This document shows positions 1 to 46,583 of a stretch of DNA of 46,583 nt, in pieces. Every line of letters begins with the position of its first letter. The stretch's first letter is position 1. A program made the position numbers and the translations under genes. The stretch comes from Natrinema gari JCM 14663 (GTDB lineage Archaea > Halobacteriota > Halobacteria > Halobacteriales > Natrialbaceae). The notes beneath the pieces are model-generated. The model saw only the letters and a program-made list of their open reading frames with translations, was not told where the DNA came from and did not search any database. The stretch is from positions 27,296-73,878 of the forward strand of contig NZ_AOIJ01000032.1 of NCBI RefSeq assembly GCF_000337175.1. Direction: 5' to 3'.

Positions 1-22
1 CAGAGATGGGTATAAGAGACAG
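1..22. other. Tn5/Nextera mosaic-end adaptor (artefact)
   Basis: Bases 4-22 match the Tn5 mosaic end AGATGTGTATAAGAGACAG with one mismatch (G for T at base 9), preceded by CAG, the last three bases of older Nextera primer tails. The genome begins at base 23, in the middle of the mutS reading frame. This is library sequence, not a transposon in the organism. Confidence 0.93.
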
Positions 23-2629
23 ATCGTGCTCTTTCAGGTGGGTGACTTCTACGAAACGTTCTGTGGCGCGGCCGAGCGCACCGCGCGCCTCCTCGAGATC
101 GCACTGACCAGCCGCGAGGACAGTACCGGCGAGTATCCGATGGCCGGCATCCCGATCGACAACGCCGAGTCGTACATCGAGGAGTTGCTCGAGGCCGGCT
201 ACCGCGTCGCCGTCGCGGACCAGGTCGAGGAGCCCGGCGAGACCTCCGGCGTGGTCGAGCGCGCGGTCACGCGGGTGATCACGCCCGGGACGCTCACCGA
301 GGACGAACTGCTGGCCGGCGACGACAACAACTTCGTCGCGGCGATCGCACGCGACGACGAACGACTCGGGCTCGCCCTGCTCGACGTGTCGACGGGCGAC
401 TTCTACGCGACGAGCGCGACCGCGGCCGAGTCGGTCGCCGACGAGGTGAGCCGGTTCGATCCCTCGGAGGCCGTCGTCGGCCCCGACGCATCCGCCGACC
501 CCGTTCCCGACGACTGCATGGTGACGCCGTTCGACGCGCGCGCCTTCGATCGCGAGCGGGCCGGGGAAACGCTCGCCGCGTACTTTCGCAACCCCGATGC
601 CCTGCTCGCCGGGGACGCCGAAATACGGGCCTGCGGCGCATTGCTCGCGTACGCCGAGTACGTCCGCGGCGGCGAACACGAGGGCGAACGCGGCGACACC
701 GACGAGGAGCGCGTCACAGCCGTTCTCGAGGGCGACGCGGACCAGCACCTCGAGTACATCACGCAACTCACCCGCTACGACCCTCGCGAGTATCTGCTGT
801 TGGACGCCGTCGCCCTCCGCAGCCTCGAGTTGTTCGAACCGCGGACCGTCCACGGACGGGACGACGCCACGCTCGTCGGCGTCCTCGACGAGACCGCGAG
901 CGCGCTTGGCGGCCGCACGCTCAGGGACTGGCTCCGCCGGCCGCTGCTCGATCCCGTCCGGATCGAGGCGCGCCACGACGCAGTCGCCGAACTGAAATCG
1001 GCCGTCCAGCGGCGGGAACAACTCCACGACCGGCTGCGGGAGGTCTACGACCTCGAGCGGCTGATCGGCCGTATTTCGCGCGAGCGGGCCAACGCGCGTG
1101 ACCTGTGCTCGCTTCGCGAGACGCTCGCGGTCGTGCCCGAGATCAGGGACCTGCTGGCCGACGCCGACTGTGAGCGCCTGCGGGACCTCCATGAGGCCCT
1201 CGACCCCCTCGTGGACGTCCGCGAGTTGATCGCGGACGCCATCGTCGACGAGCCGCCGATCGAGATCACCGAGGGCGGGATCATCGCGACGGGGTACGAC
1301 GACGACCTCGACGATCTCCGCGGGACCGCTCGAGACGGCAAGCAATGGATCGACGACCTCGAGGAGCGCGAGCGCGAGCGGACGGGGATCGACTCGCTGA
1401 AGGTCGGCCACAATTCGGTCCACGGCTACTACATCGAGGTAACGAACCCGAACCTCGAGTCGGTGCCCGACAACTATCAGCGACGGCAGACGCTGAAGAA
1501 CTCCGAGCGATTCGTCACGCCGGAGCTGAAAGACCGTGAGGACGAGATCGTCGGAGCCCAGCAACGCGCCGACGAGCGCGAGTACGAGCTGTTTTGCGAG
1601 ATCCGTCGTGAGGTCGCCGCCGAGGTCGAACGCGTCCAGCGGCTGGCCGACGCGATCGCGACGCTGGATGCGCTCGTCTCGCTTGCGACCGTCGCGGCCC
1701 AGTACGACTACTGTCGGCCCGAGATACTCGAGCACGACGGGCGCGACGGTCTCGTCATCGATATCGACGGCGGCCGCCACCCGGTCGTCGAGCGCACGCA
1801 GGAGTCGTTCGTCCCCAACGACGCGCACCTGACGAGCGACCGCAGGCTGGCCGTGATTACGGGTCCCAACATGTCGGGGAAGTCGACCTACATGCGCCAG
1901 GTCGCCCAGATCGTCCTGCTCGCGCAGGTCGGCAGTTTCGTCCCGGCCCGCGCGGCCAGGCTGACGCCTGTTGAACGGGTTTTCACGCGCGTGGGTGCCA
2001 GCGACGACATCGCGGGCGGGCGCTCGACGTTCATGGTCGAGATGGACGAACTCGCGACCATCCTGCGGGAGGCCGACGAGCGGTCGCTCGTGCTGTTGGA
2101 CGAGGTGGGGCGGGGGACCTCCACCGCCGACGGGATGGCCATCGCGCAGGCGATCACCGAACACCTCTACGACGAGGTCGGCGCGACGACGCTGTTCGCC
2201 ACCCACCACCACCCGTTGACCGAACTCACCGCGGACCTCGCGGCCGCGTTCACGCTGCACTTCGAGGTCGATCAGGACGACGGTGAGGTCGTCTTCCACC
2301 ACGAGATCGCGCCCGGCGCGGCGACGGGCTCCTACGGCGTCGAGGTCGCGACCGCGGCCGGCGTTCCCGACCCCGTCGTCGATCGGTCGCGAGAACTGGT
2401 CGCTGACGCGGCCGAGGCGGACCGCGAGACGGACGCCACCAGCGCTGTCGACTCGAGCGGCGAGCCCGGTTCCGAACCGACGGAGAGCGCGACGGGAGAC
2501 ACGACCGCGGACGGCGGGGACGTGCCGACGGATGTCGCCGCCGAACTCCGGGCGCTCGATCTCGGCCACCTCACCCCCGTCGAAGCGCTCACCGAACTCG
2601 ATCGGCTGAAGCGGTTGCTCGAGGAGTGA
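23..2629 (+). CDS. mutS: DNA mismatch repair protein MutS (5' partial)
   Basis: MutS binds mispaired DNA and uses ATP to start repair. The frame is open from base 23, so the start codon and roughly 20-25 N-terminal residues are missing, cut by the adaptor. Right at the start is the mismatch-reading motif GDFYETF (the Phe-x-Glu that inserts at the mismatch), followed by the connector, lever and clamp regions. The ATPase domain carries Walker [10 protein letters not shown] (about residues 613-621 of the visible protein), Walker B LVLLDE with GRGTST directly after it (about 688-700), and the ATHHH switch motif. An acidic Ser/Thr/Glu linker at about 790-835 precedes a conserved C-terminal helical tail. 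The domain order and size fit MutS1. The gene runs toward the CRISPR block, and only a few bases separate its stop from a relic stop codon of the GNAT gene. Confidence 0.95.
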
Positions 2630-2635
2630 CGACCG

Positions 2636-2638
2636 TTA
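2636..2638 (-). other. Relic (original) stop codon of the GNAT gene
   Basis: Reading the minus strand through the 35-base duplicate at 2641-2675 in the GNAT frame gives RKSIADDG followed by TAA here, only six bases from the mutS stop. This is the expected end of an intact acetyltransferase gene convergent with mutS. The living GNAT gene (7868-8401) no longer reaches it because about 5.2 kb now lies between. That this was the ancestral stop is inferred from the frame and spacing. Confidence 0.7.
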
Positions 2639-2640
2639 CC

Positions 2641-2675
2641 CATCGTCGGCGATCGATTTCCGAGACACGATCAGT
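2641..2675. repeat. 35-base direct repeat, copy A (mutS side of insertion)
   Basis: Same orientation as copy B at 7879-7913. The first 23 bases are identical, and 32 of 35 match overall (differences at 2664, 2666 and 2668). It ends exactly where CRISPR repeat 1 begins (2675/2676). On the minus strand it encodes the C-terminal end of the GNAT protein at 7868-8401, so it is a detached copy of that gene's 3' end. Its length falls within the spacer range of the adjacent array. Confidence 0.85.
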
Positions 2676-5600
2676 GCTTCGACCCCACAAGGGTCCGTCT
2701 GAAACCTAGCGTCGAGTTCGACCGGACGCGTCTCCCGGCAGAGCTTCGACCCCACAAGGGTCCGTCTGAAACGGCCAAGCATGATGGGTATAGTGCGGTC
2801 TGTGGCGCTTCGACCCCACAAGGGTCCGTCTGAAACAGTCATGCTCGAGGTAGACGCCGTCGTTCTGTGCGGTGCTTCGACCCCACAAGGGTCCGTCTGA
2901 AACCGGCCCTCGAGGCGATCGCGACCGAGATGCGGTATCAGCTTCGACCCCACAAGGGTCCGTCTGAAACGAGTGAGATGCCGCCGTGGTTAGCCGTCTC
3001 GAGCCAGCTTCGACCCCACAAGGGTCCGTCTGAAACTCAACTCGTCGGGTGAGGCCGTCGAGGCCGGCGCGGCTTCGACCCCACAAGGGTCCGTCTGAAA
3101 CTAGTCATACAATGAGTCAAGCCGAAACCCCGCCACGCCCTCGGCTTCGACCCCACAAGGGTCCGTCTGAAACTCGGTGTCGTACCACCGAACGCGTGTC
3201 TTGAACATGCTTCGACCCCACAAGGGTCCGTCTGAAACTATGGCGAATGAACCGGGTGCAGAGGTGCCTGTTGAGGCTTCGACCCCACAAGGGTCCGTCT
3301 GAAACGAGGAAGACACTGCCCTATAATAGATGCCACAGGCAGCTTCGACCCCACAAGGGTCCGTCTGAAACAGTCAAAATCGTCTCCAGGGATCGTGTGA
3401 TCGGGGGTGCTTCGACCCCACAAGGGTCCGTCTGAAACCTGTCCTCGACGTCCTCGTCGGGGATCGCGATCTCGCTTCGACCCCACAAGGGTCCGTCTGA
3501 AACCGGCCTCACGCAAGAGGAGGACTATGACGAGGCCGGAGCTTCGACCCCACAAGGGTCCGTCTGAAACCGGGGCCGGGTCTCCGTTGATTTGGAGGTT
3601 GGACTGCTTCGACCCCACAAGGGTCCGTCTGAAACCATCCTAGTATCACACTAGAACACATTTAAAGGTGCTTCGACCCCACAAGGGTCCGTCTGAAACG
3701 CTGCGAAGGCACAGATGTTGAGCGGCCTTGTGGGGGCTTCGACCCCACAAGGGTCCGTCTGAAACTAATTATGACCGTTGGCACGGAGCCGTGCAGGTTA
3801 TGCTTCGACCCCACAAGGGTCCGTCTGAAACAACTCGGTCCCACCAGCTACGATAGCGACGAGTGGGCTTCGACCCCACAAGGGTCCGTCTGAAACCGCC
3901 AGCGCCGTTGGTATCCACCGCAGGTACTTCGAGCTTCGACCCCACAAGGGTCCGTCTGAAACTCACTCGTTGTACAGATGAGATTTGCCGACTGGAAGCT
4001 TCGACCCCACAAGGGTCCGTCTGAAACCCAGTCAACGGCGGCTCTGCATGGGCGGTCCAAGAGTTTGCTTCGACCCCACAAGGGTCCGTCTGAAACCCTC
4101 GGAGTACGTGGCGCTGTTGGACACTATCGCAGCTTCGACCCCACAAGGGTCCGTCTGAAACACGATCGCCTCGAGCGGCGCGTGCGGCGGCTCCTTCGAC
4201 CCCACAAGGGTCCGTCTGAAACCGTCTGCTCCGTCTTCGGGACCGTTACCGCTCCCTCGCCTTCGACCCCACAAGGGTCCGTCTGAAACCCGGATTCGAC
4301 GCGCCGGAGCCGCCAGCCGGACAGGCCTTCGACCCCACAAGGGTCCGTCTGAAACCGATCTACCAAGCGGCGCGGGGGATGCTCGAGGCGCGCCTTCGAC
4401 CCCACAAGGGTCCGTCTGAAACCGGAGACGTTCAGCGACCGGCTCGAGGCGGGTGACCCTTCGACCCCACAAGGGTCCGTCTGAAACCCCCAGGACGGCG
4501 ACTCGGGCGTCGTCACGATGCTCCCTTCGACCCCACAAGGGTCCGTCTGAAACTGTTGCTCGGCCCGGTGCCGACGAAGTCCGCGTCGGTCCTTCGACCC
4601 CACAAGGGTCCGTCTGAAACCGCGGGGACGGTCTGCTCCTCGATCTCGTCGTCGCCCCTTCGACCCCACAAGGGTCCGTCTGAAACTCTGGGACGTACTC
4701 GTACAGGCCCCGGTTCACTTTCCCCTTCGACCCCACAAGGGTCCGTCTGAAACGGGGATCGGCGACGGGACACCACTGTCGAAGGCAGACCTTCGACCCC
4801 ACAAGGGTCCGTCTGAAACCGGTTGCACGAGCGCTCGCCGTTCCAAGAGCCCGTCCCTTCGACCCCACAAGGGTCCGTCTGAAACGAGGACTTCGCCGAC
4901 GCCCATCCCGATTCGATCTCCCTTCGACCCCACAAGGGTCCGTCTGAAACCAGACACGGGGGCGATCGTGATGTCGGAGGACGGGGTTCCTTCGACCCCA
5001 CAAGGGTCCGTCTGAAACGCAAACGGGACAGTACGGACGTATATATCGGCCGTGCCTTCGACCCCACAAGGGTCCGTCTGAAACCGCCCGGCGTCCCGAT
5101 CGGGCTCCTCGTCGACGACCCTTCGACCCCACAAGGGTCCGTCTGAAACCGTACCAGACGACATCGACGCCGGTCTGCTCGAGCGGCCTTCGACCCCACA
5201 AGGGTCCGTCTGAAACCGGCGCGGATGGAGACGTCGTCCTCCTCGCCGGGCCTTCGACCCCACAAGGGTCCGTCTGAAACTCGCCGCGCTCGCGAACGAC
5301 GGGGAAGCTGCCGACCCTTCGACCCCACAAGGGTCCGTCTGAAACGCGCCACTTCGTTCAGGTTATCCACGGGACGATCCTTCGACCCCACAAGGGTCCG
5401 TCTGAAACCCGTCGGCAGCGGGTCGCGACCCACTCGCCACGGACCCTTCGACCCCACAAGGGTCCGTCTGAAACCCGAAGACCTCGATCTACTCGGCCCC
5501 GGGCCGAACCTTCGACCCCACAAGGGTCCGTCTGAAACTAACTTTACTAGGGTCGGTACTGTACAGACATCCCCTTCGACCCCACAAGGGTCCGTCTGAA

Positions 5601-6588
5601 ACCCGCCCGTCCGCGGGACGGTCGTGGACATCGTCGAGCCTTCGACCCCACAAGGGTCCGTCTGAAACTGATATAGACCAACACACCCGTGATGCCAGTG
5701 GCGACCTTCGACCCCACAAGGGTCCGTCTGAAACCGAGCCACCAGACGATCGCCGACCGCATCGAGCCCAACCTTCGACCCCACAAGGGTCCGTCTGAAA
5801 CACGGATTTCCTTCGCGGTCGCTCCCTCGCGCTGCACCCTTCGACCCCACAAGGGTCCGTCTGAAACCCGAGATCGTCGATCAGGTGGGCGGCGGCGTCG
5901 GTCCTTCGACCCCACAAGGGTCCGTCTGAAACTCCTTCGCCTTCCGCTCCAGGTCGTCCCAGTATACCCTTCGACCCCACAAGGGTCCGTCTGAAACTGG
6001 GAGTTATCGTCCGGTTCGACGCCGTACGCCAGCCTTCGACCCCACAAGGGTCCGTCTGAAACCCGTCTGTTCGTCGTTCCCCGCCCGAAACGACATCCTT
6101 CGACCCCACAAGGGTCCGTCTGAAACTCGCTCCATTTGATCGAAGCGTTGGTCATACTCACCTTCGACCCCACAAGGGTCCGTCTGAAACGCCATGCGCC
6201 CCGACGAGGTGCGCGAGCAGATGAACCTTCGACCCCACAAGGGTCCGTCTGAAACACTCAGACGGCAAAATCACGTTCGGCAGTTCGGACCGCCTTCGAC
6301 CCCACAAGGGTCCGTCTGAAACACTGTTGGGGAGAGCGCCTCTGGGCGCACGGCCGGCCCCTTCGACCCCACAAGGGTCCGTCTGAAACTCGCGACGCCG
6401 AGTGTGCCCGCGATCCGTCGTGGGCCCTTCGACCCCACAAGGGTCCGTCTGAAACGCGGCTTCCTCGAGAACTGTGCGGTGATCGCCGGCGACCTTCGAC
6501 CCCACAAGGGTCCGTCTGAAACCCAGACTTATCGAGCTCGAGGACAGCCGTCAGTGTTCCTTCGACCCCACAAGGGTCCGTCTGAAAC
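2676..6588 (-). CRISPR. CRISPR array, type I-B-like repeat, 60 repeats and 59 spacers
   Basis: Sixty 30-base repeats are separated by 59 spacers of mostly 34-37 bases (extremes 31 at 4162-4192 and 42 at 3102-3143). On the minus strand the repeat starts GTTTCAGACGGACCC and ends GTCGAAGC or GTCGAAGG. This is close to the Haloferax I-B repeat, which sets transcription as right to left with the leader at the high-coordinate end. Repeats 1-23 (2676-4161) end in C on the crRNA strand; repeats 24-60 (4193-6588) end in G. All other positions look identical in every copy, including the trailer-end repeat, which in many arrays is decayed. No cas gene lies in the window, so processing and interference need Cas proteins from elsewhere. 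Open frames running through this region simply translate the repeat and are not genes. Confidence 0.98.
4162..4192 (-). repeat. Shortest spacer (31 bases), at the junction of the two repeat variants
   Basis: This spacer lies between the last C-ending repeat (4132-4161) and the first G-ending repeat (4193-4222). At 31 bases it is the shortest of the 59. The coincidence of shortest spacer and repeat switch marks this as a possible joining point between two arrays. Confidence 0.8.
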
Positions 6589-6920
6589 CATGACTGATTT
6601 CCGGGCTGCAGCCTCTGTATAGCACGCCCTCAATAAAGTCCTTCCGTCGACCTCCAGTAGTCCGTCTACCCCCGGGGGTCGATGACTAGCTGCCCTCATT
6701 CAGATACCCGGAGCCCAGACCCCCCCCTCGCAGATCGTAGTGATCGGAGTTTCGAGCGTCGACGACGGCAACCTCTCCGAGTCGGAGTATCTGAGCCGGG
6801 TCCAAGAAACGATAGCGCAACCGCGAAGAGGGTGGCTCTTCTGTTCAACGATCACTCCGCCGCCAAAACGTCCCAGTACAGTTATTCACTACGCACCGGA
6901 ATTGCATTACCAACAGAATC
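6589..6920 (-). promoter_or_regulatory. CRISPR leader and promoter region; no gene called
   Basis: This 332-base stretch follows the leader-end repeat. On the minus strand a TATA-like element reads GGACTTTATTG (core at 6631-6637); a start about 25 bases downstream, near 6608, would put transcription just ahead of the first repeat, as expected for pre-crRNA. Further right, the plus strand at 6728-6823 reads in one frame as a protein-like stretch (VVIGVSSVDDGNLSESEYLS) without a clear start or continuation, possibly a gene relic. The leader boundary and promoter are inferred from position and sequence only. Confidence 0.6.
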
Positions 6921-7082
6921 ATGCCTGTAGCCATCGATCCATCTACTATGGACGACGACGATGCCTCCTCAAACGACGGCGATGACGCCCCATTAGGGAC
7001 GTTTCTGTCGCAGGCGTTTGCTGACGTTGACGTCGAGGTTGACTCGGTCGAGGACGTCCGAGAGATCCGCGAAGACGTATGA
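6921..7082 (+). CDS. Putative VapB-type antitoxin (53 aa)
   Basis: A short acidic protein starting MPVAIDPSTMDDDD and ending EDVREIREDV. Its stop overlaps the start of the PIN-domain toxin by four bases (ATGA at 7079-7082), the usual translational coupling of antitoxin and toxin genes. I do not recognise a DNA-binding fold in the sequence; the call rests on size, charge, order and overlap with the toxin. In VapBC systems the antitoxin binds and silences the toxin and represses the operon. Base composition is visibly richer in A/T than the flanking chromosomal genes, as for the toxin gene, which suggests transfer. Confidence 0.65.
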   Translation: MPVAIDPSTMDDDDASSNDGDDAPLGTFLSQAFADVDVEVDSVEDVREIREDV

Positions 7083-7471
7083 AGCTGTTCGTCGATACGA
7101 ATATTCTCGTCGCTGCGACACTCAACGAATCGGAACGAGGCGCTATCGCAACGGAATTCTTGAATTTGGACCGTGAGCTGTCGACAACGATGTTCAACCT
7201 GATGGAATTCCGGACCGTGTTGGCGAAGAAAAAGCGCCTTGATCAGGATCGGGTTGAACGCCTCCTCGAAAAGCTCTGGGATCGAATTACTGTCTACCGG
7301 CCGGACTCCAACGACCTGCTTACATCCTACTCAGTCCAAGAACGAACGTTACTGTATCCAATGGACTGCCTCATTCTCACGACGGCAGAAGAAACAGATG
7401 GGGTCCTGGTCACGTTCGATTCGGAGTTGCTCGAGAACGGTGCGGTCTCACCAAAGACATTTTTGGACTGA
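7079..7471 (+). CDS. vapC: PIN-domain ribonuclease, VapC-type toxin (130 aa)
   Basis: VapC toxins are Mg-dependent ribonucleases that cut tRNA or rRNA when released from their antitoxin. The protein starts MKLFVDTNILVAA with the first PIN aspartate (D6), has an acidic residue in NLMEFRTVL (about residue 43), then the central aspartate in PMDCLIL (about 98) and a further one in LVTFDSELL (about 114). The 130-residue length is normal for a PIN toxin. It overlaps the upstream antitoxin gene by four bases, and the pair lies inside the CRISPR-containing insertion, between the leader and the relic repeats. Codon use includes many A/T-ending codons unlike mutS or the GNAT gene. It could stabilise the inserted segment as an addiction module; that role is inference. 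The RNA target cannot be told from sequence. Confidence 0.87.
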   Translation: MKLFVDTNILVAATLNESERGAIATEFLNLDRELSTTMFNLMEFRTVLAKKKRLDQDRVERLLEKLWDRITVYRPDSNDLLTSYSVQERTLLYPMDCLILTTAEETDGVLVTFDSELLENGAVSPKTFLD

Positions 7472-7672
7472 CTACTCGTCGATCGCGACATCCTCAGCAC
7501 ATTCGGGATTGACTTCTTCGACGGGCTCGCATCCGGTCTCGCGCTACTGACAGCCGTTCCATTCAACCACAACCCACACCCAGTCGCCATCGGGCTGCGG
7601 CCGGAACGAGATCTTCCCCGGTGGGCCGCCGGCTGGCCGATACTGGATGTCGATCGCAATGTCAGTTATCAC
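7472..7672 (-). pseudogene. Small haloarchaeal-type protein gene broken by an in-frame TAG
   Basis: From GTG at 7672 the minus strand encodes about 42 residues (VITDIAIDIQYRPAGG onward, with DGDWVWVVVEWNGCQ), hits TAG at 7544-7546, then continues in the same frame with protein-like sequence (RETGCEPVEEVNPECA) to a second stop at 7472-7474. The even composition on both sides suggests one 66-codon gene in which a Trp TGG became TAG. The GTG start overlaps the end of the next minus-strand frame (7662-7784) by 11 bases. I do not recognise the family. Its end abuts the stop of vapC directly. A short but functional 42-residue product is possible. Confidence 0.5.
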
Positions 7673-7784
7673 TCTCCACCAGATGATCGGCGATCGCCCG
7701 GCAGTGCTCGGCGACCTTCTCCTCGGTCAGCGGCCGCTCGAACGTGAGCGTCATCGCAAATCGGTCACCAGCGGCCGCCATCAT
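7662..7784 (-). pseudogene. Fragment of an unknown protein, 5' end lost into a relic CRISPR repeat
   Basis: The frame reads MMAAAGDRFAMTLTFERP and onward to ADHLVESDN, about 40 residues. Upstream the frame stays open through two decayed CRISPR repeats and the spacer between them (to 7871), so any native start has been replaced by repeat sequence. The segment LTFERPLTEEKVAEHCRA looks like genuine amphipathic protein. It overlaps the broken gene downstream (7472-7672) by 11 bases, so the two were probably one coupled pair. Family unknown. It may start at the ATG at 7784 or be a truncated remnant. Confidence 0.4.
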
Positions 7785-7787
7785 GCG

Positions 7788-7812
7788 GAACCCACAAGGG
7801 CTCGTCTGAAAC
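7788..7812 (-). CRISPR. Relic CRISPR repeat 1 (left end eroded)
   Basis: The 25 bases match the last 25 of the main-array repeat in plus orientation except for three positions; the five bases at the left end do not match. A 36-base spacer-like stretch (7813-7848) separates it from the second relic repeat, a normal spacing for this array. Confidence 0.8.
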
Positions 7813-7848
7813 CTGGGCTCGTACGGACTTCTAGCGCGAACGGTTCCT

Positions 7849-7878
7849 GCTTCAACCCCACAAGGGTTCATCTGAAAC
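7849..7878 (-). CRISPR. Relic CRISPR repeat 2, supplies the GNAT stop codon
   Basis: A full 30-base repeat with three differences from the main array. On the minus strand it reads GTTTCAGATGAACCC and ends GGTTGAAGC. The AACCC and GGTTGAAGC parts are closer to the Haloferax-type repeat than to the main array here. The C-to-T change in AGATGA creates the TGA on which the GNAT frame now stops (7868-7870). It abuts direct-repeat copy B at 7878/7879. Confidence 0.88.
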
Positions 7879-8401
7879 CATCGTCGGCGATCGATTTCCG
7901 ATAAAAGATCAGTTCGAAGGGATCATCGAATGCTTCGACCCACTCGCGACACACCGCTTCGAAGCCTTCCGTGTCGTACAGTCCGCGGGCCGCGGTTTGG
8001 GTCGGTCTCGTATCGAGGACGAACTGTTCGACCCCTCGCGACCGGGCACGTTCCTCGAGTTCCCGGTAGAGCTGCCGTCCGTAGCCCCGCCGTTGTGCGT
8101 CGGGCGCGACGCGCAGTCGCGTCACCTCGGCCGCCGCGTCGCCGAGGTCGGAAACGACCGTCGCGATGTGTGCCGAGTCGTCGACCGGTCGAAACGCGCC
8201 CATCGCGACGATCCGACCAGCTCGTTCGCCGACCAGAAACTCGCCGCCGGGCTCGAGAAACGTCTCCGTGATCGACTCGAGGTCGTCGTCCGGAACGCCC
8301 TCGACGTAGGCGTTGGCGTCCCGCATGGCTGTTTCGTGGAGGTCTCTAACCCTGGGGCCGTCGTCAGGTCGGTACCGACGGATCGAGAGTTCGTTTCCCA
8401 T
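7868..8401 (-). CDS. GNAT family N-acetyltransferase with a CRISPR-derived C-terminus
   Basis: This family transfers acetyl from acetyl-CoA to an amine; the substrate cannot be told here. The protein (177 aa from ATG at 8401; a GTG two codons upstream at 8407 is an alternative) shows the acetyl-CoA binding motif A, VTRLRVAPDAQRRGYGRQLY (Arg-x-x-Gly-x-Gly/Ala type), at about residues 92-111, then the motif B region with GLYDTEGFE, and the usual last strand FELIFY. The final residues after DDG are Phe-Arg, read from a decayed CRISPR repeat, and the stop is inside that repeat. A copy of the gene's 3' end with a different, probably original, stop lies next to mutS at 2636-2675. The protein core looks intact, so it is probably still functional. 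Confidence 0.9.
   Translation of the reverse strand: MGNELSIRRYRPDDGPRVRDLHETAMRDANAYVEGVPDDDLESITETFLEPGGEFLVGERAGRIVAMGAFRPVDDSAHIATVVSDLGDAAAEVTRLRVAPDAQRRGYGRQLYRELEERARSRGVEQFVLDTRPTQTAARGLYDTEGFEAVCREWVEAFDDPFELIFYRKSIADDGFR
7879..7913. repeat. 35-base direct repeat, copy B (inside the GNAT gene)
   Basis: This is the partner of 2641-2675 (32 of 35 identical, same orientation). It is coding sequence for the GNAT C-terminus (ELIFYRKSIADDG on the minus strand) and continues without a break into the rest of the gene, so this copy is in its native context on its right side. On its left it meets relic repeat 2 exactly. Recombination between copies A and B would remove the whole 5.2 kb block and restore the convergent mutS/GNAT ends. 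Confidence 0.85.
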
Positions 8402-8506
8402 GGGCACCGATCAGTCGCTCCGCTTGAAACGTCCTCGCATCGATGGAGTCGGTCAGGTTGCGAGGACCGGCACAACGCACAACCACCTCGGCGAGAAGCT
8501 AGTAGT

Positions 8507-8650
8507 ATGACATATCGAACAACGATCGGGTGGTCCCTCATCACGTCGGGTATCGTCACACTGTTGCTCGCCTTCCTGCCGGGCAAGTCGCTGTGGTGGG
8601 GACTCGGGCTGTTGCTCCTCGGGATCGCAATATTCGTCGTCCGTCGGTAG
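8507..8650 (+). CDS. Small two-helix membrane protein (47 aa)
   Basis: Starts MTYRTTIGWSLITSG and ends FVVRR. Two hydrophobic stretches, about residues 8-24 and 29-44, are split by a short loop PGKSLWW, with a basic end (Val-Arg-Arg). This pattern suggests a hairpin in the cytoplasmic membrane. Function unknown. It is preceded by the divergent GNAT gene and followed by about 130 bases before the PEBP-like gene. Haloarchaea carry many such small membrane proteins; the call rests on composition and a clean ATG-to-stop frame. Confidence 0.6.
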   Translation: MTYRTTIGWSLITSGIVTLLLAFLPGKSLWWGLGLLLLGIAIFVVRR

Positions 8651-8781
8651 CAACTCGCCTGCCGTCTCGTCGCCGGTGTGTGACACGGCAGCCGGAGATA
8701 CCGCCGTTCGTGGCTTCGAATGTAAGGTTCTTTTCGCTGGGCGATGACCGCTCGAAGCGGGGCACACGGAGCGTGGATAAC

Positions 8782-9237
8782 ATGGGAGAGTTCACACTCG
8801 AGAGTCAGGCCTTCGACGACGGGGACCGAATCCCCGAGGAGTATGGCTACACAGAGACGAACGTCAACCCACCACTCGAGATACGCGGCGTCCCCGACGA
8901 CGCGGAGACCCTCGCGTTGATCGTGGACGATCCGGACGCGATAGAGCCCGCCGGCACGGTGTGGGACCACTGGATCGTCTGGAACGTGCCGCCGGAGACG
9001 GGGACGATTCCGGAGGACTGGGACGCTGCGGACGCAATCGAGGGCACGAACGATTTCGGCGAACGGGGCTACGGCGGCCCGAACCCGCCAGACAGGGAGC
9101 ACACGTACCGATTCAGACTGTTCGCCCTCGAGACGTCGCTCGATCTCGGGCCCGATGCGGCCGCCGCCGACCTCGAGTCGACGATCGAGAAGCACGTGCT
9201 CGAGCAGGCACGACTCGAGGGCACGTATCCTGCCTGA
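8782..9237 (+). CDS. YbhB/YbcL family (PEBP-like) protein
   Basis: A 151-residue protein related to phosphatidylethanolamine-binding / Raf kinase inhibitor proteins. Family signatures seen are GDRIPEEYGYTETNVNPPL near the N-terminus, LALIVDDPDA (the DPDA ligand-pocket motif, about residues 46-55), WDHWIVWNVPP (about 61-71), and GYGGPNPPDREHTYRFRLFAL (around 95-115) with the conserved GP-P and H-Y-F residues. The length matches the bacterial and archaeal members. There is no signal peptide, so it is cytoplasmic. The ligand and role in archaea are not established. It stands alone between a small membrane protein and the convergent nucS gene. Confidence 0.93.
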   Translation: MGEFTLESQAFDDGDRIPEEYGYTETNVNPPLEIRGVPDDAETLALIVDDPDAIEPAGTVWDHWIVWNVPPETGTIPEDWDAADAIEGTNDFGERGYGGPNPPDREHTYRFRLFALETSLDLGPDAAAADLESTIEKHVLEQARLEGTYPA

Positions 9238-9326
9238 CTGAGACGGACCGCTGTCAGTCAGTGCCGGCGACCCCACGGACGGGTGGGTGATTGGTCGATG
9301 GAGTCGCCCGACCGTCCGGGACGAAA

Positions 9327-10070
9327 TCACTCGGCGGGGGGCTCAAGGGAGACGAACTCGAGGCCGTGTTCGGTCAGGAGCCGACTCGCACGGTCGGTTA
9401 CCGAGGGAGCGACCAGTATCCCCCGTACGGCAGCGTCGGCGTGGAGGTCGCGCTCGAGGGCGTCGACGTAGCGGCGGAGTTGGCTCACCGCGTCCGGCCC
9501 GACCCGCCGCCGCTTCAGTTCGACCACGACCGCTCGGCCGGCCGCGTCCTCGCCGTAGATGTCGACCGCACCCGCGGGCGTCTCGCGTTCGGTCGCCAGC
9601 GGCGTGAACTCGGCCTCGAGCACGGACGGGTCCTCGAGAATTCGCTGGCGGAGGTCCTCTTCCGTGCCGACGAGGGCGAGTTCGTTCTCGTCGGTACCCG
9701 AGAACGCCGACACCTGCAGCACCTCCCGAAACCGGACCCGGAGTCGCTCGTCCGGCGTCGACCGCACGCTCTCGAGGATGAGCTCGCCGTCCTCGCAGAC
9801 GGCATCGTGCGTACAGCCCGGCGGCTGCCAGTTGACCGGCTGCTGCCCCTCGTCTGTGTGGACCAGCGCCGCCCCGTCGGGCTTGAGCATGACGTGACGG
9901 GCACCCGCCTCGAGGCGACTCGAGGCGCGGCCCTCGTAGTCGACGGTGCAGCGTCCGTAGACGGTCACGATCGCCTCCCGATCGATGCCGCGGGCGACGA
10001 TGTCGCGAGCGGCCGCTGGCGTCGGCTCCCGAAGGGTTTCCGTTCGCGTGCCGTCCGCTGAATCAGTCAC
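9327..10070 (-). CDS. nucS: Endonuclease NucS (EndoMS), mismatch/branched-DNA nuclease
   Basis: NucS cuts mismatched or flapped DNA and works with the sliding clamp PCNA. The chosen GTG at 10070 gives 247 aa, the usual size, and lies about 27 bases from a TATA box at 10094-10100, so the message is probably leaderless. The N-terminal half is a beta-rich DNA-binding domain (GRCTVDYEGRASSRLEAG, VMLKPDGAALVHTDEG, VNWQPPG). The C-terminal half is a RecB-like nuclease: the Glu in LEAEFTPLA, then VDIYGEDAAG with the metal-binding Asp, and VVVELKRRRVG with the catalytic Glu-x-Lys. The C-terminus (LEFVSLEPPAE) is short. It shares the window with MutS, which is of interest because the two represent separate mismatch-repair routes. 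Confidence 0.93.
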   Translation of the reverse strand: MTDSADGTRTETLREPTPAAARDIVARGIDREAIVTVYGRCTVDYEGRASSRLEAGARHVMLKPDGAALVHTDEGQQPVNWQPPGCTHDAVCEDGELILESVRSTPDERLRVRFREVLQVSAFSGTDENELALVGTEEDLRQRILEDPSVLEAEFTPLATERETPAGAVDIYGEDAAGRAVVVELKRRRVGPDAVSQLRRYVDALERDLHADAAVRGILVAPSVTDRASRLLTEHGLEFVSLEPPAE

Positions 10071-10093
10071 TGGGCCGTGGTAGTTCGGGCGCG

Positions 10094-10100
10094 AATAAAA
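10094..10100 (-). promoter_or_regulatory. TATA box of nucS
   Basis: The minus strand reads CCTTTTATTCG, centred 27 bases from the GTG start at 10070. This spacing predicts a leaderless transcript and supports that start over upstream in-frame codons. Confidence 0.6.
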
Positions 10101-10171
10101 GGTGCCCGTTGTCGTGGGGATCCGTCCCGCGTCGGTTGCCGTCGACCGCGCGTGCGAGGGCCAACGCAGAA

Positions 10172-10182
10172 GGTATATTGGC
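10172..10182 (+). promoter_or_regulatory. TATA box of the Tat lipoprotein gene
   Basis: AGGTATATTGG sits about 30 bases ahead of ATG 10207, giving a very short or absent leader. Confidence 0.55.
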
Positions 10183-10206
10183 CCTCGACCCTGCGTGTCA
10201 GAGACA

Positions 10207-10815
10207 ATGTCGAACCTTCCGACCCGCCGGGGTTTCCTCGCGCTTACCGGTGCCGGTGCCACCGCATCGCTGGCCGGCTGTTCCCAACTCGAATCGATCG
10301 GTCAGTCGGACGACGACGCGGCCACCGCGGTCACGCTCCAAGTCAGACCGGACGAGGAAAAAGTCTCGACGCTCGGGGACGAGATACAGGCCGACATCGA
10401 GAGCGGCGATCTCGGTCGGCAGGAGGCGCAACTGGCGTACCAGAAGCGACAACGCGAGTTAGTCGAATCCGCTGCAACCGACTTCGAGGACTCGGCTCCG
10501 GCAGCCATCACGATCGAAAACTCCGAGACCGCATACGGGCTCTTCCTCGTCACCGGCTCCGACGAGGCGATCCTGCAGTCGCTCCGCGATGGGGCCACCG
10601 GAGCGATCTACCCCGGCGAGCAGTACGAGCCGCTCGTCCAACAGCAACAACGGCGAGCACAACAACTCGAGCAACAACAGGCACTGCTCGAGCAACAACA
10701 GCAAGCAGCAGCGGACGGAGAGACGAACGAATCCGAGACCGCGACCGAGACGGCCACCGGAACCGAATCGGGCGACGGGAACGACTCGGCTGCGGGGAAC
10801 GAGACGAACGACTAG
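10207..10815 (+). CDS. Tat-exported lipoprotein, Gln-rich, unknown function
   Basis: A 202-aa protein with a twin-arginine signal, MSNLPTRRGFLALTGAG, and a lipobox LAGC with the lipidated Cys at about residue 25, so it is probably exported folded and anchored in the membrane. The body (about 40-130) is mixed alpha/beta with LQVRPDEEKVSTLGDEI and ATDFEDSAPAAITIENSE. From about 139 it becomes a charged Gln-rich helix (runs of QQQ, likely coiled coil) and ends in a Glu/Ser/Thr-rich disordered tail typical of halophile surface proteins. I do not recognise the family. The short-period CAA/CAG-rich tract at about 10636-10710 encodes the Gln runs. Confidence 0.8.
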   Translation: MSNLPTRRGFLALTGAGATASLAGCSQLESIGQSDDDAATAVTLQVRPDEEKVSTLGDEIQADIESGDLGRQEAQLAYQKRQRELVESAATDFEDSAPAAITIENSETAYGLFLVTGSDEAILQSLRDGATGAIYPGEQYEPLVQQQQRRAQQLEQQQALLEQQQQAAADGETNESETATETATGTESGDGNDSAAGNETND

Positions 10816-10854
10816 GCGGCGACTGCCGTCTGTCGGCCCGCTCACCGGTGGCGC

Positions 10855-11340
10855 TCACCGTTCGAGGGCGAACGGACTCTCGCCGTCGGTCCAGTCCCAG
10901 CCGGGGAGTCGTTCCTGAAAGCCGGCCGCGAGGGCCGCCTCGCAGTCGTCGACGCCGGCGTTTTCGTCCGCACCGCCGTGGACCCGCACGTCGGCGTAGT
11001 GGAAGGTCGCTTCGCCGAGCGTCCGTAGCGGCTGCGGACCGGCGATCGTCGCAGCTAATTCGCGCCCAAGGAGTTCGTCGACGACGAAGCCCGGATAATC
11101 CCCGTCGACATCGAGTTCCCTGAGGATCGCGATCAGCGCCGCGACGTTGACGGCCAGATCGCCGTCAGCGAAGACGGCGTCGACTGCCTCCCGATACTGT
11201 GACTCGGTGACCGCGTCGACATCGGTTCCGAAGGCGTCGCCGAGATCGGTTCGAACCTCGTTGATGAGGCCAACGACCGTCTCGGTTCGATCCACCACCC
11301 AGTCACGTTCCTCGCGAACTCGAGTTGGAGTCACGTACAT
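10855..11340 (-). CDS. Conserved-looking hypothetical protein (161 aa)
   Basis: Starts MYVTPTRVREERDWVVD. It is acidic and mostly helical (VVGLINEVRTDLGDAFG, QYREAVDAVFADGDLAVNVA), with a later stretch LGEATFHYADVRVHGG. No transmembrane segment, signal or catalytic motif is evident. It converges with the lipoprotein gene and diverges from aCPSF1. Family not recognised; acidic composition and codon pattern support it as a real gene. Confidence 0.7.
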   Translation of the reverse strand: MYVTPTRVREERDWVVDRTETVVGLINEVRTDLGDAFGTDVDAVTESQYREAVDAVFADGDLAVNVAALIAILRELDVDGDYPGFVVDELLGRELAATIAGPQPLRTLGEATFHYADVRVHGGADENAGVDDCEAALAAGFQERLPGWDWTDGESPFALER

Positions 11341-11700
11341 ACTGTCCTGATAGGTCCGACTCCCACTGCCCTGGTTTTTGCGAAGGCTTTTATACCACGC
11401 AAAGAATAGCCTCGAGTAAGCGGGTTCTCCCTGGAATTGTCCCGCACGGACCAGGATAACCGATCCGGGAGCGTGTTCGTCAGCTACGGAGTAGGATACG
11501 ATGAATCGGGAGACGAGACGGAGTGTGAGCGACGTTGTCCCGCGCGGACGACGATGCTCGCGATCGGTTCCGAGACGACGGCCGCTACGTGGCGTCCGTC
11601 ACGGAACCGGGAGTCGTTCTCCAGTCCCGATCCTCTCTCCCCGGCCCGATGCCGCGTTCGATCCCGGACGGCGAGTTCACGCAAGCCACATTCGGCGATT
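11341..11700 (+). promoter_or_regulatory. Long 5' region of aCPSF1 with TATA box
   Basis: A TATA box, GCTTTTATACC (11386-11396), is the only good promoter element before aCPSF1. It predicts a start near 11418, which leaves a 5' leader of about 280 bases before ATG 11701. The frame is open backwards to 11437, but the translated stretch is Ser/Arg/Thr-rich and unlike the KH domain that follows, so I treat it as untranslated. Confidence 0.45.
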
Positions 11701-13635
11701 ATGAGCACTGTAGAGCAGCAACTCGACGATCTCAAAGCACAGATCACGAGCGAGTTACCGAGCGATATCTCGGTCTCCTCGGTGAAATACGAAGGCCCCG
11801 AACTGGTGGTCTACACGCGCGACCCGAAGAAGTTCGCCCAGCAGGGCGACCTCATTCGGCAACTCGCGAGCAAACTTCGCAAGCGAATCACTGTCCGGCC
11901 CGACCCCAGCGTCCTCTCACGGCCCGAACAGGCCCGCGAGGAGATCATGAACGTCATTCCCGAGGACGCGGGCGTCACCGACCTCGACTTCCACGCCGAT
12001 ACCGGCGAGGTCGTCATCGAGGCCGAAAAGCCCGGCATGGTCATCGGCCGCCACGGGTCGACCCTCCGCGAAATCACGAAGAACGTCGGCTGGACGCCCG
12101 AAGTCGTCCGCACGCCGCCGATCGAGTCCTCGACCGTCTCGAACGTTCGGAGCTTCCTCAAGCAGGAACGCGACGACCGTCGTGACATCTTGGAGAAAGT
12201 CGGCCGACAGATCCACCGCGAGGAGATGTCCGACGACGAGTACGTCCGTATCACCACACTGGGCTGCTGTCGCGAGGTCGGGCGGGCCTCGTTTATTCTC
12301 TCGACGCCCGAAACGCGAATCCTCATCGACTGCGGCGACAAACCCGGTGCCGAAGACGAGGTGCCGTACCTCCACGCACCCGAGGCGCTCGGCGCGGGCC
12401 CACAGACCATCGACGCGGTCGTGTTGACCCACGCCCACCTCGACCACTCCGCGCTGATCCCGCTCCTGTTCAAGTACGGCTACGACGGGCCGATTTACTG
12501 TACCGAGCCCACGCGCGACATGATGGGCCTGCTGACGCTCGACTACCTCGATGTCGCGGCCAAAGAGGGCCGGAGCCCGCCCTACGAAAGCGAGCAGGTT
12601 CGCGAAGCGATCAAACACTGCATCCCGCTCGAGTACGGCGACGTCACCGACATCGCGCCCGACGTCAAACTCACGTTCCACAACGCCGGCCACATTCTGG
12701 GCTCGGCCGTTTCGCACTTCCACATCGGCGACGGCCTCTACAACGTCGCGTTCTCCGGCGACATCCACTACGAGGACACCCGGTTGTTCAACGGTGCAGT
12801 CAACGACTTCCCGCGCGTCGAGACGCTCGTCCTCGAGTCGACCTACGGCGGTCGCAACGACTACCAGACCGATCAGGAGGACTCCGAGCGCAATCTCAAG
12901 GAGGTCATCAACGAGACCTACGAGCGGGACGGCAAGGTCGTCATCCCCGCTTTCGCCGTGGGTCGATCACAGGAGATCATGCTCGTCCTGGAGGAGGCGA
13001 TGCGCAACGGCGAGATCCCATCGATGCCGGTCCACCTCGACGGGATGATCTGGGAGGCCACTGCGATTCACACGACCTACCCCGAGTACCTCCGGGACGA
13101 CCTGCGGGATCGCATCTTCCACGAGGACGAAAACCCGTTCCTCGCCGACGAGTTCAACCACATCGACGGCGGCGAGGAGGAACGACAGGACGTCGCCGAC
13201 GGCGAGTCCTGTATCATCCTCTCGACGTCGGGGATGGTCACCGGCGGGCCGATCATGTCCTGGCTCTCCCACATCGGTCCCGATCCGGACTCCTCGCTCG
13301 TCTTCGTCGGCTACCAGGCCCAGGGAACCCTCGGTCGCCGCATCCAGAACGGCTGGGACGAGATCCCGACCAGCGAAGTCGGTGCCATGGGCAACGGCGG
13401 CGGCCGCGGCACCCTCTCGCTGAACATGAACGTCGAAACCGTCGACGGCTTCTCCGGCCACGCCGACCGCGCCGGCCTCGAGAACTTCGTCAAGACGATG
13501 AACCCGCGCCCCGAGAAGGTCCTCTGTGTCCACGGCGACGAGCGCTCCACGCAGGACCTCTCGTCGGCGCTCTACCACGAGTACGACATGCGCACGTTCG
13601 CGCCCAAGAACCTCGAGACCTTCCGCTTCCTCTGA
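11701..13635 (+). CDS. aCPSF1: KH and beta-CASP ribonuclease, transcription termination factor
   Basis: aCPSF1 cuts RNA 3' ends at U-rich sites and drives transcription termination in archaea. From ATG 11701 it is 644 aa, the normal length. Residues about 1-140 hold two KH-type RNA-binding modules (ITVRPDPSVLSRPEQAREEI; EKPGMVIGRHGSTLREI with the GxxG-type loop). A metallo-beta-lactamase domain follows, with the zinc motif THAHLDHS (His244, His246, Asp248, His249), the GHILGSAV histidine and SGDIHYED. The beta-CASP insert (VPAFAVGRSQE, ILSTSGMVTGGP) follows, and the last motif is VHGDERS. Upstream open frame to 11437 was not used because it lacks family resemblance. The gene is followed by three strong hairpins. 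Confidence 0.96.
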   Translation: MSTVEQQLDDLKAQITSELPSDISVSSVKYEGPELVVYTRDPKKFAQQGDLIRQLASKLRKRITVRPDPSVLSRPEQAREEIMNVIPEDAGVTDLDFHADTGEVVIEAEKPGMVIGRHGSTLREITKNVGWTPEVVRTPPIESSTVSNVRSFLKQERDDRRDILEKVGRQIHREEMSDDEYVRITTLGCCREVGRASFILSTPETRILIDCGDKPGAEDEVPYLHAPEALGAGPQTIDAVVLTHAHLDHSALIPLLFKYGYDGPIYCTEPTRDMMGLLTLDYLDVAAKEGRSPPYESEQVREAIKHCIPLEYGDVTDIAPDVKLTFHNAGHILGSAVSHFHIGDGLYNVAFSGDIHYEDTRLFNGAVNDFPRVETLVLESTYGGRNDYQTDQEDSERNLKEVINETYERDGKVVIPAFAVGRSQEIMLVLEEAMRNGEIPSMPVHLDGMIWEATAIHTTYPEYLRDDLRDRIFHEDENPFLADEFNHIDGGEEERQDVADGESCIILSTSGMVTGGPIMSWLSHIGPDPDSSLVFVGYQAQGTLGRRIQNGWDEIPTSEVGAMGNGGGRGTLSLNMNVETVDGFSGHADRAGLENFVKTMNPRPEKVLCVHGDERSTQDLSSALYHEYDMRTFAPKNLETFRFL

Positions 13636-13643
13636 AAGCCCTC

Positions 13644-13665
13644 GCGATCGCTTGGCAGCGATCGC
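13644..13665. repeat. Hairpin 1 downstream of aCPSF1
   Basis: GCGATCGCT at 13644-13652 pairs with AGCGATCGC at 13657-13665 across a 4-base loop. It lies nine bases after the aCPSF1 stop. Confidence 0.7.
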
Positions 13666-13696
13666 TCGCCCGTTCACTGTCCGCCAGGTCAGCAAC

Positions 13697-13720
13697 GCGG
13701 CGCGCGGGTTCGCGCGCCGC
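13697..13720. repeat. Hairpin 2 downstream of aCPSF1
   Basis: GCGGCGCGCG (13697-13706) pairs perfectly with CGCGCGCCGC (13711-13720) over loop GGTT. Confidence 0.7.
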
Positions 13721-13745
13721 GCGGTCGGCCTGCCCTCCCCCGTGA

Positions 13746-13778
13746 CTCGAGCGCTCGCCGATTCGGCGAGCGCTCGAG
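13746..13778. repeat. Hairpin 3, 15-bp perfect stem
   Basis: CTCGAGCGCTCGCCG (13746-13760) pairs perfectly with 13764-13778 over an ATT loop. It is the strongest palindrome I found outside the CRISPR repeats. Confidence 0.75.
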
Positions 13779-13938
13779 CCGGCCACTGTACTGACTGGTG
13801 CCACCGCGCTGGTCGGAGCCACTGCCCTGTTCGGAGCCACTGCCACAGAATTGCTGCTGGCTGTTCAGGTTCGCTACGTGACCGACTACGTGCGTTGGTG
13901 AGAGCGCTCGAAGAAAGCACCGGATCGGAAACGGCCGA

Positions 13939-14754
13939 TCAGGACAGCTGTTTCGAGAGCCAGTCCAGGTTCGTGGCGATCGTCGCGATCACGATCGCGA
14001 TAAGCGAGATGATGATGAGGAACGTCGAGACGACGCTCACCATCGGATCCAGCGACTGTCGGATCTGGGTCCACGCGACGACCGGGATGGTCTCGGTGCT
14101 GCGACTCGAGAGGAACAGCGCCATCACGAACTCTTGGAGACTGATAATAAAGGCGAGCAGCGCGCCGACGAAGATCCCGTGTTTGACGTTGGGGAGGACG
14201 GCGTAGACGAACGACCGGATCGGTCCCGCGCCGAGGTCTTTCGCGGCGTCGAGGAGCTGCCAGTCGAACCGGCTGAACACCGACCGCATCACGAAGTAGA
14301 CCAGCGGTGTCGCCCACAGCGTGTGCGCGAGGATGATGCTCGGGTACGAGGCCCCGATGCCAGCCCTGACGAAGTAGACGCGCATCGAGATCCCGAGGAT
14401 GATCGGCGGGATCAACAGCGGGATGAGGACCAGCGGCGCGAGTACCTGTCCGGCGCGGCCGTCGTCGATTTCGTGGCCGAAGGCGGCCGTGACGCCGAGC
14501 GTGGTCGCGATGATCGTCGTTCCGACGCCGACGAGGAGGCTGTTGTCGAACGCCAACAGCCAGTGCGTCTCCTCGACGAACGTGCGGTAGTGAACCAGCG
14601 AGTAGTGCTCGGGCGGGAACGCGAGGTTCCCCGACTCCGCGAAGGAGGTCACGACGACCACCGCGAGCGGTAACAGCATGAACGTCAGGATCGCCAGATA
14701 GCCCGCCCGGAACAGGGCGTTCTCGAGCCGTTCTCTATGCATATTCGAACTCAC
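13939..14754 (-). CDS. ABC transporter permease, PotC-like (spermidine/putrescine type)
   Basis: Inner-membrane channel subunit of a polyamine-family importer. The 271-residue frame starts at GTG 14754; ATG 14742 (MHRERLE) is an equally good start. Six hydrophobic segments are visible, beginning YLAILTFMLLPLAVVVV. The cytoplasmic EAA-type loop DAAKDLGAGPIRSFVYAVLP at about residues 168-187 is where the ATPase docks. It is the fourth gene of the operon and overlaps the previous permease gene by 8-20 bases, implying coupled translation. The true substrate could be a polyamine, thiamine or another small solute; the family name is all the sequence supports. Confidence 0.9.
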   Translation of the reverse strand: MSSNMHRERLENALFRAGYLAILTFMLLPLAVVVVTSFAESGNLAFPPEHYSLVHYRTFVEETHWLLAFDNSLLVGVGTTIIATTLGVTAAFGHEIDDGRAGQVLAPLVLIPLLIPPIILGISMRVYFVRAGIGASYPSIILAHTLWATPLVYFVMRSVFSRFDWQLLDAAKDLGAGPIRSFVYAVLPNVKHGIFVGALLAFIISLQEFVMALFLSSRSTETIPVVAWTQIRQSLDPMVSVVSTFLIIISLIAIVIATIATNLDWLSKQLS

Positions 14755-15670
14755 CTCCGAAGTAGTTGAGTGTGGCCGTAAGAAGGACGATGCTCACGAG
14801 CATCAGGAGCAACATGACGACCGCGTACGCGGTCGCGACCTCCCACTGTAGGAGCGTTAGCAGTCGCTTCTCGACCACCAGTGCGAACGCCCTTGCCTTG
14901 TTTTGCCCGTCGCCGAGAAGCCCCGGCGCAGCGTAGGCACCGACGCTCCACGCAAAGGAGATCACCGTCGCGACGATGATGCCGGGCATCGCTTGGGGCA
15001 CGACGACCTCGAGCACCGAGCGTGGACGGCTCGCGCCGAGGTCGCGAGCGGCTTCGACGATCCCCCAGTCCATCGTCGCGAGGACGCTGTAGATCGCCAG
15101 CACGGCGTAGGGCAGGACGATGTAGACCTGTCCGACGACGACGCCGACCGTTCCCGGAACGAACTGGATCGGCTCCGAGATGAGGTTCAGCGACAGCAGG
15201 ACATCGTTGAGCGTCCCGTTCGGTGAGAGCAGTGGCATGAACGCGTAGGTCTTGATGACAAGCGTCGTCAGCAGGGGCAGGACGACCGAGAACAGCAGCG
15301 CCGACTTGACGAGTCCTTCGGATCGCCAGATCGCGTAGGCGTAAAACGTCGCGATCACGACCGTGATCGCCGTCGCGAGCAGCCCCAGTTTGATCGAGTA
15401 GGTGATCGCGTTCAGCAGTATGTCGGTGGAAAACACCTCGCTGTATCCGGAGAGCGACCACGTTCCCGGCGCGTAGCGGAGGTCCTGTGACCCGTTTGTG
15501 AGGCTGATCCGCAGCAGGATCAGAAACGGTGCGACGAACAGGAGCAACTCGAAGACCAGCAGCGGGGCCATCAACAGCAGCGCCCGCTTCGAGCGCGATC
15601 GCTCGCGCAGGGACTCCCAGAGCCGCGCGATCGGGGCCGGCAGCGAAGACGATGAGTGCGTTCCGGACAT
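14735..15670 (-). CDS. ABC transporter permease, PotB-like (spermidine/putrescine type)
   Basis: The second membrane subunit, 311 aa from ATG 15670 (MSGTHSSSSLPAPI). After a charged N-terminal stretch (ERSRSKRA) there is a first helix ALLLMAPLLVFELLLFV and five more segments. The EAA loop EAARDLGASRPRSVLEVVVP sits in the C-terminal half, pairing with the ATPase as in PotC. The start lies two bases before the end of the ATPase gene, so the operon is tightly packed. A longer frame to 15730 exists but begins with Arg-rich sequence inside the ATPase gene and was rejected. Confidence 0.9.
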   Translation of the reverse strand: MSGTHSSSSLPAPIARLWESLRERSRSKRALLLMAPLLVFELLLFVAPFLILLRISLTNGSQDLRYAPGTWSLSGYSEVFSTDILLNAITYSIKLGLLATAITVVIATFYAYAIWRSEGLVKSALLFSVVLPLLTTLVIKTYAFMPLLSPNGTLNDVLLSLNLISEPIQFVPGTVGVVVGQVYIVLPYAVLAIYSVLATMDWGIVEAARDLGASRPRSVLEVVVPQAMPGIIVATVISFAWSVGAYAAPGLLGDGQNKARAFALVVEKRLLTLLQWEVATAYAVVMLLLMLVSIVLLTATLNYFGGEFEYA

Positions 15671-15672
15671 CG

Positions 15673-16830
15673 TTATAGGTCGACCCTCGAGCCGTCGTCG
15701 CGGAACGCGAGGACATCCGCGCCGTCCCAACTGATCCGGATCTCGTCACCAGCGTCGAACGCGCCGGAGTCGGCGACGGTGCGTTCGACGAACAGCGACG
15801 TGTCCTCGACCGCGACGGAGTAGCGGATCGTCGACCCTCGATAGAGGACGTTCTCGATCGTGCCGACGACGGCGTTCGTCGTACTTCCGTCGGTACGCAC
15901 CGGCTGTGTTCGGTCCGCCTCGCCGTCGAATGTGGCCGCGTCCGCCGGCTCGATCGAGAGCACTTCGGGACGAAGCGACAGCGCCACCGACTCGCCTGCG
16001 GCGAGGGCGGCCGCGCCGTCCGCGCCGGCCGTCCTCGGGAGGACGACCTCGCGGCCCAGTTCGGTCTCGACGTGGACCGAGTCGGCCGTCGTCCGCTCGA
16101 CCTCGCCGGCCACGAAGTTCGTATCGCCGAGGAAGCCCTCGATGAACCGGTTCTTCGGGTTCTCGTAGACCTCGTTCGGCTCGCCGACCTGGACGAGGGT
16201 GCCGTCGGCCATGATGCCGATCCGATCGGCGAGGGTAAACGCCTCGTCCTGGTCGTGGGTGACGTGGACGAACGTCTCCTCGAGTTCCGCGTGGATCTCG
16301 CGGAGTTCGATCTGCATGTCCTCGCTGAGTCGCTTGTCGAGGTTCGACAGCGGCTCGTCGAGCAGCAAGACATCGGGGTTGACGGCCAGCGACCGTGCGA
16401 GCGCGACGCGCTGTTTCTGTCCGCCGCTCAGGTTCATCGGGTCGTCATCGGCGTATTCTCCCATTCGGACGCGCTCGAGCATCTCACGGGCCTGTTCGCG
16501 GCGCTCGTCTTTCCCCATCCCCTGCATCTTCAGCCCGAAGGCGACGTTCTCGAGGACCGTCTTGTGCGGGAACAGCGCCCAGTCCTGAAACACCGTTGCG
16601 GTGGTGCGTTCGTAGGCCGGGCGATCGGTCACGTCCTCGTCGCCGATGCGTATTTCGCCGTCGGTCGGCGTCTCGAGGCCGGCGAGCATCCGCAGTGTCG
16701 TGGATTTGCCGCTGCCGCTGGGTCCGAGCAGGCACAGTAGTTCGCCGTCATCGATCGTCACCGAGACGTCCTCGACGGCGAGCGTGTCTCCGTACCGTTT
16801 CTCGAGTCCGGCAAGCGTGATTTCAGACAT
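15673..16830 (-). CDS. ABC transporter ATP-binding protein, PotA-like
   Basis: The energy subunit (385 aa) of the importer. Walker A GPSGSGKS is at residues 36-43, the Q-loop in VFQDWALFPHK (about 80-90), ABC signature LSGGQ at 134-138, Walker B LLLDEP at 155-160 and the switch His192 in VHVTHDQDEA. Residues from about 235 onward form the TOBE-type domain (SVALSLRPEVLSIEP, NVLYRGSTIRYSVAV) found in PotA/MalK-like ATPases, which often takes part in regulation. It lies between the binding-protein gene (24-base gap) and the permeases. Confidence 0.95.
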   Translation of the reverse strand: MSEITLAGLEKRYGDTLAVEDVSVTIDDGELLCLLGPSGSGKSTTLRMLAGLETPTDGEIRIGDEDVTDRPAYERTTATVFQDWALFPHKTVLENVAFGLKMQGMGKDERREQAREMLERVRMGEYADDDPMNLSGGQKQRVALARSLAVNPDVLLLDEPLSNLDKRLSEDMQIELREIHAELEETFVHVTHDQDEAFTLADRIGIMADGTLVQVGEPNEVYENPKNRFIEGFLGDTNFVAGEVERTTADSVHVETELGREVVLPRTAGADGAAALAAGESVALSLRPEVLSIEPADAATFDGEADRTQPVRTDGSTTNAVVGTIENVLYRGSTIRYSVAVEDTSLFVERTVADSGAFDAGDEIRISWDGADVLAFRDDGSRVDL

Positions 16831-16854
16831 GAATTGTGGTGGCAGTGGCGATCC

Positions 16855-18003
16855 TTAGGCGTTCGACTGCATCTCGGTGAAGTCGTCGGAGAGGTCGCCG
16901 CTGTGCGCTGCGAGGAATTCCCAGTCCGGGAAGGCGATGTTTCGTGCTTCTTCGCTGTTGCTCGGCAGATCGTCCGCTAGATCGCCGGCATACTCGGTGT
17001 TCTCGTTGCAGAACAGGGTGGGCATTTCCTTGGACCACGCCGTCTGGACCTCGGCGTCCATGAGGAAGTTGATGAACTTCTCAGCCTGATCGCGCTTGTC
17101 GGTGCCCTTGACGACACACCAGTGGTTCAGGTAGCCGGTCGTCTCCTCCGGCATCGTGTGGGTCAGACCGTCGTAGTCGTCGATGTCGTACGCCGTCTGC
17201 TCGTAGTACCACTGCGCGACATCAATGACGTCGTTTTGGAATGCCTGCCAGATGTCCTCGCCGGAGCTCGCCCAGCTCTCGATGGGCCACTCGCGGACGG
17301 TGTCGAGGACGTCGTCGTGGAGGGCCGCGTCGTGCATCTCCTCGCCGAGTTCGGCCTCGTCCATGCCGACGGCGGCGGCATACATCGGGTACCACCAGAA
17401 CCCGGTATCGACGCCGACGCCGTTGCTTTCCGCGACGGCCGCCGACGAGAGGTCGGCCCACGAGTCCGGCTCGAAATCCATCCCCTCGCGGTGGATGATG
17501 GTACAGGGAGCGCCGTCGACCGGCATCCCGTAGTCCGTGTTCCGGAAGTCGGTATAATAGTCGATGACCTCGTCGAAGTTGGGAACGTTGTCGGTCCGAA
17601 TCTCGTGGAAGAGGTCGTCCTGTCGGCCGTAGTAGTAAAAATTCCCCTCCGTGATCGTCACGTCGTACGGCGGGTCGTCGTCCGGTGCAGTTTGAATGTC
17701 GCTGAGGATGTTGTTCCATCCCGGCTCGAGTTGGACCGCCGCATCGAACTCGTCTTCGTATCTCGAGACGACCGCTTCCTCGAATCGCTCGGCGTAGTTT
17801 CCGCTCCAGACACTGACGCGGAGCGGATCGCCGCCGCCGTTCGAGAGCAGTTTCGTACAGCCGGCGAGAGCGGTCACCGATCCGGCCGCCGTCGCCGACA
17901 GCACCCGCCGGCGCGAGGTCGCGGACCGTATTCGCTTGTTTTTCGATGGTGACTCCGACTCGCACTCGCTCGTTTCTGCAACCCGATCTGGGCCTGCAGG
18001 CAT
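16855..18003 (-). CDS. Polyamine-type ABC transporter substrate-binding lipoprotein
   Basis: The first gene of the operon; captures solute outside the cell. The 382-aa protein has a twin-arginine motif SRRRVLS (about residues 30-36), a hydrophobic stretch and lipobox LAGC with Cys49, so it is exported by Tat and lipid-anchored, normal for haloarchaea. The mature part begins LRVSVWSGNYAERFEEAVV, the opening strand of PotD/PotF-like proteins, and includes YDVTITEGNFYYYG, GMPVDGAPC and GYLNHWCVVKGTDKRDQAEKF (about 290-310), a typical PotD-like segment. A TATA box at 18032-18039 is about 32 bases ahead of ATG 18003. Confidence 0.92.
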   Translation of the reverse strand: MPAGPDRVAETSECESESPSKNKRIRSATSRRRVLSATAAGSVTALAGCTKLLSNGGGDPLRVSVWSGNYAERFEEAVVSRYEDEFDAAVQLEPGWNNILSDIQTAPDDDPPYDVTITEGNFYYYGRQDDLFHEIRTDNVPNFDEVIDYYTDFRNTDYGMPVDGAPCTIIHREGMDFEPDSWADLSSAAVAESNGVGVDTGFWWYPMYAAAVGMDEAELGEEMHDAALHDDVLDTVREWPIESWASSGEDIWQAFQNDVIDVAQWYYEQTAYDIDDYDGLTHTMPEETTGYLNHWCVVKGTDKRDQAEKFINFLMDAEVQTAWSKEMPTLFCNENTEYAGDLADDLPSNSEEARNIAFPDWEFLAAHSGDLSDDFTEMQSNA

Positions 18004-18031
18004 TGGTACCCCGGGTCTACCCCGATTCCGA

Positions 18032-18039
18032 CATATAAC
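18032..18039 (-). promoter_or_regulatory. TATA box of the ABC transporter operon
   Basis: GTTATATG on the minus strand, about 32 bases from ATG 18003, gives a leader of only a few bases. No other promoter is needed for the four tightly spaced genes that follow. Confidence 0.55.
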
Positions 18040-18235
18040 CGTTGTGAAGTCACGAAGACGTGTTACGGAACGTCACAACGGCTCGAACGCACCGCTCGGA
18101 GCGGGAGCCGTCGATCCGAAGAGCGGGGACCGATGTGGGACGAACAGACATGTCATAGCCAAGCGGCGAGGTCGACTCCGTCCGCAACTCGAGCCGACGA
18201 CTCGGTCGACCACCCGCCGGGTCGGCCGGGGTGGG

Positions 18236-18925
18236 CTACGAATGAGTGGTCGGTTCCCGTCGGTCCGCGCTCGCCCGGTCGGCGTTCCACTGCTCTTCGT
18301 GGACGAGTCGCTCCACCTCGAGCCGGTCGCGCCACCCTTCCTGTTGGAGGACCGGCTCCTCCGGAAACCCGTCCTCCGGGTAGCCGAGACAGAGGTACGC
18401 GATCGGCTTGACGTGCGGTGGGATGTCGAGGACTTCCTGCACCTCGTACGGGTAGAGGACACTCACCCACCCGACGCCGACGCCTTCCGCACGGGCGGCC
18501 AGCCAGAGGTTCTGGACGGCGAGACACGTCGAGTACACGTCCGTGCGCTTCATCGAACTGCGACCCAACACGTGGGGCGCGCCCCGCGTCGGATCACAGG
18601 TCACGCAGACGTTGACCGGCGACTCGCGGATGCCCTCGAGTTTCAGATCGGCGAACTCGGATCGGCGCGGTTCCTCGTAGCCCTCGCGGGCGGCCGCGAT
18701 CGCGCGCTCGGCGATCGCCGCGATGTCGTTTTTCGTCCCCTCATCTTTGACGACGATGAGGTCCCAGGGTTGTGAGAAGCCGACGCTCGGCGCGTGATGT
18801 GCCGCCTCAATGAGCCGCTCGAGAACCGCGTCGGGAACCGGCTCGTCCCGAAACCGCCGGATGTCCCGGCGGGTGTAGATCGCTTTGTAAACCGCATCCC
18901 GTTCGGCGGGCGTGAATGCAACCAT
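18236..18925 (-). CDS. bluB: BluB-like nitroreductase (5,6-dimethylbenzimidazole synthase family)
   Basis: BluB uses oxygen to break down reduced FMN into the lower ligand base of cobalamin. The protein is 229 aa from ATG 18925 (MVAFTPAERDAVYKAI). FMN-binding motif TRRDIRRFRDEPVP lies at about 18-31, APSVGFSQPWDLIVV at about 45-59 (the Gly-Phe-Ser-Gln-Pro-Trp run typical of BluB) and EGVGVGWVSVLYPYEVQEVL in the C-terminal half. Related nitroreductases share the fold, so reaction assignment is by these motifs. There are no other cobalamin genes in the window. The upstream frame to 19312 is Arg-rich and not part of the gene. Confidence 0.88.
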   Translation of the reverse strand: MVAFTPAERDAVYKAIYTRRDIRRFRDEPVPDAVLERLIEAAHHAPSVGFSQPWDLIVVKDEGTKNDIAAIAERAIAAAREGYEEPRRSEFADLKLEGIRESPVNVCVTCDPTRGAPHVLGRSSMKRTDVYSTCLAVQNLWLAARAEGVGVGWVSVLYPYEVQEVLDIPPHVKPIAYLCLGYPEDGFPEEPVLQQEGWRDRLEVERLVHEEQWNADRASADRREPTTHS

Positions 18926-19122
18926 TATTTCGATAAGTAAAGCGAGCTTGTATGAAGGCGACGATCGCTCGCGGACCGGTCCCGCCCCGCTTCGCCGGGA
19001 GGCGTCACAACGGCGTCGCCGGTCGCGGGATGGGGGCGGGCCGCGGTAACGGTTTTCGACCACCCGGACGGGTCGTGGTCGTCGGCACCGACTGCCGGCC
19101 GCCCGTTCCACGCGACGCTCGA

Positions 19123-19953
19123 TCAGTCGTCCGCCTCGGTCGCCGCCGGCGTTTCGGCCGGATCGACGACCTCGCCGGTCGCCGGGAAGACGCCGACCTG
19201 TTCGCAGACGTCGGCCATCGGGCAGGCGTCGGGGTCCTCGAGACAGGCGGGCGTGCGCGCCCGGCAGTACTCGCGACCGAACTGGATCGTCGCCGTGTGG
19301 CCGAAGCCACACTTCGCCGCGGGGACGTCGCGCTCAAGGACCTCGCGAACCGCTTCGTGATCCGCGTCGGGTGGTGCGATCCCCATGCGCCGATAGATGC
19401 GGTGGACGTGCGTGTCGACGGGGAACACGCCGCCGCGACCGCCGGCGAATAGCAGGACGCAGTCGGCGGTCTTCGGCCCGACGCCGCGGACCGAAAGGAG
19501 CGTCTCGCGAACGACCGACGGCTCCTCGTCTTTGACGAAGGCGTCGAACGCCGACGCGGAGTCGAACTCCGCGAGAACCCACTCGGCAGTATCGATCAGC
19601 GTCTCGGACTTCTGGTTGTACAGCCCGGCCCCGCTGATCGTTTCCGCGAGTGTCGATCGCTCGGCGCTCGCGAGCGATTCGGCGAGGTCCACGTCTGGAC
19701 CCCCATATCTGTCGAGCAGTGCGTCGTGGGCCGGCTGACTCGCCTTGTCGCTCGTGTTCTGGCTCAGGATCGTTCGGACGAGACAGGTGAAGGCGTCCCG
19801 GCCGCCGTACTCTTTCTGCCAGAACAACTCCCCCAGTCGATCGACGATCGCCTCCGCGCGGGTCGCCGCGGTCGCCGGATCGAACTCGACCGTCGAACCG
19901 CCGCCCGCCGCACCGCCGCTGATATTGACTGCGGGCTCCGGATCGTCGCTCAT
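19123..19953 (-). CDS. nth: Endonuclease III (DNA glycosylase/AP lyase)
   Basis: Removes oxidised pyrimidines and cuts the abasic site. The 276-aa protein starts at ATG 19953 (MSDDPEPAV), with about 30 acidic residues before the helical core. The helix-hairpin-helix LLSVRGVGPKTADCVLLFAG carries catalytic Lys151, and FPVDTHVHR the catalytic Asp170. Four cysteines near the C-terminus (220, 227, 234, 240) should hold a [4Fe-4S] cluster. The middle gap is six residues rather than the two usual in bacterial Nth, so the loop is longer here. The last 30 residues are an acidic tail. Confidence 0.94.
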   Translation of the reverse strand: MSDDPEPAVNISGGAAGGGSTVEFDPATAATRAEAIVDRLGELFWQKEYGGRDAFTCLVRTILSQNTSDKASQPAHDALLDRYGGPDVDLAESLASAERSTLAETISGAGLYNQKSETLIDTAEWVLAEFDSASAFDAFVKDEEPSVVRETLLSVRGVGPKTADCVLLFAGGRGGVFPVDTHVHRIYRRMGIAPPDADHEAVREVLERDVPAAKCGFGHTATIQFGREYCRARTPACLEDPDACPMADVCEQVGVFPATGEVVDPAETPAATEADD

Positions 19954-20051
19954 ATCGCTGCGTTGGGCCCGCGGGATCAAAACTGCGACGGACTCCCGAC
20001 AGCCGCCGATTGTCTCGGGCTCGAGCCGCCCGAGCGGGGCCGTGGCAGCGT

Positions 20052-20465
20052 CTATTCGACGGTGATCGTCACCGTCGCCGCGGCACCGTCGGCTAACGCG
20101 TCGACGAGGCCGCGATCGAACCCGTCGGCCGCGAACTCGGCGTCGTTCACGATCGTCCGATCGTCGACGTAATCGCTCGTCCGGCCGACCGCGCTTCGCT
20201 CGTTGGTGAACTCGAGGTCGGGATCGCCGCGGCCCGTCACGGACTCCGTGTGGCCGCCGGCCTCGATCGTGACCGTAATCGTCGCATCGGCGTCCCGGCA
20301 GGCAGCGACGAAGTCGGGATCGAAGTCCGCCGGCGCACGATCGGCCTCGATCGCGAGGATGCAGTCGCCCGCGGGAGTGAGGTAGTCGTCGGTCGTCACT
20401 TCGAAGGTACTCGCATGCTCGGCGCTGACGTGCTCGTGGCCGCGAGCGTGGATGATCTCTTCCAT
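20052..20465 (-). CDS. DUF371 family protein (137 aa)
   Basis: An archaeal family of unknown function. From ATG 20465 it reads MEEIIHARGHEHVSAEHAST, then FEVTTDDYLTPAGDCILAIE. The ARGH, H-x-x-T and GDCI elements are the conserved features by which I recognise the family. The frame continues upstream, but without similarity. The middle region ADATITVTIEAGGHTESVTG and the end LADGAAATVTITVE are beta-rich. No signal or membrane segment. It lies between nth and a frameshifted membrane protein gene, all on the minus strand. Confidence 0.85.
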   Translation of the reverse strand: MEEIIHARGHEHVSAEHASTFEVTTDDYLTPAGDCILAIEADRAPADFDPDFVAACRDADATITVTIEAGGHTESVTGRGDPDLEFTNERSAVGRTSDYVDDRTIVNDAEFAADGFDRGLVDALADGAAATVTITVE

Positions 20466-20622
20466 GGCCGTCGGTTCGGTGCCGAGCGGAAAACGCCCTC
20501 GAATCCCGCTCGGCACCTCGTGTGCTGCCACCTCGGGACCCGCGGCTCGATCGGCCGGGTGTGGATCGGTTCCGCCGATGCTCCTCGTCGGCGAGCCCAC
20601 GATCCCAGCGGGACCGCCCAGC

Positions 20623-20990
20623 TCACGAGCCGGATCGATAGCCGGCCCGAAACGCCCGCACGCCGGCCCCGATCAGGTTCCCGACCAGGACGTACATTAG
20701 GAGGATGATGAACCCTGTTCCCCAGTCCGCATGCAGCGAGCCGCGGACGAGACCGGCGAGGGCCGCGATCGCGGCACCGGCGGCTGCGGGGATTGCCAGT
20801 CCGAGTTGGAGGGGGGACCGCTCGTGCTGTAGAGCAGATACTGCGGGAGTCCGATTCCGACTGACAGATAGAGACCGCCCCCGGCCGGGGTACCGTCCAG
20901 GATCGCGGTGCTCTCGGTGATGGCGCGTACGAGCCCAGCCAGCAGAACCGCCACGCCCGGACAGCCGGCGATCACGACCGAGCGTTTCAT
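20623..20990 (-). pseudogene. Small membrane protein gene with a one-base frameshift in a homopolymer
   Basis: The frame from ATG 20990 encodes MKRSVVIAGCPGVAVLLAGL and continues to YLLYSTSGPP, then turns to non-membrane sequence. The next frame immediately continues LQLGLAIPAAAGAAIAALAG, LHADWGTGFIILLMYVLVGN and ends with FRAGYRSGS at 20623. The switch falls at a run of six G (20811-20816, C on the coding strand). One more base there would join both halves into a 122-residue protein with four membrane segments. Either a true frameshift or a sequencing error; the older Nextera adaptor at the right end suggests a 454-style library, where homopolymer miscounts are common. Family unknown. Confidence 0.7.
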
Positions 20991-21059
20991 ACGAAGCCGT
21001 TCACGTCGAAACTGAAACGCATTGTGCAGGGCGTGGGATCGACCGCGATGTCTCGAGGT

Positions 21060-22403
21060 CTAGAGCAGGCTCGCGCCGTCGAAGTCGCCGCGGCTGTACT
21101 CGATGTCCATCAGATCGAGGATCGTCGGCGTGATGTCGAAGAGATCGGCGTTGTCGATCGTCGCGTCGGGATGGTCGATGTACAGCGACGTGTCGTCGAA
21201 ACTGTGCATCCCGTTGCGCGGCCCAGTATCGAAGACGTCTCCATCACCCTTGAAGCCGGATTTGAGGTCGAAGCCGTTGTTCGGAATCGCGACCAGATCC
21301 GGTGCGATATCGTCGTGGTCGCCGCGGAAGGCCCGTTCCTTCTCGACGACGCGATCGACGACCGGGTTGCCGTCGGGTCCCTCAAGCGCCTCGAGGGCGG
21401 CCTTGAGTTCGTCGCGGACCGCGTCGTACTCGTCTTCGGGGACGGTACCGCGGGGTTCGCGCCCCTCGAGGTTGATATAGAAGCGGCCGGGGATGAACGA
21501 GTAGGCCGTCGTATCGTCGGCAATGTCGTTCAGTTCCTCGGGGTCGTCGGTCCGGAAGGAGAGCCAGCCCTCCTCTCGGAGCCATTCGTTGAAATGAACC
21601 TCGTAGTCGAGGCTGGTAAAGCCATGGTCGGAGGCGACGATCATGGTGACGTCGTCCGGCAGCGACTCTCGAAGGCGGCCGATGTACTCGTCGACTTTCT
21701 TGTAGAACTCGATGAATGCGTCCCTGTTCTCGCCGTCGCGCTCGTAATCCTTGAACAGGAAGTGGTTGACCCGGTCGGTGGTCATGAAGACGCCGAAGAA
21801 CAGGTCCCAGTCGTCCTCCTCGATGTAGTGTTTGAAGGCCTCGAACTGGGCGTCGATCGTGGCGTGAGCGTCCTCGATGAACGCCGCTTTGTCGTCCTGG
21901 TGGCCGAGTTTCGGGTTGACGTCGATCCTGTAGTCGAGCGTCTCGAGGTAGTCGCGGACGTCGTCGGGATAGGCGGCCTTGTCGAGGCCGGGCGAGAGGA
22001 AGCCGGAGACCATCCGCTGGACGTCGCGCTGGGGCGGAAACGTGACGGGCACGTTCATCACGGTTGCCTTGCGTCCGGTCTCCTGAACGCGGTCCCAGAC
22101 GCGTTCAGCCTGGACGTCACGCCCCATCGGAACGTAGGTATCGTAGGTGCCGATCTCCCGGTCCTGAAAGCCGTAAACGCCCGTCTCACCGGGGTTCATC
22201 CCGGTCGTCAGCGACGGCCAGCAGGCGCTGGATTCCGGCGGGACGATGCTCGAGATTTCCCCGGCAGTCCCGTCGGTAGCGAGTGCAGCAAAGTTGGGGA
22301 ACAGTTCCTCGTTCTCCGAGAGGAGACTATACGGCACGCCGTCGACCCCGATAAATGCGACCCGGGGATCGCCGTCGCCCCGTAATCGGTCGAACAGACC
22401 CAT
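21060..22403 (-). CDS. Alkaline phosphatase superfamily hydrolase (phosphodiesterase/nucleotide pyrophosphatase type)
   Basis: A 447-aa metal-dependent phosphoryl-transfer enzyme. From ATG 22403 (MGLFDRLRGDGDPR) the first metal Asp is in VAFIGVDGVPY (about residue 21). The segment VPPESSACWPSLTTG (about 54-68) holds the likely nucleophile, and TMIVASDHGFTSLDYEVH has the Asp-His metal pair. FDITPTILDLMDIE near the C-terminus is typical of the family. There is no signal peptide, so it is intracellular. Substrate unknown; phosphonopyruvate-hydrolase, sulfatase-like and nucleotide pyrophosphatase members share these motifs. Nine extra upstream codons (to 22430) are possible but unneeded. Confidence 0.88.
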   Translation of the reverse strand: MGLFDRLRGDGDPRVAFIGVDGVPYSLLSENEELFPNFAALATDGTAGEISSIVPPESSACWPSLTTGMNPGETGVYGFQDREIGTYDTYVPMGRDVQAERVWDRVQETGRKATVMNVPVTFPPQRDVQRMVSGFLSPGLDKAAYPDDVRDYLETLDYRIDVNPKLGHQDDKAAFIEDAHATIDAQFEAFKHYIEEDDWDLFFGVFMTTDRVNHFLFKDYERDGENRDAFIEFYKKVDEYIGRLRESLPDDVTMIVASDHGFTSLDYEVHFNEWLREEGWLSFRTDDPEELNDIADDTTAYSFIPGRFYINLEGREPRGTVPEDEYDAVRDELKAALEALEGPDGNPVVDRVVEKERAFRGDHDDIAPDLVAIPNNGFDLKSGFKGDGDVFDTGPRNGMHSFDDTSLYIDHPDATIDNADLFDITPTILDLMDIEYSRGDFDGASLL

Positions 22404-22597
22404 GGACGGACGTAGTTCGACCGCATACAAGAAGGTTCGTTTCGAGACAGTGTTTTGCGAACGGCCGAGCCCCCGTCGGTGGGGTTACCGAGCACTCGCT
22501 ATGGACGGCGGCGACGGGGGATCAACAGACGCGAACGGCGGCGGACGAACCCGGTGGCGATCGCGGACCGATGCGCGAACTCGAGACAGGCTAGTCG

Positions 22598-22729
22598 CTA
22601 GTCGCGTTCGCTCGCGTCCTCGGGATCGAAGTTGGTCGGAACGACCGTGGGGTGGGCCATGCCGGCGGCGGAGTCGGCCCCCTCGTCGGCCGACGATGCC
22701 GTTCGCGGACCGGAATCGGATGCTGCCAT
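22598..22729 (-). CDS. Small acidic protein (43 aa), unknown function
   Basis: Starts MAASDSGPRTASSADEGADS and ends VVPTNFDPEDASERD. It is low-complexity and acidic at first, then has a distinctive MAHPTVVPTNFDPEDA. A good TATA box (22757-22762) lies 28 bases before the ATG, predicting a leaderless message. This is the best support that so short a frame is a gene. It sits between the phosphatase-like gene and ppa on the same strand. Function and family not recognised. Confidence 0.6.
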   Translation of the reverse strand: MAASDSGPRTASSADEGADSAAGMAHPTVVPTNFDPEDASERD

Positions 22730-22756
22730 ACGGGAACGACTACGGCAGGAACGGGG

Positions 22757-22762
22757 ATAAAA
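22757..22762 (-). promoter_or_regulatory. TATA box of the 43-residue gene
   Basis: The minus strand reads AATTTTATCC here, centred about 30 bases ahead of ATG 22729. Confidence 0.55.
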
Positions 22763-22870
22763 TTACCCATGCTCATAGCGAATCGGACGGCCGGCCATGG
22801 ATAACTCTCGGGTATCCGTTCGCGGCGGCGATAGCAAACGACTGCGGGCCGTAAATACGGCGGGTTCCGC

Positions 22871-23401
22871 TTAGAAGTGCTCGTCGTAGAGTTCCTGGGC
22901 GTGCTCGATCGCGTCGTAGGCGGCCTGTTTGTCCTCCCAGCCCTGCGTCTCGACTTCCTTGCCCTCCTCCAAGTTCTTGTAGGTCGCGAAGAACTCGTCG
23001 ATCTCGTCGAGTTGCTGCTGGGGGATGTCGTCGAGGTCCTCGATGTGATCGTAGCGCGGGTCCTCGCTGGGAACCGCGATGACCTTGTCGTCTTGCTCGC
23101 CGTCGTCGTCCATCTTCATCAGCGCGACCGGGCGAGCTTCGATGACACAGCCGGGGAACGTCTGATCCTCGACGAGGACGAGCACGTCGAAGGGATCCTC
23201 GTCGTCGTAGTACGATTGCGGGATAAACCCGTAGTCGCTCGGATAATGGACGTTGCTGTGGAGCACCCGGTCGAGGACGACGCCGGGAACGTCCTTGTCG
23301 TACTCGTACTTGTTGCGCTCGCCCTTGAGACATTCCACGACGGCGTAGATCTCTTCTGGCGGATTCGGTCCGGTCTCGAGGTCTTCCCAGAGGTTGACCA
23401 T
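22871..23401 (-). CDS. ppa: Inorganic pyrophosphatase (class I)
   Basis: Hydrolyses PPi released by biosynthesis, keeping those reactions forward. At 176 aa it has the standard archaeal and bacterial length. The active-site signature DDEDPFDVLVL (Asp-x-Asp-Pro-x-Asp) is at about residues 66-76, preceded by YPSDYGFIPQSYY. Further conserved parts are VIEARPVALMKMDDDGEQDD with the metal-binding acidic cluster and DDKVIAVPSEDPRY. Its promoter is likely the T-rich stretch ACTTTTTGA about 26 bases ahead of ATG 23401 (at 23422-23432). Cytoplasmic. Confidence 0.96.
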   Translation of the reverse strand: MVNLWEDLETGPNPPEEIYAVVECLKGERNKYEYDKDVPGVVLDRVLHSNVHYPSDYGFIPQSYYDDEDPFDVLVLVEDQTFPGCVIEARPVALMKMDDDGEQDDKVIAVPSEDPRYDHIEDLDDIPQQQLDEIDEFFATYKNLEEGKEVETQGWEDKQAAYDAIEHAQELYDEHF

Positions 23402-23575
23402 GTACCTGAGAGTCCACGGTCGATCAAAAAGTACTTTCGTAATCGAGTGTCACCATCTACGTGACGGTTGCCAGAAATCAAACAGACACGAATCGGGCAC
23501 CAACACCAGTGTCCGGCGATGTTGCGTCGGTAGCGTGTTGTACTACCGACTGATACGAAGGATTAGTTGACAAGT

Positions 23576-23584
23576 CTTAAATAG
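23576..23584 (+). promoter_or_regulatory. TATA box of the PadR regulator gene
   Basis: CTTAAATAG, about 27 bases ahead of ATG 23606, predicts a leaderless or nearly leaderless message. Confidence 0.55.
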
Positions 23585-23605
23585 TCTGGTGACATTTACA
23601 CACGT

Positions 23606-23965
23606 ATGTCAGAGGCACAATCAATCACCGGCGAGCAGAGTATTGCACGCGAACTCACGGCCTTCCAGAACAACATCCTCGTCATCCTGGCCAAGGAGCC
23701 GATGTACGGCCTGGCGATCAAGCGCGAACTCGAGGACTACTACGGCACGGAGGTCAACCACGGCCGACTCTACCCCAACCTCGACGAACTCGTCGATCTG
23801 GGGCTGGTCGAGAAAAGCGAACTCGACAAGCGAACCAATCAGTATTCCCTGACCGACGACGGCTACGACGCCGTCCTCGACGGCATCACGTGGTCCCTCT
23901 CGAAGGTCGTCACGGGCGACGACCGCGCCGACGAGATCCGCGAGATCGTCGACGAAAGCTACTAG
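23606..23965 (+). CDS. PadR family transcriptional regulator (119 aa)
   Basis: A winged-helix DNA-binding protein. After MSEAQSITGEQSIARELTAF, the segment NNILVILAKEPMYGLAIKRE (about 22-41) is the first helix pair of PadR proteins, with the conserved YGLAIKRELE. VNHGRLYPNLDELVDLGLVE (about 50-69) is the recognition helix region and KRTNQYSLTDDGYDAV the wing. The short C-terminal helix GDDRADEIREIVDESY probably drives dimerisation. The target and effector are unknown. Its stop overlaps the stop of the convergent gene (23962-24597) in a CTAG. Confidence 0.9.
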   Translation: MSEAQSITGEQSIARELTAFQNNILVILAKEPMYGLAIKRELEDYYGTEVNHGRLYPNLDELVDLGLVEKSELDKRTNQYSLTDDGYDAVLDGITWSLSKVVTGDDRADEIREIVDESY

Positions 23966-24597
23966 AACTGGATCTCCGGGACCGGCTCGTCCGCCGTCTC
24001 GAAGACCAGTTTCGTCGACTCCGCCAACACGTCCCGCTGTTTTTCCGACGGCCACGCGTTCCGGATCACGTACTCCGTTCCGAACTCCGCGAGTTCCGCG
24101 CTCGTCAGCGACTCCATCGGCTTCGCGTAGTGGTTGCCGGCGAAGTCGGCGAGCAGTGCCGCGTTGTCGCCGTGAACGTCGCCGTGGGCTTCCCTGACCG
24201 CCGCGACGAGGTCGCGATTGTGGTCGTTGACCGACTCCCAGTCGTCCGGGTCCGCGGTCCCCTCGAGCGGAATCTCGACCGCGCGGTCGATGTCCTCGAT
24301 GCGGTCGGTCCGGATGACGCCGTCCTCGTGCCACTCCTCGGGATGGCACACGAGGACGGCGTCGCCGTCGTCGTCACGGATGCGGGCGGTGAAGTCGTGG
24401 TCGTCGAGCAACTCGTCGCGCCGCTCCTCGTAGGCCGCGATTTCGTTCTCGTCGACCGCGGTACGCTCGAGTCGCGTCAGCCGTTCGACGTCGTCGACGA
24501 CCCCTCGGGGGAGGTCCCCGGCGGTCTGGTCGGCGGTGGCGTCTCGGGGTTGCTTGCCGGCCGCACCGTCAGCGTCGGTCGCGTTCGGATCGGTCAT
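23962..24597 (-). CDS. rnhA-associated protein (haloarchaeal 'rnhA operon protein')
   Basis: A 211-aa acidic protein downstream of rnhA on the same strand, a gene order that I recall as conserved in haloarchaea; function is not established. From ATG 24597 (MTDPNATDADGAAGKQ) a disordered N-terminus of about 40 residues leads to helical sequence (VERLTRLERTAVDENEIAAY), then FTARIRDDDGDAVLVCHPEE and HYAKPMESLTSAELAEFGTE. No catalytic motif seen. The 312-base gap to rnhA is long for an operon, so it may have its own promoter. It converges with padR. Confidence 0.75.
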   Translation of the reverse strand: MTDPNATDADGAAGKQPRDATADQTAGDLPRGVVDDVERLTRLERTAVDENEIAAYEERRDELLDDHDFTARIRDDDGDAVLVCHPEEWHEDGVIRTDRIEDIDRAVEIPLEGTADPDDWESVNDHNRDLVAAVREAHGDVHGDNAALLADFAGNHYAKPMESLTSAELAEFGTEYVIRNAWPSEKQRDVLAESTKLVFETADEPVPEIQF

Positions 24598-24909
24598 AGT
24601 GGAGTGTATGGGCGCGGGCGGGTTTCCGCTTGCCGATCCGCTTCGACGGGTCGTTCTGACCGATACTCGAGCAGTTGGAGCCATCTCTGACGGCGCTGCT
24701 GCGACGAGAATCCGAGGGGCGTGTGCTGCTATCGTGGCAACAGGGAGTGACCACGCCCTCCCCAGCCGATTCGCTCGTTCACTTCGGTCACTCGCTCATC
24801 CCTCGCACGGTATTGACTGCCGACCTCGTTTGCACTCGGCCGGCCGCCAGCGCGCGCCATCGCAGATCATTCGGCCGAACCGATACGAAACCGTCCGTCT
24901 CGTGCAGAT
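24598..24909. other. Gene-free gap between rnhA and its partner gene
   Basis: 312 bases with no convincing frame on either strand. It contains GC-rich, low-information sequence, including the alternating CGCTCGTTCACTTCGGTCAC at about 24772-24791, a composition often found between haloarchaeal genes. I see no clear TATA box or RNA gene. Confidence 0.5.
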
Positions 24910-25503
24910 TCAGGCCCGATCCAGTGCCTCGTTGACCAGCCCGTCCGCACGATCGTTGACCTCGCGAGGGACGTACTCGAGTGTCCACTCGTCGAACGCC
25001 CGAAGCAGTTCGCGGACGGTAACGCGTTTCTCTCGAAGGTCGGGGTCGTTGGTGTCGTACTCGCCGCGGACCTGTTTGACGATGAGTTCGGAGTCGCCGC
25101 GGACGTGGACCTCGTCGTAGCCGTAGTCACGGGCGGCCTCGAGCCCCGCGATCAGCGCCTCGTATTCGGCCTGATTGTTGGTACTCGTGCCGATGGTCTC
25201 GCCGTCCTCAGCGACGATGCCGTCGCCGGTGACGATCACCCAGCCGATCGCGGCCGGCCCGGGATTGCCCCGAGAGCCGCCGTCGAAGTAGACGTGGGCG
25301 CGACCGCCGCCCTCGCGGAGCAGCGCTTCGATGTCGCGCGGGTCCGATCCCTGGACGACGATCTTGTCATCGTACGCGACCGCGGTCGCGCCGCCGCGGC
25401 TCGCCCGCCAGCGCTCGTGGTCAGTGTTGCCCGAGTCGACGGTCACGCCCGCCGCCTCGAGTCGTTCGCGAGCCGCCTCGACGTCGCACTCGATGACCGG
25501 CAT
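24910..25503 (-). CDS. rnhA: Ribonuclease HI
   Basis: Cuts the RNA strand of RNA-DNA hybrids. At 197 aa it has an N-terminal extension of about 65 residues (MPVIECDVEAARERLEAAG onward) before the RNase H core. Catalytic acidic residues are visible: Asp74 in YFDGGSRGNPG, Glu113 in NNQAEYEAL, Asp137 in VRGDSELIVKQV and Asp187 in VNDRADGLVNEAL. A TATA box CTTTATCC (25529-25536 on the minus strand) sits about 29 bases from ATG 25503. It diverges from the TFB gene. Confidence 0.95.
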   Translation of the reverse strand: MPVIECDVEAARERLEAAGVTVDSGNTDHERWRASRGGATAVAYDDKIVVQGSDPRDIEALLREGGGRAHVYFDGGSRGNPGPAAIGWVIVTGDGIVAEDGETIGTSTNNQAEYEALIAGLEAARDYGYDEVHVRGDSELIVKQVRGEYDTNDPDLREKRVTVRELLRAFDEWTLEYVPREVNDRADGLVNEALDRA

Positions 25504-25630
25504 TCGTCTCCGTGATCGGCCACTCCCGGATAAAGTCGTTCCGGTTTCGGATCGTAAACCTCGGTTTTCAACCCGTCTACTGGTCGTTTTCGGCGGATGA
25601 GCTGTAGTGTCCGAAATACCTTACCCAATA

Positions 25631-25638
25631 TTTATATA
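25631..25638 (+). promoter_or_regulatory. TATA box of the TFB gene, with a second TATA-like element at the start
   Basis: TTTATATA lies about 31 bases ahead of ATG 25666. A second element, TATAAAA at 25654-25660, is too close to the ATG to drive this gene; with the first it forms TATAG (25635-25639) and CTATA (25653-25657) in inverted orientation. Confidence 0.6.
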
Positions 25639-25665
25639 GCGTGGTGATACTACTATAAAAGTGCG

Positions 25666-26628
25666 ATGACACGGTCCACCCGCCAGCGGGAGCGAACGCG
25701 CGAGACGGACGAGACCGAGGATCAGGAGGGGGTACGTGCCTGCCCCGAGTGTGAATCGGATAATCTCGTTAAGGACTCCGACCGGGGTGAGCTCATCTGT
25801 GAAGATTGTGGGCTCGTCGTGGAGGAAGAACAGATCGATCCTGGCCCGGAGTGGCGGGCGTTCAACCACCAGGAACGACAGGAGAAGTCCCGCGTCGGCG
25901 CGCCGACGACCCAGACGATGCACGACAAGGGACTGACGACGACCATCGACTGGAAGGACAAGGACGCCTACGGCCGCTCGATTTCGTCGAAGAAACGCAG
26001 CCAGATGCACCGGCTCCGCAAGTGGCAGGAACGCATTCGAACGAAAGACGCTGGTGAACGGAATCTCCAGTTCGCACTCAGCGAAATCGATCGGATGGCC
26101 TCCGCGCTCGGTGTTCCGCGATCCGTCCGCGAAGTCGCGTCGGTCATCTACCGGCGCGCGCTCAAGGAAGACCTCATCCGCGGGCGCTCGATCGAGGGCG
26201 TCGCGACCTCCGCGCTGTACGCCGCCTGTCGGAAGGAAGGCATCCCGCGAAGTCTCGAGGAAATTTCGGAAGTCTCCCGCGTCGAACGCAAAGAGATCGG
26301 TCGCACGTATCGATACATCTCGCAGGAACTCGGCCTCGAGATGCGACCCGTCGACCCGAAAAAGTACGTCCCGCGCTTCTGTTCTGAACTCGAACTGTCC
26401 GAGGAGGTCCAGACCAAGGCCAACGAGATCATCGAGAAAACGGCCGAGGAAGGGTTGCTGTCGGGCAAGTCACCGACCGGATACGCCGCCGCCGCGATCT
26501 ACGCCGCGTCACTGCTTTGCAACGAGAAGAAGACCCAACGCGAGGTCGCCGACGTCGCACAGGTGACCGAGGTGACGATCCGGAACCGGTACCAAGAGCA
26601 GATCGAAGCGATGGGCATTCACGGTTAG
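25666..26628 (+). CDS. tfb: Transcription initiation factor TFB
   Basis: TFB joins TBP at the promoter and recruits RNA polymerase. The 320-aa protein has the N-terminal zinc ribbon (Cys26, Cys29, Cys45, Cys48 in CPECESDN and LICEDCGL), the B-finger/linker with [19 protein letters not shown], and two cyclin-like repeats (about 120-215 and 218-315), each with typical helices such as [20 protein letters not shown] and [20 protein letters not shown]. Haloarchaea encode several TFBs; which paralogue this is cannot be decided here. T-rich runs downstream (26653-26657 and 26697-26702) could end transcription. Confidence 0.96.
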
Positions 26629-26652
26629 GCCCTCGCCGTTTCGGAGCGGTCA

Positions 26653-26702
26653 TTTTTCCTGCGAGTGCCGGCTGTCCAGCCGCCGCACGCGGGGCGTTTT
26701 TT
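26653..26702 (+). terminator. Candidate T-rich terminator after TFB
   Basis: Runs of five T (26653-26657) and six T (26697-26702) lie in the 93-base gap between the convergent TFB and gfcR genes. Archaeal termination favours such T tracts on the coding strand. Evidence is base pattern and position only. Confidence 0.35.
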
Positions 26703-26721
26703 CAATCGTGCGCTGGGTCGA

Positions 26722-27375
26722 CTACTCGTCCTTGCCGACGCTGATGACCTGCAACAGCGAATAGACCGGGACGCCGTCGAGTTCCTCGAGCCCCTGTTTA
26801 TCGGCGAGGACGACGCAGGCCAGCGGTTTGCCGCCTTCGGCGCGGATCGCCTCGATGGTCTCGCGCATGGTGGTGCCGCTGGTGATGGTGTCGTCGACGA
26901 TGTAACACTCGCGGTCGCGGATGCCTGCGAAGTTCCGGCTGAACGTCCCGCCGAGTTCGTCGATATCGCCTTCCTCCCACTGGTGTTTGGCGGGGGTGTA
27001 GGTCCCGAGATCGGTCTCGAGTTCGCGTGCGACGAGGGTGGCGATGGGGCCGCCGGCTTTCTCGATGCCGATCGTCAGGTCGATGTCCTCGCCGTGTTTG
27101 GCGAGCATATCGGCCATCGCCGAGGCGATGGCGTTCATGCGCTTGCTGTCCCGGCCGATCGCGGACCAGTCGACGTGGATGTCCTGTGGCCCGGTGCCAC
27201 TGCTTGCCGGCGGGGTGGACGCCTGCTCGGTCGACTGGGCGGGCGTGCTGCTGCGCTCGACGAGCCAGCTAGCGGTCTCCCGGGAGACGTTCAGCTCGTC
27301 GGCGATTTCGCCTTTCGAGAGGCCGCGGGCCGCGAGCTCGGCCGCGCTCTCGATGAGGTCGTCAACGTTTTTCAT
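26722..27375 (-). CDS. gfcR: GfcR: orotate phosphoribosyltransferase-like transcription regulator
   Basis: GfcR activates haloarchaeal genes for glucose and fructose breakdown; it has a phosphoribosyltransferase fold but acts as a regulator. The 217-aa protein starts with a helix-turn-helix (LSKGEIADELNVSRETASWL, about 19-38), then a Ser/Thr/Pro linker and a PRTase domain with IGIEKAGGPIATLVARELE and the PRPP-binding loop YIVDDTITSGTT (about 158-169). Its ATG overlaps the stop of the glucose dehydrogenase gene (ATGA at 27372-27375), so they share an operon. A TATA-like ACTATAAAAACG at 27389-27400 inside the dehydrogenase gene may add an internal promoter. Confidence 0.93.
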   Translation of the reverse strand: MKNVDDLIESAAELAARGLSKGEIADELNVSRETASWLVERSSTPAQSTEQASTPPASSGTGPQDIHVDWSAIGRDSKRMNAIASAMADMLAKHGEDIDLTIGIEKAGGPIATLVARELETDLGTYTPAKHQWEEGDIDELGGTFSRNFAGIRDRECYIVDDTITSGTTMRETIEAIRAEGGKPLACVVLADKQGLEELDGVPVYSLLQVISVGKDE

Positions 27376-28493
27376 ATGTCTTCGAATTCGACCGCCGTTT
27401 TTATAGTCGTATCGTCATCCGGGCTCACCGTCGAGCCGCCGGTCGCCGCGACGGGCGCGGTCACCTCCGGAAACGCCCGCTCGAGGGCCGCGAGATCGTA
27501 GACTCCGGAGACGACCTCCGTGAGCACCCAGTCGGGAAGCGCGGAGAGGGTATCGATGGCCGCCTCGAAGTGTCCGCGATTCGAGTTGACGCTGCCGACG
27601 AGCGCCTTGTTCGAGAGCACGAGTTCACGATGGAGGTGCCCGCCGTCGACCTCGAACGCCCAATCCTCGGGGACGCCCAGCAGGGCGGCGACGCCGTTGG
27701 GAGCCAGTGCCTCGATCGCTTCGAACGCGTGTTTCGCGTAGCCGGTCGCCTCGTAGACGAGATCCATCGGTTCGTAGGCCGCGGGGATCTCGGAGACCGG
27801 CGTTTCCCGGGAATCGATGTACGTCGCGCCGAGCCGGTCGACGATATCGATCGTCGGATGTGGCTGGTCCTTGCGGCCGAGACAGTACACGCGGTCGTAC
27901 TCGAGGGTCTCCGTGAGCATCGCGGCGGTCAACAGTCCCAGCGACCCGGTTCCGAGGACGAGCGCGGACGCAGGCTGCCAGTCGAACGCCGAGCGGGTCG
28001 CGCGGGCGTGTTGGATCGCCTTTTCGGTGATGCTGATCGGTTCGACGAGAAAGCCCATCGGAGCCAGGTCGGCCGGGATCGGAACGAGACAGTCGGCCGG
28101 ACTCGTCACGTACTCGGCCATGAACCCGTGAGCGCCGACGATCCCGCGTTCGACGTACTCGCCGTCCGGTGCCATATCTGGCTCACCGCGCTCGAAGTAC
28201 GCGTTCGTCTCGACACCCGGTTGCGGTCGTCGAACCGTCGGCACGACGTACTGGCCCTCCTCGAGGGCCGTTCCGTTCGCGTCCGCGACGATGCCGACGG
28301 CTTCGTGACCGAGAATCAGCCGGTCGTCGCCGTCGGGGACGCCGCCGTGGGTTCCGTCGATGACTTCGTAATCGGTCCCGTCGACGCCAACGCGGCAGAT
28401 CCGAACGAGCGCTTCGCCAGGAGTCGGGTCGGGAACGGGCCGCTCAACGACTTCCGGGACGCCCGCTCCGGGCGTAACTGCGATGGCTTTCAT
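27372..28493 (-). CDS. gdh: Glucose 1-dehydrogenase (zinc MDR family)
   Basis: Oxidises glucose to gluconolactone with NAD(P), the first step of the haloarchaeal semiphosphorylative Entner-Doudoroff route. The 373-aa protein fits haloarchaeal glucose dehydrogenase: zinc ligands Asp38 (RVGVDGTDYE), His63-Glu64 (LGHEAVG) and Glu151 (GFLVEPISI), and the cofactor Rossmann motif LVLGTGSLGLL (about 178-188). The usual structural-zinc cysteine cluster of alcohol dehydrogenases is absent. It overlaps gfcR, the pathway regulator, by four bases. Promoter: TATA element at 28521-28530 and a palindrome just upstream. Confidence 0.92.
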   Translation of the reverse strand: MKAIAVTPGAGVPEVVERPVPDPTPGEALVRICRVGVDGTDYEVIDGTHGGVPDGDDRLILGHEAVGIVADANGTALEEGQYVVPTVRRPQPGVETNAYFERGEPDMAPDGEYVERGIVGAHGFMAEYVTSPADCLVPIPADLAPMGFLVEPISITEKAIQHARATRSAFDWQPASALVLGTGSLGLLTAAMLTETLEYDRVYCLGRKDQPHPTIDIVDRLGATYIDSRETPVSEIPAAYEPMDLVYEATGYAKHAFEAIEALAPNGVAALLGVPEDWAFEVDGGHLHRELVLSNKALVGSVNSNRGHFEAAIDTLSALPDWVLTEVVSGVYDLAALERAFPEVTAPVAATGGSTVSPDDDTTIKTAVEFEDI

Positions 28494-28520
28494 ATGCCCC
28501 TGGTAAGAACCATGATGGTA

Positions 28521-28542
28521 AATATTTATTCCTACTCGAGTA
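28521..28542 (-). promoter_or_regulatory. gdh promoter: TATA box and palindromic candidate operator
   Basis: On the minus strand AATAAATATT (28521-28530) lies about 31 bases from the gdh ATG. Immediately upstream is the perfect 10-base palindrome TACTCGAGTA (28533-28542), the position where an archaeal activator or TFB-contacting regulator would bind. GTAAATA occurs twice on the plus strand, at 28518-28524 and 28540-28546. Confidence 0.5.
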
Positions 28543-28655
28543 AATACTTCGAAGACGATGACAGTATTGTCACCAAGACACGAACGAACCGGACGTCCCT
28601 CCCGACGCGACCGTCACTGGAAACGGTTATCCGCCTGCCCATGCCTGTAGGCCAC

Positions 28656-29969
28656 ATGGAACGCTACGACCTCGTCTATCAGCTCTACGACGAGTACGAC
28701 ACGAAGACGTTACGGGAGTTCCAGGAGTTCGTCGATGTCTTTCCCGCGGTCGACTCGCGGGTCGCCCTCGAGCACTGGCAGGAGGCGACCGAGGAACTCG
28801 AGGAGCGCAAAGACGAGATCCGCTCGTCGTTCGCGGCCGGGGAGACGTTCGCGGAGATCGCCGCGCGGGCGACCCGCGATCAGGCCTTTACGGCGCTCGA
28901 TCTCGAGGCGAAGTACGGCCGGGCGGTTAACGTCCTCGTGTTAGACGTCGACGAAACGCTGCGGTCCGCAGGCGGGACGGACAACGAGATCCCGCGGGAC
29001 ACGCTGCACATGCTGACGGAGTTCTACGACGCCGGCGTCCCCATCGTCATCTGTACGGGCCAGACCCTAGAAAACGTCAAGGGCTTTGCGATTCAGGGAC
29101 TCGGCAGCGAGATCGTCCATTCGGGGTCCCTCTCGATCGTCTACGAGGCGGGGACGGGCGTGTTCACCCCTGGACACGGCGCACAGACGAAGCAGTTGCT
29201 CTACGAGGATCTCGAGGAGTCGATCCGGACGGTCTTCGACGACGTTCGCTCGCGGGTCCTGCCCGAAGCGCCCGAGGATCTCCGCCGCGGCTGTCACCTC
29301 CAGGGCAACGAGTTCAACGTCACGATGAAACCCAACTACGAAACCGGCTCGGCCGACGCCCGGGAGATCATCGACGAGGCGCTGGTCTACCTCATCGACC
29401 TGCTCGCCGACGCCGTCGGGACGACGCTCGAGGCGGATGGGAGCGACGCGGGCGCTACGGACAGCGGGACGACGGGCGGCGATGCGAACGGCGAGACGGA
29501 ACTGGCGGGCGAGACGGTCGCGGACTGGACCCGCGCCTTCTACGCCGCACAGGACCCCGAGATCAGGGCCGTGCTCGAGGGCGAAGGTGCGTATCCGGCC
29601 CTCGACGCCGCGGACGTGCCGGACTCGCTTGCGGCCGTCCTCGATCGCATCGATGTCGCTTACTACGAGGCCGACGCGGCCGAAATCGGCAGCCTTGAAC
29701 TCAACAAAGTCGTCGGCGTCGAACGCGCGCTCGACGTCCTCGGCGTCGCCGACCCGTTCGCGCTCGTGATGGGTGACTCAAAGAGCGATCTCCGGGTCAT
29801 GGAGTGGGCCGCAGACAACGACGCCGGCATCGCCGCCGCCCCGGAACACGCCTCACAGGACACCTTGGAACACGTCCTCGAGACGGACGAACTCGTCTTC
29901 GATCGCGGCAAGAGCGTCGACGTGCTCCAGACGGCGTACGCGCTCAACCGACTGGCTCGTCTCGGGTGA
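28656..29969 (+). CDS. HAD superfamily hydrolase (437 aa)
   Basis: A phosphatase-type enzyme of unknown substrate. From ATG 28656 (MERYDLVYQLYDEYDTK), about 27 bases after a TATA-like GGTTATCC (28625-28632), an N-terminal helical region of about 85 residues precedes motif I VLVLDVDETLRSAGG (nucleophile Asp and acid Asp). Motif II is VPIVICTGQTLENVKG, and motif IV LVMGDSKSDLRVMEWAADND is near residue 370. An acidic Gly/Thr-rich insert around 260-285 interrupts the cap region. It resembles sucrose-phosphate-phosphatase-like HAD proteins only at motif level. An alternative start at 28641 adds five residues. Confidence 0.85.
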   Translation: MERYDLVYQLYDEYDTKTLREFQEFVDVFPAVDSRVALEHWQEATEELEERKDEIRSSFAAGETFAEIAARATRDQAFTALDLEAKYGRAVNVLVLDVDETLRSAGGTDNEIPRDTLHMLTEFYDAGVPIVICTGQTLENVKGFAIQGLGSEIVHSGSLSIVYEAGTGVFTPGHGAQTKQLLYEDLEESIRTVFDDVRSRVLPEAPEDLRRGCHLQGNEFNVTMKPNYETGSADAREIIDEALVYLIDLLADAVGTTLEADGSDAGATDSGTTGGDANGETELAGETVADWTRAFYAAQDPEIRAVLEGEGAYPALDAADVPDSLAAVLDRIDVAYYEADAAEIGSLELNKVVGVERALDVLGVADPFALVMGDSKSDLRVMEWAADNDAGIAAAPEHASQDTLEHVLETDELVFDRGKSVDVLQTAYALNRLARLG

Positions 29970-30170
29970 CGTGCGTACTTAAACTGCCAGAATACAAAGG
30001 CCCGCTCATCAAGCGTATTCGAGTCCTCCCTTCTATCAGCACGATCCGGACGACTACGATCGCCGACGCGAGCGGATCGGCCGGAGACGTACGAGTCACG
30101 TTCACGTTCCGCTACGACAGCAGTATCGGCAGCCAACCGGCTCGAGTCAGCGTCCCGAGGTGACCTTCCA

Positions 30171-30851
30171 ATGACGACGATCGCAGAACTCTCGCTTCCG
30201 ACGGACGAGTTCGCACTCGCAGAGACCGTTCAACAACTCCCGGCCCTCGAGGTCCGCGTCGAGAGCGTCGTCGCGGAGGGGCCGGTCCGAACGGTGCCGC
30301 TCGTCTGGTTCTCGAACGTCGACCGCACCGAACTCGAGGCGACCCTCGAAACGGACCCGACCGTCGACGAGTATCGCCGGCTACTCGCCGATCCCGATGC
30401 CGGCGATCTGTTCTACCGGCTCACGTACACTGAGGCGGTCGCGTCGGTCTGTCGATGCGTCTACACGCACGGCGGCACAGTACTCGACGCGCAGGTATCG
30501 GACGGCCAGTGGACGCTTCGGCTGCTCTTTCCCCATCGCGAGGAACTCTCGACTGCCGTCTCGGACATCGAGGAGCAGGGCGTCCGCATCGACGTCAGGC
30601 GCATGGTCGAGGCCGGTCAGGACGAGGCCCTCGAGACGACGGCCGCACTGACCGAACCCCAGCGGGAGGCCATCGCCGAGGCCTATCGGCAGGGCTACTA
30701 CGACGTTCCTCGAGCGATCTCGCTCGAGGAACTCGCGAACGAACTCGACATCTCCCACCAGGCGCTTTCCGAGCGGCTCCGCCGGGCGAACCGCGTGCTC
30801 GCGGGCGAGCAGTTGGACGAACCGACGGGCGAAACGGCGACCCTAGACTAA
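30171..30851 (+). CDS. Bat-type helix-turn-helix transcription regulator
   Basis: A 226-aa one-domain-plus-HTH regulator common in haloarchaea (bacterio-opsin activator family C-terminus). The N-terminal 150 residues are alpha/beta (MTTIAELSLPTDEFALAETV, VRTVPLVWFSNVDRTELEAT, VYTHGGTVLDAQVSDGQWTL). The C-terminal HTH_10-type domain reads LTEPQREAIAEAYRQGYYDV and ISLEELANELDISHQALSER (about residues 160-205). There is no PAS or GAF sensor domain, so the signal it responds to is unknown. It stands alone between the HAD gene and the pilin-like repeat protein, with which it converges. Confidence 0.9.
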   Translation: MTTIAELSLPTDEFALAETVQQLPALEVRVESVVAEGPVRTVPLVWFSNVDRTELEATLETDPTVDEYRRLLADPDAGDLFYRLTYTEAVASVCRCVYTHGGTVLDAQVSDGQWTLRLLFPHREELSTAVSDIEEQGVRIDVRRMVEAGQDEALETTAALTEPQREAIAEAYRQGYYDVPRAISLEELANELDISHQALSERLRRANRVLAGEQLDEPTGETATLD

Positions 30852-30944
30852 CGCCGAGTGCGACGGCAATCGTCGGCCGGGCGACGAGCAGGGCCGACAC
30901 GGAAGCGAGCTGAAACTGGGGGACCGGTTCGGTTCAGACGAACG

Positions 30945-33725
30945 CTACTCATCGATCCATTTGTAACCGATCGTGTTTCGTTCTCCGAACACGATCTCGA
31001 CCGTTCTCGGCTTCCGATCACTGTCGACATCGATCGTCGTGGTGTCCCCCTCCGAGACCGTCTCCTGATCCTCCCAGCCGCGGGGCTCGCTGTTGGACGG
31101 CTCGACGACGACACCGAGGTCGGCGGCATCGATCTCGTCGCCGCCCGCGTGTTCGACGGTTACCGTCTCCGCATCGGCGTCGTATTCGACGTCGAAATCG
31201 GCGTCGGGGGTGACGACGTGATCGCTGACCTCGTATGGTTCATCGGGGACGACCCACTCGACGGTAACCTCGGTTCCGTGATCGAAGTGTCCCAGTTCGA
31301 TCTCGTCGTCGGTCGTCAACGTGTCGTACTGATCGGCCGGCTGAACATCGCTTGGTTCCCCGTCGACTCGGAACTCGAAGGCCTCGGCGTCGCGGTCGTC
31401 CTCCCCGCGGTAGACGGCGACGAGCCCGTCCGCCCGATCCTCGAGCGCAAACGCCCGTCGCGGAGCCGGCGTGAAATGATAAATCGACCGGCTGGAAGTG
31501 TAGTTGTCTCCCCGCTGAACCAGCATAACGGTAATGCGGTCGTCGGCCGCCACGTCGTCGATCACTACGCTGTCGCCCGTCGTCAGCGTGTCGTACTCCT
31601 GGGAGAAGTACTGGAGCCCCTCCCGGTTGTCGGACCGAGAGCGATCACCGCTGGTGTAGTCGATCGACAGCACCGATGGGTCGGCCGGTTGCTCGCCCGT
31701 GTAGACGAGTTCGACCGTCTCGGCGTCGGGATCGTAGGTGGCATCGAGCGACTCCTGACCGGCGAACGTCCGGCCCAGAACGTCTTCGGTGTCTTCGGGA
31801 CCCATCCAGACGAGTTTGACCGCCGCGAACGGAGTGACAGCGGTGCTGATGTCGTCACCTGGTGCGAACGTCTCGTATTCGTCGGCCGGCTGCCGGTCCG
31901 CCGGCTCGGTGTTGATCCGTAGTTCGAGGTCGTCGGCGGCGAGTTCCTCTCCTTCCTTGTAGTCGACGACAGCCGTCCCGTCATCGTCGTCGTACGTGAT
32001 ATCGACGTGTGCGTGGGGACGGAGGACCCGCTCTTCGATGACGGCCGGGTCGTCGGGCTCGAGCCACTCGACAGCGACGGTGGTGCCGTGCGGGACTTCG
32101 CCGAACTCGAGTTCGGTATCCGAGGAGAGGGTATCGGCCCGATCGGCGAACTGCGTGTCGGCGGGTTCGTCGTCGAACAGCAGGCGAAAGTCGTCGGCGT
32201 CGCGTTCCTGCTCGTCGTGATACCCCACGACGAGGGTTCTCTCGTTGCGATGGAGATACAACTGTGGCGGCCGAACGCGGACGTGAGCCAGCGACCGCTG
32301 TCCGCGGTTCGGGTTGGGCGGTGCCGTCAACTCGAGGGAGACCTGATCGCCGTAAGTAACGCCGTCGACCGTGATCGTATCGCCCCGAGTGAGCGATCCC
32401 GATACGTCCGTCACGGCTGACCGGTCCGTGTCGGGCCGTCGATCGCTCTGGTATTCGTCGCTTTGCCGGTGGACCACCTCGAGACGATCCGGGTCGGCCG
32501 CGAGGTCCCCGACGTACGTGATCTCCGCGGTCTCCGTCTCGGCGTCGTAGGTCGATTCGAACGACTCCGCCCCGACGAGCGTCCGATCGTAATAGTAGTA
32601 GACGTGCTCGCTCTCGTCGAACCATCGGAGCCCCACGTCGGCGATCGGCCCGGTGTCGAGTTCGACGGCATCGCCCTCGGAAAACGAGTCCCGATCGTCG
32701 GCGAGTTGCACGTCCGCGAGTTCGCCGTCGACCCACACCTCGAGCTCGGCGGTGTCGACCGATTCGCCGCCGACATGTTCGATGGTCGCGAGCCCGTCGT
32801 CCGCGTGCGAACGAACGCGAATGCGTGCATCGGGAGCCGCATCGCGGTCGCGTTCGGGCGGCTGGTCGATGACCGCGTCGACGTGGACGAACGCGCTCTC
32901 CCGAGTGACCGTCGTTTCGACGAACTCGCCCGGTTCGAAGCGCTCGAGGCGCTCGATAGCCCAGTCGTCGTCGACAGTGGCGTCCGATGTGGGTTCGATG
33001 ACGTACTCCGACTCGACGGTTCCCGGACCCGTATCCCGGGGCTGATCGAATCCGACGGCGAGTGACGCGACCTCACCGTTGAACTCGAAGTGGCGTCCCT
33101 CATCGAGATTGGGGAAAAAGACGACGTGGTTCGAATCCTCGAGCCGGTCGAAGACCGGCCCAGTCGCCTCGGGATCGACCAACACGGTGTCCGTCTCGCC
33201 GGTGGCGGCGTCGACAACCGTCTCGGCGATGTCGGTCGGGTTCCGCTCTGAGGCGGAGACGGAGACGACGACGAGACGCCCGTCGGCGGACGCGAACGCG
33301 GCATCGCTGTCGAGGGTTCCGATCCGCCAGTCACCGCGTTCGACAGCGTTGCCGGACGTCAGCCGGTCGAACGACCCGGTTGCGGCGCTAATCCCGAAGT
33401 CATCGCTTCCTGCAATCACCGAAACCGCCGCGGAGGCCGCGTCGATATCGAACTCGCCGTCGATATCGGCGGCGTGGTCCGTGATCTGTCGGGTCAGATA
33501 TTCGAATTCGGAACTGGACGTCTCATCGAGGCTGACATACCCAAGTCGGCGATAGGTCGCGTCGAGGGCCGATTCTGCGGGGAGCAGTTCGAGGAGGGTC
33601 TCGTGATCGGATGACAGTCCCGACCGGTTGGCGTCGGCGGTGTCGTCTGCGACCGCGCCCGCGTACCCGGACAACGCAACGGCCGCGGCGGTTCCGCTTC
33701 CGACGAGCAGTTCGCGTCTTCGCAT
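30945..33725 (-). CDS. Tat-exported protein with about seven tandem pilin-like beta domains (926 aa)
   Basis: The N-terminus MRRRELLVGSGTAAAVALSG is a twin-arginine signal with no lipobox Cys, so the protein is exported and probably released or bound to the surface. Residues about 40-297 form a mixed domain (LLPAESALDATYRRLGYVS; LVVVSVSASERNPTDIAETV). From about 298 to the end I count seven repeats of about 88-98 residues, each with a strand pair of the type DVEYDADAETVTVEHAGG, an (A/D)DL segment, an acidic loop ending (S/T)xGDxxxx(D/E), and a strand like TVEIVF or TVEWVVP. These match the C-terminal beta domain of archaeal type IV pilins as I know it. The last repeats are the clearest. Function unknown; adhesin or pilus-related roles are guesses. 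Confidence 0.82.
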   Translation of the reverse strand: MRRRELLVGSGTAAAVALSGYAGAVADDTADANRSGLSSDHETLLELLPAESALDATYRRLGYVSLDETSSSEFEYLTRQITDHAADIDGEFDIDAASAAVSVIAGSDDFGISAATGSFDRLTSGNAVERGDWRIGTLDSDAAFASADGRLVVVSVSASERNPTDIAETVVDAATGETDTVLVDPEATGPVFDRLEDSNHVVFFPNLDEGRHFEFNGEVASLAVGFDQPRDTGPGTVESEYVIEPTSDATVDDDWAIERLERFEPGEFVETTVTRESAFVHVDAVIDQPPERDRDAAPDARIRVRSHADDGLATIEHVGGESVDTAELEVWVDGELADVQLADDRDSFSEGDAVELDTGPIADVGLRWFDESEHVYYYYDRTLVGAESFESTYDAETETAEITYVGDLAADPDRLEVVHRQSDEYQSDRRPDTDRSAVTDVSGSLTRGDTITVDGVTYGDQVSLELTAPPNPNRGQRSLAHVRVRPPQLYLHRNERTLVVGYHDEQERDADDFRLLFDDEPADTQFADRADTLSSDTELEFGEVPHGTTVAVEWLEPDDPAVIEERVLRPHAHVDITYDDDDGTAVVDYKEGEELAADDLELRINTEPADRQPADEYETFAPGDDISTAVTPFAAVKLVWMGPEDTEDVLGRTFAGQESLDATYDPDAETVELVYTGEQPADPSVLSIDYTSGDRSRSDNREGLQYFSQEYDTLTTGDSVVIDDVAADDRITVMLVQRGDNYTSSRSIYHFTPAPRRAFALEDRADGLVAVYRGEDDRDAEAFEFRVDGEPSDVQPADQYDTLTTDDEIELGHFDHGTEVTVEWVVPDEPYEVSDHVVTPDADFDVEYDADAETVTVEHAGGDEIDAADLGVVVEPSNSEPRGWEDQETVSEGDTTTIDVDSDRKPRTVEIVFGERNTIGYKWIDE

Positions 33726-33887
33726 GCCCGGTCGTTGAGTGGTTGCCTCCTTTAACCCTCTGAACTTCTGAAACGTTCGGCAATCATCGCACGGGAGTCG
33801 GTCGAGCGACGACGATCTGAGACCGCTCCCTTGCTCGGCGGGGCCGTGACCGAAGTCCCTATTCTGCTGCCGCTCGTATCGGCGGCC

Positions 33888-34427
33888 GTGACCGAGTACG
33901 ACGCCGTCGTCTACGACCTAGACGGCACGCTCGTGGATCTCGATGTCGACTGGAACGCCGTCGCCGTCGACGTCCGCGCGGTGTACGACAACGCGAACGT
34001 CGAGCCGCCGAGCGACGGCCTCTGGGACATGCTCGAGGCCGCGGACGAGGTCGGACTGGCCGCCGAGGTGGAGTCGGCCATCGCGGCCCACGAACACGAC
34101 GGGGCGCGAACGTCGCGCCGACTCGTCCGCGCCGACGACCTGCTCGAGCGATCGCCGCCGGCCGGCGTCTGTTCGCTGAACTGCGAACGGGCGTGTCGGA
34201 TCGCGCTCGAGGAACACGCGCTGACGATGGCGGTCGACGCCGTCGTCGGCCGCGATACGGTCGCGACGTGGAAGCCGGACCCGGAACCGCTGCTCGCGAC
34301 CGTCCGGGAACTCGAGGCCGACCCCGAGCGGGCGCTGTTCATCGGTGACTCCGCGCGCGACCACCGGACCGCAGAACGGGCGGGGATCGATTTCGAGTAC
34401 GTCGGCGACGGACCGTCCGGTATCTGA
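33888..34427 (+). CDS. HAD family hydrolase, phosphoglycolate-phosphatase-like
   Basis: A 179-aa phosphatase-type protein. The GTG at 33888 is chosen because the family's first strand begins directly after it (TEYDAVVYDLDGTLVDLDVD, motif I Asp-x-Asp). Upstream codons to 33831 are open but unlike the family. The helical cap follows (DNANVEPPSDGLWDMLEAAD). SLNCERACRIALEE contains motif II Ser. Motif III is in GRDTVATWKPDPEPLL (Lys) and motif IV in RALFIGDSARDHRTAERAG. It is short relative to many homologues but complete. Substrate unknown. Confidence 0.85.
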   Translation: MTEYDAVVYDLDGTLVDLDVDWNAVAVDVRAVYDNANVEPPSDGLWDMLEAADEVGLAAEVESAIAAHEHDGARTSRRLVRADDLLERSPPAGVCSLNCERACRIALEEHALTMAVDAVVGRDTVATWKPDPEPLLATVRELEADPERALFIGDSARDHRTAERAGIDFEYVGDGPSGI

Positions 34428-34458
34428 CCCCGCACTCCCGCTCGGGTGCTCGAGTCGA

Positions 34459-34692
34459 CTACGTCTGGTTTCGTTTGGCGTACGCGAAGACGACGACCGA
34501 CGTGACCAGCCAGACGGGAGCGCCGACCCGGATCGCGAACTCGACGCGGTCGGCCCACGTGGGGAGCGCCGTGGTCGCCGACAGAGCGGCGACCAGCGGC
34601 GCTCCGACGAGGATGGTGACGACGAACGTCGTCTGCATCACCCAGCCGTAATCGACCCCGTCGGGCGTGGTCGTTTCGACGCGTTCAGGCAC
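34459..34692 (-). CDS. Small membrane protein, DUF5822-like (77 aa)
   Basis: From GTG 34692, 27 bases after a TATA-like GCTTAAGAG (34716-34724), it reads PERVETTTPDGVDYGWVMQT, then two hydrophobic helices (FVVTILVGAPLVAALS; FAIRVGAPVWLVTSVVVFAY) and a basic end AKRNQT. I recall a haloarchaeal family DUF5822 with this DPDGVDYG-type opening, but could not verify it. The leaderless GTG start is supported by promoter spacing. It converges with the HAD gene and diverges from panB. Confidence 0.7.
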   Translation of the reverse strand: MPERVETTTPDGVDYGWVMQTTFVVTILVGAPLVAALSATTALPTWADRVEFAIRVGAPVWLVTSVVVFAYAKRNQT

Positions 34693-34792
34693 GCGTGAGT
34701 ATGACGACCGGTCCCTCTTAAGCGCGCCGGGTGTGCCCGAAGGCGGGCACGGCGGATGTCGAGACGCTGGAGTGTCGCCGAAGAACAACGAC

Positions 34793-34799
34793 GTTTAAT
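34793..34799 (+). promoter_or_regulatory. TATA box of panB
   Basis: GTTTAAT, about 26 bases ahead of ATG 34822; predicts a leaderless message and supports that start over the open codons upstream. Confidence 0.5.
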
Positions 34800-34821
34800 C
34801 GTGGGCCCCCAATCTGTGGGT

Positions 34822-35634
34822 ATGCCTAGCGTCCGGGATCTCCGAGCGAAGGCTGGCGAGGAACCGATCACGATGCTGACGGCCTACGACGCGCCAACGG
34901 CGTCGATCGTCGACGAGGCCGGCGTCGACGTTATTCTCGTCGGCGACAGTCTCGGAAACACCAGTTTGGGCTACGAAACCACCCTCCCGGTGACCGTCGA
35001 CGACATGGCTCGCCACACCGGCGCGGTCGCCCGCGCGACCGACGACGCCCTCGTCGTCGCCGACATGCCGTTCCTCTCGGTCGGCGTCGACGAAACGGCG
35101 AGCCTCGAGAACGCGGGCCGGATGCTCAAAGAGGAAGACGCCCACGCGGTCAAACTCGAGTGTGGACCCCACACCGTCGATCTCACGGAGAAGCTGGTCC
35201 AGCTCGGCGTTCCGGTGATGGCCCATCTGGGACTGACGCCCCAGCACGTCAACCAGTACGGTGGCTATCCCCGTCAGGGAACGGACCAGGAGGCCGCGGA
35301 ACGCATCCTCGACCTGGCCGCGGCCCACGAGGACGCCGGCGCGTTCGCGCTGGTCCTGGAACACGTCCCGTCGAACCTCGCGGCGGACGTCACGGCAGCG
35401 CTGGACATCCCGACGATCGGGATCGGTGCCGGGCCGGACTGCGACGGGCAGGTGCTCGTGGTCGACGACGCGATCGGCCTCAGCGAGTGGTCACCCTCGT
35501 TCTCGAAGCAGTTCGGCGACGTCCGCGGGGAGATGGAGTCCGCGATCGGAGCGTACGTCTCGGCGGTCGAGTCCGGCGAGTTCCCCGCCGACGAACACAG
35601 CCACGAGGAGAGCGACCTCGAGGACATCTATTGA
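34822..35634 (+). CDS. panB: 3-methyl-2-oxobutanoate hydroxymethyltransferase (ketopantoate synthase)
   Basis: PanB adds a hydroxymethyl group from methylene-tetrahydrofolate (or an archaeal equivalent) to ketoisovalerate, the first step to pantothenate and CoA. The 270-aa protein shows ITMLTAYDAPTASIVDEAG, DVILVGDSLGNTSLGYETT with the metal-binding Asp-Ser, VVADMPFLSVG, AVKLECG, VPVMAHLGLTPQHVNQYGGY and LDIPTIGIGAGPDCDGQVLV, all standard for PanB. The acidic tail SHEESDLEDIY is halophilic. No other pantothenate gene lies nearby. Confidence 0.95.
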   Translation: MPSVRDLRAKAGEEPITMLTAYDAPTASIVDEAGVDVILVGDSLGNTSLGYETTLPVTVDDMARHTGAVARATDDALVVADMPFLSVGVDETASLENAGRMLKEEDAHAVKLECGPHTVDLTEKLVQLGVPVMAHLGLTPQHVNQYGGYPRQGTDQEAAERILDLAAAHEDAGAFALVLEHVPSNLAADVTAALDIPTIGIGAGPDCDGQVLVVDDAIGLSEWSPSFSKQFGDVRGEMESAIGAYVSAVESGEFPADEHSHEESDLEDIY

Positions 35635-35828
35635 GCGACCGCCGATCGATCCCGGCCGGCCCCCTCGACACGATGACGTAGAGCCCGTCTCGAGATCGGC
35701 GGCGCGGTATCGGCGCGGAGATCACTGGGATCACGGCCGCGCTCGTCTTCCGAGTGGTACTGGAGCCGGAGAGCGCCGTCCGGTCGCGGACCGTTCGTTG
35801 CGGCAACCGTTTTCGCCGCGTCGCAGTC

Positions 35829-36620
35829 TCAATCTCGGTTTCGATCGTCGGCGATCCCCGCCAGAAAGCCCTCGATAACGCCGTTGAACGCAGCGGGCTG
35901 CTCGGCCATCGCCAGATGGGCGGCGTCCTCGATCTCGCCGAGGCTGGCCCCGTCGATTTCGTCCGCGAGATACTCGTGGAACCACGGCGGCGTCAGCTGG
36001 TCGTACTCCCCGCACACGGCGAGCGTCGGGGTATCGATCTCGGCGACGCGGTCTCGGACGTCGAACTCGTGGCAGGTCAGGAAGTCGCGGCTCGTGACCG
36101 CCTGTCCGGTCTCGTGCATTCGTTCCATCGATCGCTCTCGGAGCTCCGGATCGGGGTCGTGAAAGAGTCGGTCCGGACCGTGCAGGAACTCGACCGCCCG
36201 CTGGAAGTCGGACTCGAGCCAGGTCAACAGGTCCTCGAGCACGCCGAGTCGCGCACCGGTACCCGTCAGCACGGCCGCTTCGGGGTCGTACTCGCGCTCG
36301 AGTAGGATCTGGAGGACGACGGCACCGCCAAGCGAGTTACCGACGAGGTGTTCCGAATCCGTCGCTTCGACCACGGCGAGTACGTCGTCGGCGTAGGCCG
36401 ACAGCGCCGAGTAGCCGGCGCTCGCGTCGATGTCGTCCGAGTCGCCGTGGCCGCTGAGATCGATCGTAACGATCGGATGAGAGGTCGCCAGCGACCGCTG
36501 GCCCGCCCAGATATCGCTCGATCCGCCGCTCCCGTGGACGAAACAGATCGGCGGGCCATCCCCGCCTCGGTCGACGATGTCGTACGCCGTCTCTCGACCG
36601 TGGTGCGTTACTGTTTCCAT
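35829..36620 (-). CDS. Alpha/beta hydrolase (263 aa)
   Basis: A serine hydrolase-fold enzyme of unknown substrate. From ATG 36620 (METVTHHGRETAYDIVD), about 29 bases after a TATA-like CTTTATG (36646-36652, minus strand), the oxyanion region is CFVHGSGGSSDIWAGQ. The nucleophile elbow is LVGNSLGGAVVLQ (Gly-Asn-Ser-Leu-Gly), the acid is in LAVCGEYDQLTPP, and the catalytic His in IEDAAHLAMAEQP. Standard length. It could be an esterase, haloperoxidase-like or C-C hydrolase member. Confidence 0.9.
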   Translation of the reverse strand: METVTHHGRETAYDIVDRGGDGPPICFVHGSGGSSDIWAGQRSLATSHPIVTIDLSGHGDSDDIDASAGYSALSAYADDVLAVVEATDSEHLVGNSLGGAVVLQILLEREYDPEAAVLTGTGARLGVLEDLLTWLESDFQRAVEFLHGPDRLFHDPDPELRERSMERMHETGQAVTSRDFLTCHEFDVRDRVAEIDTPTLAVCGEYDQLTPPWFHEYLADEIDGASLGEIEDAAHLAMAEQPAAFNGVIEGFLAGIADDRNRD

Positions 36621-36818
36621 ACGCAACGCAACACCGGGGACGGGCATAAAGACTCGATTCGACGGCAACCGGCGACCGCCGGAGCGGGGCGTTGCTCCGT
36701 CCGTCATCTCGCCACCCGTACCAGTCGACGCGAGCTTCCGCGTCGGGGTCCGCTGTGAACTGCGAACAAGCACTTCATCGACATCCCTCTTGCCGTCATG
36801 CGATTATTCGGCGAAGGG

Positions 36819-36826
36819 TTTAAATA
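36819..36826 (+). promoter_or_regulatory. TATA box of the Hsp20-like/cdc48 operon
   Basis: TTTAAATA, about 36 bases ahead of ATG 36858, giving a leader of about ten bases. Confidence 0.6.
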
Positions 36827-36857
36827 CTAGCGGTGCTTACCTTGGGTTAGTTAGAGC

Positions 36858-37106
36858 ATGACTCTCGACCAATTCACCCCGGAGGAGGGGCAGGTAGCCC
36901 GTCGGTACGACTACGACGACGGCACGGTGATGGCCGTCGACTTCGGTACCGAGCAGGCCGACGCGTCGGTCGATATCGTCGACGGCACGGTCATCGTCGT
37001 CCTCGCCGACGACCAGTACGAAATCGAACTCCCCGCAGACGCCACGAACCCGCACACGTTTATGAAAAACGGCGTTCTCACTGTCGAACTGGAGGAGAAC
37101 CGATGA
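36858..37106 (+). CDS. Small Hsp20-like beta protein ahead of cdc48 (82 aa)
   Basis: Starts [20 protein letters not shown]. It then shows strands resembling the alpha-crystallin fold: [39 protein letters not shown], and [13 protein letters not shown], where NGVLTVE is the hallmark of Hsp20 C-terminal strands. It is too short for a complete Hsp20 and lacks the IXI tail. Its stop overlaps the cdc48 start by four bases, so the two are translated together; an adaptor or chaperone role for Cdc48 is inference. Haloarchaeal annotations place such proteins in DUF7127, from memory. Confidence 0.72.
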
Positions 37107-39364
37107 AACTCACCGTCAAACCACTCAAACAGAAAGACGCCGGTCGCGGACTGGCCGCGATCGACCGCGTATCGATGAACGAACTCGACCTCGAGAACGG
37201 GGATTACATCGTCATCACGGGCTCGGGCGACGGCCAGGCCGTCGCACGCGTCTGGCCCGGCTACCCCGAAGACGAGGGACGTGGCATCGTCCGAATCGAC
37301 GGCCGCCTGCGACAGGAGGCCGACGTCGGGATCGACGACAACGTCACGATCGAACCCGCGGACGTCAAACCCGCGAAATCGGTCACTGTCGCGCTCCCGC
37401 AGAACCTCCGCATTCGAGGTGACATCGGTCCGCTCGTCCGCGACAAGCTTTCCGGCCAGGCCGTCACTGAGGGCCAGACGGTTCCGTTCTCGCTCTCGTT
37501 CGGCCCCATGGCTAGCTCCGGCCAATCGGTGCCGCTGAAGATCGCGAGTACCTCGCCGTCGGGCACCGTCGTTATCACGGACTCGACGAGCATCGAAATC
37601 TCCGAGACCCCCGCCGAACAGGTCCAGTCCGGCGGCGGCGCGTCCGCAGAGGGCGTCCCGAACGTCGCCTACGAGGACATCGGTGGTCTGGACGACGAAC
37701 TCGATCAGGTCCGCGAGATGATCGAGTTGCCGATGCGCCACCCCGAACTGTTCCAGCAGCTGGGGATCGAGCCGCCGAAGGGCGTCCTCCTGCACGGCCC
37801 GCCGGGTACGGGGAAGACCCTGATGGCCAAGGCGGTCGCCAACGAGATCGACGCCAACTTCGAGACGATCTCCGGACCCGAGATCATGTCGAAGTACTAC
37901 GGCGAATCCGAGGAACAGCTCCGCGAAGTCTTCGAAGAGGCCGAGGAGAACGCCCCCTCGATCATCTTCATCGACGAACTCGACTCCATCGCGGCCAAAC
38001 GCGAGGAAGCCGGCGGTGACGTCGAACGACGCGTCGTCGCCCAGCTCCTCTCGCTAATGGACGGCCTCGAGGAACGGGGCCGGGTGACGGTCATCGCCGC
38101 GACCAACCGCGTCGACGCGATCGATCCCGCGCTCCGGCGCGGCGGTCGCTTCGACCGCGAGATCGAGATCGGCGTCCCCGACAAGGAGGGCCGCAAGGAG
38201 ATCCTGCAGGTCCACACCCGCGGGATGCCCCTCGACGAGGGGATCGATCTCGATCAGTACGCCGAGAGCACGCACGGCTTCGTCGGCGCCGACCTCGAGT
38301 CGCTGGCCCGCGAGAGCGCGATGAACGCGCTCCGTCGCATCCGCCCCGAACTCGACCTCGAGTCCGAGGAGATCGACGCCGATGTCCTCGACTCGCTGGA
38401 GGTCACCGAGCGCGACTTCAAGGAGGCGCTCAAAGGAATCCAGCCCTCCGCGATGCGCGAGGTCTTCGTCGAAGTTCCCGACGTCACGTGGAACGATGTC
38501 GGCGGACTGGGCGAGACCAAAGAGCAACTCCGCGAGACGATCCAGTGGCCGCTTGACTACCCTGAGGTGTTCGAGCAGATGGACATGCAGGCCGCCAAAG
38601 GCGTCCTCATGTACGGCCCGCCGGGCACGGGGAAGACCCTGCTCGCGAAGGCCGTCGCCAACGAGGCCCAGTCGAACTTCATCTCGATCAAGGGTCCCGA
38701 ACTGCTGAACAAGTACGTCGGGGAGAGCGAGAAGGGCGTCCGCGAAGTCTTCGAGAAGGCGCGGTCGAACGCCCCGACCGTGATCTTCTTCGACGAGATC
38801 GACTCGATCGCGGGCGAACGTGGCCAGCGCCAGGGTGATTCCGGCGTCGGCGAACGCGTCGTCTCCCAGCTCCTGACGGAACTCGACGGGCTCGAGGAAC
38901 TCGAGGACGTCGTCGTGATCGCCACGACCAACCGGCCGGATCTGATCGACAGCGCCCTGCTTCGTCCGGGTCGCCTCGACCGTCACGTCCATGTGCCGGT
39001 CCCCGACGAGGACGCTCGCAAGGCGATCTTCGAGGTCCACACCCGCAACAAGCCGCTGGCCGAATCGGTCGACCTCGAGTGGCTCGCGGGCGAGACGGAG
39101 GGCTACGTCGGTGCCGACATCGAAGCAGTCTGCCGCGAGGCCTCGATGGCCGCCAGCCGCGAGTTCATCAACTCGGTCGATCCCGAGGAGATGGACGATA
39201 CCATCGGCAACGTCCGCATCGGCAAGCAACACTTCGAGCACGCGCTCGAAGAGGTCAACCCGAGCGTCTCCCCCGACACCCGCGAGCAGTACGAGGAACT
39301 CGAGGACGAGTTCCAGCAGGCCGAGCCCGGACAGGACGAGCAGCTCGGACGTACCTTCCAGTAA
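37103..39364 (+). CDS. Cdc48/VAT-type AAA ATPase (CdcH)
   Basis: An unfoldase that extracts and unfolds proteins, often for the proteasome. The 753-aa protein has the Cdc48 N-domain (about 1-190, double-psi barrel then beta clam) and two AAA domains. D1 Walker A GPPGTGKT is at about 232-239 with Walker [13 protein letters not shown]2 Walker A is at about 505-512 with [15 protein letters not shown] and the arginine-finger segment [17 protein letters not shown]. Linker and sensor residues ([33 protein letters not shown]) are intact. The C-terminus (EQLGRTFQ) is short and does not clearly show the HbYX proteasome-docking motif. Coupled to the small gene upstream. Confidence 0.96.
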
Positions 39365-39404
39365 GGTCGACCACCGCGGTCACGCGTCCCTGCCGTTGCT
39401 CGCG

Positions 39405-39878
39405 TCAGTGAGTGACGTTCGCCGGCTCGAGGTCGGCGAGTACCGCGTCGGCGTGCCCGTCCGGCGAGACGCCCTCGTAGGCTGCCTCGATGTGCCCGTC
39501 CGGTCCGACGACGTAGGTATTCCGGAAGACGCCGTCGAACGTATTGCCGAACATCTGTTTCTCGCCGTAGGAATCGTACAGCGTCGCGACCTCACCGAAC
39601 TCGTCCGATAACAGGTCGAACTCGAGGTCGTAGTCGGCCGCGAAGTCGGCGATGTCGTCGACGGGATCGTCGCTGATACCGACGACCGCGACATCGCGGG
39701 CCTCGAATTGCGGGAGCGCATCGTTGAACCCGCAGGCTTCGGTCGTACAGCCGTCCGTGTTGGCGCGGGGATAGAAGTAGACGACGAGCCGTTGCCCCGC
39801 GAACTCGGAGCGGGTGACCGTCTCGCCGCGTTGGTTTGGCAGTTCGAACTCCGGTGCTTCGTCGCCGACGTCGAGCAT
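39405..39878 (-). CDS. bcp: Peroxiredoxin, Bcp/PrxQ type
   Basis: Reduces peroxides with a thiol. The 157-aa protein has VGDEAPEFELPNQRGETVT at the start, then VVYFYPRANTDGCTTEACGF. Here the peroxidatic Cys (DGCT) and a second Cys five residues on (EACGF) match Bcp proteins that form an intramolecular disulfide. VVGISDDP and FRNTYVVGPDGHIEAAYEGV are typical later strands. Note the active-site Thr-Pro of many family members reads Asn-Thr-Asp-Gly here. Convergent with cdc48. Cytoplasmic. Confidence 0.93.
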   Translation of the reverse strand: MLDVGDEAPEFELPNQRGETVTRSEFAGQRLVVYFYPRANTDGCTTEACGFNDALPQFEARDVAVVGISDDPVDDIADFAADYDLEFDLLSDEFGEVATLYDSYGEKQMFGNTFDGVFRNTYVVGPDGHIEAAYEGVSPDGHADAVLADLEPANVTH

Positions 39879-39964
39879 GCATGCGAGTTAGCGACCCGTC
39901 GTGTATACGTTACGATTTCACACGGAACGGCCGACGCCGAAACGCGAGGTGTACCGAACGCGGG

Positions 39965-40942
39965 TTACTCGAGGCGTTCGGCGGCCTCTCGCTCGACGAG
40001 GGGTGCCGCGTTTTGCTCCGGGAGCGTGACGACATCGTCGCTCGTCAGGGTATACTCCCGATCGTCGACGCCGAGAATGGAACCGATATCGCTGGTGATT
40101 CGGACGGTCGTCCGATCGATCCCGGCGACCGCGTCCCGACCCTCGTCGTCGGCCGGGACGGCGTCGGCGTCCGCGGTCGGCGAGTCGACCGGACGGTCGG
40201 TACCGGAATCGGACGCCGCACTCGGTGGCTGGTCCCCCGGGGCAGCCGACGGGCCGATGCCGTCGGTTCGATCCGACCCCGTCCCGTCACTCGCTCCGAC
40301 CGACGGCTCGGCCCCGCCCATGACGTCTGCGGGGGAGACGCCGCTCGAGCCGTCCGCATCCGCGGCCGCGTCTGCCGCAGGGTCGACGGCCGGCGACGGT
40401 GCGTCGGGCGGTGCCGGTGGCGCGTCGTCCGCGGTCGCGTCACCGGCTGGCTGCGTCTCGGCTCGCGCCTCGAGATCGCCGGCGTCGGCGGTCGGCGACG
40501 CATCGGACGCGGGCGGCGAGCCAGCGCCTGCATCCGTCTCGGTGACCGGCTCCTCGACGCCCTCGAGAACGTCGAGGACGCGGCTCTTGTTCGATTCGAT
40601 GCGTTCGACGAGATCGTCGAACAGATCGCCTTCCTCGGCGGTCAGGCCCTCGTCGTCGGCCGGCATGCCGGCCGCCGCGAGACTGGCCTGTTTGACGAGT
40701 TTCCCCATTCGGCGCTCGTAGATCGCCTCGACAACGTCCTTGGCGGTCTCGATCTCGTCGGTCAAGCGGCTGACTTCGGGCGAGGAAAAGGGGTCGTCCG
40801 TCCGGTCGGCGACGCGGTCGCGTTCGTCCTCGAGATCGGCGATGTACTCGCCGACCTCCTGATAGAAGGACGGGCGCAGGTTCTGGAGGCTGTCCTTCTG
40901 GCGCTCCTTGCTCTGGACCGAACGCAGTTCGTCTAAATTCAT
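39965..40942 (-). CDS. Archaeal GINS complex subunit Gins51
   Basis: GINS joins Mcm and a Cdc45/RecJ-like protein at the replication fork. The 325-aa protein starts with the helical A domain (MNLDELRSVQSKERQKDSLQ; PSFYQEVGEYIADLEDERDR; DVVEAIYERRMGKLVKQASL), has a very long disordered Ala/Asp/Ser/Pro-rich linker (about 135-265), and ends with a small beta B domain (TTVRITSDIGSILGVDDREY; DDVVTLPEQNAAPLVEREAA). A-then-B order is that of the Sld5/Psf1 type, hence Gins51. Its ATG overlaps the priS stop (ATGA at 40939-40942). The long linker is a halophile feature. Confidence 0.92.
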   Translation of the reverse strand: MNLDELRSVQSKERQKDSLQNLRPSFYQEVGEYIADLEDERDRVADRTDDPFSSPEVSRLTDEIETAKDVVEAIYERRMGKLVKQASLAAAGMPADDEGLTAEEGDLFDDLVERIESNKSRVLDVLEGVEEPVTETDAGAGSPPASDASPTADAGDLEARAETQPAGDATADDAPPAPPDAPSPAVDPAADAAADADGSSGVSPADVMGGAEPSVGASDGTGSDRTDGIGPSAAPGDQPPSAASDSGTDRPVDSPTADADAVPADDEGRDAVAGIDRTTVRITSDIGSILGVDDREYTLTSDDVVTLPEQNAAPLVEREAAERLE

Positions 40943-42114
40943 TCTTTCTCCTTCTCGGCGCGGCCGCGTGCCATCAGGAACACGGCGACGTACTCCGGGA
41001 GTGACTGGTCTCCCTCCGAGACCGTAAAGGTGTCTCCTCCGAGTTCGACCTCGCCGCCGTCACTGACATCGACGGTGATCTCGTGGCCCTCGAACGTCTC
41101 CGGGACGGCATCGACCAGCGGATCGAAGTCGGCGATCTCGTCGCGCTCGAGGCGCACCGTCTTCAGCCCGCTTCCGCCGTGGAGACTCCCGGGGAGGCGG
41201 ATGAGTCGGTTCGTGTCGGTCGTGACTGGCTCGTCGATCGGCGCGTTGTCCCGCTCGACGGCCAGACTCGTGAACCGCTCGGCCAACTGCGCGACGGCGG
41301 TGTGGACGGTGACGTTGCCCGCCTCGAGTTGCTCCCGATTGTTGCGGGCCGCGTTCAGCGTGGCCTGGGCCTTCCCCTCGCCGATGCCGTCGAACGATTG
41401 GAGTCGCTCGAGGGCGGCGTCTTCTTCGAGTTCGAGCAACTCGTCGACGAACGTCATGAAGTGATCGTGGGTCCGAGCGCCCCAGCCGCCCTCGGTCCGG
41501 AGCGTGCGCCGCTCCGTCGGGGTCTTCCGCCCCAACCCGGCCACCGTCTCGGTCTCGATCAAGTCGTCGAACTCGAGTCCGATGCCGCGGACGTAGTCGA
41601 CGATCTCGCGGCGGTGCTCGCGCTCTAAGTGCAGGACGTTCGAATCGCGGACGTGGACGTGATACCCGCGACCGCCCGAGAAGACGATCTCGAGGTCCTC
41701 GAAGGCGAAGTCGTTCTCGAGGAAGTCAAGCAGCCGACGCAGGGCATCCTGACACGTCGCGAGCATCTCGCCGTAACTGTCCTCGCCCAGCGTCACGCTG
41801 GGCAGGTGATCGGCGTCGAGATCGAAGACGAGATCGGCCGACTGCCACTCTTTCTCGTGCATCGAACTCGCGCCGGGGTCGCGAAAGCGTCCCGCGGAGA
41901 AGTAGACGTGTCGCGGGCGCTTTCGGACGAGGAATTCGGAGAGATCGCCCAACTCGAGCAGCGAACGGTGGCGGACCATCGTCGTGTCCGGTCCCTCGGT
42001 CCAGGGGATGTACCCCCACTCGCGTTCGTTGGCCGCGGGCGGCGGCGTGATCTCCGTCCGTCGATAGTGGTCGCGGAATCGCCCCCGCAGATAGGCCCTC
42101 GTTCGCTCCTCCAT
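40939..42114 (-). CDS. priS: DNA primase small (catalytic) subunit PriS
   Basis: Makes primers for replication together with PriL. From ATG 42114 (MEERTRAYLRGRFRDHYRRT) the protein is 391 aa. The catalytic acidic pair is in ADLVFDLDADHLP (Asp98, Asp100); FSGGRGYHVHVRD (about residues 145-157) holds the conserved Ser-Gly-Gly-Arg-Gly-x-His nucleotide site, and IRLPGSLHGGSGL is the C-terminal primase motif. A helical insert (EEDAALERLQSFDGIGEGKA) is present as in other haloarchaea. A TATA box GGTTATACG (42145-42153) is about 34 bases upstream. First gene of the priS-gins51 operon, an order conserved in haloarchaea. Confidence 0.95.
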   Translation of the reverse strand: MEERTRAYLRGRFRDHYRRTEITPPPAANEREWGYIPWTEGPDTTMVRHRSLLELGDLSEFLVRKRPRHVYFSAGRFRDPGASSMHEKEWQSADLVFDLDADHLPSVTLGEDSYGEMLATCQDALRRLLDFLENDFAFEDLEIVFSGGRGYHVHVRDSNVLHLEREHRREIVDYVRGIGLEFDDLIETETVAGLGRKTPTERRTLRTEGGWGARTHDHFMTFVDELLELEEDAALERLQSFDGIGEGKAQATLNAARNNREQLEAGNVTVHTAVAQLAERFTSLAVERDNAPIDEPVTTDTNRLIRLPGSLHGGSGLKTVRLERDEIADFDPLVDAVPETFEGHEITVDVSDGGEVELGGDTFTVSEGDQSLPEYVAVFLMARGRAEKEKE

Positions 42115-42386
42115 ACGACTCGGGTAGTCGTGGATGGGGGCGTATAACCTTGCCGAATGTTCGACCTCGTGGGGGGACGACACAGGGAATCCGACCGAGC
42201 GTCGCTCGTGTCCCGTGTTGCTTCGCGCCGCGCTCGCTTCGTCACTGGCCGGCGAATCGACGGTCACGTCCCGATCACGTTCGAGGACCGTGTCGACGCG
42301 ACCGGTCGGTGTCGTAGCCCTCGAGACGATCCTGTACAGTAGTTCCGGCCGTCGGATTCCGTCTCGGCAATCAGTAGCGTCCCGCT

Positions 42387-42863
42387 TCAGCGCCGTATCA
42401 GATCGGAAATCCGGTCGGCGATACCGACGTCAGCCCCGAGTTTCAGGTAGTAGGCGTCGCCGCCGTCCTCGTAGTAGTCGTCGATCCGGCGCTTGATCTC
42501 GAAGCCGAGGTGTTCGTAGAACTGGAGCGCGTTCTCGTTGCTCGTCCGAGCGTGACACGTGATCGTGTCGTGATCATCCGCGACGTGGGCGACGAGCCGT
42601 TTGCCGATTCCTTCGCCGCGGGCGCCCGGACTTACCGCCAGAAAGAGAATATAGCCGTCGCGTCGAACGGCAGCGAACCCGATGAGATCACCGTCTTGGA
42701 CGTAACAGTGAACCTTCGACCGTCGATACGCGTCCGTAAAGAAATCGTACCGTTGTTTGAGCACATCCTCCTGACGGTTGATCTTCTCCTTTAGCTGCCA
42801 GGCGGCGTCGACGAAATCGTCGCTCCCCGGTGCGACGACGCGACTGTCGATGTTGACGCTCAC
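42387..42863 (-). CDS. GNAT family N-acetyltransferase, RimI-like
   Basis: A 158-aa acetyltransferase starting at GTG 42863 (SVNIDSRVVAPGSDDFVDAA). Acetyl-CoA motif A is ILFLAVSPGARGEGIGKRLV (about 72-91), and NENALQFYEHLGFEIKRRI is motif B with the conserved Asn and Tyr of RimI-type enzymes. The substrate may be a protein N-terminus or a small amine. A TATA box AATTATATTG (42884-42893, minus strand) about 25 bases ahead supports the GTG as a leaderless start. Divergent from archease. Confidence 0.9.
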   Translation of the reverse strand: MSVNIDSRVVAPGSDDFVDAAWQLKEKINRQEDVLKQRYDFFTDAYRRSKVHCYVQDGDLIGFAAVRRDGYILFLAVSPGARGEGIGKRLVAHVADDHDTITCHARTSNENALQFYEHLGFEIKRRIDDYYEDGGDAYYLKLGADVGIADRISDLIRR

Positions 42864-43032
42864 TACGACAGTCTACCAGCGTCGTCAATATAATTCCACC
42901 GGCAGTCGACGCGCGGACCCGTCGGAGACGGGCGACACGTCCGGGAGTTCCCCGATTCGACCTGACACCCGTGCCGGCTACACTGCGCTCGAAACGACGG
43001 GCATAGGACCCCAGCCGATCAAACGGGCCCCA

Positions 43033-43509
43033 ATGGGGTACGAACTGCGCAACCACACGGCCGATGTCGCGGTGGCGGCGACCGGTGACTCGCTCGAGGC
43101 TGTCTTCGCGGCGGTAGCCGACGGGCTCGCGGCCGCATCGTGTGACGAGATCGCCGGTTCCGGGGACCGGTTTTCCCTCTCCGTCACGGCCGAGAGCCGC
43201 GAGGCGCTGTTGTTCGACTATCTCGACGAACTGATCTACCTGCGAGACATCCGATCGGAACTCCCCGTCGACCACCGCGTCGAGTCGATCGAGCCGCCGT
43301 CGGCATCCGATCGCTCGGACGACGGTGATGGGGCAGCAGGCGACGGCTTCGACGAGTGGCAACTCGAGGCCAGCGCCCGCGGCGTTCCGCTCTTCGACAT
43401 CGACGCGCGCGAGATAAAGGCGGTGACGTACTCGGAGATGTGCCTCGAGCGGGCCGGGACGGACGGTGACGACGGGAGCTGGGAGGCGTACGTCGTCTTC
43501 GACGTTTGA
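43033..43509 (+). CDS. Archease (RtcB activation factor)
   Basis: Archease helps the tRNA-splicing ligase RtcB add GMP to itself and turn over. The 158-aa protein opens MGYELRNHTADVAVAATGDS with the conserved His-Thr-Ala-Asp. ALLFDYLDELIYLRDI (about 57-72) is the family core helix. An acidic low-complexity insert (SDRSDDGDGAAGDGFDEW, about 95-112) is a halophile addition, and DAREIKAVTYSEMCLE near the end carries the conserved Ile-Lys-Ala-Val-Thr. The rtcB gene follows 1.3 kb downstream on the same strand, with only a membrane-protein gene between. Confidence 0.93.
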   Translation: MGYELRNHTADVAVAATGDSLEAVFAAVADGLAAASCDEIAGSGDRFSLSVTAESREALLFDYLDELIYLRDIRSELPVDHRVESIEPPSASDRSDDGDGAAGDGFDEWQLEASARGVPLFDIDAREIKAVTYSEMCLERAGTDGDDGSWEAYVVFDV

Positions 43510-43582
43510 CCGGCTGTGGCTCGCGGGCGGTCGACGCACGTAGGGTGACGTATTTTCCTCTCCCGGACCGTACCGCACGGTG

Positions 43583-44683
43583 ATGAGAGACGGATACCGA
43601 CGCGTTCGAAAACGGCGACTCGGCGGGGCAGTGGTGGCTCTCCTCGCGGCTTCGAGTGCGGTACTGGGGACGGCCTGGGCTCACGAGGAATACGTCGTCG
43701 ACGAGGAGCGCGATGTCGTCGTCGGCGAGTTCCTCGCCGAGTCGCTGCGCGATCCGTTCGTCGTCGGCCCGCTCCTGGTAGGTGCGTTCGCCGTCGCCGT
43801 CGCAATCGTGATCTACCTCCTCGTTCGCCCGCTGCAGGGGGATCTCGCCGCGTTCCGGGCCGCCATGCGGGAGTATACCGCGTTCGTACCCTGGTTGCTC
43901 CGGATCTCCTTTGGCATCCCGCTGATCGGTGCCGGGTTCGGCGGCTATTTCGTCAGCCCCGCGCTCCACGTCGAACTGCGGCTTCTGCAGGTCGCGCTCG
44001 GCTTCCTCCTCCTGTTCGGCCTGGCGACGCGCGTCGTCGCGCTGGTCACGCTCGCTGCCTACCTCGTCGGTCTCGCGCTCCGCCCGGTCCTGCTGTTGCA
44101 ACTCGAGTACGTCGGCGGCATGCTCGCCGTCGTCCTGATCGGGAGCGGGCAACCGAGCGCGGATCACGTTCTCCAGCGGGTCGCCGGCACCTCGGGGACC
44201 GTCTACGGCCGGTTCGATCCGGTGTCCGACCGCGCTCGCACGTTTCAGGAGCGGGTTCGCGGGTACCGTCCCCTCGTGCCGACGGTCGTTCGCGTCGGCC
44301 TCGGCTGTACGTTCGTCTCCCTCGGGCTGGGCCAGAAGTTGCTGCGGCCCGGTATCGCGCTCGCGGTCGTCGGTCGGTACGATCTGACGGCGGTCGTCCC
44401 CGTCAGTCCCGCGCTGTGGGTCCTCGGAGCGGGAGTGGCAGAGATCGCGCTCGGTCTCGCGCTCCTGATCGGGTTTTTTACGCGGGCGAGCGCAGCGACG
44501 GCGATCGGCGTGTTCGCGCTCACGCTCTTCGCGCTGCCCGACGATCCCGTCCTCGCCCACGTCGGCCTCTTCGGCCTGGCATCGGTGTTGCTCATCACCG
44601 GAAGCGGCCCGTACGCCGTCGATCGATGGCTCGAGACCCGCTGGGCCGACGAACGTGCCGGCAGGGTACTGGAACCCGCGTAA
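43583..44683 (+). CDS. DoxX-like membrane protein (366 aa)
   Basis: An integral membrane protein of unknown function. It starts MRDGYRRVRKRRLGGAVVAL (GTG 43580 is one codon earlier), with a basic N-terminus and first helix, then about 20-residue hydrophobic segments through the protein, including PLLVGAFAVAVAIVIYLLV, YVGGMLAVVLIG, VRVGLGCTFVSLGLGQKLL and VAEIALGLALLIGFFTRASA. The LGLALLIGFFTRASA type motif is characteristic of DoxX/DoxD-like proteins, and it appears twice in related form (LGFLLLFGLATRVVA earlier), suggesting two DoxX units in tandem. It sits between archease and rtcB on the same strand. A TATA-like GTATTTTCC lies about 30 bases upstream (43552-43560). Confidence 0.82.
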   Translation: MRDGYRRVRKRRLGGAVVALLAASSAVLGTAWAHEEYVVDEERDVVVGEFLAESLRDPFVVGPLLVGAFAVAVAIVIYLLVRPLQGDLAAFRAAMREYTAFVPWLLRISFGIPLIGAGFGGYFVSPALHVELRLLQVALGFLLLFGLATRVVALVTLAAYLVGLALRPVLLLQLEYVGGMLAVVLIGSGQPSADHVLQRVAGTSGTVYGRFDPVSDRARTFQERVRGYRPLVPTVVRVGLGCTFVSLGLGQKLLRPGIALAVVGRYDLTAVVPVSPALWVLGAGVAEIALGLALLIGFFTRASAATAIGVFALTLFALPDDPVLAHVGLFGLASVLLITGSGPYAVDRWLETRWADERAGRVLEPA

Positions 44684-44775
44684 ATGAGGTGTGCCCCGCG
44701 ATTCGACAGTGCTAGTGACTGTCGAAGACGTTGAAGAGACGAACACCTTTCATCGCTGCGGGCCGACTTCCGTGT

Positions 44776-46242
44776 ATGACCACCTTCGACGCCGACGGCA
44801 TCACGTTAGAGCGGGTGCGCGAGTACGTCTGGGAGATCCCACAGGACGGGGACATGCGCGTCCCCGCGCGGGTACTGGCGAGTGAGGAGTTGCTCGAGGA
44901 GATCAAGGAGGACAAGACCCTCGAACAGATCACGAACACGACCCACCTGCCGGGGATCACGAACCACGCGATCTGCATGCCCGACGGGCATCAGGGCTAC
45001 GGCTTCCCGGTCGGCGGGGTCGGCGCACTCGACGCCGAGAACGGCTGTATTTCGCCGGGCGCGGTCGGCTACGACATCAATTGCGGCGTCCGGATGATGC
45101 GGACGAACCTGACGTACGACGACGTGAGAGGCCACGAGGAGGAACTCGTCGAGTCGCTGTTCGCCAACGTCCCGTCGGGGCTCGGCGGCGGCGGCATCGT
45201 CGAAGCCGGCGTCGACACCGTCGACGAAATCCTCGCCCGCGGCGTCGACTGGGCGCTCGAGAACGGCTACGCCGTCGCCGACGACCTGCGCCACTGCGAG
45301 GACGAAGGCATGCGCGAGGGCGCGGCCCCCGACAAGGTCAGCCAGAAGGCCAAAGACCGCGGGAAGAACCAGATCGGCTCGCTGGGATCGGGCAACCACT
45401 TCCTCGAGGTCCAGCGCGTGACCGATGTCTTCGATGCGGACGTGGGCGAGGCCTTCGGACTCGAGGAAGACCAGATCGTCGTGTTGATCCACTGTGGCTC
45501 TCGCGGACTGGGCCACCAGACCTGTAACGACTACCTGCGGAAGATCGAACAGCAACACCAGGGCCTGCTGGACCAGCTACCGGACAAGGAACTCGCGGCC
45601 GCGCCCGCGGGCTCGCAACTCGCCGCGGATTACTACGGCGCGATGAACGCGGCGATCAACTTCGCGTGGGTCAACCGGCAGCTGATCATGCACCGCACGC
45701 GGCAGGTCTTCGAGCGCGTGTTCGATCGCTCGTGGGAGGAGATGGAGATGGACCTGCTGTACGACGTGGCCCACAACATCGCGAAGAAGGAGACCCACAC
45801 GGTCGGGGCGGACGGGGAAGAGCGAGAGCTCTACGTCCACCGCAAGGGGGCGACGCGGGCGTTCCCCGCCGGCCATCCCGAAGTCCCGTCGGCCTACCGC
45901 GAGGTCGGCCAGCCGGTAATCATCCCCGGCAGCATGGGCGCTGGCAGCTACGTCCTCCGCGGGGGCGAGAACTCGATGGATCTCACCTTCGGCTCGACCG
46001 CCCACGGTGCCGGCCGGTTGATGAGTCGCACGCAGGCCAAAGACGAGTTCTGGGGCGGCGATGTCAAGCAGGATCTCGCGGACCAGCAGGAAATCCACGT
46101 CAAGGCCCAGTCCGGAGCCACGATCGCCGAGGAAGCGCCGGGCGTCTACAAGGACGTCGACGAGGTCGTCCGCGTCTCCGACGAACTGGGCATCGGCGAC
46201 AAGGTCGCACGGACGTTCCCCGTCTGTAACATCAAGGGCTAG
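44776..46242 (+). CDS. rtcB: RNA-splicing ligase RtcB (tRNA ligase)
   Basis: RtcB joins tRNA halves after intron removal using GTP and manganese. The 488-aa protein is full length. Metal- and catalysis-related parts are visible: MPDGHQGYGFPVGGV (about 68-82), YDINCGVRMMRTNL with Asp and Cys103, GSLGSGNHFLEVQ, LIHCGSRGLGHQ, and near the end DLTFGSTAHGAGRLMSRTQA with the His that should carry GMP (about 415). It starts at ATG 44776. With archease just upstream this is a tRNA-splicing ligation cluster. Confidence 0.96.
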   Translation: MTTFDADGITLERVREYVWEIPQDGDMRVPARVLASEELLEEIKEDKTLEQITNTTHLPGITNHAICMPDGHQGYGFPVGGVGALDAENGCISPGAVGYDINCGVRMMRTNLTYDDVRGHEEELVESLFANVPSGLGGGGIVEAGVDTVDEILARGVDWALENGYAVADDLRHCEDEGMREGAAPDKVSQKAKDRGKNQIGSLGSGNHFLEVQRVTDVFDADVGEAFGLEEDQIVVLIHCGSRGLGHQTCNDYLRKIEQQHQGLLDQLPDKELAAAPAGSQLAADYYGAMNAAINFAWVNRQLIMHRTRQVFERVFDRSWEEMEMDLLYDVAHNIAKKETHTVGADGEERELYVHRKGATRAFPAGHPEVPSAYREVGQPVIIPGSMGAGSYVLRGGENSMDLTFGSTAHGAGRLMSRTQAKDEFWGGDVKQDLADQQEIHVKAQSGATIAEEAPGVYKDVDEVVRVSDELGIGDKVARTFPVCNIKG

Positions 46243-46335
46243 TTGGGACCGCGCCGCGACGTTCCCATCCCGCGACGCTGGATCCGTGCCGTTCGACTCG
46301 GCGGAAGGAGACGATCGGCACCGCTTGCGGTCCGG

Positions 46336-46545
46336 TTACTGCAGCCGGTACGGGTTGTCCTCGTCCCCATCGTCACCCTCGCTCTCGTAGGGTTTCCGCG
46401 CGGTGATCGTCACCGTCGCCTCTGGGTCGTCCTCGTCGGCCCACGGGCTGTCGTAGGCCGAAATCTCGAGGTCGGTCACGTCCCAGCCTTCCGCCTCGAT
46501 GAGTTCGACCAGCCGTCGCTGGTCCTCGAGCATGTCCTCGTCCAT
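46336..46545 (-). CDS. Small acidic protein (69 aa), possibly 5' truncated
   Basis: From ATG 46545 it reads MDEDMLEDQRRLVELIEAEG, then WDVTDLEISAYDSPWADEDD, ATVTITARKPY and an acidic end DEDNPYRLQ. The pattern is helix then beta strands, halophilic in composition; family not recognised. Only four genomic bases lie upstream of this ATG before the adaptor at 46550, so a longer N-terminus cannot be excluded. Translating further upstream gives Met-Cys-Ile-Arg-Asp-Arg, a well-known adaptor artefact and not protein. Confidence 0.75.
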   Translation of the reverse strand: MDEDMLEDQRRLVELIEAEGWDVTDLEISAYDSPWADEDDPEATVTITARKPYESEGDDGDEDNPYRLQ

Positions 46546-46549
46546 GGCC

Positions 46550-46583
46550 CTGTCTCTTATACACATCTCTGAGCGGGCTGGCA
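46550..46583. other. Nextera/Tn5 mosaic end plus primer tail (artefact)
   Basis: Bases 46550-46568 are the exact reverse complement of the Tn5 mosaic end, CTGTCTCTTATACACATCT. Bases 46569-46583 (CTGAGCGGGCTGGCA) match, as I recall, the start of the reverse-complemented B-side tail of the older 454-compatible Nextera adaptor. This is untrimmed library sequence; the genome ends at about 46549. Confidence 0.95.

Follow-up and report, generated by a model that had tools for sequence, protein, structure and literature searches.

An orphan type I-B CRISPR array probably placed between mutS and a GNAT gene of Natrinema gari by recombination of a spacer with its chromosomal match

The window analyzed here, a stretch of 46,583 nucleotides from Natrinema gari JCM 14663, carries between mutS and a GNAT gene an orphan CRISPR array with its leader, a block resembling provirus or plasmid DNA, and two further repeats (designated R' and R''), all lying between two copies (A and B) of a 35-base sequence. 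The features are listed below by their positions in the window.

26 to 2629, plus strand: mutS, left neighbor of the insertion, intact at the 3' end but 5'-truncated by a scaffold gap (open reading frame; empty-site alignments).
2641 to 2675, minus strand: copy A, GNAT 3' end, its left part presumed chromosomal and its right part presumed spacer-derived (32/35 to copy B).
2676 to 6588, minus strand: orphan type I-B CRISPR array composed of 60 repeats (30 nt each) and 59 spacers (31 to 42 nt) (Rfam RF01337).
6589 to 6690, minus strand: leader, with a conserved stretch at about 6633 to 6685.
6734 to 7788, no strand assigned: provirus/plasmid-like block, comprising a lipoprotein C-terminal fragment, a PIN toxin-antitoxin pair, and a gene remnant (homology to relatives).
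6921 to 7082, plus strand: putative antitoxin, 53 amino acids, overlapping the toxin by 4 bases (named by position only).
7079 to 7471, plus strand: PIN-domain toxin, 130 amino acids (Pfam PF01850, E 9.6e-17).
7472 to 7788, minus strand: disrupted small gene (similarity with relatives continues as far as 7781-7789).
7788 to 7789: non-homologous join of mobile-element-like DNA to a truncated repeat (relatives follow to about 7788, then diverge).
7789 to 7812, minus strand: R'', truncated repeat with 24 nt left (21/22 to the repeats of genomes G003 and G004).
7813 to 7848, minus strand: 36-nt spacer between R'' and R' (34/36 match in contig C31 of the same genome).
7849 to 7878, minus strand: R', full-length repeat of an older, genus-wide type (RF01337, 49.1 bits, 30/30).
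7879 to 7913, minus strand: copy B, its left part presumed spacer-derived, followed by the native GNAT 3' end (comparison with copy A and relatives).
7868 to 8407, minus strand: GNAT gene, intact (open reading frame ending SIADDGFR; 87% identical ortholog in genome G028).

The insertion left both neighbors, mutS and GNAT, undamaged, the stop and the last two codons (FR) of GNAT now being supplied by R'. Among the same-genus genomes, those whose GNAT ortholog adjoins mutS (n = 12) were counted as informative for the empty site; in 12/12 the genes are convergent, the array is absent, and no CRISPR repeat occurs between them. The ancestral order put forward in an earlier sequence-only reading, with convergent mutS and GNAT and an empty site in relatives, is thereby borne out, as is its claim that the stops lie six bases apart: copy A reads LIVSRKSIADDG in the GNAT frame and is followed by a TAA at 2636-2638, 6 bases from the mutS stop.

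Copies A and B are separated by a 5.2-kb block and, with the common C at 2640/7878 included, extend to 36 bases at 92% identity, while the chance expectation of at least 32/35 matches in the surrounding 7 kb is approximately 2.5e-8. The identical tract comprises the first 24 bases (2640-2663), and the three mismatches between the copies all fall within 2664-2668, to the right of this tract, as would be predicted of a single crossover there. Complete 30/30 matches to an independent covariance model, Rfam CRISPR-DR24 (RF01337), at 2676-2705 and 7849-7878 indicate that one repeat begins one base past copy A and that another stops one base before copy B; the copies are thus flush with repeats and in register with the array, and the alignment and the Rfam matches reproduce the duplicate coordinates, 32/35 identity, and flush repeat edges of the sequence-only reading. 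Both 35-mer versions are single-copy in the genome. Relative to the native GNAT allele of genomes G028, G009, and G001, copy A bears three mismatches, and its variant (GTG TCT codons) was absent from every native GNAT allele seen, so that none of these alleles matches as the source of the spacer; mutation after insertion is a possible origin of this variant.

Assignment of the array to type I-B is based on a known 30-nt repeat family, unique spacers, a shared leader, a consistent PAM, and the presence of cas genes in the genome. The array reads leftwards, with its trailer end at 2676 and its leader on the right; this leader is common to the arrays on contigs C30 and C52 of the same genome and to other genomes of the genus, being nearest to that of G003. 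A TTC PAM was derived from the targets of the five array spacers with good targets, several spacers have TTC-flanked targets in same-genus genomes, and one matches Natrinema virus SNJ2 exactly, which suggests Natrinema as the genus rather than the Haloferax named in the PAM remark of the sequence-only reading. A possible match of the spacer at 5603-5638 to ribosomal protein L2 extends to only 26/36 bases. A complete type I-B cas operon (cas6-8b-7-5-3-4-1-2) is located on C30, and none lies beside the window array; one spacer is identical in the two arrays, and the C30-encoded machinery could still use the window array in trans.

R' and R'' are oriented as the array is. The sequence-only reading regarded both as relic repeats, a description which holds for the truncated R'' but not for the full-length R', which outscores the array repeats in Rfam and has a single mismatch to the G003 repeat. 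Repeat type shifts abruptly at the 35-mer, R' and its neighbor showing three differences. Given their array orientation, their G003-type repeat, and a leader closest to that of G003, R' and R'' are consistent with being the oldest portion of the array itself. The C31 match of the spacer between them presents ATC where a TTC PAM would be expected.

The provirus/plasmid-like block is 85% identical to G009 and 76% to G013, with shorter matches in G008, G011, and others, and these homologous loci have no array nearby. The flanks of the G009 block map in the window's own genome to contigs C86 and C41. Family searches in the block, confined to the PIN toxin-antitoxin pair and a portion of the gene remnant, returned no Pfam or NCBIfam match for the putative antitoxin; no transposase or integrase was apparent by eye among the open reading frames. 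The block has no evident replication gene, and a 5.2-kb circle would therefore not maintain itself. Hits in a plasmid collection were limited to repeat matches, a single weak target of a spacer, and matches to the PIN region (66%) and the gene remnant (71%). The position 7788/7789 is the only other new join, and it cuts through a repeat lacking its first bases.

When the ends are exchanged inside the 24-base common tract, a regular array is restored, R''-36 nt-R'-35 nt-R-37 nt-R, in which the order around the 35-mer is R' - CATCGTCGGCGATCGATTTCCGAGACACGATCAGT - R. The rebuilt start-to-start spacing of 65 lies in the array range of 61 to 72, and the reconstructed 35-nt spacer is inside the length range of the others. 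We infer that the 35-mer was once a spacer and that recombination made use of it. It is proposed that the array bore, near its trailer (old) end, a 35-nt spacer matching the GNAT 3' end of its own or a related species, and that this spacer would have undergone homologous recombination with the chromosomal GNAT end inside the 24 identical bases. Such an event would have set the array and its neighbors between mutS and GNAT, dividing the spacer between copies A and B, while the second join, at 7788/7789, would have been illegitimate and formed without homology. The source may have been circular, with its closure at 7788/7789; it may have been a larger plasmid that integrated and then lost DNA by deletion at that position; or it may have been a linear donor, in which case copying would have proceeded from both ends of a broken chromosome. 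We consider insertion by spacer-GNAT homologous recombination plus one illegitimate join to be the probable origin of the locus. The empty sites, flush edges, array register, polarity, and single non-homologous join count in its favor, and the single crossover between a self-matching spacer and its chromosomal source, as envisaged by the sequence-only reading, is further supported by the side of the leader, the orientation and type of R' and R'', the 35-nt length, and the side on which the mismatches fall. Against it stand the abrupt change of repeat type, the little homology that 24 identical bases offer, the absence of a donor from the genomes and contigs searched, the copy A variant unmatched by native alleles, the displaced TTC at the GNAT match, and the lack of an evident replication gene in the block.

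The chromosomal GNAT match reads CGA, as noted in the sequence-only reading, at the canonical PAM position (the PAM of the array being TTC), and a TTC lies 2 nt further out, such that the spacer would be a slipped one. Whereas acquisition from this allele would require a canonical PAM, recombination would not. The match also differs at crRNA positions 8, 10, and 12, and self-targeting is not expected in view of these three mismatches and the missing TTC. With up to 3 mismatches allowed, the 35-mer was found only in native GNAT ends across 125 family and 392 order genomes; these are species representatives, so absence there is weak evidence. Searches with 21 to 23 bases of the 35-mer in genome and viral contigs likewise recovered only native GNAT ends, the neighboring spacer yielded no donor in the same contigs, and the array repeat had no exact match in the viral contigs. 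The search of relatives' arrays suggested by the sequence-only reading thus returned no copy of the 35-mer as a spacer in these genomes and contigs. Since no donor bearing it was found, the donor molecule, including its circularity, is one that we infer. No flush spacer-length duplication was detected in approximately a dozen other same-genus arrays screened, apparent cases in G004, G022, and G001 being due to paired leaders, runs of N, and a short leader-side repeat, respectively.

The direct repeats could instead be a target-site duplication or att site, left by the insertion of a 5.2-kb element through the action of an integrase, a transposase, or an enzyme of Cas1-Cas2 type. Gene 3' ends are favored integrase sites, the direct repeats flank an insertion at just such an end, and the element is bounded on either side by CRISPR repeats that look like imperfect inverted ends; this origin is nonetheless unlikely, as no integrase or transposase is apparent by eye among the open reading frames of the block, a 35-base duplication far exceeds that of any transposon known to us, and a normal array on reading the ends through the 35-mer is not predicted. 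Cas1-Cas2 duplicates a repeat-length (30-nt) target around one inserted spacer and would not duplicate 35 bases around 5.2 kb, which disfavors the earlier suggestion that its product would look the same. An assembly artefact, in which mutS-GNAT is intact, the array with its 35-nt spacer resides on another molecule, and the paths crossed at the 24 bases, would yield exactly these junctions, and the draft assembly, in 88 contigs, contains single-N gaps as well as a remnant of adapter sequence at the left edge of the window. However, 2641-7913 contains no N, each 35-mer version occurs only once, usual final assemblies employ word sizes longer than a 24-base repeat, and the second molecule would need to be a circle of 5.2 kb in which no replication genes are evident; we regard an artefact as unlikely. 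Still more improbable is an old resident array, in which R' and R'' would be what is left of another array that formerly adjoined GNAT, the long one having come later: their differing repeat type is in its favor, but 0/12 relatives have a repeat at the site, the spacer-length duplication is left unexplained, and the leader of the long array is similar to the one found in G003, whose array carries repeats of the R' type.

Break-driven capture is a sub-model of the favored spacer-GNAT recombination, its likelihood being included there, and we hold it to be possible but doubtful. After breakage of the GNAT end, whether guided by crRNA or not, both ends would have invaded the spacer, copied outwards, and been joined at 7788/7789, no circle being needed, and a linear donor would give one homologous and one non-homologous join. 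It is consistent with reports that CRISPR cuts in Haloferax are repaired by homologous recombination, or by microhomology joining when self-targeting is enhanced (PMC7521656), and that CRISPR targeting there raises recombination (PMC12814878), but the GNAT match, without a TTC PAM and with its three crRNA mismatches, is not one at which guided cutting is expected. That a crRNA-guided cut in GNAT was repaired with the array as template, so that CRISPR targeting itself carried the stored memory into the chromosome, appears improbable; if true, spacers of this kind would serve arrays as landing addresses in general when haloarchaea mate.

Many arrays lack cas genes, and little is known of how they spread. 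Neo-CRISPR formation by off-target Cas1-Cas2 integration, which leaves one spacer between duplicated repeat-length targets, likewise creates a CRISPR structure at a new chromosomal site but, unlike the window locus, does not carry a 60-repeat array with a leader. The sequence-only reading knew of no described CRISPR relocation by spacer-target recombination; for staphylococcal phages, recombination between spacer and target is on record (Varble et al. 2019, as cited in PMC8616872, PMC10434264, and PMC9071438). There too, as those papers cite it, a spacer recombines with its target and joins array-bearing DNA to another molecule, although an invading phage supplies the target and the event results in transfer, whereas here it is an archaeal chromosomal gene and the outcome a fixed new array location. 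Orphan arrays have also been proposed to help plasmid integration via plasmid-host CRISPR recombination (PMC9071438), a process which similarly uses an array without cas genes as integration homology but pairs array with array rather than spacer with gene. Inter-species spacer acquisition during haloarchaeal mating (Turgeman-Grott et al. 2019, as cited in PMC11434293) could explain the origin of a spacer matching chromosomal GNAT; that work, as cited, concerns immunity, gene flow, and speciation rather than array movement. The locus described here would represent the base-level footprint of one array-moving route, in which the homology is provided by a spacer that matches a gene on the chromosome. 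Its signature, a duplication of spacer length that abuts a repeat at each copy, together with an empty site in relatives, may be searched for in any genome set, and it suggests that a stored spacer can double as an address for moving its array.

To judge from the comparison with relatives, the 5.2-kb block is an insertion between mutS and the GNAT gene. An empty mutS-GNAT site, which the sequence-only reading had suggested looking for, was found in all 12 of the other same-genus genomes in which the GNAT ortholog lies beside mutS, the two genes being convergent, adjacent and array-free. Three of the 12 carry the native GNAT-end allele CATCGTCGGCGATCGATTTCCGATAGAAGATCAGT; copy B of the 35-mer has one difference from it, and copy A has three. 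Rejoining the window flanks restores the native junction save for a 1-base indel between the genes. GNAT is still intact, gaining two residues (FR) and a stop, both from the repeat. The ortholog is matched in two pieces, apparently frameshifted, at G001:C37:96134-96633 and G003:C1:846982-847445 (two genomes of the genus). At window 1-22, mutS is truncated by a scaffold-gap artefact: the window opens with Nextera-adapter-like sequence immediately downstream of a lone N in contig C32.

The elements at the two edges of the block are as follows.

2641-2675, copy A of the 35-mer
2676-2705, complete repeat, first of the array
7789-7812, shortened repeat, R''
7813-7848, 36-nt spacer
7849-7878, complete repeat, R'
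7879-7913, copy B of the 35-mer

The array comprises 60 repeats of 30 nt, differing among themselves at the first base alone, and 59 unique spacers; next come a leader and a toxin-antitoxin pair of the PIN type (Pfam PF01850, E 9.6e-17), and beyond these lie a small broken gene and the two repeats flanking the 36-nt spacer. The genome has two other arrays, one of which adjoins the complete operon cas6-8b-7-5-3-4-1-2 of contig C30; because their leaders are similar to the right end of the window array, its leader lies to the right and its old end to the left, at 2676. Good targets of all five spacers at 2904, 4554, 5409, 5539 and 6456 carry the PAM TTC, and one of the five is an exact match to Natrinema virus SNJ2. 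The first repeat base is G in the 23 leader-distal and C in the 37 leader-proximal repeats (window 4132-4222), the switch coinciding exactly with the shortest spacer (31 nt, 4162-4192); spacer G+C is unequal between the two halves (59% versus 66%; permutation p 0.001), and the array may have arisen by fusion. The 37-nt spacer at 5150-5186 is also present, identical, in the cas-adjacent array of C30 (L060, about 14039, minus strand). In many genomes of the genus, the gene for ribosomal protein L2 matches 26 bases of spacer 5603-5638 at 96%, possibly by chance or through a distant chromosomal origin. Spacer 7813-7848 matches 34/36 bases of C31:45958-45993, a small ORF elsewhere in this genome, in a region that resembles a provirus or plasmid, with ATC rather than TTC at the PAM position.

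Copies A and B are real: they are identical at 32/35 positions (36 bases at 92% with a shared C included), and chance alone would give about 2.5e-8 such pairs within the 7 kb around them. As the Rfam CRISPR-DR24 model bounds the adjoining repeats at 2676-2705 and 7849-7878, copy A runs right up to the edge of one repeat and copy B begins directly after another, bearing out the proposed flush edges; R', formerly regarded as a relic, is complete and outscores the array's own repeats. Swapping the ends within the 24 identical bases yields the order truncated R'', 36-nt spacer, R', 35-nt stretch, repeat, 37-nt spacer and repeat, with all repeats in one orientation. A length of 35 nt, shared by 15 of the 60 other spacers, suits a spacer. 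R' and R'' are of an older repeat type found in three genomes of the genus (G003, G004 and G022), the leader of G003 being the closest to that of the window, and the R''-R' end is as expected for the far, oldest part of the window array. The three mismatches between the copies all lie to the same side of the identical tract, which a single crossover within the tract predicts; such a crossover would leave the spacer's version in copy A and the chromosome's in copy B. The proposed single crossover between a spacer and its chromosomal match is supported by a normal rebuilt array, a fitting length and one-sided mismatches.

At the only other new join, 7788/7789, mobile-element-like DNA is fused into the interior of a repeat with no homology. 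Related loci in four same-genus genomes (G009, G013, G008 and G011) track the window to about 7788 and diverge beyond, and no array lies near any of the loci retrieved. Three routes would account for one homologous join, through the 35-mer, and one illegitimate one: a circle with its closure at 7788/7789 may have integrated via a crossover at the spacer; a larger plasmid may have integrated and later suffered a deletion; or, following a break at the GNAT end, both ends may have copied outward from the spacer of a linear donor before being joined. Crossing of assembly paths at the 24 shared bases would yield identical junctions, but seems unlikely, given that the region is free of N, that neither version of the 35-mer is present a second time and that the explanation calls for a 5.2-kb circle lacking evident replication genes.

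The chromosomal match carries CGA at the PAM position, as previously claimed, instead of TTC, and the crRNA would be mismatched at positions 8, 10 and 12, by a count on the sequence; targeting of the present GNAT gene is therefore not expected, which explains tolerance and counts against a guided cut of the present allele. A TTC (GAA on the plus strand, window 7914-7918) sits 2 nt past the edge of the match and would fit slipped spacer acquisition.

About a dozen other same-genus arrays held no comparable flush duplication. No donor array was found across family, order and species-representative genomes or viral contigs, and the remaining spacers and the portion of the block outside the array revealed no donor among plasmids.

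Haloarchaea are described as gaining spacers via inter-species mating (Turgeman-Grott et al. 2019, via PMC11434293), and it has been suggested that orphan arrays may aid plasmid integration (PMC9071438). The sequence-only reading knew of no relocation by spacer-target recombination; the recombination itself is known, being described in staphylococcal phages (Varble et al. 2019, as cited in PMC8616872, PMC10434264 and PMC9071438), while no report of chromosomal array relocation through a spacer matching a chromosomal gene was found among the open-access papers searched.
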